Of a DNA stretch of 64,000 bases, positions 1 through 64,000 are shown in pieces. Numbering within the stretch: position 1 is the stretch's first letter; each line of letters begins with the position of its first letter. Made by a program: the position numbers and the translations under genes. Source of the stretch: Kiritimatiellota bacterium (GTDB taxonomy: Bacteria; Verrucomicrobiota; Kiritimatiellia; Kiritimatiellales; Tichowtungiaceae); contig JACNKZ010000055.1 in assembly GCA_014381785.1 (NCBI GenBank), forward strand, positions 36,937 to 100,936. Direction: 5' to 3'. Under the pieces are notes generated by a model. That model saw nothing but the letters and a program-made list of their open reading frames with translations. It was not told the origin of the DNA and made no database searches.

Positions 1-1299
1 TAGATCCTCTGCAATCAGAATGCTGTTTTTCGGAATCTGAATATGATCATCGGCAAGGCCGAGAATGCATTTGAGCGTGCGCTCACCCACATCACGCAGA
101 TCGTTGGCGCGTTCGGCCAGCAACTCATTGTCGAGAGCGGAAAGGTTGTTGGCTTCCTGCGTGTAGGCTTTCTGCCAGGCGAAGCCGGCGCTTTTCCCGC
201 GGGTGATCTCCGCGGCAGCTGCGGCAAGGATTTCCGGGTCGTCGAGCAATTCCTGATGCGCCAGGAAAATCCCTGCTTCCGAGGACTCTGAGCTTTTGCA
301 GAGGGCTGCCAGCTGGCCGATCGCGGCCAGCAAGCCCTGCTCCAGTTTCTCCTGCTCGACTGCGGCATCCTGACCATACTCTCCAAGTACCAGTACCGTT
401 TTGGGAAGCTGGAATACATTCCCAATCGCGATGCCCGCTGATGCACTGACACCGATCAGCTCGTTCGGATTATCTGAAAGCGGCGGGGTCTCTTCCGCCG
501 CTTTTCTCTTCACGGATGAACTGACGGTGTCTTCGCCGAGACCGGACAGAATTTCAGCGGTCAACGCCTCAATAGCTGCTTCCGCATCGGCACCGGCAGC
601 GCGGACCTGCACCGTCGCTTTCGGGCCGATGTCCATTTTCATGATTGCCGTCGTGCTCTTGGCGTTACCCTTGTTTGCGCCGCAAATCAGTTCAATCGTG
701 GAAGAGAAGCTTTTCGCCTTTTTGGCAAGCACGGCAGCCGGGCGAGCATGAAGACCTGACGGATTGGCCAGGATGATCGGCTCGGAGCTGATTGCGCTGT
801 TTAGATCCATGCTTTCATCGGTGATCAGGGCGGCATCGGACGAACGAACCGTAAAGAGGTGGTCTTTGCCTTCGACAACAAAACCGGAGTTCAGTGAGAG
901 CTCGGCTTTATCGCTGTTGGTGATCACGATTTGAGTGAGCAGACTTTTCGCATTGAGCGCCACATAATCCATATCGAATTCGATCAGCAGATCGCCGGTT
1001 TCAACCCTGTCGCCCTCTTGAACGACTGGAGCAAACCCCACTCCCTTGAGACCGACGGTATCGAGTCCAAGATGCATCATCACTTCGAGGCCGGAGGGCG
1101 TCATCATGGTGACCGCGTGGTGCGAGGGGTGAACCTGCGTAATCGTGCCGGGACACGGGGCCAGCAGTCGGCTTTCAACCGGGTCGATCGATACACCGTC
1201 GCCCACCATTCGCTCTGCAAACACCGGATCGGGAACCTGATCGATCGGGATGATGGTCCCGGTCATCGGCGCTTGTAAAATCAAGCTCGTATTACTCAT
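1..1299 (-). CDS. ptsI: PTS multiphosphoryl transfer protein, EIIA(Glc)-HPr-EI fusion, C-terminus cut by window edge
   Basis: Open frame read by hand from ATG at 1299 to position 1 without stop (absent from ORF track). N-term 'APMTGTIIPIDQVPDPVFAERMVGDGVSI' EIIA-Glc-like, then 'NPSGLHARPAAVLAKKAKSF' HPr active site, then EI N-domain '...GVSASAGIAIGNVF...'. Confidence 0.9.
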   Translation of the reverse strand, partial: MSNTSLILQAPMTGTIIPIDQVPDPVFAERMVGDGVSIDPVESRLLAPCPGTITQVHPSHHAVTMMTPSGLEVMMHLGLDTVGLKGVGFAPVVQEGDRVETGDLLIEFDMDYVALNAKSLLTQIVITNSDKAELSLNSGFVVEGKDHLFTVRSSDAALITDESMDLNSAISSEPIILANPSGLHARPAAVLAKKAKSFSSTIELICGANKGNAKSTTAIMKMDIGPKATVQVRAAGADAEAAIEALTAEILSGLGEDTVSSSVKRKAAEETPPLSDNPNELIGVSASAGIAIGNVFQLPKTVLVLGEYGQDAAVEQEKLEQGLLAAIGQLAALCKSSESSEAGIFLAHQELLDDPEILAAAAAEITRGKSAGFAWQKAYTQEANNLSALDNELLAERANDLRDVGERTLKCILGLADDHIQIPKNSILIAEDL

Positions 1300-1713
1300 G
1301 TCTATCTCTCTTCATTACCTGCTAAAATGACGGCCCTGCACGGCTTCAAACGTCGGACAAACCACGCGCCATTTAATCAAATCATTTTACAGAAGGAACG
1401 AGAAATGATTCCAATTCGTTTTCTCACATTCCTCTATCACGTTGTAAAATCAGTAAGAACCGCCATCTTGGCGTAGTTGTGTTGCTTCTTCAAGCCCTAG
1501 AAACAGCTTCGTATCGGCCTGTTTGTTTTCCACGGGACTCCTCTAGATTTTATCTACTTCGCACAACAGGAGTCTCGGAATCTCTAACGGACGGCGCGCC
1601 CGCACAACTCTTTGCTGAAATAAATATTATAAATCATTAGAAAAATAAGCTGTTTTCATCATACTGTGGATTGAATCAGCCTAGCTGAGCTTGAAGAAAT
1701 AAATGATTTTGAA

Positions 1714-4700
1714 ATGATGAAGAAAACATTCCGACAAACGATCAAATACGGCTCTATTTTAACGGTGTTCCTGGCAATGTTTGCCAGCGTTAGCCATGGG
1801 CAAACGATCCATATGAGCGAAATCGTTGCCGACAACGACAGTAGTCTGCTAGACGAAAATGGTGATTCATCCGATTGGATCGAACTGTACAACCCCTCAG
1901 ACCAGTCCGTCAGTGTCGATGGCTGGTTTCTGACCGACGATACCAACAATCTAACTCTATGGAGCTTCCCCGCCACCAACATTGTAGCCAAGGGGTTTCT
2001 GGTCGTATTCGCCTCTGATAAAAACCGATCCGTGGCGGGTTCGGAGCTGCATACCAACTTTAAGCTGAGTGCCGCGGGTGAATATTTAGCACTGATTCAC
2101 TCCGACGGAAACACCGTAAAAAACAGTCTCATCTTCCCGGCATTGGAGAAAGACGTCTCTTTCGGCTATGCCTTTACCAATGGAGAGATCGACACCTCTG
2201 ACACCGGGCTGTTAACGACTCCAACTCCGGGATCCATCAATACCAACATCGCTTATGAAGGATATGTCGAAACACCGGTCACCTTCCCTCAACGGGGGTT
2301 CTATGATGCTCCGTTTCAGGTTTCTGTTTCCAATACAACCGACGGAGCAACCGTGCGCTACACCCTTGACGGGTCGGAACCCACCGAGGAGAGCACACCC
2401 TATTCCGGTCCCATCACGATTTCCGCCACCACCAATCTGCGCGTCCGCGCCTTCATGGATGGGTGGAAAGCCTCTTATCCGCGCACCGACACCTATATTT
2501 TTGTGGATGATGTTGTGACTCAGCCATCCTCGCAATACTACACCAACAGTCAGATCATCAACCTCGGCATGGATGAGGGAGTGCTCAACAAAACCTATCA
2601 GGATGCATCCAATCAGGTTTTCAGTGTGCAGGACGCGCTAAAAGCCATTCCAACAATTTCCGTTACAACCGATCACGACAACCTTTACGATTCCGCCATC
2701 GGTATTTACGTTAACGCTACAGAGCGCTGGGAACGGCCGGCATCGGTGGAGCTGATCAATCCCGATGGCAGCAAAGGCTTCCATATCAACGCCGGGTTGC
2801 GCATCCGCGGCGGCTGGAGCCGACACAATTATTTTCCGAAACATGCATTTCGTCTGTTCTTCAGATCGGAATACGGTGCTGCCAAACTCGACTATCCTCT
2901 GTTTGAAGACGAAGGAGTCACCTCGTTCGATAAAATTGATCTGCGCACCGCCCAAAACTATAATTGGGTAAATGGAACTGCAGCGGAGAAACTAAAAAAC
3001 ACTTTTCTCCGAGATATCCTCTGCCGTGATGCCGCCAGCGCCATGGACGATGCCTATACCCGCAGCCGCTACTATCACCTCTATCTCAATGGACTCTACT
3101 GGGGATTGTTCATGACCGAAGAGCGGCCGGTCGCCAGCTTTGCCGCCGATTATTTCGGTGGTGACAAAGAGGATTATGATGCCATAAAGACCACATCGTG
3201 GATCGATGACCCCTCGTATCAGATCGAGGCGACCGATGGCACCACCGATGCCTACCAGCGGCTCTACACCGCCGCGATGAATGGATTTGCTACCAATGCC
3301 GACTATTTTGCCATCCAGGGCATGGACGCTCAGGGCGAACCGGATCCAACCAAGGAAAAGCTGTTGGATCTCAACAACATGATCGACTATGTGCTGCTGA
3401 TCGATTATGCAGGCGCTTCCGACAACGGAATAAGTGCGTTCGGCGACAACACGAAGGTTAACAATATCTATGCGCTCTACAACCGCGCTAACCCCGATGG
3501 CTTCAAATGGATCCAGCACGATTGCGAGCATGCCTTTGACACCTCGACTTCCCTCGACCGGACCGGACCTTTCACCAACTACAACTTCACACTACCGCAC
3601 TATTTCAATGCCCAGACGCTGCACGACCGGCTGCGTACGAATGCCGAATACCGCCTTGCCTTTGCCGACCGGGCTTACAAGCACCTTGAAAACGGGGGCG
3701 CCCTCGTGCACACCAACATGCAGGCGCTGGTCGACTACCGCACCGCTCAAATCGACCGCGCCATCGTCGCCAACGCCGCGCGCTGGGGAAATACCAGTCT
3801 CGACCGCGACACCTGGACGAACGCGGTTGCCGAACTCCGCGCCTTTTTCCCAACCCGGACCCCACAGGTACTCGACTATCTCGATGCCGACGGCCTGCTA
3901 CCCGCCCTCGCCCGCCCGCAGTTCGACCCGTCCGGTGGATTGGTGGATGATGGAACCGTCATCAGTCTGACGTCCTCCGGCTCGGCCATCTATTTCACTA
4001 CCGACGGTACCGACCCGCGTGCCATCGGCGGCGGAGCGGCCGGGACTTTATATACAGAAGCCATCGCGATTCACCAACCCACACGGATTAAGGCGCGATG
4101 CTTTGATGGCTCCGAATGGAGTGCGCTGACCGAAACGGATTTCTGGACGGCGGAGATTCCGCTGGCCGTTACCGAGCTGATGTATCATGCCCCCGCCGGC
4201 AATCCGGCTGAATTCATCGAAATTCGAAACATTTCCGATAGGACCGTCCCGCTCAATGGCTACAAACTCGATAACGCGGTCTCCTTCAAATTCGAGCACG
4301 GCCCGACCACCCTCGCGCCCGGAGAATACCTCGTGGTGGTCGACGACCTCGCCGTCTTCAGCGCAACCTACCCGACCAACGGCATCACCATCGCCGGCGA
4401 ATTCAGCGGCGACCTCAGCAACAATGGTGAACGGATCGATCTCGAATTCCACAATCAGGACCTGATTTCATTCAGCTACTCCGATGCGCGCAACTGGCCG
4501 CAAGCCGCCGACGGTGCCGGACATTCACTTGTGCCGCTGGAATCCGCGGTTGATGGCCAAGAATCCGGATCGCTCGACTATGGCGGCAACTGTCGTGCCA
4601 GCACATACACCAACGGCTCCCCGGGTTTCGCAGACCCAACACCGGGCGCAACCGTGCTGCTGAATGAGATCACGGCGCACACCGATACCGGGTTGGCTCC

Positions 4701-7449
4701 GCCGTTTGATTCGAACGACGGGATCGAGCTTTACAACCCGACCGCGTCCACTATTGACCTGAGCGGTTGGGGCCTGAGTGACGACCGTGATGATCTGACC
4801 CAGTTCATCATACCCAACAGTACGACAATCGCTGCGGGCGGATTTATCGTTTTCGATGAAAACGATTTTCATACCGACCGCACCAACGGCTTTGGTCTCA
4901 ATAAATCAGGCGAGCAGGTTTACTTATTCGATCCCGCCCGCGGCGTGGCAGACGCGATCCGCTTCAAGGGACAGGAAAACGGGATTGCGCGCGGTCGTTA
5001 TCCGGATGGTTCCAATTATTGGGTAGCGACACGTCCAACCCCTGGAAGTACAAACCAGCCCTGCCCACTTCCGTTCCGCATCAGCGAACTGATGTATCAT
5101 CCGTTTCCACCGGCGGGCTCGGAAATGGAATACATTGTAATCGAGAATATCGAAGGCGCGAGCGCTTCACTGGAAAACACAGTCGGCAGCTATCGCATTG
5201 ACGGCGGCGTTTCCTACACCTTCCCGGCGGGCCTGTCGCTGGCGGCGGGCGAGAAGATCCGGGTGGTTTCTTTCGATCCGGCAGTCGACACCGTTTTACT
5301 TGCCCAGTTCCGTCTCCGATACGGATTGAGCCCGACCGACTCTGTTTACGGCCCCTATGAAGGCGAGCTCTCCAATCGCGGCGAACGGGTGGCACTGGAG
5401 CGGCCGCAGGCATCGGACGACCCCCTGAACCCGCTCGACATCTCGTGGGCGGTTGTGGATGAGCTATACTATTTTGATCAGAGCCCGTGGCCGACCAGCG
5501 CCGACGGAGCGGGTCATCCACTTGTCCGCACCGGCCTCTCGAGCTGGGGAGTTCCCGACACTCCCCTCATAGTCATGGGAATTTCAGAATCATCTTTCTT
5601 TACCAGAGAAATGCTCGGGCAGACTCCACCCGACTCCACATTCGACGTCTGGAACAGCGGAGAGGCATCCCTGAATTATTCAATCACCGCGGATGTTGCA
5701 TGGATTTCCGTTTCGCCGTCCAGCGGATCGAGCACGGGAGAACATGCCAGCGTATCCCTTAGCTATGACACCGCCGCGTTAACGGCCGGCTCTCATACCG
5801 GGCGGGTGGATGTAGCCGCTTCCGGAGCATTGAACTCGCCCCAACAGATCCTCGTTGTGCTGGATCTATATGAACAATTGCTCGACCATTTTTCGTGGGA
5901 CCCGGTCGCAACAAATCAGGCCGCGGGACAGCCCTTCTATGTAAGGCTTACCGCGCGGGATCAATATAGTGATCCCATGTTGTCGTTTAGCGTTCCGATA
6001 CCGATTTCCGGAAAAATAAAAACAGAAGAACCTGAAGAGATCGAGATAGGAACCGGCTCACAGTCATGGAGTTTCCCAATGTTTACCTATTACCATGACT
6101 CAAGAACTCAGGTGATTTATCTGAACAACGAGCTGGGGGAAGCCTGCAGTGTGACCTCTCTCGCGCTCAATGTCAGTAGCATCCCGGGACAAGCACTGAA
6201 CAATTGGACCCTCCGGATGCGGCATACGTCCTTGGACAGCTATGGCAGCGCGCCGGAATGGGAGTCGGACTGGACCACTGTTTTCCAGAACAACACCACC
6301 GTTTCCTCTACGGGTTGGATCACGTTCGAATTTGATACCCCGTTCGAATATAACGGAACCGATCATCTGATGATTGACTTCAGCCACAACAATACGTCTT
6401 GGAGCAGTTACGGAGGATGTTATGCGACCGCATCACCATCCACTCGCGCAATCTATTATTATTCTGATAGTGGCTGGGGAGATCCATTGGCGTGGGAAAA
6501 CAGTACGCCGACACCGAAACAATCGTCCAATGTTCCCAACATTAAACTGGGGGGCACGGTTACTGAGTCCGCCTCCGTCACCATCTCACCCTCTACAACA
6601 GGTAATTTTATAAACGGTGTGTGGACGGGCACCCTGACGGTGCAGGATATAGGCACCAATATCTTTCTATTTGCGAATGACGGAAACAGTCACGTAGGCA
6701 GCAGCAATCCTTTTAATGTTGCGATAACACTCGATGCCGATGGCGACGAAATACCCGATGCTTGGGAGATCGCCTTTTTTGGACTTCCGTCCAGCTGTGT
6801 TTCTACGAATGATGCTGACCATGACGGGCTCAATAACCTTCAGGAATATATCACAGGCATGAACCCGACAAATGCTGCGTCATGTTTCAAAATTGGCGTA
6901 TCGGAACAGCCTGACGGGTTCATCGTTAACTGGGATTCGGTCGAGGGGCGGTTCTACGATGTGCTTTGGACATCGAATCTGGTGCATGGCTTCCAAACAC
7001 TGGCATCTGCAATCCCCTTCCCGGCTAACAGTTATACCGACCGCGTCCATTCAGTATCTTCCGCTGGATTTTATTGTGTAGCCGTTCGGTTGCCGTTTAT
7101 CGGTGATCTCGATGGTGACGGCTTGCCGGATACCTGGGAGATGAATTATTTCCTGGCTCTGGAACAGGCAAACCCTGACTGGGACTTTGACGGACAGAAC
7201 AATCTCGAAGAATATATTGCCGACACCAACCCGACCAATCCGGCCTCCTTATTTGTCGTGGAGCACATATCCGGCCCGACCCTGTATTGGACAGCAAAGC
7301 CGGGTCGCGTTTACTCCGTCTACTGGACCAACGACCTTGACCAACCCTTCATCCGCATCGCTTTCGATCTGACCACAGGAAGTTACACCGACAGCGAGCA
7401 CGCAGGGGATTCACCGAATTACTATGGAATAGAAGTCGAGATGGACTAA
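1714..7449 (+). CDS. Very large secreted protein: lamin-tail (LTD) domains, chitobiase-C-like domains, CotH kinase-like domain, C-terminal Ca-binding/TSP3-like and beta domain
   Basis: Signal peptide; 'MSEIVADNDSSLLDENGDSSDWIELYNPSD' LTD; 'ATVRYTLDGSEPT...ISATTNLRVRAFMDG' CHB_HEX_C; 'IPTISVTTDHDNLYDSAIGIYVN' and 'HDCEHAFDT' CotH-like. Confidence 0.85.
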   Translation: MMKKTFRQTIKYGSILTVFLAMFASVSHGQTIHMSEIVADNDSSLLDENGDSSDWIELYNPSDQSVSVDGWFLTDDTNNLTLWSFPATNIVAKGFLVVFASDKNRSVAGSELHTNFKLSAAGEYLALIHSDGNTVKNSLIFPALEKDVSFGYAFTNGEIDTSDTGLLTTPTPGSINTNIAYEGYVETPVTFPQRGFYDAPFQVSVSNTTDGATVRYTLDGSEPTEESTPYSGPITISATTNLRVRAFMDGWKASYPRTDTYIFVDDVVTQPSSQYYTNSQIINLGMDEGVLNKTYQDASNQVFSVQDALKAIPTISVTTDHDNLYDSAIGIYVNATERWERPASVELINPDGSKGFHINAGLRIRGGWSRHNYFPKHAFRLFFRSEYGAAKLDYPLFEDEGVTSFDKIDLRTAQNYNWVNGTAAEKLKNTFLRDILCRDAASAMDDAYTRSRYYHLYLNGLYWGLFMTEERPVASFAADYFGGDKEDYDAIKTTSWIDDPSYQIEATDGTTDAYQRLYTAAMNGFATNADYFAIQGMDAQGEPDPTKEKLLDLNNMIDYVLLIDYAGASDNGISAFGDNTKVNNIYALYNRANPDGFKWIQHDCEHAFDTSTSLDRTGPFTNYNFTLPHYFNAQTLHDRLRTNAEYRLAFADRAYKHLENGGALVHTNMQALVDYRTAQIDRAIVANAARWGNTSLDRDTWTNAVAELRAFFPTRTPQVLDYLDADGLLPALARPQFDPSGGLVDDGTVISLTSSGSAIYFTTDGTDPRAIGGGAAGTLYTEAIAIHQPTRIKARCFDGSEWSALTETDFWTAEIPLAVTELMYHAPAGNPAEFIEIRNISDRTVPLNGYKLDNAVSFKFEHGPTTLAPGEYLVVVDDLAVFSATYPTNGITIAGEFSGDLSNNGERIDLEFHNQDLISFSYSDARNWPQAADGAGHSLVPLESAVDGQESGSLDYGGNCRASTYTNGSPGFADPTPGATVLLNEITAHTDTGLAPPFDSNDGIELYNPTASTIDLSGWGLSDDRDDLTQFIIPNSTTIAAGGFIVFDENDFHTDRTNGFGLNKSGEQVYLFDPARGVADAIRFKGQENGIARGRYPDGSNYWVATRPTPGSTNQPCPLPFRISELMYHPFPPAGSEMEYIVIENIEGASASLENTVGSYRIDGGVSYTFPAGLSLAAGEKIRVVSFDPAVDTVLLAQFRLRYGLSPTDSVYGPYEGELSNRGERVALERPQASDDPLNPLDISWAVVDELYYFDQSPWPTSADGAGHPLVRTGLSSWGVPDTPLIVMGISESSFFTREMLGQTPPDSTFDVWNSGEASLNYSITADVAWISVSPSSGSSTGEHASVSLSYDTAALTAGSHTGRVDVAASGALNSPQQILVVLDLYEQLLDHFSWDPVATNQAAGQPFYVRLTARDQYSDPMLSFSVPIPISGKIKTEEPEEIEIGTGSQSWSFPMFTYYHDSRTQVIYLNNELGEACSVTSLALNVSSIPGQALNNWTLRMRHTSLDSYGSAPEWESDWTTVFQNNTTVSSTGWITFEFDTPFEYNGTDHLMIDFSHNNTSWSSYGGCYATASPSTRAIYYYSDSGWGDPLAWENSTPTPKQSSNVPNIKLGGTVTESASVTISPSTTGNFINGVWTGTLTVQDIGTNIFLFANDGNSHVGSSNPFNVAITLDADGDEIPDAWEIAFFGLPSSCVSTNDADHDGLNNLQEYITGMNPTNAASCFKIGVSEQPDGFIVNWDSVEGRFYDVLWTSNLVHGFQTLASAIPFPANSYTDRVHSVSSAGFYCVAVRLPFIGDLDGDGLPDTWEMNYFLALEQANPDWDFDGQNNLEEYIADTNPTNPASLFVVEHISGPTLYWTAKPGRVYSVYWTNDLDQPFIRIAFDLTTGSYTDSEHAGDSPNYYGIEVEMD

Positions 7450-7570
7450 AAGTCCCCGCGCCGAACTCAAGTGCTTTAAGGAACAGGATCTTTTTCTTAG
7501 GAAACCCCCTGAGTACGCAGCAAAAAAAACCATGTGTTTCTCACAACGGCTATAGCGTGGCCTGGACACA

Positions 7571-7601
7571 AAAAAGCCGCCCCGGAGACCGGAGCGGCTT
7601 T
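7571..7601. terminator. Rho-independent-type hairpin downstream of gapA
   Basis: AAAAAGCCGC-cccggagaccgga-GCGGCTTT. Confidence 0.7.
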
Positions 7602-7620
7602 CGGATCGAAGAATCGGGCG

Positions 7621-8700
<1,080 letters not shown>

Positions 8701-8775
8701 TCAATCCATTGCGAGGTGAAACTTGACACCCTCCCCGTCAGCCCTGAAACTCTGCCAAACCCATGAGATTTTACT

Positions 8776-9552
8776 ATGATTAAACGTTCCTATAATTTAA
8801 CTGCCGTAATGGGCATTCCGATCCGGGTGCACCTGACGCTGGTTATCCTGCTCCTTTTTGTCGCCTTTACCCGCGGACTGTCTGGTGTTCTGATCGCGGT
8901 CGGCGTGTTCGCCAGTGTCGCCCTGCACGAGCTGGGCCACTCCTGGGTGGCCATCCGCAAAGGGTGCCAGGTGCGCGAAATTATGCTGCTACCCATCGGC
9001 GGCGTCGCCAAAATGAGCCACATCCCCTCCCGCCCGAGGGATGAATTTCTGATTGCGGCGGCCGGACCGCTCGCCAGTTTTCTGCTGGCGGTGCTCTTCT
9101 GGCTCCTAACCGCCACCGGTGGTTTTACTCAGTTTTTCATCAACCTGTTCGTCATTAACCTGATGCTGTGCCTGTTCAACCTGCTCCCGTCGTTTCCGAT
9201 GGACGGCGGTCGCATCTTCCGCGCCTTCATGACGCCGCGGCTCGGACGGCTGAAGGCCACGGCGCTCGCCGCGCGCATCGGGCGCATCATGGCCGTAGCC
9301 TTTGGAATCTTCGGACTGTTCAATGGGAACTTCATTCTGATTCTGATCGCGATTTTCATCTATAACGCGGCCGGAGCGGAATACCGCGCGGTGTATGCGC
9401 AGCATATGAGTCAGGAATGGTTCACGGTGGAGCCGCAGGCCGACATCCATGTCAGCCCGCCTCCCTATGCGCACAAAGCTCCACCGTTCTGGAAAAAGTG
9501 GAAAAAGAACACCAACGCATTTTTCAACGATCTGTTCAAAAACTGGGAGTAA
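8776..9552 (+). CDS. Site-2 protease family (M50) membrane metalloprotease
   Basis: 'HELGHSWVA' and 'NLLPSFPMDGGRIFRA', multiple TM. Confidence 0.9.
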   Translation: MIKRSYNLTAVMGIPIRVHLTLVILLLFVAFTRGLSGVLIAVGVFASVALHELGHSWVAIRKGCQVREIMLLPIGGVAKMSHIPSRPRDEFLIAAAGPLASFLLAVLFWLLTATGGFTQFFINLFVINLMLCLFNLLPSFPMDGGRIFRAFMTPRLGRLKATALAARIGRIMAVAFGIFGLFNGNFILILIAIFIYNAAGAEYRAVYAQHMSQEWFTVEPQADIHVSPPPYAHKAPPFWKKWKKNTNAFFNDLFKNWE

Positions 9553-9561
9553 GCCGCCGGC

Positions 9562-9903
9562 TTACTCTCCTTTGTATTCGTAGGCGTCGCCGGAATACTC
9601 CGCCTCGGGATCGGGATAGCGGAAGAAAAAGTCCCAGATCAAAAGCACGATCAAAATGACCCCACTAATCGATAAAGCGGTCGTCCAGAACCTCTTGCTG
9701 AACTCCGGTTTTTTCATCAGATGCAGAAAGCGTCGAAAGCCGCTGTTTTTTCGACGGCGGCGATTCGTTCTGGAAACATCTTTCTCCATCGCCTCATCAA
9801 AACTCTCGCTACTGTGCCGGCGACGACGCGTCGGCTCTGGAGGAGTCTCCTCCTTTTTCGCCCACGGCGATTCTTTGACATTATAAATATCCGACGACGG
9901 CAT
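9562..9903 (-). CDS. Small basic protein with one TM helix, unknown
   Basis: Complete ORF, Arg-rich N-terminus, hydrophobic ALSISGVILIVLLIWDFFF. Confidence 0.5.
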   Translation of the reverse strand: MPSSDIYNVKESPWAKKEETPPEPTRRRRHSSESFDEAMEKDVSRTNRRRRKNSGFRRFLHLMKKPEFSKRFWTTALSISGVILIVLLIWDFFFRYPDPEAEYSGDAYEYKGE

Positions 9904-9956
9904 AAATCATTCCTTGTTGAGGGGAAACCCTACACTAACCGCAGAGATCGCAACAA

Positions 9957-11024
9957 TTACAAACCGCGCGCAAAAGCGGCGGCCGCCTCAAACAGCAGTT
10001 CGCGACTGCGGCGCATCGACTCTTCCGTGCTCATCCCGGCCGGCTGGAGTGTCGCCACCCATTCAACCCCGGCGGCGCGCCATTCAGTTTCGGAGAGCTT
10101 TACGCAACCGGCAATGACCCCGGTTTTGGCTCCGGCGGCTTTGGCCAGCCGCTGCACGCCATCGACCACCTTGCCCTGCACCGACTGCGAATCGAATTTC
10201 CCTTCACCGGTCAGCACCCAGTCCGCGCCCGACAGCGCATCGGCCAGACCGACAACCTCCATCACGGTATCTATCCCCGGCACCAGCCTGCCGCCCATAA
10301 AGGCCACCGCGCCGAACGCGAGTCCGCCGGCAGCTCCTGCGCCCGGCAGATCGCGGATGTCTTTTCCTAGTTGCTCTTTCACCGCATCCGCAAGAGCGGC
10401 AAGCCGCCTGTCAAGAAGCTCGACCTGCTCCGGGGTCGCGCCCTTTTGCGGGCCGTAAACCTGCGCGGCGCCGTTCGGGCCGCACAGCGGGTTGGTCACA
10501 TCGCACAGCACATCAATCTCAGGAAACGTCAGCTTTTCAGGAGGAATAATTGCCGCCATGCTATGGCTCCAGCCGAGCGCTTCGGCGGCGCCGACACCGC
10601 CATCGATGGTCGCGCTGCCGCCAACGGTAAGAAGAATTTTTTCGGCGCCCTTTGCGACGGCGGCTTTGATCAGCTCGCCGGTGCCATAGGTGGTGGCGAT
10701 CATCGGATTGCGCTCTTCGGGTTTCAGCAGCGGCAGCCCGCTGGCCACCGCCATCTCGACCACCGCGGTTTTACTCTCCGGCAGCCAGGCGTAACCGGCT
10801 TCGACGCGCATATGCGGCAACGGACCGGTCACGGTTTGGGAAATCCATTCGCCGCCAAGCGCGGACATCATCGCCTCGGCGGTACCTTCGCCGCCGTCGG
10901 CCATCGGCAGAATCACAGCTTCCACATCCGGTCGGACAGAAACGATGCCATCACGAACTGTTTCACATGCCTCGCGCGCCGACAGGTTCCCCTTAAAGGA
11001 ATCAAATGCGAGGACGATCTTCAT
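9957..11024 (-). CDS. Glycerate kinase
   Basis: 'MKIVLAFDSFKGNLSAREA', 'LPMADGGEGTAEAM', 'TGEGKFDSQSVQGK'. Confidence 0.93.
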   Translation of the reverse strand: MKIVLAFDSFKGNLSAREACETVRDGIVSVRPDVEAVILPMADGGEGTAEAMMSALGGEWISQTVTGPLPHMRVEAGYAWLPESKTAVVEMAVASGLPLLKPEERNPMIATTYGTGELIKAAVAKGAEKILLTVGGSATIDGGVGAAEALGWSHSMAAIIPPEKLTFPEIDVLCDVTNPLCGPNGAAQVYGPQKGATPEQVELLDRRLAALADAVKEQLGKDIRDLPGAGAAGGLAFGAVAFMGGRLVPGIDTVMEVVGLADALSGADWVLTGEGKFDSQSVQGKVVDGVQRLAKAAGAKTGVIAGCVKLSETEWRAAGVEWVATLQPAGMSTEESMRRSRELLFEAAAAFARGL

Positions 11025-12289
11025 CCGATCTGCTCCACCATGTTCGCAATCACGCCGCGCTGGTCTTCCAGCACCTGCCGCGCCGCCGCGCCGAGCTCCG
11101 CGCGAGTTGGCTCATCGCCGAGAAGCTCATCGATCGTTTTTTCCAAGGTTTGGAAGTCTGCAACCTGCCGCAGGGCATTGGCGGAAAGAAAATCATCCAT
11201 AACGGACGGGAAGTTTTCCATATTGGGGCCGACCACAATCGGCCTGCCAAACAGTGCCGGCTCAATCGGATTCTGCCCGCCGTGCTTACACAGACTCTTG
11301 CCGACAAACACCACATCCGATGCGGCGTAAAAACTCATCAACTCCCCGGTGGTGTCGATCACCAGCACATCGGATTTCGATATATTCTGGCTACGAAGCG
11401 AGCAGGTCAACTCCTGCCCTTCGATGGCGCTGACAACATCATCGCGCCGTTCCGCGTGGCGCGGCACCAGCACTAGAAAGAGGTTCGGGTGTTTTTCGCG
11501 CAGGGTTTTATAGATTTTACACAGGGCCTCTTCTTCGCCCGGCCAGGTGGAGGCGCCGAGCAAAACGAGCGCGTCATCGGGAACCCCCGCCTGTTGCAAG
11601 ACCGCGCGAGCGGGCGCGGCGGCATCAGCGGCAGACGGTTGCAGATCGTACTTGGCCGTCCCGATCGCTTTTACCGTCTCGGGTCGTGCACCGAGGGCAA
11701 TCACTCGTTCCGCATCCTGCTGGCCCTGCATGCAGAACAGATCAATCATCTTCAGCAATGGATCGGTGAACAGGCGGATTTTTTTATAGCCGCCAAACGA
11801 GGAGTCCGAAATCCGTCCGTTGATCAACGCGACCGGAATATTCCTGCGCTGTGCCTCACGGATCATGTTCGGCCAGAACTCACACTCCACCAGAATTAAC
11901 CGCAGCGGGTTGAGCGCACTGAATACCCGTTTCATCACAAAGGGGAAATCGAGCGGGAAATAGATCAGCACATCGCGCGAATCGAGTTTCTGCTTCGCGA
12001 GCTTATGGCCGGTTGAGGTGTTGGTGCTGATAACGAAAAGTGCTTCCGGATGAACCTTGCGGTATTCCTCAACAAACCGAAGGGCCACAAAAAGCTCACC
12101 GACACTGACGGCATGAATCCAGATGTGGCGGCCTTCGGCCAACCGGGCCGTCGTGCCATGACCATACAGACCAAACCGCTGCTCAAAATGTTTCTTGTAG
12201 CCGCCGCGCCGCGCCATGCGCGACAGAAACTTCGGCAGCATCAGCAAAAACGCCAACGGAAAAAGTAAGTTATATAAAATCCAGATCAT
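11021..12289 (-). CDS. waaA: 3-deoxy-D-manno-octulosonic acid transferase
   Basis: 'IWIHAVSVGELFVA', 'GASTWPGEEE', 'VGKSLCKHGGQNPIEPA'. Confidence 0.95.
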   Translation of the reverse strand: MIWILYNLLFPLAFLLMLPKFLSRMARRGGYKKHFEQRFGLYGHGTTARLAEGRHIWIHAVSVGELFVALRFVEEYRKVHPEALFVISTNTSTGHKLAKQKLDSRDVLIYFPLDFPFVMKRVFSALNPLRLILVECEFWPNMIREAQRRNIPVALINGRISDSSFGGYKKIRLFTDPLLKMIDLFCMQGQQDAERVIALGARPETVKAIGTAKYDLQPSAADAAAPARAVLQQAGVPDDALVLLGASTWPGEEEALCKIYKTLREKHPNLFLVLVPRHAERRDDVVSAIEGQELTCSLRSQNISKSDVLVIDTTGELMSFYAASDVVFVGKSLCKHGGQNPIEPALFGRPIVVGPNMENFPSVMDDFLSANALRQVADFQTLEKTIDELLGDEPTRAELGAAARQVLEDQRGVIANMVEQIG

Positions 12290-12367
12290 TCGAAGTTCAG
12301 AGTTCAGAGTTCAAAAAAAGAGTTTCCAACATTCCATCATCAATCGGCAATCATAAATCGGAAATGT

Positions 12368-13315
12368 CTACGCTCTCGGATGGGCTTCTTCGTAGACGCG
12401 CTTGAGCTTTTCGATGGAGACATGGGTGTAGATCTGGGTGGTGGAGAGGCTGGCGTGACCGAGCAGTTCCTGCACGCTGCGCAGGTCGGCACCGTTATCG
12501 AGCAGGTGCGTGGCAAAGCTGTGACGCAGCGCATGCGGGGAAATGGACGGTTTGAGCCCGCAGTAGGCCACATATTTTTTGACCATGCGCTCAATGGAGC
12601 GCGCAGTAAGCGGTCCGCCGTTCTTATTGAGAAACACCACGGTGCGCGGGGCGCCTTTCTGTCCCAGTGCGTTCCAAACCTCGGAACGCATAGAGAGTGC
12701 GTTCTGCAGCGCGATCTCGGCCGGACGTCCGAGCGGACAGAGCCGCTCCTTCTTGCCTTTACCCAGCACGTTGACAATGCCGGACAGAATATCGATCTGG
12801 CTCTCCTTCATGCCGACCAGCTCGCCGACGCGCATGCCGGTGCTGTAAAGCACTTCAAGAATGGCGGTGTCGCGCACAGGAACATATTCATCAAACAGGC
12901 TCTTCTTCGGCTTTTCTCTGGCAAAGGCGTGCGGAGCCGCCAACAGCTGATCGACTTCGCCCACGGAGAGCACAGCAGGCAGATAGCTTCCTTTTTTCGG
13001 CAGAGGCAGTCCGCTGAACGGGTTGAGCGCCACATATTCCTCGCGCACCAGAAATTTGTAGAACGAGCGCAATGCGGAAAGTTTGCGCCCGGTCGTCGTC
13101 GGCGCCATGTCCAGCTTTTGAAAAAAGACGAGGAACTTGCGGGCGGCGAAGCGGTCGGCCTCTTTCCAACGGTACGGCGGCTTTGCCTCGTCGCCCCAGA
13201 TCAGCCCGACAAACTGGCGGATATCCATCAGATAATTAGAAATCGTATGCTCGGATGCGTTTTTCTCCCCTTGCAGATACTGCACAAAATGTTCAACACA
13301 CGGATCCATCCGCAC
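12368..13315 (-). CDS. xerC: Tyrosine recombinase XerC/XerD
   Basis: 'YSTGMRVGELVGM', 'SPHALRHSFATHLLDNGADLRSVQELLGHASLSTTQIYTHV'. Confidence 0.93.
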   Translation of the reverse strand: MRMDPCVEHFVQYLQGEKNASEHTISNYLMDIRQFVGLIWGDEAKPPYRWKEADRFAARKFLVFFQKLDMAPTTTGRKLSALRSFYKFLVREEYVALNPFSGLPLPKKGSYLPAVLSVGEVDQLLAAPHAFAREKPKKSLFDEYVPVRDTAILEVLYSTGMRVGELVGMKESQIDILSGIVNVLGKGKKERLCPLGRPAEIALQNALSMRSEVWNALGQKGAPRTVVFLNKNGGPLTARSIERMVKKYVAYCGLKPSISPHALRHSFATHLLDNGADLRSVQELLGHASLSTTQIYTHVSIEKLKRVYEEAHPRA

Positions 13316-13329
13316 AAATTACACCGGTT

Positions 13330-13439
13330 TTCCAAACATTGGAAAAAGATTCACCACGGAACACACTAAAACCACAGAAAGTTCCAAGGTTTGGAAGCAG
13401 GTTGAGCCTGCACCCATCGTTTTGCCCAACCCTTGGAAA
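13330..13439. repeat. xerC-topA intergenic cluster of TTCCAAKGNTTGGAA palindromes (13330-13344, 13382-13396, degenerate 13424-13438)
   Basis: TTCCAAACATTGGAA and TTCCAAGGTTTGGAA, 52 bp apart; degenerate copy 42 bp further. Confidence 0.9.
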
Positions 13440-13455
13440 CATTTATGCCGTCAAA

Positions 13456-15924
13456 CTATGCCTTTTTCTCTTTGGGAACGGGCAGGCCGAGTTCTTCGCG
13501 AACGGCTTCGTAGGCCGGAATCTGAGCGGCATAGCGGCCGATCATTTTCTTGAGCGCGGCGACCTGGCGTTCGGAGAGTGTGCCTTTGCCGTCGAACTGG
13601 GTGGAGAGCGATTCGTAGAAGTCGGCATCGTTGAATTCGCGCTTACCGCGTTTAACCGGCGGGTTCCATGTTTCGATGGTTTTGCACAGCTCGATCAGTT
13701 TGCTGATTTCACCGGCGGCTTCGGAGTTGTCTTTCACTTGGAGGCCGAGGTCTTCCTTAACCTGCTCGAAGTTATCGATCTGCTTGGAGTATTTAACGAG
13801 CAGGGTGTCAAGTGCGCCGACCTGACGGTCGGAAAGGCGTTTACCGCCCTGCACCTGCTGCTTGAGCGATTCAATAAATTTGCCGTCGTCGTAGGTGCGT
13901 TTGCCCACTTTGCGCGGCTCGTCGAAATCGAGCCCTTCGAGCAGGGCGATCTTTTTGCCGGTTTCGGTGCGGGGCGCTTCCGGTTTTTCGAGTTTTAGCT
14001 CAGTGACGGTTTCCTGCTGCATCTGTTCTATATATTTACAGGCGAGCCCGAAAATCATCTGCTGCTGACGCGCAGTGATTTTTCCGTCTTCTTTAAATTT
14101 TTCAGTGACAGATTGGACGATCTCTTTGTCGTCGTAAGTGCGGCGTCCGCGCTTGACGGGCTCGGCCCATTCGGCGACCTGCTCGAGGGCCTTAAGCACC
14201 CCTTCGGTCTCTTCCGGCTCGGCCATATCTTTGGCGCCTTCGAGCCATTCAAGAAACTGGTCGTAGAATGTTTTCATCATGTCGGTCCAGTCGACGGAGC
14301 CCTCTTCAACCTTGTCGAGCTTCTCCTCCATTTCGGCGGTGAATTTGACATTGAAGAGCGGATCGAGCGATTTGACGAGGAAGTCGTTCACGCGCATCCC
14401 GGATTCTGTCGGGATGAGCTGGCGTTTTTCTTTGTTCACATATTCACGCTTCTCAATGGTGGAAAGTGTCTGTGCATAGGTGGACGGACGGCCGACGCCA
14501 TTTTCTTCGAGCGCTTTAATGAGCGAGGGCTCTGAGTAACGCGCCGGGGGCTTGGTGAATTTCTGTTCGCCGGTCCACTCGAGGCAGTCGAGGTTTTCGC
14601 CTTCGCTCAGCGGCGGCAGCTTGGCCTCGGCATCATCATCTTCGCCCTCTTTCTTTGTATCGGCGGCGGCTTCGATGCCGCTGGCGCGCATGTAACCGGG
14701 GAAGATGACTTCGGAGGCGGTGGCGCGGAACATATACGTGTTCTCGCCGTCGGTTTCGACTTCGGCGGTGCGGCGGGCAATTTTCGCCGGAACCATCTGG
14801 CTGGCTACGAAGCGTTCCCAGATCAGCTTGTAGAGTTTGGCTTCGTCTTTTTCGAGACCGCTGACAGACTGCGGCGTCTTGGAAACTTCGGTCGGGCGGA
14901 TGGCTTCATGAGCCTCCTGTGCGCCGCCTTTGCTTTTGTAGAAGTTCGGTTTTTCGGGCAGATATTCCGCACCGTACTCAGCAGAAACAAAGGATGCGCA
15001 CTCTTCCTGCGCGCTTTTGGCGATGTTGAACGAGTCGGTTCGCATGTAGGTGATCAACCCGTTTTCGTAAAGTCCCTGCGCAATGCGCATGGTGCGCGCC
15101 GGGGCGAAGCCGCAGACACTGGAGGCCGCCTGCTGAATGGTGGAGGTGATGAACGGGGCATACGCTTTGCGTTGAACCGTCTTTTCGATGACACGCTCAA
15201 CGTGCAGTTTGCTCGCTTCGAGCTCCGCACGGATTTTTTCGGCCTGTTCTCCACCTTTCACTTCGGCTTTTTCGCCGTTAATTTTCGCCAGTTTAACGGA
15301 GAACGGATCGACCGGCGCAACCTGCTTGCGGACGTTGGCGCCCAGCACCCAGTATTCTTCCGGATTAAAATCCTGAATTTCCTTTTCGCGTTCGCAGACA
15401 AGCCGCAGGGCAACCGATTGCACACGGCCGGCACTGACGCCGCCTTTCACCTGCTTCCACAGCAACGGGCTGACCTTGAAGCCGACCAGGCGGTCGAGTA
15501 CGCGGCGCGCCTGCTGCGAGTTGACGCGGTTCATATCCATTTCACCCGGATGGGCAAACGCCTCGGTGATGGCGGATTTGGTGATCTCATTATAGGTGAC
15601 GCGGCTGAAGTTCTCTTCCGGAATAATTCCTTTGAGCAGTTCAAACAGATGCCAGGCGATGGCCTCCCCTTCGCGGTCGGGGTCGGGAGCGAGATAAACA
15701 TGGTCGCATTTTTTGGCGGCGGCCTTCAGCTCGGTGATCACCTTGGCACGGCCGGTGGTGTTCACATATTCTGGTGCGAATGCGTTATCGACATCCACGC
15801 CGAGCTTTTTCGGCGGCAGGTCGCGCACATGGCCCATGGAGGCTTTGACAATATAATCGTCGCCCAGATATTTATTAATCGTCTTCGCCTTTGCGGGGGA
15901 CTCCACAATCACCAGTTTTTTCAT
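13456..15924 (-). CDS. topA: DNA topoisomerase I with repeated non-zinc-finger C-terminus
   Basis: 'KKLVIVESPAKAKTINKYLG', 'APDPDREGEAIAWHL', 'YMRTDS'. Confidence 0.97.
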   Translation of the reverse strand: MKKLVIVESPAKAKTINKYLGDDYIVKASMGHVRDLPPKKLGVDVDNAFAPEYVNTTGRAKVITELKAAAKKCDHVYLAPDPDREGEAIAWHLFELLKGIIPEENFSRVTYNEITKSAITEAFAHPGEMDMNRVNSQQARRVLDRLVGFKVSPLLWKQVKGGVSAGRVQSVALRLVCEREKEIQDFNPEEYWVLGANVRKQVAPVDPFSVKLAKINGEKAEVKGGEQAEKIRAELEASKLHVERVIEKTVQRKAYAPFITSTIQQAASSVCGFAPARTMRIAQGLYENGLITYMRTDSFNIAKSAQEECASFVSAEYGAEYLPEKPNFYKSKGGAQEAHEAIRPTEVSKTPQSVSGLEKDEAKLYKLIWERFVASQMVPAKIARRTAEVETDGENTYMFRATASEVIFPGYMRASGIEAAADTKKEGEDDDAEAKLPPLSEGENLDCLEWTGEQKFTKPPARYSEPSLIKALEENGVGRPSTYAQTLSTIEKREYVNKEKRQLIPTESGMRVNDFLVKSLDPLFNVKFTAEMEEKLDKVEEGSVDWTDMMKTFYDQFLEWLEGAKDMAEPEETEGVLKALEQVAEWAEPVKRGRRTYDDKEIVQSVTEKFKEDGKITARQQQMIFGLACKYIEQMQQETVTELKLEKPEAPRTETGKKIALLEGLDFDEPRKVGKRTYDDGKFIESLKQQVQGGKRLSDRQVGALDTLLVKYSKQIDNFEQVKEDLGLQVKDNSEAAGEISKLIELCKTIETWNPPVKRGKREFNDADFYESLSTQFDGKGTLSERQVAALKKMIGRYAAQIPAYEAVREELGLPVPKEKKA

Positions 15925-15959
15925 AAAAGTTCCTTTTCAACCGCTTTCTGGCGGCTCAT

Positions 15960-17078
15960 CTAACCTCTTAAATCGTCAGCCAGCTCAACCACGCGACCCG
16001 GCAGCATGTTCACCACTCGTTTCATCTCCAATCCGAGCAGCACGCCGCTGATTTCAGCACTCGTCATTCCGACTTCGCGCGCCAGACTGTCGATGTCCAG
16101 TGCCCCCGGCCAGAGGGCTTCCACCAGCTTCTTTTCCTCCTCTGAAAGCGGCACTTCCGGCCGCGCCGAGGGCTGTTTTTTGGGCTCTTTCAGCTCTCCC
16201 GGAGGAATCAAAAGCTCGAACTCTTCTAATATATCACCCACATTGTCGACCAATTTCGCTCCGTTTTTTATTAAACAGTTGGTTCCTTTAGCCGACGGAT
16301 GGTCAATCCGGCCCGGAATGGCGAAGACACTGCGCCCCTGCTCCAGCGCGGCATCGGCGGTGTGCAGCGACCCGCTTTTGAAGCCCGCTTCGACCACCAA
16401 AACCCCCTGCGAGAGGCCGCTGATAATCCGGTTGCGGTAAGGAAACGTCTGGCGATCCGCCTGCCGCCCGAGCGGATATTCGCTGATGACCGCGCCGTGC
16501 TGCGCAATGGCATCGGCCAGCTCGGCGTTTTCCGGCGGATAGAGCTGATCAATCGCCGCGCCCAGTACCGCGATTGTTCTGCCTTTGGCTTTGAGCGCGC
16601 CCTGATGCGCCGCCGTATCAATTCCCCGCGCCAGCCCGCTTACAATCGTGAAGCCGGTCTGCGCCAGTTGATAGGCCATGCGGTCGGCGACATTCAATCC
16701 GTAATGCGTGGCCTTACGTGAGCCGACCATTCCGAGCGACAGGTTATCGGCAGGCAGAAACGAGCCGCGCACATACAGCGCAAGCGGTGGGTCGTGAATC
16801 ATTTTGAGTGCCTCGGGATATTCGTCGTCAAGCGACGTCACAATCCGAATACCGAGTTCTTCGGTCTTTTCGATTTCTTCGGACGCATCAATCTGCGTGC
16901 GCTGTTCTAGAATAGAATAACGCAGCTTCTCTCCTATCCCTCGAACGCTCTGCAGCTCATCGCCATCCGCCTCGAAGACCGCTTGCGGCGAACCCAGAAA
17001 ATCGATCAGGGCCCGGACTTTGATTGGCCCGAGCCCCTCCATCATGTTCAAGGCGATATATGCTTCACGGCTTGTCAT
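15960..17078 (-). CDS. dprA: DNA-processing protein DprA
   Basis: 'LSLGMVGSRKATHYGL', 'VSGLARGIDTAAHQGAL', 'FKSGSLHTADAALEQGR'. Confidence 0.95.
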   Translation of the reverse strand: MTSREAYIALNMMEGLGPIKVRALIDFLGSPQAVFEADGDELQSVRGIGEKLRYSILEQRTQIDASEEIEKTEELGIRIVTSLDDEYPEALKMIHDPPLALYVRGSFLPADNLSLGMVGSRKATHYGLNVADRMAYQLAQTGFTIVSGLARGIDTAAHQGALKAKGRTIAVLGAAIDQLYPPENAELADAIAQHGAVISEYPLGRQADRQTFPYRNRIISGLSQGVLVVEAGFKSGSLHTADAALEQGRSVFAIPGRIDHPSAKGTNCLIKNGAKLVDNVGDILEEFELLIPPGELKEPKKQPSARPEVPLSEEEKKLVEALWPGALDIDSLAREVGMTSAEISGVLLGLEMKRVVNMLPGRVVELADDLRG

Positions 17079-17244
17079 GTAATATTACTATTCCCCTCTG
17101 TAACGGTCACCAACTTGAAAATCTACAAGTCCACACACCTCAAGGGCTTTTCTCCTACATAAACGAGGAACCGAAAACCCCTAGACTTTATACAGTCTAT
17201 CTCCTACACTTCGTCAGAATTCAAGTTAAATGGAAGGATATGGT

Positions 17245-18423
17245 ATGCGGACGGGGTTTATCTTCTTTGTTTTTTTATTTTTCGCAACCGTTTCAACACA
17301 AGCTCAGGAAACCAACTCTGCTCCTCTGACCAATGATTCTCCAGTTGAAAAAGAAGAAACTGACAACTCTCCCTCATCAGATACTGAACAACCGAAAGAA
17401 GCAATTGTCCCAATAGAGGATTATCTGTTTACCGTACAGGATGACGGGCGAGATATTGCCTCGGCATTTCTATGCAAGGATGAAGAAGACGTCTGGATGG
17501 TTACCAGCTACCACGTCATTGAGGGTGCGGAGGAAATTGAGTTCATCAACATGAGTGATCCCGACTGCACCTTTTCGCTGCCTGCTGAAATTCAAGTGGC
17601 AATAGACCGTGATGCAATCCGCTTTGCTGTTGATCACCCGGATGGGCTCGCGATTTCTGACACCTTTAGCTTTGGTGACGAGGTTGTTGCTTTCGGAAAC
17701 AGCGATGGCCGAGGTGTTATCACGCGGAATGCAGGTGAAATCATTGGCATGGGCAGCGGAGAAATCGAAGTGGATTGCGCCATTATTCCCGGCAACAGTG
17801 GCGGACCTGTTATCGATATAAATCAAAATGTTCTGGGCGTCGCGGCTTATATCGTTCCCTCCGAGTCCGAACAGATCGAAGACGCCCTCAAAGAGGCAGG
17901 TGCGGGTGAAAGGGCCATGCTAACTCAAAGAAAAGCCGTGCTGAAAGGAACCCGCTATGGTGAGACGCGGCGATTCGCTGTTCAGATTAAAGATGTCACA
18001 TGGCAGCCGGTCGCACAGGAAGAACTGGATGCCTTTTATGAAGTGAAATTGGCGGTGAATGATGCATTCGATACCATGCGAAATGTTATTTATTATGGGC
18101 ACGAATTATCAGTAGAAAATGGCGGCCACGGCAAGTTTCTCTCTTCAAGCTGGGTTGAGGACTATGAAAGTGAGATAAAGCGAAAAGCCGAACCCTATTA
18201 CAATCGCGCGAAGCAAGAATACGTATGCTATTACAACGTTTCAGATAAAACCCGGAAAGAGTGGTTTAACGACCTGGCCAATGCCGGCAGAAGACGATCA
18301 AGAAAAATCGAGAAAGCCATAGCCTCCCTCTCAGCCACTTACCTGATTGATCAGGCGAATGATTTAAACAACCAGCTTTCCTCGGCGTCCGACGCCCTCA
18401 AAGAGATAAGCAGAAGAGATTAA
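17245..18423 (+). CDS. Secreted trypsin-like serine protease domain protein
   Basis: Signal peptide 'MRTGFIFFVFLFFATVSTQAQ'; 'VTSYHVIEG' and 'IPGNSGGPVI'. Confidence 0.75.
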   Translation: MRTGFIFFVFLFFATVSTQAQETNSAPLTNDSPVEKEETDNSPSSDTEQPKEAIVPIEDYLFTVQDDGRDIASAFLCKDEEDVWMVTSYHVIEGAEEIEFINMSDPDCTFSLPAEIQVAIDRDAIRFAVDHPDGLAISDTFSFGDEVVAFGNSDGRGVITRNAGEIIGMGSGEIEVDCAIIPGNSGGPVIDINQNVLGVAAYIVPSESEQIEDALKEAGAGERAMLTQRKAVLKGTRYGETRRFAVQIKDVTWQPVAQEELDAFYEVKLAVNDAFDTMRNVIYYGHELSVENGGHGKFLSSSWVEDYESEIKRKAEPYYNRAKQEYVCYYNVSDKTRKEWFNDLANAGRRRSRKIEKAIASLSATYLIDQANDLNNQLSSASDALKEISRRD

Positions 18424-18464
18424 GAGCCCCCTCGAAAGCTCAAAATCCACCAGGGCTTTCTGCT

Positions 18465-19073
18465 CTATTTTATTCCAGGCCGTTTTCTTTTCGCTGAAAA
18501 CAGCTCCATCTGTGACTCCCTGAGCAACCCGTGTGTTTTGAGGATGCGCAGGATCTGGAGCAGATCCGATTTCTCATAGTTTTTGGCGACATCAAGGTGC
18601 TCCACCAGCTCAAGCAGCATGGTGCGGAACGAGAGGACGCCGTCGACACCGTTTTCACGCATCATCGCCAAGGTTTCTTCATGCAGATCGGCGGAGGCGG
18701 TCAGGTCGGAGACGCAGAGGATTTTAGTGACAGAGCCCGGCCCGAGAATTTTGCGCGCCTCTTTGGTAACCGGCAGTTCGGTAAAGCGGAAAATCTCCGG
18801 ACTCTTTTTGAGCGTCGCCGGGCTGAAGCGATCCGTGTGCCAGCCGCGGATACTCACCACCGCCCGCTGCACCTTGGCCAGATTTTTAGAATCCCAAACC
18901 ACTTCCTTCGGGGTATTAAACACTCCGGCCTGGCCGGGGCGGGTGATGAGCAGGTCGATCTCCTCGACATCGTGTTTATGGCGCGCAACCACCTGATGCT
19001 TGTTGGGCTGAATGACAAAAAACCCGAGCGTCTCAAAATACTCGCGAACAATCAGCTCATTGACCGATGCCAT
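18465..19073 (-). CDS. Uncharacterised protein, possible PD-(D/E)XK nuclease-like core
   Basis: 'HKHDVEEIDLLITRP...EVVWDSKN' (E-x-D...D-x-K pattern); overlaps aroB 3' end by 17 nt. Confidence 0.55.
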   Translation of the reverse strand: MASVNELIVREYFETLGFFVIQPNKHQVVARHKHDVEEIDLLITRPGQAGVFNTPKEVVWDSKNLAKVQRAVVSIRGWHTDRFSPATLKKSPEIFRFTELPVTKEARKILGPGSVTKILCVSDLTASADLHEETLAMMRENGVDGVLSFRTMLLELVEHLDVAKNYEKSDLLQILRILKTHGLLRESQMELFSAKRKRPGIK

Positions 19074-20199
19074 TCCAGACCTCCTCCATCAGCTCTTCAG
19101 GAACTTCGCATCCGAAATCGACATGCCCGATCCGGTCTGCGAGCACAAACTTCGGCAGGCCGCCGACTGTTTTCTTGTCGACCGCCATCGCGGCGCGCAA
19201 ATCGCTCCACGCCAGCCTGCCCCGCCGAAGGCCTTGGGGCCCCGGCGCCGCAACCGGCAGAGCCAGTGCGGCGAGCAGGTTTTCAATGCGGTCGGATTCT
19301 TCAACCAAAAGTCCTTTGAGAGCCACCGAGAGGCGCGCGGCATAGACCATGCCGATTGCAACCGCCTCGCCATGGAGATATTCGCCGTAGCCCGCCGCGT
19401 TTTCGATGGCGTGCCCCAGCGTGTGCCCAAAATTTAAAATGCCGCGCAACCCGCCTTCGCGTTCGTCCTGACGAACCACTTCGGCTTTGATCTCGCAGCA
19501 CTTGGAAATTATTTTCCCAAGGCAGCCTGAGTCTGCACCCCTGTTTTTTTCCGAACATTGGAAAAATGATTGCCCGCCGGTGCTACCGGCTTCCAAGGAT
19601 TGGAAAAGTTCTTCGTCCCAGATGACGCCGTATTTGACGACTTCGCTCATGCCGGCGGCCAGCTCGCGTTCCGGCAGCGTTTTGAGCGTATCGAGGTCGA
19701 CCATCACCAACTCGGGTTGATGAAATGCGCCGACGAGGTTTTTGCCAGCCGGAATGTTGATGCCGGTTTTGCCGCCGACGGAGCTGTCGACCATCGCCAG
19801 CAGCGAGGTCGGCACCTGCACAAATTGGATGCCGCGCAGCCAGCTGGCGGCGGCGAAGCCGGTCAGGTCGCCTATGACGCCGCCGCCGAGCGCGACCATA
19901 AAGCATTTACGGTCGAGCCGGGTTTCGGCCGCCTTGGCGTAGAGATTCATCAACTGCGCCTGGCACTTGGTCGGCTCACCGGCGGGAAGCACTTCAAGAA
20001 CCGGGTCGAATCCGGCTTTTTCCAAGGTTTGGAAAACGGTGTCAGCGTAGAGCGGCGCGACGTTTTCGTCGGAGACAATCAGGCAACGTCCGGTCAGCCC
20101 GGCGGCTTTGCAGGCATCACCCAGAGTGTCAAGAATTCCCGATCCGATGCGGATGGGGTATGAGCGGTCGCCAAGGTCTACTGTTACGTCGTGTGTCAT
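19057..20199 (-). CDS. aroB: 3-dehydroquinate synthase, with unusual internal segment
   Basis: 'QVPTSLLAMVDSSVGGKTGINIPAGKNLVGAFHQP', 'NFGHTLGHAIENA.GYGEYLHGEAVAIGM'. Confidence 0.95.
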   Translation of the reverse strand: MTHDVTVDLGDRSYPIRIGSGILDTLGDACKAAGLTGRCLIVSDENVAPLYADTVFQTLEKAGFDPVLEVLPAGEPTKCQAQLMNLYAKAAETRLDRKCFMVALGGGVIGDLTGFAAASWLRGIQFVQVPTSLLAMVDSSVGGKTGINIPAGKNLVGAFHQPELVMVDLDTLKTLPERELAAGMSEVVKYGVIWDEELFQSLEAGSTGGQSFFQCSEKNRGADSGCLGKIISKCCEIKAEVVRQDEREGGLRGILNFGHTLGHAIENAAGYGEYLHGEAVAIGMVYAARLSVALKGLLVEESDRIENLLAALALPVAAPGPQGLRRGRLAWSDLRAAMAVDKKTVGGLPKFVLADRIGHVDFGCEVPEELMEEVWNGIGQ

Positions 20200-20248
20200 A
20201 GACTTCGGACGCTACTTAAAGAAGGCTTGAGGTTCAATCCTTCTTTTT

Positions 20249-22144
20249 TTAGGGCAGCTCGACCTGCAGGCGGTAAAAAACAGATTCTTCCGTGTTGGTG
20301 GCGGAAATCGAGGTATTGGAGCCTTCACCCATAATCGGGATCCCATTGGTGATCCACACCAAATTCGTCGCTGCCAAATCGTTGGTGGTATAGATCAAGC
20401 GGTATTGCCGATTCGTGCTGCCGAGAAACAACACGGTCTGATTAGTGGACAGAACAAAGCTTTCGATTTTCAGGAAGGAGTTCTCATTGGAAGGACTCGT
20501 GTCTGCAATCCATTCATCTGAATTAACAAACCCGTCCAGATCGGTATCTACAGTGCCATCCGAGTCGTCAATTGGATTGATTCCATTAACGACCTCCCAT
20601 TCATCAGGAATGTCGTCATGATCCGTATCAGCAGAATTCGGATTGGTAATAAATCCGTTCGAGTTGGTGATCCCCATTTCAACCCCGTCGGGAAGGCCGT
20701 CATCATCCGAGTCGGCATTGGTAATAATCGTGGCCTCACTGCCATAAGCCGTGTTGCTGGTTCCGAAAAACTCCCATCCGTCGAGCACGGCATCACCATC
20801 CATGTCCGGGTTGGTCAAATCGGTTCCAAGCAGGTACTCGTTGGAGTTGACCAGCGTGTCATTATCGAAATCCAATCCGCCATCAACCGCATTTGTCGGA
20901 TCCAGTCCGTTATCGAACTCCCAGCCATCCGGCATCCAGTCGTCGTCGGTATCTGTATCTTGCGGGTCTGTTCCAAGTACGTATTCATTGGTGTTAACCA
21001 GCCCGTCTGTATCCGTATCCGTGGCGCCGCCATCAACCGCGTTTGTCGGACACAAACCGTTGAACACCTCCCATCCATCATCCATCGTGTCGTTATCCGT
21101 ATCCGGGTTTTCGGGATTGCTTCCATTCAGATACTCATCCAGGTTTGAAAGATTGTCTTCATCCGGATCTGCGGAGGCAATCATATTGGTCGTGCTACCT
21201 GTATATTGCTGTTCCCACCAATCGGGCAACAAATCGACGTCCTGATCAAAATCGGTCACGTTATTTGTAATCCAGCTATAGCGGGATGAGATTCTAGAGG
21301 AATAAAATGAACTTTTCGTTATGCCGAGGGAATCTGTATCAACCCAACTTCCCCCGTTTTCAATATACAATGGCGAGTCCCCTGAGAAATCGAGAATGGT
21401 CGCATTAAAAGGCGCTGATCCATCCGAATTGAAGCTGTAAGATGTAGCAGGCCCGACCAACCAGTTGATTCCCGCCAGCTTCCAAACGCCGTTGTCCTGA
21501 ATAAAAACCCCGCCGCCGGAATCTTTATCGGCAAGCATACATTCTTCATCCCCCGCACCGGCATCCCAGTCCACTTTCAGCACAGGAAAACCATTAACCG
21601 TTGTAACCGTACTGACTTCATTGGTTCCCCACCGCTGGGTATAATTATAAGCGCCCCATTGCCACCCGTTTGTCATTGCGGCTGTTACCCATTGTCCTCG
21701 ATCACGTACCTGTATTGTGTTGGTCACAACCACTCCGCGATCCAGACCTCGACCGAAGACAACCAGTCCTTTCCCTGCCTCATCCGTACTGGAATACAAA
21801 GGCGCATAACTTGGAAAACGCTCGGAAACCTCCCACAGCCTCAAATCGCTGCCCGCATCGTCCACGCTACCAATCGTCGTAAAAACCTCGCCGCCATAAT
21901 AAAACTTATCGCCAATGCTCCCTCCAAAATGGTGTGCCGTAAGAAAATGATGCGGGCCAACGGGCGTTCCCAAAAATTGGTTAAACCGTCCTTGAAATTG
22001 CCAGCCGCTGCCGTCAAGCGCTCCCGCTGGAGCGGTCGTATTGTGTGAAACATCGCCTGTTGAATAGAAAATAATCGCCGGAGACGGCAGGCAAAAACCG
22101 GCCAGAACGAGGAGCAGAATCCCTAACTTTAGAAAATTTCTCAT
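20249..22144 (-). CDS. Secreted trypsin-like protein with ladder of TSP3/Ca-binding repeats
   Basis: 'LTAHHFGG', 'DKDSGGGVFIQDNGVWKLAGINW', repeated 'D.D.DG..N..EY..GT.P' units. Confidence 0.75.
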   Translation of the reverse strand: MRNFLKLGILLLVLAGFCLPSPAIIFYSTGDVSHNTTAPAGALDGSGWQFQGRFNQFLGTPVGPHHFLTAHHFGGSIGDKFYYGGEVFTTIGSVDDAGSDLRLWEVSERFPSYAPLYSSTDEAGKGLVVFGRGLDRGVVVTNTIQVRDRGQWVTAAMTNGWQWGAYNYTQRWGTNEVSTVTTVNGFPVLKVDWDAGAGDEECMLADKDSGGGVFIQDNGVWKLAGINWLVGPATSYSFNSDGSAPFNATILDFSGDSPLYIENGGSWVDTDSLGITKSSFYSSRISSRYSWITNNVTDFDQDVDLLPDWWEQQYTGSTTNMIASADPDEDNLSNLDEYLNGSNPENPDTDNDTMDDGWEVFNGLCPTNAVDGGATDTDTDGLVNTNEYVLGTDPQDTDTDDDWMPDGWEFDNGLDPTNAVDGGLDFDNDTLVNSNEYLLGTDLTNPDMDGDAVLDGWEFFGTSNTAYGSEATIITNADSDDDGLPDGVEMGITNSNGFITNPNSADTDHDDIPDEWEVVNGINPIDDSDGTVDTDLDGFVNSDEWIADTSPSNENSFLKIESFVLSTNQTVLFLGSTNRQYRLIYTTNDLAATNLVWITNGIPIMGEGSNTSISATNTEESVFYRLQVELP

Positions 22145-22253
22145 ACTCGGGCATTATGACCTGCCAAGTCGCGTTTCTCAAGCAAACTTCCGCTCGACAA
22201 AGGCGGACGGATGCATATAAAACGGACAAAAGGCCCGCAAGGGTTCAACTTTT

Positions 22254-23366
22254 TTAAGGCAGAGTCACCTGCATACGATAAAAGACGGTGTTTTCCGTGT
22301 TAGTGACGATAATTTGAGTGTTGGTGCCCGCACCCCAAATCGGCGTGCCATTGGTGATCCATTCCAGACCGGGATCGGCCAGGTCATTGGTCGTGTAAAG
22401 AAGCTGGTACTGCCGGATCGTGCTGCCGTAAAACGTAAAGGTCTGATCCGCCAATGTAAGCTGAGATTCCACCTGCCAAAATGAGTTACTGTCCGTCGGG
22501 TCGGTGTCTGCAATGTATTCTTCAACATCAGAAATTCCATCGGCATCCATATCGGTTACAGAACGCTGATTGATGATTTGATCCCGGTAAACAGAAAGAT
22601 CGGCCATATACGTCAGATTCCCAAACGCAGCAATCTGGTTTGATGGCTGACCGGAATATTCTCCGATATAGAGGATTGTTCCCGCCAATTCCCACGTGTC
22701 CCCTGACTTGATAAATACTCCACCGCCCGAGTCCGCGGGAGTGGCCTGTCCTTCGTTGGGGTTATCATCAAAATCTGTCGAAAAGCATGTCACCCCATTT
22801 GAACTGAGACCCGTACTCTCAATCTGGTTGCTGCCCCACCGCAATGACGTGTCATAAGGGGATGTTGAGTCATAGGTATAGCCGTTATAAAACCCGAAGA
22901 AAATAGCATCTTCCCAGTACTCATCCCAACCCTTCAGACCGGATGTTCTCTCGCGCCCATTACCGATCATAATGACGTTATTGCCGGAAGCGGGTGAGCT
23001 GGAACGAATCGGCAGAATGTTTGTGGGCATATCCCCGGCTACCTTAAACATAGCGAGGTCGATACCGCCCCCGACATTATTCGTCAACTGAACCCACGTC
23101 CCTGATATATGAGTGTAGTTAGTGCCGTCCAGGTTAACCGTAGACGGGGCACCATTATGGTTAGCGGTCAAAAACCACGAATTCCCGAGATAGACCGAAC
23201 TGAGGTCATCCTGAGAAACACCGATCCGATTGAACCCGGGATCATCCGCGGGAGCGTTCGTGTTTGCTGCCCCGTTCAGGCCGACAATAACCACCGCCAA
23301 GGCTGGCTGACAGCAGACCCATATGACCCACATCACAACACAATATTTAAAATATCCTGTTTTCAT
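22254..23366 (-). CDS. Secreted trypsin-like protein, paralogue of the adjacent gene
   Basis: 'FLTANHNG', 'PADSGGGVFIKSGDTWELAGTILY', same C-terminal domain as 20249..22144. Confidence 0.75.
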   Translation of the reverse strand: MKTGYFKYCVVMWVIWVCCQPALAVVIVGLNGAANTNAPADDPGFNRIGVSQDDLSSVYLGNSWFLTANHNGAPSTVNLDGTNYTHISGTWVQLTNNVGGGIDLAMFKVAGDMPTNILPIRSSSPASGNNVIMIGNGRERTSGLKGWDEYWEDAIFFGFYNGYTYDSTSPYDTSLRWGSNQIESTGLSSNGVTCFSTDFDDNPNEGQATPADSGGGVFIKSGDTWELAGTILYIGEYSGQPSNQIAAFGNLTYMADLSVYRDQIINQRSVTDMDADGISDVEEYIADTDPTDSNSFWQVESQLTLADQTFTFYGSTIRQYQLLYTTNDLADPGLEWITNGTPIWGAGTNTQIIVTNTENTVFYRMQVTLP

Positions 23367-23411
23367 CTTTATTTCGCCCTTTCGTTAGAACTAACAAAAC
23401 TCGCATATATT

Positions 23412-23633
23412 TTAGCAGGATTTATTCCGGAAATCCGAAAAAATGGGTTGAACACATGGATGTTTAGCGCCTCCCGTGGCAACCAACAGCAGCATAATAA
23501 AGTAGACCTCGTAATCATCGCGGTATTCACCCAGCAGTCCGATCAGAAATATGAGTCCGGCCAGAACAAGACACACAGATTGAATACGTTGTTTCACCAG
23601 AAGCATTGTGACCTGCCGATGGATACTTCTCAA
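23412..23633 (-). CDS. Small putative membrane protein
   Basis: 73-aa ORF with hydrophobic segments only. Confidence 0.3.
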   Translation of the reverse strand: MRSIHRQVTMLLVKQRIQSVCLVLAGLIFLIGLLGEYRDDYEVYFIMLLLVATGGAKHPCVQPIFSDFRNKSC

Positions 23634-24268
23634 GCAAACTTCGGCTCGACGAAAACGGGCGGATGCATGTAGAGCGGGTCGAGAGGCTCGGGTTGTGTCT
23701 GAAGCAACGCCAGCTCAGCGACATCTTTAGCGTGCGGAAAGCGCGCACTTCCAATGGTTGGGAAAATCTCTGTTAACCGCTCGGCCTCCGGGCTGACCAC
23801 AACGGTTCCTTCCGGCACGGAGATCTCGTCATACGCGACGAGTTTCCAATCATTGGAAAGTTTAATGCTTCCGTTTTCCAATGCTTGGAAAAATCCGATC
23901 CAGACCTGTCCGCGGCGGGCATCACCGACGACGGCAATTTCTTTGGCACCCTCGCGGCTAACGGCAAAAGCGAGCGCCGCGCCGCTGCTGACAGCACGCA
24001 CGTCGTCTTTGCCCGGCAAGGCGAGTGCTTGGGCGACCGCAAAACTCATGCGCATGCCGGAAAACGACCCCGGCCCCCGCCCGACCGCAAACAGGGATAT
24101 ATCGCTATACGATATATGCGCCTCTTCCATCAGATTTTCCAATGTTTGGAAAATGGTGTTGTGGCGCACGCGTTCGGCGATCCAGCTTTTCTCCGCCAGC
24201 AGCTCGCCGTCTTTAAGCAGCGCCAGCGAGCCCTTCCGTGATGAACATTCAATGCCTAAGGTGATCAT
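23630..24268 (-). CDS. tsaB: tRNA threonylcarbamoyladenosine biosynthesis protein TsaB
   Basis: 'MITLGIECSSRKGSLALLKDGEL', 'FAVGRGPGSFSGMRMSFAVAQALA'. Confidence 0.92.
   Translation of the reverse strand: MITLGIECSSRKGSLALLKDGELLAEKSWIAERVRHNTIFQTLENLMEEAHISYSDISLFAVGRGPGSFSGMRMSFAVAQALALPGKDDVRAVSSGAALAFAVSREGAKEIAVVGDARRGQVWIGFFQALENGSIKLSNDWKLVAYDEISVPEGTVVVSPEAERLTEIFPTIGSARFPHAKDVAELALLQTQPEPLDPLYMHPPVFVEPKFA
24097..24117. repeat. Inverted repeat ATATATCG-CTATA-CGATATAT
   Basis: Perfect 8-bp arms, 21 bp total; near-identical to 39065-39085. Confidence 0.85.
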
Positions 24269-24690
24269 AGCGGGCTCTCCACAATGGCGATGGTGCGCAC
24301 CTGCTCATCCTCGCCGCGCTCGAGGCGGATGTGGATGGCGCCGGGCGGAATTAGCTCGGCGGCGCGTTCGGCCCATTCAATAACGGTGATGCCGTCGGTT
24401 TCCAGATATTCATCAAGTCCAAGATCGTAGGCTTCTTCGGGGCCGCCTAGCCGATACAGGTCAATGTGATGAAACGGGACAGCTCCTTGATATTCACTGA
24501 TGAGAGTGTAGGTCGGGCTGCAGACCGGCTCATTAACGCCTGCGGCCTGTGCGAGCCCCTGAGTGAAACAGGTTTTTCCCGCACCCAGGTTGCCATGCAA
24601 GGCGATCACCGCCGGAAGTTCCAGGGTTTGGAAAAATTCGGCCGCAATTTTCCAGGTATTGGAAGGGCTGTTAGAAATCCAGATGCTCAT
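24265..24690 (-). CDS. tsaE: tRNA threonylcarbamoyladenosine biosynthesis ATPase TsaE
   Basis: 'ALHGNLGAGKTCFTQGLAQAAG', 'SPTYTLISEY', 'FHHIDLYRL'. Confidence 0.95.
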   Translation of the reverse strand: MSIWISNSPSNTWKIAAEFFQTLELPAVIALHGNLGAGKTCFTQGLAQAAGVNEPVCSPTYTLISEYQGAVPFHHIDLYRLGGPEEAYDLGLDEYLETDGITVIEWAERAAELIPPGAIHIRLERGEDEQVRTIAIVESPL

Positions 24691-24776
24691 CGTTAAAACC
24701 GTTCAAGTAGTTCAAATCGTTTCCGCCTTCGGCGGATCTGCCGGAGGCAGAAAAGTCGTTAAATTAGCGAGAGGTT

Positions 24777-26462
24777 TTATTCAGCTCGCGCAGTAAATGC
24801 AACGGCAAAAGTTCTCGGTGCGCTACGGACTTCCATGCCGTCTTCATAAACGGCGACCGCCTGAATGCGGTGCGGCCCTTCGCCGATCGTGCGTTCATCA
24901 AACACCAGCTCGGCCCCGGCAGCGGCGCGGACCAGTTCGCGGCCGTTCCAAATCAGGTACACTTCTTTCGGAGATTCCTCCCCGTTGACTTCGGCGATAA
25001 TGATGATTTCTTGCGGGTCGCGATCCGCCATGCCGGTGATTTCCAGCGAGCGCCCTTTCTTATTGACGAATATCGGAACATCAACAAATCCGCCCGGAGC
25101 CACCGGCAGTGCGGCCTGCACGATCAAGCGGACTTCGTGGTAGCCATCGTCCAATTCATCAAAGGGAAGTTCGATCAATGCGTTTCTCTCGCGGGTTTTT
25201 ATTGTCTTTCCGTCAAGCAATGCGCTGTAGACGGGGGCCACGGGAATCGGCAGTTCGGCATCAATAACAAAAGCGGCGTCGAGATCGCTGGTGATTTGCT
25301 TGCTCAATCCGACAGGTTTAATCTGCACCGGCAGCGCGGCAATCTGAGAGAGCGGATCGCCGAGCAGCAAAACCTGCACAGGGCTGGCGATGGCCTGGTA
25401 GAAGCTTTCCATAGCCGTGCAGCCCGCCGCATAGTGGGCATAGAAACGGGCATGCGGGAACTTTACCCAATTGTTGTAGGGTTCGACGACCATCCCGGCG
25501 GTGACGGTCGCGCCCGCATCAAGCCAGCGAGTGCATTTGCCCTGAGGCTTCTGGAATTCAGCCGACCAGCTCGTGAGGTGCTCCGCCATCGCTCCCGGCA
25601 GGAAGGAACCGTAATCGGCAGGCTTCACATTTGCCGACCCCGTCATCACGCCGATCAGCCCGGTTTGCCGTGGCGCCGTATTGGTGGTGATGACCGCACT
25701 GCCGCCACGCGCTTTCAGCTCGGCCTGTACATCGGCAAACTGCCACTCGCGAGGTGCGGAGCGGGCGGCGTCATCGGTTTTCACAAACAGCACACGCGGT
25801 CCTCTTGGATTCCGCCGGGCGCGAACGCCGTCCTGAATGCAACGCAGGACGGTTTCCATACTGTTTCCTTTTTCCCCGACGTAGCCCAGCATCATAGAGG
25901 GAAGCGGCATCTTCTCTTTTAACCCCCTCTTCCAGACATCAAAGTCCCGAGGCGGAAGCTTCTGCCCGCCCTCACTCGTCGGCCCGGCAAACAGCGGGGA
26001 AATGATTTTCCCCTGCTCCATCTGCTCTAAATCGGGCACTTCGCCGCGCAAAAAAGTCAGCCCCAGAATGGACATTTGCTGCCGATCATACGCTGCGGTG
26101 ACAATCCGGATCGGGAAATCAACGGAATAAACCCACGCGGTGATCTGACCGTCCACGCCGCGCTCCTTGAGCGTTTTCAGAGCTGGTTCATAAATGAGCG
26201 ATTTAAACTCTTCCGGCGTGCACTCAAACTGGCCGGAAAACATGGATTCCGGCAGGTTGAGATATATCCGGTTGCAGTCCGGCACCCCATGAAAGCCTGC
26301 GAATACATTAGCCGCTTTTTTGGAGTCCTGTGAACAGTCGTTCACCAGCACCGCTACCTGATGCGGCATCTGAGCCATCGCGGTGCAGGCCAAAAACAGC
26401 ACCAAAACTATCTGTTTGATTGTCATAACGGCGAGCCTACCCCCTTGACGAATAGCAAACAA
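24777..26462 (-). CDS. TIGR03790-type uncharacterised secreted protein
   Basis: 'HQVAVLVNDCSQDSKKAANVFAGFHGVPDCNRIYLNLP'; '...YAHYAAGCTAMESFYQAIASPVQVLLLGDPLSQ'. Confidence 0.65.
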   Translation of the reverse strand: MFAIRQGGRLAVMTIKQIVLVLFLACTAMAQMPHQVAVLVNDCSQDSKKAANVFAGFHGVPDCNRIYLNLPESMFSGQFECTPEEFKSLIYEPALKTLKERGVDGQITAWVYSVDFPIRIVTAAYDRQQMSILGLTFLRGEVPDLEQMEQGKIISPLFAGPTSEGGQKLPPRDFDVWKRGLKEKMPLPSMMLGYVGEKGNSMETVLRCIQDGVRARRNPRGPRVLFVKTDDAARSAPREWQFADVQAELKARGGSAVITTNTAPRQTGLIGVMTGSANVKPADYGSFLPGAMAEHLTSWSAEFQKPQGKCTRWLDAGATVTAGMVVEPYNNWVKFPHARFYAHYAAGCTAMESFYQAIASPVQVLLLGDPLSQIAALPVQIKPVGLSKQITSDLDAAFVIDAELPIPVAPVYSALLDGKTIKTRERNALIELPFDELDDGYHEVRLIVQAALPVAPGGFVDVPIFVNKKGRSLEITGMADRDPQEIIIIAEVNGEESPKEVYLIWNGRELVRAAAGAELVFDERTIGEGPHRIQAVAVYEDGMEVRSAPRTFAVAFTARAE

Positions 26463-26480
26463 GGACAGATAATCGGGCTT

Positions 26481-27116
26481 GTGAAATCACGGTCTGCCAT
26501 CTTCATTCTGCTTGCTCTTGCTCTTTACGCCACGGCGGCTCAAGAGGAATTCTCGCGCTATCAGGTCATCATCGACAAGCGCCCCTTCGGCGAGGAGCCG
26601 CCGCAAGCCGCGGGGGCGATTCAAGTCTCTCTCAACCAGTCTTTCGCGAAAAACCTGCGGCTTTCAATGCTGTTTGAAGGTCCGGGAGGCGATGTGCGCG
26701 CGGGTATTATTGATAGCTCCCTAAACAAAAGCTACATCCTGAGGATCGGAGAAATCGAAAACAGCATTGAGCTGGTCGAGGCGGACATCAATGCCTCAGA
26801 GGCGCTTCTGCGCAAGGGGAATGAAGTGGCGCTGTTTAAACTGGAGGCTGGCAAGCCCGAGGTGCTTACAAGACAACAACAAGCCTCGCGCACATCCTCT
26901 TATGCCGATCGGCGCCAAGCCCTGCTGCAAAAGGTGGCGCAGCAGAAAGAGGCGGAAAAGCCAAAAGAACCGCGGCTGACCGGCGAAGCGCTCCGCAAGC
27001 ATCTGGAAGAGGTTCAGATGAACGCAATCCGCGAAGGCCTTCCGCCTTTACCGATGGCGCTGACGCCGGAAATGGATGCCCAACTCGTCTCCGAAGGCGT
27101 GCTGGATCCCCAATAA
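26481..27116 (+). CDS. Secreted protein of unknown function (GTG start preferred)
   Basis: Signal peptide 'VKSRSAIFILLALALYATAAQ' begins at GTG 26481. Confidence 0.55.
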   Translation: MKSRSAIFILLALALYATAAQEEFSRYQVIIDKRPFGEEPPQAAGAIQVSLNQSFAKNLRLSMLFEGPGGDVRAGIIDSSLNKSYILRIGEIENSIELVEADINASEALLRKGNEVALFKLEAGKPEVLTRQQQASRTSSYADRRQALLQKVAQQKEAEKPKEPRLTGEALRKHLEEVQMNAIREGLPPLPMALTPEMDAQLVSEGVLDPQ

Positions 27117-27161
27117 TATTCAATACACAACGTTCAATGGACATTGAGGATTGAATATGGG

Positions 27162-28169
27162 TCATTGTAAATTTTCCACCATTCGAAGAATGGTGTTTCC
27201 GATGGTCTGCATGCTCTCCGCAGACAGTTTGTCCATCGTATCTTCGGGCGTATGCCAGTAGTCGTTAAGACCCGGCGCGGAACCATAATCGAAATCAATC
27301 ACATCAATGGCCGGCAACCCGGCGAGCAGGAACGGAACGTGATCATCCAGAATGGATCCTTTGCCGAGACTGAACGCCGGGCGTACCCCCAGCTGATGCG
27401 CGGCAAAAAACAGATCTTTCATCAATTCCCGTGTGCTGTTGCGCGGCACTGTAACGTTTAAATTTCTGTCTCCGATCATATCGAGAATGATCACAGCCTC
27501 GACATGCGCTGCGCCGCCCGCCTCAACGATCTGCTGCGCCAAGCGACGGCTTCCGTGCAACCCGTCGGTCGGGCCGTATTCTATGCGGCACTCCTCCCCA
27601 TCAAAAAAGGCGACCAGAAATTCTGTCTCCATCGGCCCTTTTTCAGCAAGCACCCGGGCCAGCTCCATCAGAACGCCCGAACTGGATCCGGAATCGTTTG
27701 CCCCCTGAAACTCCGGAGAAATTCCCGCTTTGGTATCGAAGTGCGACCCGATCACAATCAGCCGCTTGGTTTTACCGGGCAGACGTCCCAGCACATTGTT
27801 GAAAAACATCTTTCCGGACGGAGTCTCCTCCGAAAACGTGTCGATGGTGGTTTTGCAACCCACCGCAGAGAGCTTTGCCTGGAGATGAACCGCTGCACGG
27901 CGAGCTCCGCCGGTGCCTGCGTCGCGCGGACGAATCGCCGCCAGCGCCTCTGTTTCCGCAAACGCTTTCGCGCCATCAAAGACGGGGGACTCTGCCTTAC
28001 CGCATCCACACAGCAACAATATTCCAAGGATTGGTAAAATCTGTGCGCCCCTATGCAATAGGGTTCCAAGGCTTGGAAAAATCTGTAGGCCCCTATGCAA
28101 TAGAGTTCCAAGGCTTGGAAAAACCCGCGCGTCTCTATGTAATGGAGTTCCAGACATCGGAAAGTCCAT
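27162..28169 (-). CDS. M28-family peptidase lipoprotein; true N-terminus uncertain because leader is a 42-bp tandem repeat
   Basis: 'IGSHFDTKAG', 'GANDSGSSSGVLMELAR', 'FFDGEECR'; lipobox-like 'LLLCGCGK' preceded by repeated 'FPSLGTLLHRG.QI'. Confidence 0.8.
   Translation of the reverse strand: MDFPMSGTPLHRDARVFPSLGTLLHRGLQIFPSLGTLLHRGAQILPILGILLLCGCGKAESPVFDGAKAFAETEALAAIRPRDAGTGGARRAAVHLQAKLSAVGCKTTIDTFSEETPSGKMFFNNVLGRLPGKTKRLIVIGSHFDTKAGISPEFQGANDSGSSSGVLMELARVLAEKGPMETEFLVAFFDGEECRIEYGPTDGLHGSRRLAQQIVEAGGAAHVEAVIILDMIGDRNLNVTVPRNSTRELMKDLFFAAHQLGVRPAFSLGKGSILDDHVPFLLAGLPAIDVIDFDYGSAPGLNDYWHTPEDTMDKLSAESMQTIGNTILRMVENLQ
28022..28162. repeat. 42-bp tandem repeat, about 3.4 units, each starting with a TTCCAA-N3-TTGGAA palindrome
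   Basis: Palindromes begin at 28022, 28064, 28106, 28148; units share 'CTGTgnGCCCCTATGCAATAG'. Confidence 0.9.
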
Positions 28170-29185
28170 CAGGCTTTTTTGGCGTGAGCGGCTTCAGTGA
28201 TTTTCACCACGAGACTGTCCGCCAGCTTGGGATCTTCAAGGAGTGCCTTGCGGGCGCCTTCGCGGCCCTGCCCGAGCTGCTGCCCGTCGCAGGAAAGCCA
28301 TGAGCCTTTCTTTTCGATCAGGCCGTACTCAACGCCCGCATCCACAATGGAGCCGGTCCATGAAATGCCTTCGGCGTAGAGAATATCGAATTCCGCCAGG
28401 GTGAACGGCGGCGCCACTTTGTTTTTGACCACTTTGACTTTAGTGCGGTTCCCGAACACCGAACCGTCTGTGTTCTTGAGCTGACCGATCCGGCGGATGT
28501 CGAGGCGGACAGAAGAGTAGAATTTGAGCGCGCGTCCGCCGGGAGTGGTTTCGGGGCTGCCGAACATCACGCCGACTTTTTCGCGGATCTGATTCGTGAA
28601 GATCACACAGCAGTTCGTGCGATTAATCGCAGAGGTGAGCTTACGAAGCGCCTGACTCATCAGACGGGCCTGCAAGCCGACGTGCGACTGCCCCATGACA
28701 CCGTCGAGCTCGGCCTGCGGCGCGAGCGCGGCAACCGAGTCGATCACCACCACATCAATGGCCCCGCTTTTGACCAGCGTTTCACAGATGTTGAGGGCCT
28801 CTTCGCCGGAATCGGGCTGGGAAACGAGCAGATTGTCGATGTCGACGCCGATCTTTTTCGCGTAAGCCGGATCGAGCGCATGCTCGGTGTCAATAAAAGC
28901 CGCCGTGCCGCCTGCTTTTTGGACGTTCGCCATGATATGGGAAACCAGTGTGGTTTTTCCGGAGGATTCCGGTCCGTAAATTTCAATCACGCGGCCCTTC
29001 GGCACGCCGCCGATTCCCAAAGCGAGGTCGAGCGTCAGCGCGCCGGTGGGAATATGGGCGATGGTCTTGGGGATTTCCTGATCGCCCAGCCGGACAATCG
29101 CCCCGTCGCCATACTGTTTTTTAATCTGTTCGAGAACCGTCTCTAAACTGACGGTGCCTATCTTGGTTTCTTTTTTAGCAGCCAT
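28169..29185 (-). CDS. recA: Recombinase RecA
   Basis: '[19 protein letters not shown]', '[26 protein letters not shown]'. Confidence 0.98.
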
Positions 29186-29257
29186 AATCGAAGAGCCTAC
29201 ACGCCGGAAATAATTGTGCAAGTTCGGAAGCTCTCCGAGACTGATTTTGCCGCAAGA

Positions 29258-29782
29258 CTAGCCTCCGAGCCGGGCAGAACACAGATTTTCCCAGCTCCCG
29301 ACATCCTCCCAGCGGCCCGTTGACGGGCGCACCAGCGTCAGCGAATTGAACCGAATACGCGGTGGAAGCCGCACGGCCAACTCCTGCCGTAGCGCATCGC
29401 GGTCGATGCCCGCCGCCCCCAACCCGTAGAGCAGACTCAGGTGCGGACCAATCGACGATAAATGCGCGCCTTCGATGCGGGAGGGCGCCCGTTTAAACAC
29501 CGCCTCGCCCCCCGCCAACCGCAAAAAGAAAAAAAAGGCCCAGTGATCTGCCCAATCGATTCCGCGCACGGTCAGCTCAACCGGCGCGGTCTGTACAGCC
29601 AGCCGCCCGAAGGCGTCCCGCAAATCCTGCTCATCCAGATTCCATGTCCCGGAACAAAACGTGGTGTGCGGAGCAAATGCCGGCGTTGCGTAACGGTTCG
29701 ACAGGGCCTGGATCAGCGCTGCCAGCTCTGCGCGCTGTTCCGCGCACGGCATCAGCCAAATTGAATAGGCAAACGGTTTCAT
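29258..29782 (-). CDS. 2H phosphoesterase superfamily protein (cyclic phosphodiesterase-like)
   Basis: Two HxT/S motifs: 'PHTTFCSG' and 'PHLSLLYG'. Confidence 0.7.
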   Translation of the reverse strand: MKPFAYSIWLMPCAEQRAELAALIQALSNRYATPAFAPHTTFCSGTWNLDEQDLRDAFGRLAVQTAPVELTVRGIDWADHWAFFFFLRLAGGEAVFKRAPSRIEGAHLSSIGPHLSLLYGLGAAGIDRDALRQELAVRLPPRIRFNSLTLVRPSTGRWEDVGSWENLCSARLGG

Positions 29783-29799
29783 CGTTCGGACTGTTCCGA

Positions 29800-31563
<1,764 letters not shown>

Positions 31564-31608
31564 AGAGCGGGGAAATGTAGCGGTTCGGGCTCCGGAAACA
31601 AGCCAAAC

Positions 31609-32397
31609 TCACGATACAGATGAAAGCGGCGGGCGAACAGCAACGGGATAGCCGGGGATAATTTCCGAAAGAGCCTGTTTTATTTTCGCGATGGCGTACG
31701 GCCCGTTCGCCCGCGCGTTGACCGCGTTGATCTCGACCTGAATCGTTGGCATCTTCGATTTTTCAATCCGCAAATACGGCCTCGGGTCGATGTTGGCCGA
31801 GGCGCTAACGAATCCCTTCGCGCCCGCGGCGTACGCTTCAGAAATCTTCCGGTCACCCCCGACAAAATAGTTGGTTGTCGACGAAATCAGCGACAGATCG
31901 GCCGATGAATCCTTGATTCCCCAGTGCGGAATTTTCTCCAGCATCTCAGGCGTCAGAACGTTGCCGGTATGCTTCGGGAAATTATAGAGAATCAACGGCA
32001 GGTCGCTTTCAAGCGACAGGCGGCAGAACCACTCAACCAGTCCGTCAGCCGGCGCACCCGCAAAATAAAACGGCGGCAGCGAGGCGATGAAATCCGCGCC
32101 CACCTCCTGCGCCTGCTGCGCGGTTTCCAATGTTTTGAAAAGTGCGGGGGAGCCGAGATGAAAAACCAGCAGGCCTTTCCACGCCTCGCGGCTGACGCGC
32201 AGCAGCTGCAGCTGCTCGTCGGGAGTCAGCGAGAAAAATTCGCCGGTCGTACCGTTCACCAACAGATTGCGCACGCCGCACTCGGCCAGCCAGTCAAGAT
32301 GCGCCAGATAGGCCCCATAATCGATGGCATCATCGCTGCCGAACGGTGTCGGCACCGGCACCACCAACCCATTCAATTTAAAATCCGCTTTATTCAT
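31609..32397 (-). CDS. Dihydrodipicolinate synthase/N-acetylneuraminate lyase family protein
   Basis: 'GLVVPVPTPFGSDDAIDYGAYLAHLDWLAECGVRNLLVNGTTGEFFSLTPDE'. Confidence 0.88.
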   Translation of the reverse strand: MNKADFKLNGLVVPVPTPFGSDDAIDYGAYLAHLDWLAECGVRNLLVNGTTGEFFSLTPDEQLQLLRVSREAWKGLLVFHLGSPALFKTLETAQQAQEVGADFIASLPPFYFAGAPADGLVEWFCRLSLESDLPLILYNFPKHTGNVLTPEMLEKIPHWGIKDSSADLSLISSTTNYFVGGDRKISEAYAAGAKGFVSASANIDPRPYLRIEKSKMPTIQVEINAVNARANGPYAIAKIKQALSEIIPGYPVAVRPPLSSVS

Positions 32398-33088
32398 GGA
32401 AAAATATGTTAAACTCCTCCGCTTTATGACGAAACAGGAAAACCAATCAATCTGCCCGCTGTGCGCCCATATGCCGGAGTGCTTCTGCAAAGACCGCACA
32501 CGCGAATATTTGCGTTGCCCGAGTTGCGACCTCGTCTTTGTGCCCGAAAAAGATCTGCTTGCGCCCGGCGCGGAAAAGGCGCGCTATGACCTGCATCAGA
32601 ACGACCCGAACGATTCCGGATATCGGGATTTTTTAAACCGGCTTTTCCAACCCCTGGAAAACAAGCTGGAGCCCGGCGCGCGCGGGCTGGACTTCGGCTG
32701 CGGCCCCGGCCCCACCTTGTCGCTTATGTTCAAAGAAGCCGGCTACGACTGCGACGTGTACGACCTGTACTACGCCAATGATCCCGCCGTCCTCAAGCGG
32801 CAATACGACTTCCTCACCTGCTCCGAAACCATGGAGCACATGTTCCGCCCCGGTGAAGAATTCGAGCGGTTCGTGAGCCTGGTAAAACCCGGCGGCTGGA
32901 TCGGCATCATGACCCAGCTCCACGACGAAGCGCCCGTTCCCTTCGAGCGCTGGCACTACAAAGACGACGACACCCACGTCTGCTTCTTCTCAAAGAAAAG
33001 TTTCCAAACATTGGAAAAAACCTACGGCCTGCGCGCCGAATTCCACTCCGACAGCGTCATCCTCTTTCAGGCCAATCGGTTTTTGTAA
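32396..33088 (+). CDS. Class I SAM-dependent methyltransferase with N-terminal Cys-rich motif
   Basis: 'CPLCAHMPECFCKDRTREYLRCPSCDLVFV', 'GLDFGCGPGPTL', 'LTCSETMEHM'. Confidence 0.85.
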   Translation: MEKYVKLLRFMTKQENQSICPLCAHMPECFCKDRTREYLRCPSCDLVFVPEKDLLAPGAEKARYDLHQNDPNDSGYRDFLNRLFQPLENKLEPGARGLDFGCGPGPTLSLMFKEAGYDCDVYDLYYANDPAVLKRQYDFLTCSETMEHMFRPGEEFERFVSLVKPGGWIGIMTQLHDEAPVPFERWHYKDDDTHVCFFSKKSFQTLEKTYGLRAEFHSDSVILFQANRFL

Positions 33089-34188
33089 TCCTGATAGTTG
33101 AATTCGCGCACCACATCGATTTCGTCGCCGCGTTGGATGGCGATCGCCGGATGCTGGATGCCGTTAAAGAACGTGGTCTTCACCATGGTGTAGTGCGCCA
33201 TATCGAGAAACTCGATCTGGTCGCCAGGCTTAAGCGGTTGATCGAATGAATAGTCGCCGATCACATCGCCGGCCAGACAGCTCAATCCGGCCAATCGGAC
33301 TGTATGCGCCTTTTCACCGGGCTCCCCTGCCCCGGTAATGACCGGGCGATACGGCATTTCGAGCACGTCCGGCATATGACAGGTGCAGGAGGTGTCGAGA
33401 ATGGCGATGTCCATTTCGTTGTGCACAATGTCGAGTACAGATGCGATGAGCACGCCCGCATTCAGCGCAACCGCTTCGCCGGGTTCCAGAATCACCTGTA
33501 CACCGTACTTGGCTTTAAACGCATTGATGAGCTCGCAAAGCCGGTCAACATCGTAGTCGGCCCGGGTAATGTGATGCCCGCCGCCGAAGTTGACCCACTC
33601 CATCTGCGGCAGAAACTCACCGAACTTCTCTTCAACGGCCTTCAGCGTGGTTTCGAGCGCATCGACATTCTGTTCGCACAGCGTATGGAAATGCAGCCCA
33701 CTGATGCCGTCGAGGCTTTCACCATCAAATTGATCGCGGGTGATGCCGAGGCGCGACTTCGGGGCGCAGGGATCGTAGATCGCATGGTCCTGCGTGGAGC
33801 ACTCCGGATTGATGCGCAGGCCCAAGGCAGGCGAGACGCCTGCGATACGAGAACGGAACTTTTTAAACTGCGCGAAGGAATTGAAATCAATCTCGTCGCA
33901 GAGGGTCAGAAGTTCGGCAAAATCATCACCCGAATAGGCGGCGGCGAACGCGTGAACTTCGCCGCCGAACTCTTCGCGTCCGAGGCGCGCCTCCCACGGC
34001 GAGCTGGCGCAAACGCCATCGAGAAATTTTCCAATGATTGGAAAAAGCGGCCACATCGCAAAGCCCTTGAGAGCCAGCAGGATTTTACAATCCGTACGCG
34101 CCTTCACCGACGCCAGCGTCTCAAGATTGCTAAACAGTTTTGCCTCATCGACAATAAAACAGGGTGTTGGAGTATCTTGAAAATTCAT
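33067..34188 (-). CDS. nspC: Carboxynorspermidine decarboxylase
   Basis: 'TPCFIVDEAKLFSNLE', 'INPECS', 'WVNFGGGHHITRADYDVDRL', 'EPGEAVALNAG'. Confidence 0.92.
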   Translation of the reverse strand: MNFQDTPTPCFIVDEAKLFSNLETLASVKARTDCKILLALKGFAMWPLFPIIGKFLDGVCASSPWEARLGREEFGGEVHAFAAAYSGDDFAELLTLCDEIDFNSFAQFKKFRSRIAGVSPALGLRINPECSTQDHAIYDPCAPKSRLGITRDQFDGESLDGISGLHFHTLCEQNVDALETTLKAVEEKFGEFLPQMEWVNFGGGHHITRADYDVDRLCELINAFKAKYGVQVILEPGEAVALNAGVLIASVLDIVHNEMDIAILDTSCTCHMPDVLEMPYRPVITGAGEPGEKAHTVRLAGLSCLAGDVIGDYSFDQPLKPGDQIEFLDMAHYTMVKTTFFNGIQHPAIAIQRGDEIDVVREFNYQDYKNRLA

Positions 34189-34240
34189 GCGGCGGTTTTA
34201 ACTTCCGGGCGCCCTGATTGCACGTCAAATCGTGAGCCTC

Positions 34241-34465
34241 TCAGGCGTGGCGGAAGGTGATCCGGCCCTTATTCAGATCGTAGGCGGAGATCTCCACCGT
34301 CACCTGGTCGCCAATGGAAATGCGGATGAGATTTTTACGGATTTTCCCGGAAACGTGGGCAAGCACTTTATGCCCGTTCTCAAATTGAACCCGGTACATC
34401 GTCGCCGGCAACACTTCTACAACCTCACCATCCAGCGCAATCAGATCGTCTTTTTGTTTCGCCAT
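34241..34465 (-). CDS. infA: Translation initiation factor IF-1
   Basis: '[49 protein letters not shown]'. Confidence 0.96.
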
Positions 34466-34530
34466 ACAGTCTCCCTCACAGAAATTTGAGAGGCTATATA
34501 TTCTTTCCAGAAATGAAAACAAGTCGAAAA

Positions 34531-36093
34531 TCAGTGTCTTGAAATAATCGACTCGGCTAGGCGCAAGCCATCAATGCCGGAACTGACGATGCCGCCGGCA
34601 TAGCCCGCGCCTTCACCGCAGGGGTAAAGCCCGCGCGCACCAACTGACTGCCCGTCCTCGCCACGCACAATGCGCACCGGGCTCGAGCTGCGGGTTTCAG
34701 AAGCATAAAGCAGGGCTTCGTCGAGCTGAACGCCGCGCATACTGCCGAGCATTTTCGGTACCGCACTGCGCAGCGTATGCTCCACAAACTCAGGCAGCAG
34801 TCCGCGCAGCTGGGCCGGGCGGGCCATCGAACAGGAACGCTCGGCGGGAATGTCGGAGTCTGTTCCCTCAAGAAAATCGACCAGCCGCTGAGCGGGAAGC
34901 GAATAATCGGAGCCGCCCGCCGCGAATGCCGCCGCTTCCAGCGTTTTTTGAAATTCAATGCCGGCCAGCACATCGGTCGAAGGGAAGTCGTTAGGGAAAA
35001 CAGGAACGAGGAACGCGGCGTTACCCATCGGCTTATCGCGTTTGGAAAGGCTCATGCCGTTGGTGGTCATCATCCCTTCCGAAGAGGCACAGCACATGAC
35101 CAGTCCGCCGGGGCACATGCAAAAGGTATAGCAGGAGCGGGCGTTTTCCTCTTCGCGGCGGGTCAGGCGGAAACTGGCTTTACCAAGTGAAGGAAAACTT
35201 CCACCCCACTGTGCGGTATCGATACGGTGCTGCGGAATTTCGAGTCGCACACCGACCGCGAACCCCTTGGCCTCAAGCGTTATGCCCTGCTCTGAGAGCA
35301 TTGCATAGATGTCGCGCGCGCTGTGACCGGTCGCCAGCACGCAGGTGTCAGTCCGGATTTCTTCTCCCGAAATCACCACGCCGCGTAGCGCACCGTTTTC
35401 GATCTCGATGCGGTCGAGCCGCGCGCCGAAGCGCACCTCGCCACCCAGCTCGACAATTCGATTGCGCAGAGCGGGAACCAGCTCTTCAAGAATGTCGCTT
35501 CCGATGTGCGGCTCGGCATCAATTAAAATATCGTGCGATGCTCCGCATTCGACGAGGATTTCGAGCAAACGCCGAACGCGCGGACGATCTTTGCTACGCG
35601 AGGTAAGCTTGCCGTCCGAGAAAAGCCCTGCGCCGCCTTCGCCGTAGAGCACATTGCTTTCCACATTCAGCGTGCCGTCTTTCCAAAACGATTCAACCCG
35701 CTTGGCGCGCGGCGCGGCGGCTTCGCCGCGTTCAATCAGCAGCGGCTTCATTCCGGCTTCGGCCAGCGCGAAGGCCGCCATCAGTCCGGCGGGGCCGGCA
35801 CCGACCACAACCGGGCGCAGGCCGGAAAAATGATCAAGCACCGGGCGGACAACCGGCTCAACCGCCTTTGCCTTTTCGACATCGCGCAGACCGTTGCGCA
35901 GCTTACCGGACAAATCCGCCTCGGCCATCACCGTCATGCGCGGCGAACGGCCGCGCGCATCGATGGAACGACGGACGACCTGCAAGCCCTTCAGATCCCC
36001 CGGCTGACAGCGCACCTTTTTCGCGGCGGCCTTTGCCAGCTGTTCCGGTGTGTACCCCGGCGGCAGATCAATCTGGGAGATTCGTATTTTCAT
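34531..36093 (-). CDS. FAD-dependent dehydrogenase (BaiN/RdsA-unrelated 'uncharacterised FAD-dependent dehydrogenase' family)
   Basis: '[21 protein letters not shown]', '[15 protein letters not shown]', '[18 protein letters not shown]'. Confidence 0.85.
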
Positions 36094-36162
36094 TGAATTT
36101 TCTTTAATTCGGAACGGAAAGGTATAGTAGTGGTCACTTATTTTCGACCAAAAAGGAGCTCC

Positions 36163-37812
36163 ATGCACACACGCCTGATTCCACAAATCTTCACCTGTTA
36201 CCGTTCCGGCTATTCGTTAAAACATTTCGCCAACGATCTGATTGCCGGGATCATTACCGGCATCGTCGCTCTGCCGCTCGCCATCGCTTTTGCCATTGCC
36301 TCCGGAGTCAGCCCGGAACAGGGCCTCTACACGGCGATCATCGCCGGTTTCATGATCTCCTTTTTCAGCGGAAGCCGTGTACAGATCGGCGGGCCGACCG
36401 GCGCGTTCATTGTCATTGTTTACGGGATCGTCCAGCAGTACGGCATGGCCGGACTGACCGTCGCCACCCTGATGGCGGGCGTGATGCTGGTGATCATGGG
36501 CGTCTGCCGCCTCGGCTCAATCATTAAATATCTGCCCTACCCGTTGATCATCGGCTTCACCACCGGAATTGCGGTGATCATCGCGGTAACACAAATTCCG
36601 GCCTTTCTCGGCATGCAACTTGAAGCCTTTCCCAGCGAGTTCATCGACAAACTCAAGGCAATCGGCTCCCACCTGAATTTAATAGATCCGCTTTCCGCGG
36701 GACTCGGCTTACTCGCGCTGTTCATCATGATCATCTGGCCGCGCGTCACCCGCCGCATTCCCGGCTCACTGGTTGCCATTGTGGTGACCACATTAATGGT
36801 CTCGCTGCTGAACCTTCCGGTTGAAACCATTGGCAGCCGTTTCGGCGGCGTGCCAAATCATCTGCCCTCTTTTGCGTTCCCATCCGTCAGTCTTGAGCTG
36901 ATGAAAGACCTCTTCGCGCCCGCGCTGACGATTGCGCTACTGGCCGCGATTGAATCGCTCCTGTCCGCCGTAGTGGCCGACGGAATGACCGGGCAGCGCC
37001 ACCGCTCCAACATGGAACTGGTCGCGCAGGGAATCGCGAACATCGTCTGTCCGCTCTTCGGAGGTATTCCCGCCACGGGGGCCATTGCCCGCACCGCCAC
37101 CAACATTAAAAATGGCGGAACCACTCCGGTGGCAGGCATCATCCATGCCGTTACACTGACGTTGATTCTGCTCTTCTTTGGGCGTTACGCCTCGCTCATT
37201 CCTATGCCCGCACTGGCCGCCATTCTGCTGATCGTCGCCTACAACATGAGTGAATGGCGTTTCTTCGTAAAACTCTTCTCCAGCCCGCGCAGCGATATCC
37301 TTGTTCTACTGGCGGTCTTTGGCCTCACCGTCTTTGCCGATCTCACCGTCGCCATTCAAACCGGCGTGGTCCTGTCCGCCTTCCTCTTCATGCGCCGGAT
37401 GGAAAATGTCACACAGGCAGGCATCATCCACCTCGATGATGAAGAAGAGGATCCGGAAACCGTTGCGATCGATGTGCCGGACGGCGTGGATGTGTTCGAA
37501 ATTAACGGCCCGTTCTTTTTTGGTGCGGCCAGCAAATTTCAGGACGAAATCCGCAAAATAAGAATGCCGAAAGTCCTCATCCTGCGCATGCGCAACGTGC
37601 CCGCCATCGATGCCACCGGCCTGAGAGCACTCGAAGATCTGGTAAACTCCACCCGCCGCGCCGGCACCATCGTCATCATTTCCGGCATCCACAAGCAACC
37701 GGCGGCGGCAATGCACAAAGCGGGGATTGTCGATAAAATCGGGCACGACCGGATTCATAAAGATATCCTTCACGCACTCGATCAGGCCCGAAGCCTACTC
37801 GCTGGCGAGTGA
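36163..37812 (+). CDS. SulP family anion transporter with STAS domain
   Basis: 'DLIAGIITGIVALPLAIAFAIASGVSPEQGLYTAIIAGF', C-terminal 'VFEINGPFFFGAA...MRNVPAIDATG'. Confidence 0.95.
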   Translation: MHTRLIPQIFTCYRSGYSLKHFANDLIAGIITGIVALPLAIAFAIASGVSPEQGLYTAIIAGFMISFFSGSRVQIGGPTGAFIVIVYGIVQQYGMAGLTVATLMAGVMLVIMGVCRLGSIIKYLPYPLIIGFTTGIAVIIAVTQIPAFLGMQLEAFPSEFIDKLKAIGSHLNLIDPLSAGLGLLALFIMIIWPRVTRRIPGSLVAIVVTTLMVSLLNLPVETIGSRFGGVPNHLPSFAFPSVSLELMKDLFAPALTIALLAAIESLLSAVVADGMTGQRHRSNMELVAQGIANIVCPLFGGIPATGAIARTATNIKNGGTTPVAGIIHAVTLTLILLFFGRYASLIPMPALAAILLIVAYNMSEWRFFVKLFSSPRSDILVLLAVFGLTVFADLTVAIQTGVVLSAFLFMRRMENVTQAGIIHLDDEEEDPETVAIDVPDGVDVFEINGPFFFGAASKFQDEIRKIRMPKVLILRMRNVPAIDATGLRALEDLVNSTRRAGTIVIISGIHKQPAAAMHKAGIVDKIGHDRIHKDILHALDQARSLLAGE

Positions 37813-38985
37813 TTGCGCGGCAAGATATCCGGTGGTCCAGGCGGCCTGCAGGTTGAAGCCGCCGGTCAGCGCATCAATATCGAGCACCTCTCCGGCGAAA
37901 TAGAGGCCGGGAATTAGACGGCTTTCCATTGTTTTGAAGTCCACCTCTTTCAACCGGATGCCGCCGCAAGTGACGAACTCCTCGCGGTGCTTGTTTTTTC
38001 CAATGATTGGAAGAGTGAACCCGCTCACCTGCGCCGCGAGGTGACGGAGCGCCTTCGATGAGCACCCTCCCCACTCGCACTTTTCGTCGATGCCCGCGCG
38101 CTCCACCAAAAGTTTCCAATGTCTGGAAGAAAGCCCGACCGGCGACCACGTCCCTACCTGTTTTTTCGGCGAGTCGATGCGCTGTTTTTCCAAGGTTTGG
38201 AAAATCTCTTCCTCGCTCACCGACGGCAGCCAGTTGATCTTCATCTCAAAGTGATAATTCGTTTCGGCGAGCGTCCGGGCGCCGAAGGAGGAAAGCCGCA
38301 GCGCGGCCGGGCCGCTGACGCCGGTATGGGTGATTAACAGTGCGCCGTCAGCTTTCAGTTTGCCCGCGCTAACCTGCGCGTTTTCGACCACGATTCCGGA
38401 CAGCGCGGTGAGCTCTTTATCTGATGTATTGAAGGTGAACAGCGACGGCACGCACGGCTCAATGGTATGGCCGAGCCCTTCGACAAACGCGCCGCCGCCC
38501 GTCGCCACCAGCAGCTTTTTACAACTGAGCTGTTCGCCGCCTGCGAGTTTCACGTTGAAGCCGCCGTCAAATGGCCAAACCTTGGAAACTTCCGCATTCG
38601 TCCGGATCTGCGCCGTGTTTTTGCACAGCGCATTGATCACATCTTCGGAGGTGTCGGAGCGCGGGAAGAGACAGCCATCATCAAGTGTGACCAACGGCAC
38701 GCCGTGCGACTCGAACCACTCGACCGTTTCGGCAGGACCGAAGCGGTTGAAGGGGCCGATCAGTTCGCGCCCGCCGCGCGGATAGTTTTTGACGAATTCG
38801 CGGATGTCGGAACAGGCATGCGTGAGATTGCAGCGTCCGCCGCCAGACACGCGCACCTTCGCCAGCGTCTTGGATGCTTTTTCGAGCACCAGCACGCTCA
38901 GCTCCGGCGCCTCCTCGGCCAGCACCGCGGCGGCAAACATCCCCGCCGCTCCCCCGCCGATAATTATTATGTCTGATGGAATCAT
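37795..38985 (-). CDS. HI0933-like flavoprotein (NAD(P)/FAD-dependent oxidoreductase)
   Basis: 'IIIGGGAAGMFAAAVLAEE', 'KVRVSGGGRCNLTH', 'GEVLDIDALTGGFNLQAAWTTGYLA'. Confidence 0.92.
   Translation of the reverse strand: MIPSDIIIIGGGAAGMFAAAVLAEEAPELSVLVLEKASKTLAKVRVSGGGRCNLTHACSDIREFVKNYPRGGRELIGPFNRFGPAETVEWFESHGVPLVTLDDGCLFPRSDTSEDVINALCKNTAQIRTNAEVSKVWPFDGGFNVKLAGGEQLSCKKLLVATGGGAFVEGLGHTIEPCVPSLFTFNTSDKELTALSGIVVENAQVSAGKLKADGALLITHTGVSGPAALRLSSFGARTLAETNYHFEMKINWLPSVSEEEIFQTLEKQRIDSPKKQVGTWSPVGLSSRHWKLLVERAGIDEKCEWGGCSSKALRHLAAQVSGFTLPIIGKNKHREEFVTCGGIRLKEVDFKTMESRLIPGLYFAGEVLDIDALTGGFNLQAAWTTGYLAAQSLASE
37998..38202. repeat. Three TTCCAA-N3-TTGGAA palindromes inside the HI0933-like gene (37998, 38114, 38188)
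   Basis: Two perfect, one single-mismatch; spacings 116 and 74 bp. Confidence 0.85.
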
Positions 38986-39011
38986 AGATTCAGACTATAG
39001 CACGGAGAATA

Positions 39012-39219
39012 TTGGCCACAAGAAACACAAAAAGGCACAAACCCCATGCCGGATAGTGGTTCCCATATATCGTGTAACGATATATGGAGACTACCCCAAC
39101 CTCACCGGATCATGAGAAGTTTCCACTGGTTGGAAACTTTCCTTCCAAACCTTGGACACTAAAAACGCCCCGGAGTGCGGAACGTCTTCTTTTTGTGAAT
39201 TTTTGTGTGTTTTGTGGCG
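39012..39219. repeat. Nested intergenic inverted-repeat island
   Basis: Outer degenerate arms ttggccacaagaaacacaaaaaggcacaaa / ttttgtgaatttttgtgtgttttgtggcga; inner perfect CCATATATCGT-gta-ACGATATATGG (39063-39087); palindromes at 39121 and 39143. Confidence 0.75.
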
Positions 39220-39224
39220 ATCAA

Positions 39225-40424
39225 TCAGCTGATGTCGATGACGGGGCCGTCAATGACTTTCCAGGGGAGACCGCAGGTGTTGAGGTGTTCCATAAAGGGG
39301 TCGGGGTCCATCTGTTCCATGTTGAAGACGCCTTCGCCTTTCCAAACATTGGACATCATGAGCTTGGCGCCGATCATGGCGGGCACGCCCGTGGTGTAGG
39401 AAATAGCCTGCGACTGCACCTCGCGGTAGCACTCCTGATGGTCGCAGGTGTTGTAGATGGTGACGGTTTTTTCTTCACCGTCTTTGAGGCCGGTGACCTG
39501 ACAGCCGATCCAGGTTTTTCCTTTGGTGCGCGGACCGAGACTGGCGGGATCGGGAAGCAGGGTTCTAAGAAACTGGAGCGGAACTATTTTCTGTCCGTTG
39601 AATTCGACTTCGTCGATGCGGGTCATGCCGACATTGCCGAGCACTTCGAGGTGCTTGAGGTAGCTGTCGCCGAAGCTCATCCAGAAACGGGCGCGCTGCA
39701 GGCCGGGAATGTGTTTGGCGAGCGATTCGAGCTCTTCGTGATACATCAGATAGATGTTGGGGTTGCCGATATTTTCCGGTACCTCGAAGGAGCGTTTCAC
39801 AGAAAGCGGGTCGGTTTCGATCCATTCGCCGTTTTCCCAGTAGCGGCCTTTGGCGGTGACTTCGCGGATATTGATTTCGGGATTAAAGTTGGTGGCGAAG
39901 GGATAGCCATGGTCGCCGGCGTTAACGTCGATGATGTCGATGGTGTGGATGACGTCGAGGTGGTGCTTCTGGATGTAGGTGCAGAAAACGGAGGTGACGC
40001 CGGGGTCGAAGCCGGAGCCGAGCAGCGCCATGAGGCCCGCCTCTTTGAAGCGATCCTGATAGGCCCACTGCCAGCTGTATTCAAACTTGGCGGTGTCTTC
40101 CGGTTCGTAGTTGGCGGTGTCGAGATAGTTGACGCCGGTCTCGAGACAGGCATCCATGATGTGCAGGTCCTGATAAGGCAGCGCGACGTTGAGGACGAGG
40201 TCGGGCTGAACCTTTTTGATGAGCGCGACGAGTTCGGGCACATTGTCGGCATCGACCTGCGCGGTTTCGATTTTGCGGTCGAGCTGCGCGGCGATGGCAT
40301 CGCACTTGGATTTGGTGCGACTGGCGAGCACGATTTCTTCGAATACATCCGGGTGCTGGGCGCATTTATGAACCACCACACCGCTGACGCCGCCCGCTCC
40401 GATAATTAAAACTTTTCCCATCAT
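39225..40424 (-). CDS. Saccharopine dehydrogenase family, probable carboxynorspermidine dehydrogenase
   Basis: 'KVLIIGAGGVSGVVVHKCAQHPDVFEEIVLASRTKSKCDAIA', 'GSGFDPGVTSVFCTYIQKH'. Confidence 0.88.
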   Translation of the reverse strand: MMGKVLIIGAGGVSGVVVHKCAQHPDVFEEIVLASRTKSKCDAIAAQLDRKIETAQVDADNVPELVALIKKVQPDLVLNVALPYQDLHIMDACLETGVNYLDTANYEPEDTAKFEYSWQWAYQDRFKEAGLMALLGSGFDPGVTSVFCTYIQKHHLDVIHTIDIIDVNAGDHGYPFATNFNPEINIREVTAKGRYWENGEWIETDPLSVKRSFEVPENIGNPNIYLMYHEELESLAKHIPGLQRARFWMSFGDSYLKHLEVLGNVGMTRIDEVEFNGQKIVPLQFLRTLLPDPASLGPRTKGKTWIGCQVTGLKDGEEKTVTIYNTCDHQECYREVQSQAISYTTGVPAMIGAKLMMSNVWKGEGVFNMEQMDPDPFMEHLNTCGLPWKVIDGPVIDIS

Positions 40425-40542
40425 AACCTCCGGTAATTTCTAAATACGAATTTCGAATCACGAAACAAAATCTAAATCAGAAGTTTTTAATTTTCCAAAC
40501 ATTGGAAATTTGAATTTGTTTCGGATTTCGAGTTTAGGATTT

Positions 40543-42450
40543 CTAATTTTCTCTCTCGAAATAGGTGTAGCCGCGCATGCCGCTTTCGTAGGCGTCCATG
40601 ACGGCGCGGCGCTCTTTGGGCGTGATTTTACCGGTTTTCACGGCCATCTCAGCCATTGAGCGCATGCGCTGAATCATTTCTTTCGGCTCGTATTCCACAT
40701 AGCTGAGCACATCGGCCACGGAGTCGCCCTCGATCTCGCGGGCGTAGTGGATATGCCCGTCGGGGTCGATGCGGACGCTGACGACATTGGTGTCGCCGAG
40801 CAGATTGTGCAGGTCGCCGAGGGTTTCCTGATAAGCACCGACGAGGAAGACGCCGAGGGTATAGTCTTCATCATCTTTCAAGTCGTGCAGCGGCAAGGTT
40901 TTACGGACATCGCGCAGGTCAATGAAGCGGTCGATCTTGCCGTCGCAGTCGCAGGTGATGTCGGCCAGAATCGCCTCGTGGGTCGGTTGCTCATCAAGCC
41001 GGTGGATCGGCAAAATCGGGAAAAGTTGATCGATGGCCCAGGAGTCGGGTAACGACTGGAAGAGGCTGAAGTTGCCGTAATAGACATCGGCCAGCGCGCT
41101 GGTGAGATGCTCAAACTCATCCGGCACATAATCGAGATCGCGGATGAGCACGGCGATGCGGGTGAGGATATGCCAAAAAATTTGCCCGGCCAGCGCGCGT
41201 TCACGCAGCGTGATTCCGCCGCGCTTAAACAGCTCATGCGCCTCATCGCGATAATAGATGGCGTCGTGGTAGCACTCCTGGACGTTTTTGGAAGTCAATG
41301 ACCGGAAGGCCTCCATCAAATTCACCAGCAGTTCGTGTGAATCGTCCGGCAGGGTTTCCGGCAGGGCGTGGGTTTCGAAACGGCTGACGTCGAGCACGTT
41401 AAACAGCAGGATGGAATAGTAGGCAACGGTGGCGCGACCGGACTCGGTGATAATATCGGGATGAGGTGTTTCGGACTCATCGAGAATGCTCATAATTTCT
41501 TCGACGATGGCGGAGCAGTATTCGGCTGTGCCGTAGTTGCAGCTGCTGGTGAAGTCGGTGTGCGATCCGTCGTAGTCGACCGCCAGCCCGCCACCGAGGT
41601 CAAGCACGCCCATCGCGGCGCCCTCGTCCACCAGTCCGGCATAGATGCGGCAGCCCTCTTTGACCGCCTCACGGATGTCTCGGATGTTGGGGATCTGCGA
41701 GCCGAGGTGGTAGTGCAGTAATTTTATGCAATCGAGCATCTGCTCGTCCCGCAATCGGTCGAGGACATCCATCACCTGCGCGGTATTCAGGCCGAACACG
41801 CTGCGCTCGCCGCCGGACTCCGTCCAATGGCCGCTCGCCTGCGTGGAGAGCTTCATGCGCACACCGAGAAGCGGGCGCATGCCGAGCACCTTGGCGCGCT
41901 CAATGATCAGATCGAGCTCCGAGGGCATTTCGATTACAAACACGCAGCGGATGCCCATTTTGAGCGCGTAAAGGCCGAGATCGACAAACTCCTCATCCTT
42001 ATAGCCGTTACAGACCAGGTAAGCTTCCGGGTCTTTCAAAAATGACATTGCGGCAATCAGCTCGGCTTTACTGCCGCACTCCAGGCCGTGGTGATAGTTT
42101 GCACCGAAATTACAAATCTCCTCGACCACCTGCTGCTGCTGATTGACTTTGATCGGATAAACCCCGCGGTAATTGCCGCGGTAGCCGTAGTCGCGGATCG
42201 CCGTTCCAAAGCTCTCGTGAAGACTCTTGATACGCGCATCGAGAATGTCGCTGAGGCGAACCAATACCGGCAGGTCGAACCCGCGCTCCTGAATGCCCCG
42301 GGCGACTTCATACAAACTGACCGATACGCCGCCGTTGCCGGCGGGATGCACTACCACCTCGCCCTTTTCGGAAATACTGAAATAGCCTGCGCCCCAGCGC
42401 TCTACGCCGTAAAGATCCGTCGCCTGCTCTGTGGTCCATTGTTCCGCCAT
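40543..42450 (-). CDS. speA: Biosynthetic arginine decarboxylase
   Basis: 'YPIKVNQQQQVVEEICNFG...GLECGSKAELIAAM', 'LDLGGGLAVDYDGS'. Confidence 0.97.
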   Translation of the reverse strand: MAEQWTTEQATDLYGVERWGAGYFSISEKGEVVVHPAGNGGVSVSLYEVARGIQERGFDLPVLVRLSDILDARIKSLHESFGTAIRDYGYRGNYRGVYPIKVNQQQQVVEEICNFGANYHHGLECGSKAELIAAMSFLKDPEAYLVCNGYKDEEFVDLGLYALKMGIRCVFVIEMPSELDLIIERAKVLGMRPLLGVRMKLSTQASGHWTESGGERSVFGLNTAQVMDVLDRLRDEQMLDCIKLLHYHLGSQIPNIRDIREAVKEGCRIYAGLVDEGAAMGVLDLGGGLAVDYDGSHTDFTSSCNYGTAEYCSAIVEEIMSILDESETPHPDIITESGRATVAYYSILLFNVLDVSRFETHALPETLPDDSHELLVNLMEAFRSLTSKNVQECYHDAIYYRDEAHELFKRGGITLRERALAGQIFWHILTRIAVLIRDLDYVPDEFEHLTSALADVYYGNFSLFQSLPDSWAIDQLFPILPIHRLDEQPTHEAILADITCDCDGKIDRFIDLRDVRKTLPLHDLKDDEDYTLGVFLVGAYQETLGDLHNLLGDTNVVSVRIDPDGHIHYAREIEGDSVADVLSYVEYEPKEMIQRMRSMAEMAVKTGKITPKERRAVMDAYESGMRGYTYFEREN

Positions 42451-42520
42451 GTGCATTCTCCTGAAGATTGAAAAAGTGAGACGGTTTTACGCCCCGAGCC
42501 CCCGCTTGGAAAGCGCATTT

Positions 42521-42566
42521 TTCCAACCATTGGAAAACAAAAAGGCTGATCTTCCAAACCTTGGAA
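42521..42566. repeat. Pair of palindromes in speA-hppA intergenic region, 31 bp apart
   Basis: TTCCAACCATTGGAA (42521) and TTCCAAACCTTGGAA (42552). Confidence 0.95.
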
Positions 42567-42597
42567 AACCGGCCTTGGGTATAAACGTCGCGGACGT

Positions 42598-44895
42598 TTA
42601 CTTGGTGGCGATGTGGAGCCACTCCTGAACGATGGGCGAGAACTTCACAACAACCGGCGTAAAGACCACGCTGACCATCGTCATCAGCTTGATGAGAATG
42701 TTGAGCGACGGGCCGGAAGTGTCTTTGCAGGGATCCCCAACCGTATCGCCCACCACTGCGGCTTTATGGGCATCAGAACCTTTTCCGCCGTGCGCGCCGT
42801 TCTCGACATATTTCTTGGCGTTATCCCAAGCCCCGCCCGCATTGTTGAGCATAGTGGCCAAAACGAAGCCCGTGGTGAGTCCGCCGGCCAGCAGACCCAT
42901 CACACCCGGCACGCCGAGTACAAGTCCGGTCGCAACCGGAACGATGATGGCGAGCAGTGAGGGAACGAGCATTTCGCGCTGCGCGCCCTGAGTGGAGATC
43001 GCCACACAGGCGGCGTAGTCCGGCTTGCCGGTGCCTTCCATGATGCCGGGGATTTCGCGGAACTGACGGCGAACTTCTTCCACCATCGCGCCCGCGGCGC
43101 GGCCGACGGCTTTCATGGTCATGGCGCAGAAGACAAAGGCCATCATGCCGCCGAGGAACAGTCCGCACAGCAGAAGCGGGTTCATGATGTGCAGGTCGAA
43201 GGCGTCCACAAAATCGATGATGCGGGCGTGTTCGGCGGCATACTTGGTGAAGCCGAGGAATTCTCCGCTTTCGCCGGCGAGTTTGCCGATCCAGATTTTG
43301 ACCTCTTCGATGTAGGCGGCAAGCAGCGCCATGGCGGTCAGCGCGGCGGAACCGATGGCGAAGCCTTTGCCGGTGGCGGCGGTGGTGTTGCCGAGCGAGT
43401 CGAGCGCATCGGTGCGCTCGCGCACTTCCGGCGGAAGATGCGCCATTTCCGCATTACCGCCGGCGTTGTCGGCGATGGGGCCGTACGCGTCGGTGGCGAG
43501 GGTGATGCCGAGCGTAGCGAGCATCCCGACGGCGGCAAAGCCGATGCCGTAAAGGCCCATGGACATATCGGAGAAGCCGCCGGCGAAGCCGAAGGCGCAG
43601 ATGATGCCAATGACGATGGTGATGACCGGGATCCCGGCGGAGTACATGCCGGTGGCGAGACCATCAATAATGGTGGTCGCCGGCCCCATGACCGCCTGTT
43701 CAGCGATCCCTTTGGTCGGCTTGAACTCAGCCGAAGTATAATACTCGGTGGCCTGTCCGATGATCACCCCGGCAACCAGACCGGAAATGACGGACAGCAC
43801 AATGCCGCCGGAAATCATGTCGAGCTGCCACATGCCGACGAGTGCCAGCACGATGAGAACGGAGCTGCCGAGCGTACCGGTGAGAAGTGCACGCAAAAGG
43901 TTCTTCTGGGTGGCCCCGTCTTTACAGCGAACCATAAACATACCGACGATCGAAAGCAGGGTTCCGATGCCGGCCACAACCATCGGCGCGGTCACCAGAC
44001 CGGCGGCATCCGCGGCGGTGCCGGTTCCGGTCATCACCTGATGCGCGCCAACGGCGGCCCCGAGGGCGGCTGTAGCGAGAATAGAGCCGCAGTAAGATTC
44101 ATAGAGGTCGGCGCCCATGCCAGCCACGTCCCCGACGTTGTCCCCGACGTTGTCGGCGATGGTGGCGGGGTTGCGCGGGTCGTCTTCCGGAATTCCGGCT
44201 TCGACTTTACCAACGAGGTCGGCGCCGACGTCCGCGGCCTTGGTGTAGATACCACCGCCGACACGGGCGAACAGCGCCTGAGTGGAAGCCCCCATTCCGA
44301 AGGTGATCATGGTGGTGGTCATGTGGACCAATTTCTCAGCCACGGTACATCCGGCCGGGACCATTTCCATACCCAGGAACGTCCAGCCTTCCAGCATATT
44401 GGCAGAGGTGTAAACCACTTTATCGAGAACCCAGTACCAGATGCAGATGTCGAGCAGGCCGAAGCCGACCACAACCAGACCCATGACCGCGCCGGAACGG
44501 AAGGCGACCTGCAGGCCGCGGTTAAGGCTTTCGGAGCAGCCCTGCGCGGTCCGCGAGGAGGCGGCGGTGGCGGTTTTCATGCCGATGAATCCGCAGAGCC
44601 CGGAGAAAAACCCGCCGGTCAGGAAGGCGATCGGCACAAAGGGGTTCTGGATCCCAGCCAGAGCAAGCCCTGACAAAATGATCAACAGGACAAGGAAAAC
44701 GAGCGCGACCACTTTGTACTGGCGCATGAGGTAGGCCATGGCGCCTTCGCGGACGTGGCCGGCGATTTCGATCATGGTGGCGTTCCCTTCAGAAGCCCCC
44801 ATCATCTTTTTATAGAAATATACGGCAAAAATAAGCGCCAGAATCGACGCAATCGGAGCCACCCACCAAATACCCGGAATCACTGAACTTTCCAT
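42598..44895 (-). CDS. hppA: Membrane-bound cation-translocating pyrophosphatase, K+-dependent type
   Basis: 'DVGADLVGKVEAGIPEDDPRNPATIADNVGDNVGDVAGMGADLYESY', 'DSLGNTTAATGKGFAIGSAALTA'. Confidence 0.97.
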   Translation of the reverse strand: MESSVIPGIWWVAPIASILALIFAVYFYKKMMGASEGNATMIEIAGHVREGAMAYLMRQYKVVALVFLVLLIILSGLALAGIQNPFVPIAFLTGGFFSGLCGFIGMKTATAASSRTAQGCSESLNRGLQVAFRSGAVMGLVVVGFGLLDICIWYWVLDKVVYTSANMLEGWTFLGMEMVPAGCTVAEKLVHMTTTMITFGMGASTQALFARVGGGIYTKAADVGADLVGKVEAGIPEDDPRNPATIADNVGDNVGDVAGMGADLYESYCGSILATAALGAAVGAHQVMTGTGTAADAAGLVTAPMVVAGIGTLLSIVGMFMVRCKDGATQKNLLRALLTGTLGSSVLIVLALVGMWQLDMISGGIVLSVISGLVAGVIIGQATEYYTSAEFKPTKGIAEQAVMGPATTIIDGLATGMYSAGIPVITIVIGIICAFGFAGGFSDMSMGLYGIGFAAVGMLATLGITLATDAYGPIADNAGGNAEMAHLPPEVRERTDALDSLGNTTAATGKGFAIGSAALTAMALLAAYIEEVKIWIGKLAGESGEFLGFTKYAAEHARIIDFVDAFDLHIMNPLLLCGLFLGGMMAFVFCAMTMKAVGRAAGAMVEEVRRQFREIPGIMEGTGKPDYAACVAISTQGAQREMLVPSLLAIIVPVATGLVLGVPGVMGLLAGGLTTGFVLATMLNNAGGAWDNAKKYVENGAHGGKGSDAHKAAVVGDTVGDPCKDTSGPSLNILIKLMTMVSVVFTPVVVKFSPIVQEWLHIATK

Positions 44896-45010
44896 CTTCT
44901 TTCCCTTTCATCCACAAGACGCGTTTCCCAAATTTTAAATTGTCGGCATTGTTACATTACGAAAGGGGAAAGAAAGAGGCAAGCGGGTACTTTGTGCAAA
45001 TAAATTTGCG

Positions 45011-45712
45011 CTATGTGCGCAACAGGGTCCGCACGCTCTCCGGAGCACTTTCCAGACTCGGGAAAATTTCGAGCTCGCGCTTGCAGACAGTGGAAAAGTT
45101 GGCGAGCAGACGGTCGCGGACGGCGTCCATCGGCGGGCATTTTTCGCCCAGAACCGTCTGCATGGAGGCAACGGGCTGGCCGACCAGTCCGCAGGGGACG
45201 ATGGTCTGGAAGCCGGAGAGGTCGAGGCTGACGTTAAAGCTCATGCCATGGAAGGCGACCCAGCGCTTGAGGCGGAAGCCGATGGCGGCCAGCTTGCCCT
45301 GCTCCGTCCAGGCTCCGTTTTTGCCTTCGACACGAAACCCTGCGATGCCGAAATCGGAAAGTGTGCGCAGGGCGACCTCTTCGAGGTTCCAAAGGTATCC
45401 GTGGGAGTCGGCCTCGGAGCCGCCGAGGTAGATGATGGGATAGAGCACCCACTGGCCGGGAGCGTGATAGGTGACGTCCCCTCCCCGTTCGGCGTGAAAG
45501 ACCTCGATGCCGAGCGTTTTGTACTCTTCAGCTGTTTTGAGCAGGTAGTTGTCGCGCCCGCGGTTGCCGAGCGTGACGGTCGGGGTATGCTGAAGAATCA
45601 GGACAGTGTCGGGAATTTCGTCGTTCTGCCGCGCTTTGAGCAGGCGGTGCTGCAGATCAAGCCCCTGCTGATAGGGAACCGGCTCATCAAACTGTATGGC
45701 CAGAGCGTTCAT
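45011..45712 (-). CDS. lipB: Lipoyl(octanoyl) transferase
   Basis: 'ERGGDVTYHAPGQWVLYPI', 'AAIGFRLKRWVAFHGMSFNV', 'CGL'. Confidence 0.95.
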   Translation of the reverse strand: MNALAIQFDEPVPYQQGLDLQHRLLKARQNDEIPDTVLILQHTPTVTLGNRGRDNYLLKTAEEYKTLGIEVFHAERGGDVTYHAPGQWVLYPIIYLGGSEADSHGYLWNLEEVALRTLSDFGIAGFRVEGKNGAWTEQGKLAAIGFRLKRWVAFHGMSFNVSLDLSGFQTIVPCGLVGQPVASMQTVLGEKCPPMDAVRDRLLANFSTVCKRELEIFPSLESAPESVRTLLRT

Positions 45713-45724
45713 GATAAAAAGAAA

Positions 45725-45742
45725 GGGCAGTTTTCACTGCCC
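45725..45742 (-). terminator. Hairpin between gcvH and lipB
   Basis: GGGCAGT-tttc-ACTGCCC followed on minus strand by T-rich tract. Confidence 0.5.
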
Positions 45743-45770
45743 CCTGATTTCTGAGTTCTGATCTCTGTTC

Positions 45771-46151
45771 TTATTCCTCGCACATGTCGTCGTATTCTTC
45801 CGCGCTGAAAAGATCGTCAACATCCTCTTCTTTGACAAATTTGATTTTGAAGAGCCAGCCCTCTTCGTAGGGGCTGTTGTTGATCAGCTCGGGTTCATCA
45901 TCAAGCGCCTCGTTCACTTCGATAATTTCGCCGGCGATCGGGGCGTAGATATCGGAAGCGGCCTTGACGGATTCGAGCACGGCGACTTCATCGCCGGCCT
46001 CGACGATGCGTCCAACTTCGGGAAGCTCAACGAAGGTGAGGTCGGAAAGCTGGTTCTGCGCGAAATCGGTGATGCCGACGGTCGCGGTGTGATCATCAAT
46101 GCTAAGCCATTCATGTGTTTTCGCGTAATAGAGATCCTGGGGTGCTGCCAT
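45771..46151 (-). CDS. gcvH: Glycine cleavage system H protein
   Basis: 'YYAKTHEWLSIDDHTATVGITDFAQNQLSDLTFVELPEVG', 'LESVKAASDIYAPIAGEI'. Confidence 0.97.
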   Translation of the reverse strand: MAAPQDLYYAKTHEWLSIDDHTATVGITDFAQNQLSDLTFVELPEVGRIVEAGDEVAVLESVKAASDIYAPIAGEIIEVNEALDDEPELINNSPYEEGWLFKIKFVKEEDVDDLFSAEEYDDMCEE

Positions 46152-46182
46152 AATTTTTCTCCTCAACTAACCATCTAAATTC

Positions 46183-46256
46183 TGGAGGCGTGAAGCGGAA
46201 TTGAACCGCTGTAACAGGTTTTGCAGACCCGTGCCTAACCACTCGGCCATCACGCC
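46183..46256 (-). tRNA. tRNA-Cys (anticodon GCA), CCA encoded
   Basis: Reverse strand GGCGTGATGGCCGAGTGGTTAGGCACGGGTCTGCAAAACCTGTTACAGCGGTTCAATTCCGCTTCACGCCTCCA; cloverleaf with GCA anticodon. Confidence 0.93.
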
Positions 46257-46324
46257 CTCTCGAAAGGCAAAACAATGTAGTCGGCCAAAAAATTGTTTAA
46301 AGCAAAAATTTGTAAAATCGTCAT

Positions 46325-47188
46325 TTATTTTGAGAGCACGGCGTTATCGATCAGCCGCGCGCCGGAAAACTTCACCGCCAAGGCAATCAGAGAGGGCTTC
46401 ACGTCTCCGGCGTGACGGGTTTCCAATGGTTGGAAATTCTGAAGCGACTCATCATCGACGATCTCAATGTAGTCTACCGTGCCGGATGTTTTTTCGATCA
46501 CCTCACGAACCGCGGCCTTCAAAACAGCGGCATCGCGCTCGCCGGCGGCAAACAGGCTCTTCGCTTTTTCCAAACCTTGGAAAAGGCAGACCGCTTCGGC
46601 GCGCTCTTCCGGTGAGAGGTGCTTGTTGCGCGAGCTCATGGCGAGGCCATCGGCCTCGCGGACCGTTGGGCCGGACACGATGTCGACCGGGATATTCAGG
46701 TCGCGCACCATACGACGCAACACACGCAGCTGTTGGGCGTCTTTTTCGCCCAGCACCATGAAATCCGGCAGCACGATGTTGAGCAGCTTGGTGACAACCG
46801 TGCAGACGCCGCGGAAGTGACCGGGCCGGGCCGCGCCGCAAAGCATGCCGGAGAGCGAATCCTCATCCACCCAGATGCTGTGACCCTCAAGATACATCGT
46901 TTCAGGCGTCGGATAAAAAAGCAGATCCACACCGGTTTCGCGGCAGAGCGCTTCGTCGCTGTCGAAGTCGCGCGGATAGGCATCAAGATCTTCATTCGGT
47001 CCGAACTGAGTTGGGTTCACAAAAATGCTGGCGACGAGCACATCGCAGCGCCCCCGGGCGAGGCGCATCAACGACAGATGCCCTTCATGCAGAAAGCCCA
47101 TGGTCGGCACAAAGCCAATAGTTTTCCCCTCACGGCGCAACGTCTGTGCCGCAGCCTGCATTTCAGCGGGAGTGGTAATGATTTTCAT
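46325..47188 (-). CDS. panC: Pantothenate synthetase
   Basis: 'KTIGFVPTMGFLHEGHLSLMRLAR', 'VASIFVNPTQFGPNEDLDAYPRD'. Confidence 0.97.
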   Translation of the reverse strand: MKIITTPAEMQAAAQTLRREGKTIGFVPTMGFLHEGHLSLMRLARGRCDVLVASIFVNPTQFGPNEDLDAYPRDFDSDEALCRETGVDLLFYPTPETMYLEGHSIWVDEDSLSGMLCGAARPGHFRGVCTVVTKLLNIVLPDFMVLGEKDAQQLRVLRRMVRDLNIPVDIVSGPTVREADGLAMSSRNKHLSPEERAEAVCLFQGLEKAKSLFAAGERDAAVLKAAVREVIEKTSGTVDYIEIVDDESLQNFQPLETRHAGDVKPSLIALAVKFSGARLIDNAVLSK

Positions 47189-47190
47189 AC

Positions 47191-49713
47191 TTAGTCAGCC
47201 AATTTTACATCAACCTGATAAAAACTCTCAGAGCGGTTGACTGTATCGGTCCAGCTCGACTGAGGCCAGAGGATATTGGTTTCCAAGGGCTGGAAGCTTT
47301 CCAGCAGATTGGTGGTTCCGAATACGGAATAAACGCGCCCGGAGGTTGCGTTCCACTGAACAACAAATCCTGTTTCGTTGGTCAGCGAGGCCTCGAAAAA
47401 CGACGCAGGATTGGTCGGGTTGATGCCGGCGATGTACGCCTCCATGACTGTATTCACCCCATTGGATGCCACGGCGTCCGGGTTTGCATTCGTTTCACCG
47501 CCGAAATACAGCAACTCCCAGTCGTTCGGCAGGCCATCCAGATCCACATCGGGCTCCAGAACTCCGGTGATCGAAACGGAATCGATTGCCATATCACTCC
47601 AGGCATACGCGCCAACAATCCCTCGAAACCGGACCTTAACGCCGGTTTTCCCGGCAAATGCGCCTAAATCAACCGTTGCATCGGACCACGCTTCCGTTTC
47701 ACTGGTGTGCTGCTCGCCGATCCGCTTCCAGACATTGTCGTGCCACATTCCATCGTACACATCGACCGAGAGGGATCCCATATCCACGCCATACATGTGA
47801 TATTTAAACTCCAGCGAAGCGGACTGAAAACGGGAAAAGTCAAACACCCGTTCAATTTCAGCAATCCGGTGGCAATAATTTCCATTCGCCTCTGTAAAAA
47901 GAAAATAGGTGCTGTCTGCACCGTCGGCAGGGCCTGTCTCCGTGATCGGAGTATAGCTGTCACGCGTCCAGTTCATGTCGTCTGAGGCGCTTTGGGCCCA
48001 TCCGTCAAACCCGCTCTCAAACGACGCCGTAACGGGCGGTTCCACACTGGGATCCACATCAACGGCTCCCAGCGAACCATTCAGAACATACTGCCCAAGG
48101 CTGCCATACGAGGTATAGCCGGTCGGCGGGCTGGACAACGGCGACCCGACACCGGTCGGCAGCAGGTGCAAATAATAGGTCCCGGGAGACAGCTCCGTAA
48201 CAATACGGGCTGACACTTCCAGCTCATAATTATTCGACACAATCAGCGCATCCGCCGCATCGCGAAGCTCGAGTAAAACATCCAGATTGGCGCCGCGGGT
48301 GTTGTCCGTATTGAGCCGCAAGGTTCTGGCATCCACCTCCAGCAGACAGTTCGATGAAACAACCAGCGAAAACACATCCGGGTCATCTGTTTGTTCAACG
48401 CGCCCGGTTACGGAGAAAGTGCTGTTACTATCCAGCACCAAAGAGAACGCCGTCCCGGCGGAATCGCCGTAATCGTCTGCGATGTACCCGAGCTTCCCTG
48501 AAATGACCACCAAATCATCTTCGTTCGTGTTGTTTGCGCGGTAGTATTCGCCCTTGCTCCACTGGCTGACATTTTCATCGTAGGCGGTCCCCATAATGGC
48601 ACCCCAGCTCATGGACCCGTTCTGGTGACCATCGTAATAGCCGTCAATCGTAGTGCCGCCTGCATCTGTCAATCCGTCGTGAGAAAGACCCAGGTTGTGC
48701 CCCAGCTCATGGGAAATGACTTCAGCAATGTCCGCGGCATTGCCGTAATCAAGAATCCAGGCGGGCGAATAGCATGCGTGCGGAGAATTATAAGAATAAT
48801 TATTCAAACCAAACACATCGAGATAGGCAATGCCGGCATATCCGTCATGCGGACAGGCGATGCCATTCGTATCAATCGTTCCGGTAATCAATGCGTGCCC
48901 CGTATATTTGCTCCATGCCGCGGGTTGCTCGGTCGTCACATCCACATCAAATGACGCATAATCCTCCGAAACCCTCAGCCAGGTTTCATAAATGATCTGC
49001 TGCTCTGCAACGCTGAACTCGGTATAGTCATCGTCCGTATCGTACGGATAACAATACCAGGTATCCGGCATCGCATAATTGGTATTCACATTCCACGCTG
49101 TGCCAGAGACATCGTGCCCGTTGAAATCAAGAAACAGCACCCGGGCGCTACCCGCCCGACTATGAAAAACCGGAGGAAAGGAAACGGGAACCGGAGCATC
49201 AAAAATCGGAGAGGAGGACAAAAAGGTTGAGGTGCCGAGACTTGGCTCAGCCCCTGAAGCGATGCTCTCTTTCTCCAGCTTACAGACATAATAAATCATT
49301 CCCTGTGCATCAACACGAATGGACTCAATGTCGTTAAGCAACTGAGGAGCCCTTCTGATCTTGTCCAACACATCCTTTTGTATATCAGCCGGCAAACGCT
49401 GAACCTGATTTCTGAACTCTCCATCGGGAATGTCCTCAAGTGTGATCACGCGCTCGATCCGCTGAATGTTGGCATCCTCACTGTTTGAAATCAAAGCGGT
49501 TGCGGAGGATTCAGGTGCAGTGTTTGTGAAGGAAACGGAATTAGAGAAAAGGCCGCCGCCCGTCGGCAGCATATTTGTTGGAAATTCCCGGGGAATAAAG
49601 CCCGGAACCTCCTCGGGAGACGGCGCAATATCCCGCACGGAAACCAACTGCAGAACAAGCAGTCCGCCAACCAGAAGGGACAAGATAAACAGGATAGTTT
49701 TGAAAATTCGCAT
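47191..49713 (-). CDS. Secreted metzincin-type zinc metalloprotease with C-terminal TSP3-like/beta domain
   Basis: 'SHELGHNLGLSHDG'; C-term 'DVDLDGLPNDWELLYFGGETNA...NPTNPASFFEASLTNETGFVVQWNATSGRVYSVFGTTNL'. Confidence 0.85.
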   Translation of the reverse strand: MRIFKTILFILSLLVGGLLVLQLVSVRDIAPSPEEVPGFIPREFPTNMLPTGGGLFSNSVSFTNTAPESSATALISNSEDANIQRIERVITLEDIPDGEFRNQVQRLPADIQKDVLDKIRRAPQLLNDIESIRVDAQGMIYYVCKLEKESIASGAEPSLGTSTFLSSSPIFDAPVPVSFPPVFHSRAGSARVLFLDFNGHDVSGTAWNVNTNYAMPDTWYCYPYDTDDDYTEFSVAEQQIIYETWLRVSEDYASFDVDVTTEQPAAWSKYTGHALITGTIDTNGIACPHDGYAGIAYLDVFGLNNYSYNSPHACYSPAWILDYGNAADIAEVISHELGHNLGLSHDGLTDAGGTTIDGYYDGHQNGSMSWGAIMGTAYDENVSQWSKGEYYRANNTNEDDLVVISGKLGYIADDYGDSAGTAFSLVLDSNSTFSVTGRVEQTDDPDVFSLVVSSNCLLEVDARTLRLNTDNTRGANLDVLLELRDAADALIVSNNYELEVSARIVTELSPGTYYLHLLPTGVGSPLSSPPTGYTSYGSLGQYVLNGSLGAVDVDPSVEPPVTASFESGFDGWAQSASDDMNWTRDSYTPITETGPADGADSTYFLFTEANGNYCHRIAEIERVFDFSRFQSASLEFKYHMYGVDMGSLSVDVYDGMWHDNVWKRIGEQHTSETEAWSDATVDLGAFAGKTGVKVRFRGIVGAYAWSDMAIDSVSITGVLEPDVDLDGLPNDWELLYFGGETNANPDAVASNGVNTVMEAYIAGINPTNPASFFEASLTNETGFVVQWNATSGRVYSVFGTTNLLESFQPLETNILWPQSSWTDTVNRSESFYQVDVKLAD

Positions 49714-49762
49714 GGGTTTACCAACTCCCTAATACTAGCAAAATCCATGCCTTTCGGCAGGT

Positions 49763-50542
49763 CTATACTTGGGGAAATCCACCGCTTTCCACGTCAGCCT
49801 TGTACGCGGCCAGCGCCTGTTCAATCTGCGGCTTCAGGTCGGCAAACTTTTTGACGAAGCTCGGGACATGCCCCTGCCCCATGCCGAGCACGTCGGTAAA
49901 GACCAGAATCTGCCCGTCACAGTGCGGGCCAGCACCAATTCCAATGGTTGGAATGGTCAGCGCGGCGGAAAGGGTCTTCGCCAGCTCTGCGGGCACACAT
50001 TCGAGCACAATCGCGAAGGCCCCGGCCTGCTCGAGCACCATGGCATCATCCATCAGATTGCGGGCGGCCTCTGCGGTTTTGCCCTGCGCCTTAAAGCCGC
50101 CGAACTCTTTCACGCTCTGCGGGGTCAACCCGATATGGCCCAGCACCGGGATTCCGTTGGACACCAGTTTTTCAACCAGCGGGCCGCGCAGCGCGCCGCC
50201 CTCGATCTTTACCGCATCGGCGCCGGCTTCTTTAATGAAGCGCCCGGCATTCTCAATCGCGTGCTCCACCGTGCCCTGATAGGACATAAACGGCATATCG
50301 GCCACAACAAGACCCTCGCTCACACCACGCGAAACAGCGGCCGTGTGGTGCACCATTTCATCCATAGTGATCGGAAGCGTGGTTTCGTAGCCCAGCACCG
50401 TCATGGCCAGCGAATCGCCGACCAGAATCAGCGGAATACCCGCTTGATCGGCATAGCGCGCCGACAAGGCGTCATACGCCGTCAGCGCAACAAGTTTCTG
50501 CTTCCCCTTCAGGGCTTTAAGTTTTGGAACGGTCCAGGCCAT
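49763..50542 (-). CDS. panB: 3-methyl-2-oxobutanoate hydroxymethyltransferase
   Basis: 'LVALTAYDALSARYADQAGIPLILVGDSLAMTVLGYETTLPITMDEM'. Confidence 0.97.
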   Translation of the reverse strand: MAWTVPKLKALKGKQKLVALTAYDALSARYADQAGIPLILVGDSLAMTVLGYETTLPITMDEMVHHTAAVSRGVSEGLVVADMPFMSYQGTVEHAIENAGRFIKEAGADAVKIEGGALRGPLVEKLVSNGIPVLGHIGLTPQSVKEFGGFKAQGKTAEAARNLMDDAMVLEQAGAFAIVLECVPAELAKTLSAALTIPTIGIGAGPHCDGQILVFTDVLGMGQGHVPSFVKKFADLKPQIEQALAAYKADVESGGFPQV

Positions 50543-50571
50543 AAATATTTCCAGTTCAAAGTTCAGAAAAG

Positions 50572-51075
50572 TTACCACTTTTCGGAGAAAAGCCGAACAT
50601 CATCATTTGCAGGCAGGCGTGCAAGAATATTCGCCACGGAACACGCTGATCCCGGCAGTACAAGGTCCGGACACACCTCCGCCAGCGGCTGAACCACAAA
50701 CCGCCGCTCCGCCCAGCGGGGATGCGGAATCTGCAGCAGATCGCTATCGACGATCTGCTCGCCGGAAAAAAGAATATCCACATCAATGGGGCGCGGGGCA
50801 TTGCGATCGTCGGTGCGTTCCCTCTTCAGCACGTCCTCCACGCATTTGATTTTCGGAAGCCACTCCTCCGCCGTGTAGGGGCTTTCAACCACCAGCACCG
50901 CATTGAGAAACTTCATCTGACGATACTCATCTTTCACGCCCACCGGCTCGGTTTCATAAATCGACGACTGATCAACAAACGTCACTTGCGAATCCAACAG
51001 CAAAAGCGTTTTAGCCTGCGTGAGCTGCCGCAACCGCATGCCCATATTCGATCCCAAAGAAAAACCGGTCTCCAT
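50572..51075 (-). CDS. folK: 2-amino-4-hydroxy-6-hydroxymethyldihydropteridine pyrophosphokinase
   Basis: 'FSLGSNMGMRLRQL', 'SSIYETEPVG', 'RERTDDRNAPRPIDVDILF', 'IPHPRWAERRFVVQPL'. Confidence 0.9.
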   Translation of the reverse strand: METGFSLGSNMGMRLRQLTQAKTLLLLDSQVTFVDQSSIYETEPVGVKDEYRQMKFLNAVLVVESPYTAEEWLPKIKCVEDVLKRERTDDRNAPRPIDVDILFSGEQIVDSDLLQIPHPRWAERRFVVQPLAEVCPDLVLPGSACSVANILARLPANDDVRLFSEKW

Positions 51076-51139
51076 AAAATCCCTTTGGACTGCGGTGATA
51101 AAGCAAAGCGTATCACCGCCTTCAAAGCGGCGATACACC

Positions 51140-51976
51140 CTACTGGACGTTATCGCCGCACTCCATATTGTTATACTCCACTTCCCCTTTAAAAACATGC
51201 TCCGTCGGGCCGGTCAGCGTCACATTATTCACGCTATCCGCGGTCAGCTCGCCGTCGACCGTCAGCATATCTCCGCTACGGGTATGCACCAGCACCGGCA
51301 GCTTCGCCCAGCCGTTCTTCGCCGCCACCAGCGCGCAGGCGGTCACCCCGGTGCCGCACGCCAGCGTTTCCGCCTCCACGCCGCGCTCATAGGTGCGCAC
51401 CGTAATGTCTCCTTCCGGCTGAATCTGCATGAAATTCACATTGGTGCCTTCCGGCGCGAAATCGCGATGGCGGCGCACGACCGAACCGACCTCGACCACA
51501 TCCACATCCTGAACATTTCCGGTGCGCATCACCACATGTGGAACCCCGGTGTTCACAAAGCCGTAAGTCAGCGTCCGCCCCTCTGCGTCAAGCGACCCGT
51601 CGAGTTTCCAGCCCGACGGCGGCGTCATCCACAACCGCACACTCTGCTGCATCACCTCTGCGCGAATGATTCCGGCGGCGGTTTCAATCGCCATCGTTTT
51701 CCCGGTCACACCCAGCTCGCAGGCCAGCCGCGCGGCGCAGCGCGCGCCGTTGCCGCACATTTCCGCCGTGCCGCCGTCCGGATTGAAAAAGGTCATGCGG
51801 AAATCGGCGGTATCAGACGGTTCAATCAGAATGACGCCTTCCGCGCCGATCCCGGAATGCCGCGCCGCGATATGGGCGATAAACGTCCGGTCATCGACCG
51901 GAAAATCGCCGCACCGGTTGTCGAACAGAACAAAATCGTTCCGCGCACCGTGCATTTTCCAGAAATTGATTTTCAT
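51140..51976 (-). CDS. dapF: Diaminopimelate epimerase
   Basis: 'KMHGARNDFVLFDN', 'EMCGNGARCAAR', 'LACGTGVTACA'. Confidence 0.95.
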   Translation of the reverse strand: MKINFWKMHGARNDFVLFDNRCGDFPVDDRTFIAHIAARHSGIGAEGVILIEPSDTADFRMTFFNPDGGTAEMCGNGARCAARLACELGVTGKTMAIETAAGIIRAEVMQQSVRLWMTPPSGWKLDGSLDAEGRTLTYGFVNTGVPHVVMRTGNVQDVDVVEVGSVVRRHRDFAPEGTNVNFMQIQPEGDITVRTYERGVEAETLACGTGVTACALVAAKNGWAKLPVLVHTRSGDMLTVDGELTADSVNNVTLTGPTEHVFKGEVEYNNMECGDNVQ

Positions 51977-52008
51977 AGAGTAGGTCCCGTGATAATTTGC
52001 GTCCCCTT

Positions 52009-54048
52009 ATGAGCGACCCATTAAACAGCACCGAAGCGCAGAAAGAAATAGCAAAACTGCGCGCCGAGATCGAGCGGCACAACCGGCTCTACTACATCGA
52101 GGCCGCGCCGGAGCTAACGGACCGCGAATTCGACCTGATGCTGCGCCGCCTGACCGACCTTGAAACGCAGTTCCCAGAGTTCGCAGACCCGAACTCCCCC
52201 ACTCAGCGCGTCGGCGGCGAACCGCTCAAAGGGTTTCAAAATGCGGCGCACGCCGTGCCGATGATGTCGCTCGACAACCTCTTCACCCAAGAGGAAGTCG
52301 ACGCCTATGCCGCTAAACACGAAGGCCCGTTTGTGCTGGAGCCAAAAATCGACGGCATCTCCATCTCCGTGCGCTACGAAAACGGCCAGTTTGTTCAAGC
52401 GCTCACCCGCGGCGACGGCGAACGCGGCGACAATGTCTCCGCCAACTTGAAGACCATCTCCAGCTTGCCGCTGCGCCTACAGTCTGATAATCCGCCCGCG
52501 GTGTTTGAAGTGCGCGGCGAGGTCTACATGACCCGCAGCGGCTTCGCCGCGCTCAACGAACAGCGTCAGGAGGCGGGACTCGAACCGTTCGCCAACCCGC
52601 GCAACGCCTGCGCCGGATCGATGAAACTGCTCGACCCGCGCGAAGTCGCCAAACGCCCGCTCGATATTCTTTTTTACGGAACCGGCCAGCTCGACGGGAT
52701 TGAGTTTTCCACCCACCGAGAACTGCTCGACACCCTGACGGCCTTCGGCTTCAAAACCGCCCCCTTCGCGCCGACCTGCGCGGACGGTTCCGACCTTTGG
52801 AAAAACATCGAACAGCTCGACCAAATGCGCGACGAGTTTGAATACGAAATCGACGGAGCCGTCATCAAAATCGACGACCGCTCCCGCTACGCCGGGCTCG
52901 GCGGCACCGCCAAATTCCCGCACTGGGCCACCGCCTACAAATACCCGCCCGAACAGGCCGAAACCACGCTGAAAGAAATCACCATCCAGATCGGACGCAC
53001 CGGCGTGCTGACGCCCGTCGCCGAGCTCGAACCCGTCCAGCTGGCCGGAACGGTCGTGAAGCGCGCCACCCTGCACAACGAGGACGAGATCCAGCGCAAG
53101 GACATCCGCATCGGCGACCGCGTGATCGTCGAAAAAGCCGGCGAAATTATTCCCGCCGTTGTGCGCGTCGTAAAAAAGAAACGCACCGGCATCGAGCAGC
53201 CCTTCAATATGATCGCCGCCTGCGAGGCGCTCGGCATCAACCCGGTCAAGATTGAAGGCGAAGTGGCCTGGCGCATCGACGACCTGCACCACCCCGCCAT
53301 GCTCAAGCGCTGGCTGACTCACTTTGCCTCGCGCAACGGAATGGATATCGATGGGCTTGGCGAATCGATTGTTGAGCTGCTCGTCGATGCGGAGCTCGTC
53401 AAAAGCCCCGCCGACCTCTACAGCCTGACAAAGCCGCAACTGCTCGGCCTCGAGGGCTTCAAAGAGAAGAAAGCGCAGAACCTGGTCGACGGCATCGAAG
53501 CCAGCAAAAGCCGCCCATTCGACCGCATCCTCTTCGCGCTCGGCATCCGCCACGTCGGCAGCGGCGCGGCGCGTATCCTCGCCAAGGAGTTTCCAAACAT
53601 TGGAAAACTGATGGAGGCGGACGTCCAGGCCTTGGAAAAAATCCGCGACATCGGTCCAATCGTTGGAAAAAGCATCGTCGATTTTTTCCAATGTTTGGAA
53701 AACCGCAAGCTGATCGAACGGTTGCAGGCGGCGGGCGTCAATTTTGAGCAGGCCGCCAAAGGCGGCAGCGACGAGCTGGCGGGCCTGACGTTTGTTTTGA
53801 CCGGCACCATGGAGAGCCTGAGCCGCGATGAAGCGGGCGACGAAATCCGCAAACGCGGCGGATCGGTTACATCGAGCGTTTCCAAAAACACGGACTATGT
53901 CGTCGCGGGTGAAAAGGCCGGCTCCAAGCTGGCCAAAGCCGAAGCCCTCGGCGTGAAGGTGCTCGACGAAGCCGCCTTTTTAAACCTGATAGGCTCGGCC
54001 GCTCAACCGCAGGGGAAATCGGGGCAACAGGAGCTTTTTTTAGGATAA
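52009..54048 (+). CDS. ligA: NAD-dependent DNA ligase
   Basis: 'LEPKIDGISISVRYENGQFVQALTRGDGERGDNVS', C-terminal BRCT 'LTFVLTGTMESLSRDEA'. Confidence 0.97.
   Translation: MSDPLNSTEAQKEIAKLRAEIERHNRLYYIEAAPELTDREFDLMLRRLTDLETQFPEFADPNSPTQRVGGEPLKGFQNAAHAVPMMSLDNLFTQEEVDAYAAKHEGPFVLEPKIDGISISVRYENGQFVQALTRGDGERGDNVSANLKTISSLPLRLQSDNPPAVFEVRGEVYMTRSGFAALNEQRQEAGLEPFANPRNACAGSMKLLDPREVAKRPLDILFYGTGQLDGIEFSTHRELLDTLTAFGFKTAPFAPTCADGSDLWKNIEQLDQMRDEFEYEIDGAVIKIDDRSRYAGLGGTAKFPHWATAYKYPPEQAETTLKEITIQIGRTGVLTPVAELEPVQLAGTVVKRATLHNEDEIQRKDIRIGDRVIVEKAGEIIPAVVRVVKKKRTGIEQPFNMIAACEALGINPVKIEGEVAWRIDDLHHPAMLKRWLTHFASRNGMDIDGLGESIVELLVDAELVKSPADLYSLTKPQLLGLEGFKEKKAQNLVDGIEASKSRPFDRILFALGIRHVGSGAARILAKEFPNIGKLMEADVQALEKIRDIGPIVGKSIVDFFQCLENRKLIERLQAAGVNFEQAAKGGSDELAGLTFVLTGTMESLSRDEAGDEIRKRGGSVTSSVSKNTDYVVAGEKAGSKLAKAEALGVKVLDEAAFLNLIGSAAQPQGKSGQQELFLG
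53591..53700. repeat. Four phased TTCCAA-N3-TTGGAA sites in ligA (53591, degenerate 53623, 53654, 53686)
   Basis: Start-to-start spacing 32, 31, 32 bp; two perfect, one 1-mismatch, one 2-mismatch. Confidence 0.9.
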
Positions 54049-54128
54049 AAGAATTTCTGTCCAACACATCCTGATTAGTGTTCAGTAGTGACGATTTGAG
54101 CAGCAAGCTGTTATCCGGAGACAATACA

Positions 54129-55049
54129 ATGATAGAAACATTTTCCGAATTCTGGAACATTTCAGAAACCGCAACCGAAAAGATTTTTTTCACATGCACC
54201 GCATTAACGTTCATTGTCCTCTTACGCCTGCTCACCGGCATGCTAGTGAACCGCAAGGTGAAAGACGATAAACGGCGCTACCACCTCCGCCGAAGCGTCA
54301 CTTATGTCTACACAGCCATTGTCCTGCTCGTAATCGGCTCGATCTGGTTCCAGGGCATCGCCTCGCTGAGCACATTCCTCGGTCTAGCCAGCGCCGGTCT
54401 GGCGGTTGCCTTGCACGACACGATTGCCAACATTGCCGGCTTCTTTTTTATCGAAGCGCGCAAGCCGTTCCGCGTCGGCGACCGAATCGAACTGGACCAT
54501 GTAAAAGGTGATGTAATCGATATCCGGCTGTTCGAGTTCAGTATTGTCGAGGTCGGCAACTGGGTGGATGCCGATCAGAGCACCGGCCGCATCGTGCACG
54601 TGCCCAACAGCATCGTAATGAGAATGCCGCTGTCGAATTACAACATTGGCTTTGAATATATCTGGAACGAAATTCCGGTGCTGATCACCTTTGAGAGCAA
54701 CTGGAAAAAGGCCAAGGCCCTGCTCTCGGCGATCGGGAAGAAAAACACAGAGCACCTCTCACAGGGGGCACAGGCGCAGATCCGCCGCGCGGCGCGCAAG
54801 TATCTGATCATCGCCGGCACGCTGACGCCGACCGTCTACACCACGGTCAAGGACAGCGGCGTGATGCTCACCATCCGCTACATCGTCGACCCGCGCCAGC
54901 GGCGCGGGACTGAACAGCAGATGTGGGAAGAAATTCTCGACACCTTCGCGGCCGAACCGGATATTGATCTGGCTTATAACACCACCCGCTTTTTTACTGC
55001 GCCGTCACATGCGGCGGAACCATCCCAACCCCTTCCCCCGTCTAATTGA
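54129..55049 (+). CDS. MscS family mechanosensitive channel-like protein
   Basis: 'TFLGLASAGLAVALHDTIANIAGFFFIEARKPFRVGDRIEL', 'VHVPNSIVM'. Confidence 0.9.
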   Translation: MIETFSEFWNISETATEKIFFTCTALTFIVLLRLLTGMLVNRKVKDDKRRYHLRRSVTYVYTAIVLLVIGSIWFQGIASLSTFLGLASAGLAVALHDTIANIAGFFFIEARKPFRVGDRIELDHVKGDVIDIRLFEFSIVEVGNWVDADQSTGRIVHVPNSIVMRMPLSNYNIGFEYIWNEIPVLITFESNWKKAKALLSAIGKKNTEHLSQGAQAQIRRAARKYLIIAGTLTPTVYTTVKDSGVMLTIRYIVDPRQRRGTEQQMWEEILDTFAAEPDIDLAYNTTRFFTAPSHAAEPSQPLPPSN

Positions 55050-55051
55050 TC

Positions 55052-55588
55052 ATGGATACGGTTCTAATAAAAAAACTAATCTTCTCGGCCGCCGTCTTCC
55101 TTGCGGTAAACGCGCTGTTTTATCTGCTGAAACTTTCCGCCCGCAAAACGCAACAGAAGTTCGGTATCCGCAAATCGCGTTATTTCGCGATCCGCCGGAT
55201 CATGACGATCGCATCGATGCTGATGACCACCGTTCTCCTGCTGTTGGTGTGGGAAATCAGCCTACACAATGTCTGGGTCTCACTGTCCGGCATTCTGGCG
55301 GTAACCGCCATTGCCTTTTTTGCGATATGGAGTCTGGTCGGCAATATTCTGGCCGGCATTATTCTTTACTTCACCTCCCCGTTTAAAATCGAAGATGTCA
55401 TTGAGGTGATGCCGGACGAAATCTGCGGCACGGTACTGGCCATCAACACCTTCTATACCGTCCTGCTGGATGAAGATGGTGGTTATATCAACATTCCGAA
55501 CTCCCTCTTTTTCCAGAAATACATCCGGGTTAAACGCGACCGGAAACATCGGCCCGACCTGGACAATCCGGGGAACAACGAGGATTGA
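55052..55588 (+). CDS. Short MscS-like protein
   Basis: 'AIAFFAIWSLVGNILAGIILYFTSPFKIEDVIEVMPDEICGTVLAINTFYTVL.DEDGGYINIPNSLFF'. Confidence 0.85.
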   Translation: MDTVLIKKLIFSAAVFLAVNALFYLLKLSARKTQQKFGIRKSRYFAIRRIMTIASMLMTTVLLLLVWEISLHNVWVSLSGILAVTAIAFFAIWSLVGNILAGIILYFTSPFKIEDVIEVMPDEICGTVLAINTFYTVLLDEDGGYINIPNSLFFQKYIRVKRDRKHRPDLDNPGNNED

Positions 55589-55698
55589 CCAAAAAAAGGC
55601 CGCCTCCACCCGTAGGTTCTGAAAAAAGAAATTCTATCCAACACGGTTTAATTCGTGTTAATTAATACAAATTCACAATTTCCAAAAAAGGCACACAG

Positions 55699-56610
55699 AT
55701 GGCAAAGAAAATCGGTTTAGGTCGCGGGCTCGACGCCCTGATTCAGGAAAAGAAGGTCACCGCACCCGTTGCGGAAGCTCCGGCGCCGGACGGCGAGGGC
55801 ATCACTAAGCTTTCGATTAAAAAGTTGAAAGCCAACCCGAACCAGCCGCGACACACCTTCCGCGACGAGGCCCTCAAGGAGCTCACCGCCTCCGTCAAAG
55901 AACACGGCATTCTGCAGCCCCTGCTCGTCCGCAAAAAAGAGAAGCACTTTGAAGTGATCGCTGGGGAGCGCCGTCTGCGCGCCGCCATCGCCGCCGACCT
56001 GCCCGAAGTGCCCGTCATCATTCTCGACATCGGCGACCGGGAAGCCCTCGAAATCGCCCTGATCGAAAACCTGCAGCGCGACGACCTCAACGTCATGGAA
56101 ACCGCCGAAGGCTACAAAGAACTGGCCGAAAAGTTCGACCTCACGCAGGAAAAAATTGCTAAGCGCGTCGGCAAAGCCCGCGCCTCGGTAGCCAATATGC
56201 TGCGCCTGCTTGAACTGCCCGACTCCATCAAAAAGTTTCTCGAAAACGGACAGCTCTCCGCCGGACACGGCAAAGTGCTGCTCGGCGTGGAAATCGATCA
56301 GGAAAAAGAGCTACTCGCCACCCGCATCATCCGCGAAAACCTCTCCGTGCGCGCGCTCGAAAAAATCGTCGAGAAAATGAAAGCGCCGCCGAAAAAGAAA
56401 CGCGCCGAGAAAAGCGATCTGCCGCTCGACTACGTCCGCCACCTCTCCGAAAAACTGCACCAGCACTTCGGAACAGCCGTTCACATCAAGAGCACCAAAA
56501 CGCTGACCAACGGCAAAAAGGTGAAGGGTTCCATCGAGATCAACTACTACAACAACGACGACCTCACCCGCGTCCTCGAAATCCTCGGCATCACATCCGA
56601 CGACCTGTAA
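55699..56610 (+). CDS. parB: Chromosome partitioning protein ParB
   Basis: 'KKIGLGRGLDALI', 'NPNQPRHTFRDEALKELTASVKEHGILQPLLVR', 'GERRLRAA'. Confidence 0.95.
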   Translation: MAKKIGLGRGLDALIQEKKVTAPVAEAPAPDGEGITKLSIKKLKANPNQPRHTFRDEALKELTASVKEHGILQPLLVRKKEKHFEVIAGERRLRAAIAADLPEVPVIILDIGDREALEIALIENLQRDDLNVMETAEGYKELAEKFDLTQEKIAKRVGKARASVANMLRLLELPDSIKKFLENGQLSAGHGKVLLGVEIDQEKELLATRIIRENLSVRALEKIVEKMKAPPKKKRAEKSDLPLDYVRHLSEKLHQHFGTAVHIKSTKTLTNGKKVKGSIEINYYNNDDLTRVLEILGITSDDL

Positions 56611-56660
56611 GCGGCAAAGCCGCTGTAAAAAATCGAAGGTCTGAATAAAGAAATCCGCAA

Positions 56661-57899
<1,239 letters not shown>

Positions 57900-57997
57900 G
57901 GAAACTTCGTTTCTATTATTCGTTACTTGTTATTGGGTCTTCGGAAGAACAGTAAAAACTGCTCCCCGAATTTCAAATATCCAATGTCAAATATCCA

Positions 57998-58597
57998 CTA
58001 CTGGGTTTTGGCGACCACTTCGTCGACGATGCCGTATTTGACGGCTTCGGCAGCGGACATAAAAAAGTCACGGTCGGTGTCTTTTTCGAGGGTTTTGACC
58101 GGCTGACCGGTGTGATACGCAAGAATCTCATTGAGCGTCTTCTTCATGCGAAGAATCTCTTTGGTCTGGATTTCAATATCCGTGGCCTGCCCCTGCGCGC
58201 CGCCGAGCGGCTGGTGAATCATGATCCGCGAGTTGGGCAGCGCGAAGCGTTTGCCTTTGGTGCCTGCGGCAAGCAGTACCGCGCCCATGCTGGCGGCCTG
58301 CCCCACGCAATAGGTGGTGATCGGGCATTTCAGGAACTGCATCGTGTCATAAATCGCCATGCCGGCGGTGACCACGCCGCCGGGCGAGTTGATGTAGATG
58401 CTAATGTCTTTGTCCGCATCCTCGCTCTGCAAAAACAGCAGCTGGGCAATTACCAGATTACTGACGACGTCATTGATCTCGGTGCCGAGAAAAATGATGC
58501 GCTCCTTGAGCAGGCGCGAGTAAATGTCATACGCGCGTTCGCCGCGTCCGGTTGTTTCAATCACTGTTGGGATAAGCATCTGTGCAGTTTCCTTCAT
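57998..58597 (-). CDS. clpP: ATP-dependent Clp protease proteolytic subunit
   Basis: '[35 protein letters not shown]'. Confidence 0.97.
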
Positions 58598-58695
58598 TTC
58601 TAGACCCCGTTATTCGTTATGAGCTGTTCGTTATTGGGGAAAACCCGATTTTTGCCCGATTCTTCCGCAAATAACAAATGTCGAATACTCAATAT

Positions 58696-59991
58696 CTATT
58701 TGATCTTCGCATTTTCGATCAGGAATTCAACCGCTTTACCAAAGCGGATCTGGTCGGCCACATCATCCATGTGCCCCTCTTTTTCCAGTTCCTTGCGGAA
58801 TTCGGCGGAATCGCGCTGCTGTTGAATCGCCATTTTGGTGATTTCTTCAGAAATTTCCTCTGCACCGGCATTCAGAGATTCGGCGGCGGCGATGGCCATC
58901 ATGATGTAGCGCAGTTTGACCTGCTCATCGGCTTTCACCTGGGCTTCAGCCATCATGTCTGCGGACTGCGCGGAGACCTGTTCCTGGCTCATGCCCTGCA
59001 TCATGCGCTGGCGGGCCATATCGTACATCACGTTGCGGGTCTGCTGCTGAACCGCTGTTTCCGGCACTTCCAGCTTGGTTTTCTTCAGCAGGAATTCGCA
59101 GATGGCATCCTCTCGGCGGTGTTTTTCTTTCGCCTCGGCCGCATCGGTCAGGTGCTGGCGAATGTTTGTGCGCAGCTCCTCTTCGGACTCCACACGCAGT
59201 TTTTTCAGAAACTCTTCGTCGAGCTCCGGCAGCTTGCTTTCACGCAGGCCGGTCGCTTCCACTTTGAACTCGGCCTTCAGGCCGGACAGCTCTTTCACAA
59301 TGAACTCGGCGGGGAATTCAACGGTGATGTCCTTCTTGTCGCCGATTGAGGTGCCGATCAGCTTTTTGCCCATGCCCGGCAGGAAGGATTCGTCGTCGCA
59401 GGTGATCCAGTAGCCTTTGCCCTGGCCCATGCCGCGCGCTTCCGGAACTTTGGTTTCGAGCGGTTCGCCGTCGATGGTCGACTCGTAGGAAACCTGAACC
59501 ATATCCTTCTCTTTAGCGGGGCGCTCAGAAATATCTTCGAAGGTGGCATGCTGGCGAAGGATGCTCTCGATGGTCTCATCGACCTGTTTTTCGGTCACTT
59601 CAACCTTTTCAGCCTTGATCGGGATGCCCTGATATTTGGGCAATTTGAACTCCGGCTCCACATCCATCGTCACATCGAAGGATAGCGGCTTGCCTTCGGC
59701 CAGCTCCGGCTCGCTCACGTTGATGATCGACACCACCTTAACGCCCTCGGCTTCGATGGCTTCATGATAGAACTTCGGCACCAGACGATCCTTGAGATCG
59801 GCGGTCATTTCCTTGGCAAACTTCTTCTCCACCAGGTGCTTAGGCGCTTTACCCTTGCGGAAGCCTGGAATCGCCACGCCCCTGGCGTAAACCTTCAGCA
59901 ACTCGGTGCGCTCTTCGGTTACTGCCTCAGCGGGCACTTCAACCGTCATTGTTTTGCGGCAAACACCGGCATTCTTGAGTGAAACCTTCAT
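58696..59991 (-). CDS. tig: Trigger factor
   Basis: 'IPGFRKGKAPKHLVEKKF' plus PPIase-like and C-terminal domains; upstream of clpP-clpX. Confidence 0.95.
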   Translation of the reverse strand: MKVSLKNAGVCRKTMTVEVPAEAVTEERTELLKVYARGVAIPGFRKGKAPKHLVEKKFAKEMTADLKDRLVPKFYHEAIEAEGVKVVSIINVSEPELAEGKPLSFDVTMDVEPEFKLPKYQGIPIKAEKVEVTEKQVDETIESILRQHATFEDISERPAKEKDMVQVSYESTIDGEPLETKVPEARGMGQGKGYWITCDDESFLPGMGKKLIGTSIGDKKDITVEFPAEFIVKELSGLKAEFKVEATGLRESKLPELDEEFLKKLRVESEEELRTNIRQHLTDAAEAKEKHRREDAICEFLLKKTKLEVPETAVQQQTRNVMYDMARQRMMQGMSQEQVSAQSADMMAEAQVKADEQVKLRYIMMAIAAAESLNAGAEEISEEITKMAIQQQRDSAEFRKELEKEGHMDDVADQIRFGKAVEFLIENAKIK

Positions 59992-60349
59992 AAAATTCTC
60001 CTGTTCGGTTCAAAATCGAAAACGGCAGACCTTACGGCAGGCCCCTTACAAGGTCAATTTCCAAGGGGTGGAACTTTTTTTAGGTGCAGCTTTTTTAATC
60101 CCGATCGGTCGGGGCTCAGTTGAAAGCCCGATCCTTCGGGCCTGCTTCCACTCGAGACAAGTGTCGAGAGAGGCCGATGCTATTGCGACGGCAGTGACCG
60201 TTAGGGAACGGCAATGCCTGGAAAAATGAAAATCCTCAACAGGTGACTTTTCCAGCAGGCTACTGTATCGTGTTCTTTCTCATGTTCGCAGGTATGCGTA
60301 CCCGCACCTGCACAATAGATGAATTTATTTAACGAAGAGGATCAAACAA

Positions 60350-61189
60350 ATGCTACCACTACTTATTTCAGCGGCTGTTTCAGCTGCATCCGTTGCCGCC
60401 TGTGTTCTTACAAACACGAAATCGGAAACCGCCGGGTTCTGCGGAGTCGCCGGGTTTTTTGTTACCTACTTTCTGGTCGGGTTTCTGGTCCGCCGAAAAG
60501 TCAAAGCCGTTCAGAACGAACTGCAGGAACAGATGGAGAGCGGCCAGAAACGGATGAGCCGGAAAATTCAACAGTTCCAGAGCAAGCCCAACGGCAACAT
60601 CAAAGCCATACAGCGCCAGCTCGAAAAAGATCAGATGGAAATGATCAGCAGCGCGCTCGATTTCACCAAGCGTCTGGAGCCGTTCAAAAAATGGAGCACC
60701 CTGATGGGGCGGCAGATTGACACCATACGCATGCAGTTCCTCTATCAACTGAAAGAGTTCGAGCAGGTTGATGAACTCCTCGCGAAAAAGGGCCTGTTCA
60801 AGGGGCCCATGATGATGGAGCCCATCACCCTTGCCATGAAAATGGCGCGGCAGTACAAAAACGATGATATCAAGGGTGCTGAAAAAACCTTCAAACGCCG
60901 CATCAAGTGGTTTCGCGGAAGCCGGGGAAGCCTGCTTTACGGGCTGATGTCCTGGATCTACATGAAACAGGGCGAATCTGAAAAGGCGCGGCAGCTACTT
61001 CTCAAAGGAAAGGAAGCGACCAGCAACGAGGCGCTTGCGAGTAACTGGCAGCTGCTTTCAAACAACAAAGATAAAAGCTTCTCGAATGCCGGCCTCGGCG
61101 AAGAGTGGTACGCCCTCTATCTGGAAAACCCGCCGACTCCCAAACCGCAGCGGATGCGCGGGGACGCACGCGGCGGCCGAGGATTTTAA
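60350..61189 (+). CDS. Unknown membrane-anchored protein with coiled/TPR-like C-terminal region
   Basis: Complete ORF, N-terminal TM helices; 'SWIYMKQGESEKARQLLLKGKEA'. Confidence 0.6.
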   Translation: MLPLLISAAVSAASVAACVLTNTKSETAGFCGVAGFFVTYFLVGFLVRRKVKAVQNELQEQMESGQKRMSRKIQQFQSKPNGNIKAIQRQLEKDQMEMISSALDFTKRLEPFKKWSTLMGRQIDTIRMQFLYQLKEFEQVDELLAKKGLFKGPMMMEPITLAMKMARQYKNDDIKGAEKTFKRRIKWFRGSRGSLLYGLMSWIYMKQGESEKARQLLLKGKEATSNEALASNWQLLSNNKDKSFSNAGLGEEWYALYLENPPTPKPQRMRGDARGGRGF

Positions 61190-61244
61190 CAGCCTCACCG
61201 CCCGGGCCCTCCCGCCCCAATAAAATCATCTCTCGCAGATACAT

Positions 61245-61277
61245 AAAAAAGCCCCGTTCTTTCGAGCGGGGCTTTTT
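61245..61277. terminator. Strong rho-independent hairpin between convergent genes
   Basis: AAAAAA-GCCCCG-ttctttcgag-CGGGGC-TTTTT. Confidence 0.85.
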
Positions 61278-61331
61278 ACATGCCCACTTCGCGCCGTTGC
61301 GGCTTAAGTGAGCATTGCGGACGGGCGAGAG

Positions 61332-62105
61332 CTATGCTTTCTGCGCTTCGAAGAGCTCGTTGATGCCCTTTTCAGCGAGGTCCATCATCTGGCTCATCTG
61401 CTCTTTGGTGAAGGGTTCTTCTTCGGCGGTGCCCTGCACTTCGACCAACCGGCCGGAGGCAGTCATCACGACGTTCATGTCGACTTCCGCTTTAGAGTCT
61501 TCGAAGTAGTTCAAATCGAGAACCGGGACGCCTTTGTAGATACCAACACTAATGGCGGCGATGGCCTCTTTGATCGGATCTTCTTTGAGAAGGCCCTCTT
61601 CCATCAGGCGGTCGACCGCCAGACGCAGCGCAACGTAAGCGCCGGTGATCGAGGCGGTGCGGGTTCCGCCGTCAGCCTGAATGACATCGCAGTCGATGGT
61701 GATCTGGCGCTTGCCGAGCTTCTGCAGGTCGACCACGGCGCGCAGGGCGCGGCCGATCAGGCGCTGAATTTCCATGGTGCGTCCGCCGATGCGGCCGGTT
61801 TCGCGGCGGCAGCGGTCGGAGGTGGCGCTCGGCAACATACCGTACTCGCAGGTGAGCCAGCCGCCGGCTACATTCTGCGCGCGCATCCACGGCGGAATGC
61901 TTTCGTCCACGCTGGCCGCGCAGATCACTTTGGTATTGCCCATTTCGACCAGCACGGAGGCTTTGGCGTTGATGGTAAAGTCGCGCGTAAATTTCACGGT
62001 CCGCAATTCGTCGGGAGTCCGTCCGTCATATCTTTTTTCTTCCACGTTGATAAACTCCTCGAGGTTGATGCCGGTATTGATCTTGTTAAATAGTTTTTTG
62101 CTCAT
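61332..62105 (-). CDS. rph: Ribonuclease PH
   Basis: '[19 protein letters not shown]', '[18 protein letters not shown]', '[24 protein letters not shown]'. Confidence 0.96.
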
Positions 62106-62230
62106 AAGGCCGCCCATTATCCTGATGAATGCTCCGATTGCAATTTCCAATGCTTGGAAGAAGGCAACGCCTTCATCCGGCTACTGGAGTTGTTTAACCG
62201 CGAATCACGCGGATCAGTGCGGGCCAGGTT

Positions 62231-62307
62231 TTCACCACGAAATACACGAACCACACGAAAACAGGTTCAGATCGGCCTTTCGTGTGGTTCGTGTATTTCG
62301 TGGTAAA
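62231..62307. repeat. Long inverted repeat of CACGAA-type repeat
   Basis: ttcACCACGAAATACACGAACCACACGAAA ... TTTCGTGTGGTTCGTGTATTTCGTGGTaaa, 27-bp perfect arms. Confidence 0.95.
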
Positions 62308-62311
62308 CACT

Positions 62312-63571
<1,260 letters not shown>

Positions 63572-64000
63572 GTGTTCTTCTTTTCCCGTCCGGTATCTAA
63601 AAATCTAAGCCATGCGGACGGTGCAGGAAAAGAAGGGGCCGCGAAAAACGGGCCAAGTGAGCGGGGGTTGTAGGCGCATTCCCCTCTGGTGTCAACCTAA
63701 CTTTCCAATGTCTGGAACTGACTGCGTCAGGGCTGGCTGTTTTTTTCGGCTCTTCTCGGAAGTGTGTCGCAAAGGCCTCTTCATTGCGAATGAGCATGAG
63801 AGGGAAGGCTTTTTACAAAATCATGGACAGCAAAATCATTTTTAAATCAATGGGGTTGGGAAGGTTGTAGCCGAGACCCTCGGTCTCGGAGCAGGAATCA
63901 TCTGCCCACAGTGCTGCAGCGTTACAGGCGGGCGGATCCCGACTCAAAAAAAAGACACCCAATTATACGCACCCAACAGCTAAGACCCTCTTCCTAATAA

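Follow-up and report, generated by a model that had tools for sequence, protein, structure and literature searches.

A helically phased, highly repeated 15-bp palindrome of Kiritimatiellia and a composite unit within aroB

In the 64-kb stretch of DNA analyzed here (the window), which belongs to a Kiritimatiellales MAG, the aroB gene contains a segment that the initial annotation had singled out as longer than expected, together with a 43-nt sequence that has a second copy elsewhere in the window. The locus raises the question of what was inserted into aroB, and of what the palindromes are that surround both 43-nt copies. The palindrome, hereafter P, is the 15-bp sequence TTCCAANNNTTGGAA, usually in the form TTTTCCAA-NCM-TTGGAAAA.

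The aroB segment and the 43-nt element

The features concerned are as follows:

19057..20199, minus strand: aroB (3-dehydroquinate synthase), an open reading frame of 380 aa with three palindromes; orthologues in 51 of 58 relatives
19522..19590, minus strand: part of aroB special to the lineage, between two palindrome half-sites, 69 nt vs. 24 nt in the relative G009 (codon alignment; side-by-side comparison with G010 and G009)
19522..19564, plus strand: 43-mer composed of a degenerate 19-nt core GCAGGCTGAGCCTGCACCC, a spacer and a palindrome (sequence; core intact in the G010 orthologue)
19549..19563, no strand: P with one mismatch (TTCCGAACATTGGAA), 42 bp from the next P (motif search)
19576..19590, no strand: second hairpin GCCGGTGCTACCGGC, which occupies the 42-bp slot separating two P (sequence)
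19591..19605, no strand: perfect P in aroB, codons FQSLE, a site common to orthologues without indel (motif search, codon alignment)
20020..20034, no strand: perfect P in aroB, codons FQTLE; in orthologues P spans these codons too but has other codons in the middle (motif search, codon alignment)
13330..13344, no strand: perfect P, intergenic, 5' of xerC (motif search)
13382..13396, no strand: perfect P, 52 bp (5 turns) from the P at 13330, abutting the core of the second 43-mer (motif search)
13397..13439, plus strand: second 43-mer, with core GCAGGTTGAGCCTGCACCC, spacer and a P with two mismatches (13424-13438), 42 bp from the P at 13382 (sequence match)

The two 43-mers align without gaps and are identical at 32 of 43 positions, exactly as first described in both coordinates and identity. 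When 150 random 43-mers were compared with the rest of the window, their best matches averaged 25.5 identities with a maximum of 29, and none of them (0/150) reached 32. The second copy does sit between xerC and topA, just 5' of xerC, and the palindromes said to flank both copies are real, since P with at most one mismatch occurs 42 times in the window vs. 0.19 expected from shuffles; the right-hand palindrome of the xerC-topA copy is the one that carries two mismatches.

The AroB segment was then compared in a codon alignment of 30 orthologues (the window and 29 from relatives). It exceeds that of G009 by 45 nt, i.e. 15 aa, and that of most of the sister family by 11 aa, and the same length was found in G010 only, in which aroB contains an intact core (GCAGGCTCAGCCTGC, coding strand). 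The suspicion of an overlong segment was thereby borne out, orthologues other than that of G010 being shorter by 11-15 or more aa. The insert at 19522-19590 took the place of a 31-bp palindrome pair that is still present in G009 and that was seen, within the sister family, in G001 and in diverged form. As judged from this alignment, a dispersed unit was inserted in frame into aroB, in agreement with the proposal that the palindrome belongs here to a larger inserted unit (45 nt added in frame, with a core found about 22 times in the genome).

The 43-mer itself is a composite, made of a copy of the hairpin core GCAGGCTGAGCCTGCACCC, a spacer and a palindrome, rather than a homogeneous sequence. 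Genome-wide searches returned 22 copies of GCAGGCTGAGCCTGCACCC with at most one mismatch and 22 of the core pattern GAGYCTGCACCC, vs. none for the reversed pattern, so that the further genomic copies anticipated for the unit do exist. About 13 of the 22 GAGYCTGCACCC copies come directly after a palindrome and most have another one further on; the palindromes bracketing core copies are about 42 bp apart, and the core, usually beside P, forms with it a 42-bp unit. This length equals four helical turns, and phase is kept. Such units (P plus a short hairpin, e.g. GCAGGCTGAGCCTGC; one in aroB) would be secondary repeats inserting in or beside P, keeping phase because they are four turns long.

The 19-mer is essentially limited to the genus of the window (22 copies in G000, 21 in G010 and 10 in G009). 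Outside the genus, single copies were found in two sister-family genomes and 16 copies in one distant family with only three palindromes, indicating that the 19-mer is a separate small repeat. The 42-bp slots at 28022-28120 and 19549-19605 contain short hairpins unrelated to each other (CCCCTATGCAATAGGG, GCCGGTGCTACCGGC, GGCGGAAGTTCCGCC and others), which suggests that several small repeat families share one slot and one length. A dispersed composite unit does interrupt aroB, as the initial annotation proposed; as the main story, it did not hold, since 73 of 89 orthologue comparisons at coding sites were gapless and the insert is an exception. The decisive feature is how P is spaced along the helix throughout the genome; that annotation did not see this and described a side branch.

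Abundance, helical spacing and origin of the palindrome

Exact P occurs 595 times in the 2.2-Mb genome, while the reversed control occurs once, an extreme genome-wide over-representation of the kind that defines highly iterated palindromes. In a 464-kb sample, TTCCAA half-sites paired only at a spacer of 3 (137 cases, vs. 0-2 at other spacers), and 130 of the 137 middles were NCM/KGN, which represent 8 of 32 possible classes. The density of P with at most one mismatch is about 0.5 per kb, approximately one site per 2 kb. Using a simple gene caller written for this analysis, 133 of 230 sites were placed in coding and 95 in intergenic DNA, the latter being about 4-fold denser in sites. Conserved genes showed a higher density (0.57-0.71 per kb vs. 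0.15-0.31); large conserved genes devoid of sites in the sample included topA, leuS and valS-like, dnaE-like and smc-like genes, and no site was found in the last 50 bp of genes. Further clusters in the window are listed here:

23749..24664, no strand: six P (0-1 mismatch) in a tsaB-like gene and its neighbour, exact at 23844, 23876 and 24137 (motif search); 23844/23876 form a phased pair at 32 bp and 24619/24650 one at 31 bp (spacing)
28022..28120, no strand: three-P array spaced 42 + 42 bp, its slots occupied by another hairpin, CCCCTATGCAATAGGG (motif search, sequence)
42521..42566, no strand: perfect P pair 31 bp apart, intergenic (motif search)
53591..53700, no strand: three P at 63 and 32 bp within ligA (motif search)

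A search of the window for known RNA families returned one tRNA and nothing else. At another locus (L046, 655-716), a structure resembling a terminator has a palindrome-like hairpin at its tip (CCCCGTTTTTTCCATGTTTGGAAAAACGGGGTTTCTTTTTT). None of the papers searched contained TTCCAANNNTTGGAA, and the string 'palindrom' was absent from the two Pontiella genome papers checked.

Distances between P sites fall at 21-22, 30-32, 41-43, 52-53, 61-63, 72-74 and 83-84 bp and onward, with a period of 10.44 bp (10.44-10.49 across data). Pairs at 17-60 bp were strongly phased (n=55, R=0.94, p ~5e-22), as were nearest neighbours at 17-100 bp (n=65, R=0.91). Clustered pairs are not independent and the p-values are accordingly approximate, so the claim is carried by the nearest-neighbour test and by independent genomes, namely the closed relative G009 (3,882,676 bp; n=37, R=0.88, p 5e-13) and G048, in which the phasing repeats. 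Beyond about 100-200 bp, phasing is weak.

Pairs were plentiful in all 12 genomes searched, with 0 in the control, and in two distant families, where distances of 21-51 bp were allowed, all 78 listed pairs lay at 31-32 bp. Arrays contain up to seven P that alternate at 31 and 32 bp, with a mean of 31.46 in G057 (a hand count from the listed arrays). The DNA inside 31/32-bp pairs is unrelated between pairs, and thus the pairs did not arise by duplication. Phasing is equal for pairs of coding sites (n=31, R=0.93) and for pairs in intergenic DNA (n=37, R=0.86). A periodicity of protein helices was rejected as its cause, given that intergenic pairs are equally phased and that coding distances are in many cases (31, 32) not divisible by 3; a function as an RNA hairpin was set aside as well, since the 10.44-bp phasing and the equal behaviour of coding and intergenic sites argue for an effect at the DNA level.

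Within coding DNA, the peptide FQxLE was found 62 times vs. 1.33 expected from composition, and in 51 cases it is spelled exactly as P, for which codon usage predicts 0.7%. In orthologues, P often spans the same codons while the middle one differs. Together with the gapless comparisons, this indicates that coding sites are mainly made and kept by substitution: on the evidence of the alignments, most of them formed in place at fixed positions. FQTLEK-like segments in proteins of these bacteria should be read as effects of the DNA site, and not as protein motifs.

Spread across genomes

The number of exact sites per genome in the class Kiritimatiellia ranges from 0 to 1339 and differs even within one genus. 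At least a dozen families of this one class carry P, in a patchy manner; many genomes of the class are not enriched in sites and manage without them. As a rule, other classes of the phylum have 0-5 sites, enrichment being confined to Kiritimatiellia. Some families keep P mostly as intergenic-looking arrays of 2-7 sites (G057 and G218, L322-L337; G159, L338), while the genus of the window and others also spread it through coding genes.

In samples of the G009 chromosome (L088-L096, L136-L139, L236-L255), density tends to be higher near the GC-skew switch, the likely origin. This origin-centred gradient is weak (rho ~-0.4, p ~0.01) and confounded with gene conservation.

Low-site genomes were considered as a path to an ancestral operator, and this was abandoned because single pairs stood beside varied genes and no one regulator gene emerged. 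Several neighbours of these single pairs resemble, by eye, horizontally acquired restriction or toxin-antitoxin genes. Pairs at 31/32 bp often adjoin restriction, nucleotidyltransferase or PIN-toxin-like genes, also by eye; the low-site loci were L305 (1332-1378 and 12182-12228; G054:C28), L307 (G056:C30), L309 (G050:C392) and L306 (G310:C27), and in G054 an 11-kb stretch has a pair on either side. An array also adjoins an HsdS-like gene, by eye, in the site-rich G218 (L318, G218:C1).

The genes located 3' of P clusters, named by eye, were mutL in two genomes, pheS, thyA, hisG, leuS and a dinB-like gene. An autoregulated promoter of a small DNA-binding protein was rejected on the grounds that the clusters lie upstream of unrelated genes. 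Phased clusters upstream of mutL in both G000 (L050) and G009 (L090) may represent a conserved site.

A putative dimeric protein, alternatives and known systems

Strict palindromy, helical register, indifference to reading frame and to the intervening DNA, and an origin by substitution together argue for a cooperative dimer on one face of B-DNA. We infer that P is the site of a putative sequence-specific dimeric protein of Kiritimatiellia, acting cooperatively on one DNA face genome-wide, and assign this reading a probability of roughly 0.6. Abundance, palindromy, phasing, formation by substitution, patchy spread in the class and the aroB insertion are observed, whereas the existence of such a protein, its cooperative binding and its function are deduced. 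Neighbouring bound dimers would touch on one face of the DNA, and such contacts would keep sites at whole turns (2, 3, 4, 5, 6 and more, with 3 preferred) in arrays of 2 to 7. The likeliest role would be to structure the chromosome or to regulate genome-wide in the manner of a nucleoid protein, and the site geometry resembles that of Lrp/AsnC operator arrays. The selection acting on P as DNA would be strong enough to write FQxLE into proteins.

More tentatively, hundreds to more than 1000 palindromes might be kept in helix register by a chromosome-wide, sequence-specific nucleoid protein, with selection for register reshaping proteins, a proposal to which we give somewhat less than even odds. 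If true, this would be chromatin-like organisation of a new class in bacteria. Most nucleoid proteins of bacteria show weak sequence specificity, in contrast with a strict 15-bp palindrome present up to 1339 times per genome in helix register. Were the bound protein confirmed, chromosome-wide cooperative binding and DNA-level selection overriding protein sequence would become testable.

The DUS/USS sequences of Neisseria and Haemophilus are DNA-uptake signals, and P could likewise have accumulated by point mutation in core genes as competent cells import P-bearing DNA, its palindromy and phasing then reflecting a dimeric or multimeric uptake receptor. The density of sites, the formation of coding sites by substitution, the enrichment in conserved genes and the patchy gain and loss would all suit uptake, as would the presence of ComEC in nearly all genomes and the 0-1 sites of genomes lacking it, except for one genome that is 59% complete. 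However, ComEC is equally present in site-free genomes, and helical phasing and arrays of up to seven sites give no known benefit to uptake. We consider this explanation unlikely, though the strongest of those competing with a cooperatively bound dimer.

As for the identity of the binder, a single class-wide Lrp/AsnC protein would match a 6+3+6 site. Lrp is known to use sites spaced by two or three turns (PMC2995911). Nearly all genomes of the class encode Lrp, which is lost in family f3 and in G084, where 0-1 sites were found. Nevertheless, many site-free genomes have it as well, genomes of one genus that share the site differ in the residues of its recognition helix, and in the sister genus these residues are similar in site-poor and site-rich genomes, making it an improbable candidate. 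The Lrp/AsnC proteins inspected (L116-L135), one in each genome, combine a strongly conserved effector domain with a variable, partly acidic recognition helix; the single protein may have lost ordinary DNA binding. A ParB/Noc paralogue was rejected, as the site-rich G000, G009, G018, G019 and G048 each have one ParB match and copy number does not track sites.

A mobile palindrome of the REP/REPIN or MITE type, transposed by a RAYT (Y1) enzyme or a comparable one, is very unlikely, in spite of the hundreds of dispersed copies and of the 19-nt core that acts as a small dispersed insert beside P. Coding copies occur mostly at gapless orthologous positions instead of showing the presence and absence left by insertions, flanks and middle bases vary between copies, and inserts are not expected at whole helical turns. 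RAYT transposition was discarded, a Y1 (PF01797) match being absent from the site-rich G057 (111 sites), G086 (183) and G075 (58). Least probable is a HIP-like origin, in which a methyltransferase and mismatch repair, and not a bound structural protein, would account for the excess of sites, since, even though cyanobacterial HIP1 is also a highly repeated palindrome with patchy replacement (PMC4390886), P is 15 bp long with a degenerate middle, far longer than methyltransferase-linked HIPs, and no such mechanism yields 10.44-bp phasing.

Compared with known systems, in-frame insertion of a dispersed palindromic unit, as in Rickettsia palindromic elements (RPE), was examined and found for the 42-bp hairpin unit in aroB, the likeness lying in the form of insertion. 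Unlike REP/REPIN and RPE, P is mostly created by substitution and needs no Y1 transposase. The sites matS (bound by MatP), NBS (Noc) and parS (ParB) are palindromes spread over the chromosome, matS having a 3-bp middle, and P resembles them in its palindromy, its chromosome-wide presence and, for matS, its 3-bp middle; to our knowledge, these sites number tens and not hundreds to a thousand, and do not form helically phased arrays. P is similar to DUS/USS in density, in its coding and intergenic presence and in its bias to conserved genes, although we know of no DUS/USS that is a palindrome with a variable middle or is phased at whole turns over many sites.

HIP1 of cyanobacteria has a very high copy number, is patchy across relatives and is thought to arise by point mutation (PMC4390886). 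Unlike P, it is 8 bp long, contiguous and methyltransferase-linked, and helical spacing is not mentioned in that paper. Very high abundance, patchiness and formation by point mutation are the traits that P shares with it. The geometry of P has its closest counterpart in a dimer-type palindrome repeated at whole turns on one face, as in Lrp/AsnC arrays. Some Lrp/AsnC sites share the 6+3+6 layout. Operators of these feast/famine regulators are (semi-)palindromic dimer sites, two or three turns apart on one DNA face (PMC2995911), and P shows these distances as well as 42, 52/53 and 63 bp. In contrast with Lrp/AsnC arrays, which are limited clusters at target regions, P reaches hundreds to 1339 exact copies per genome and lies also inside genes.
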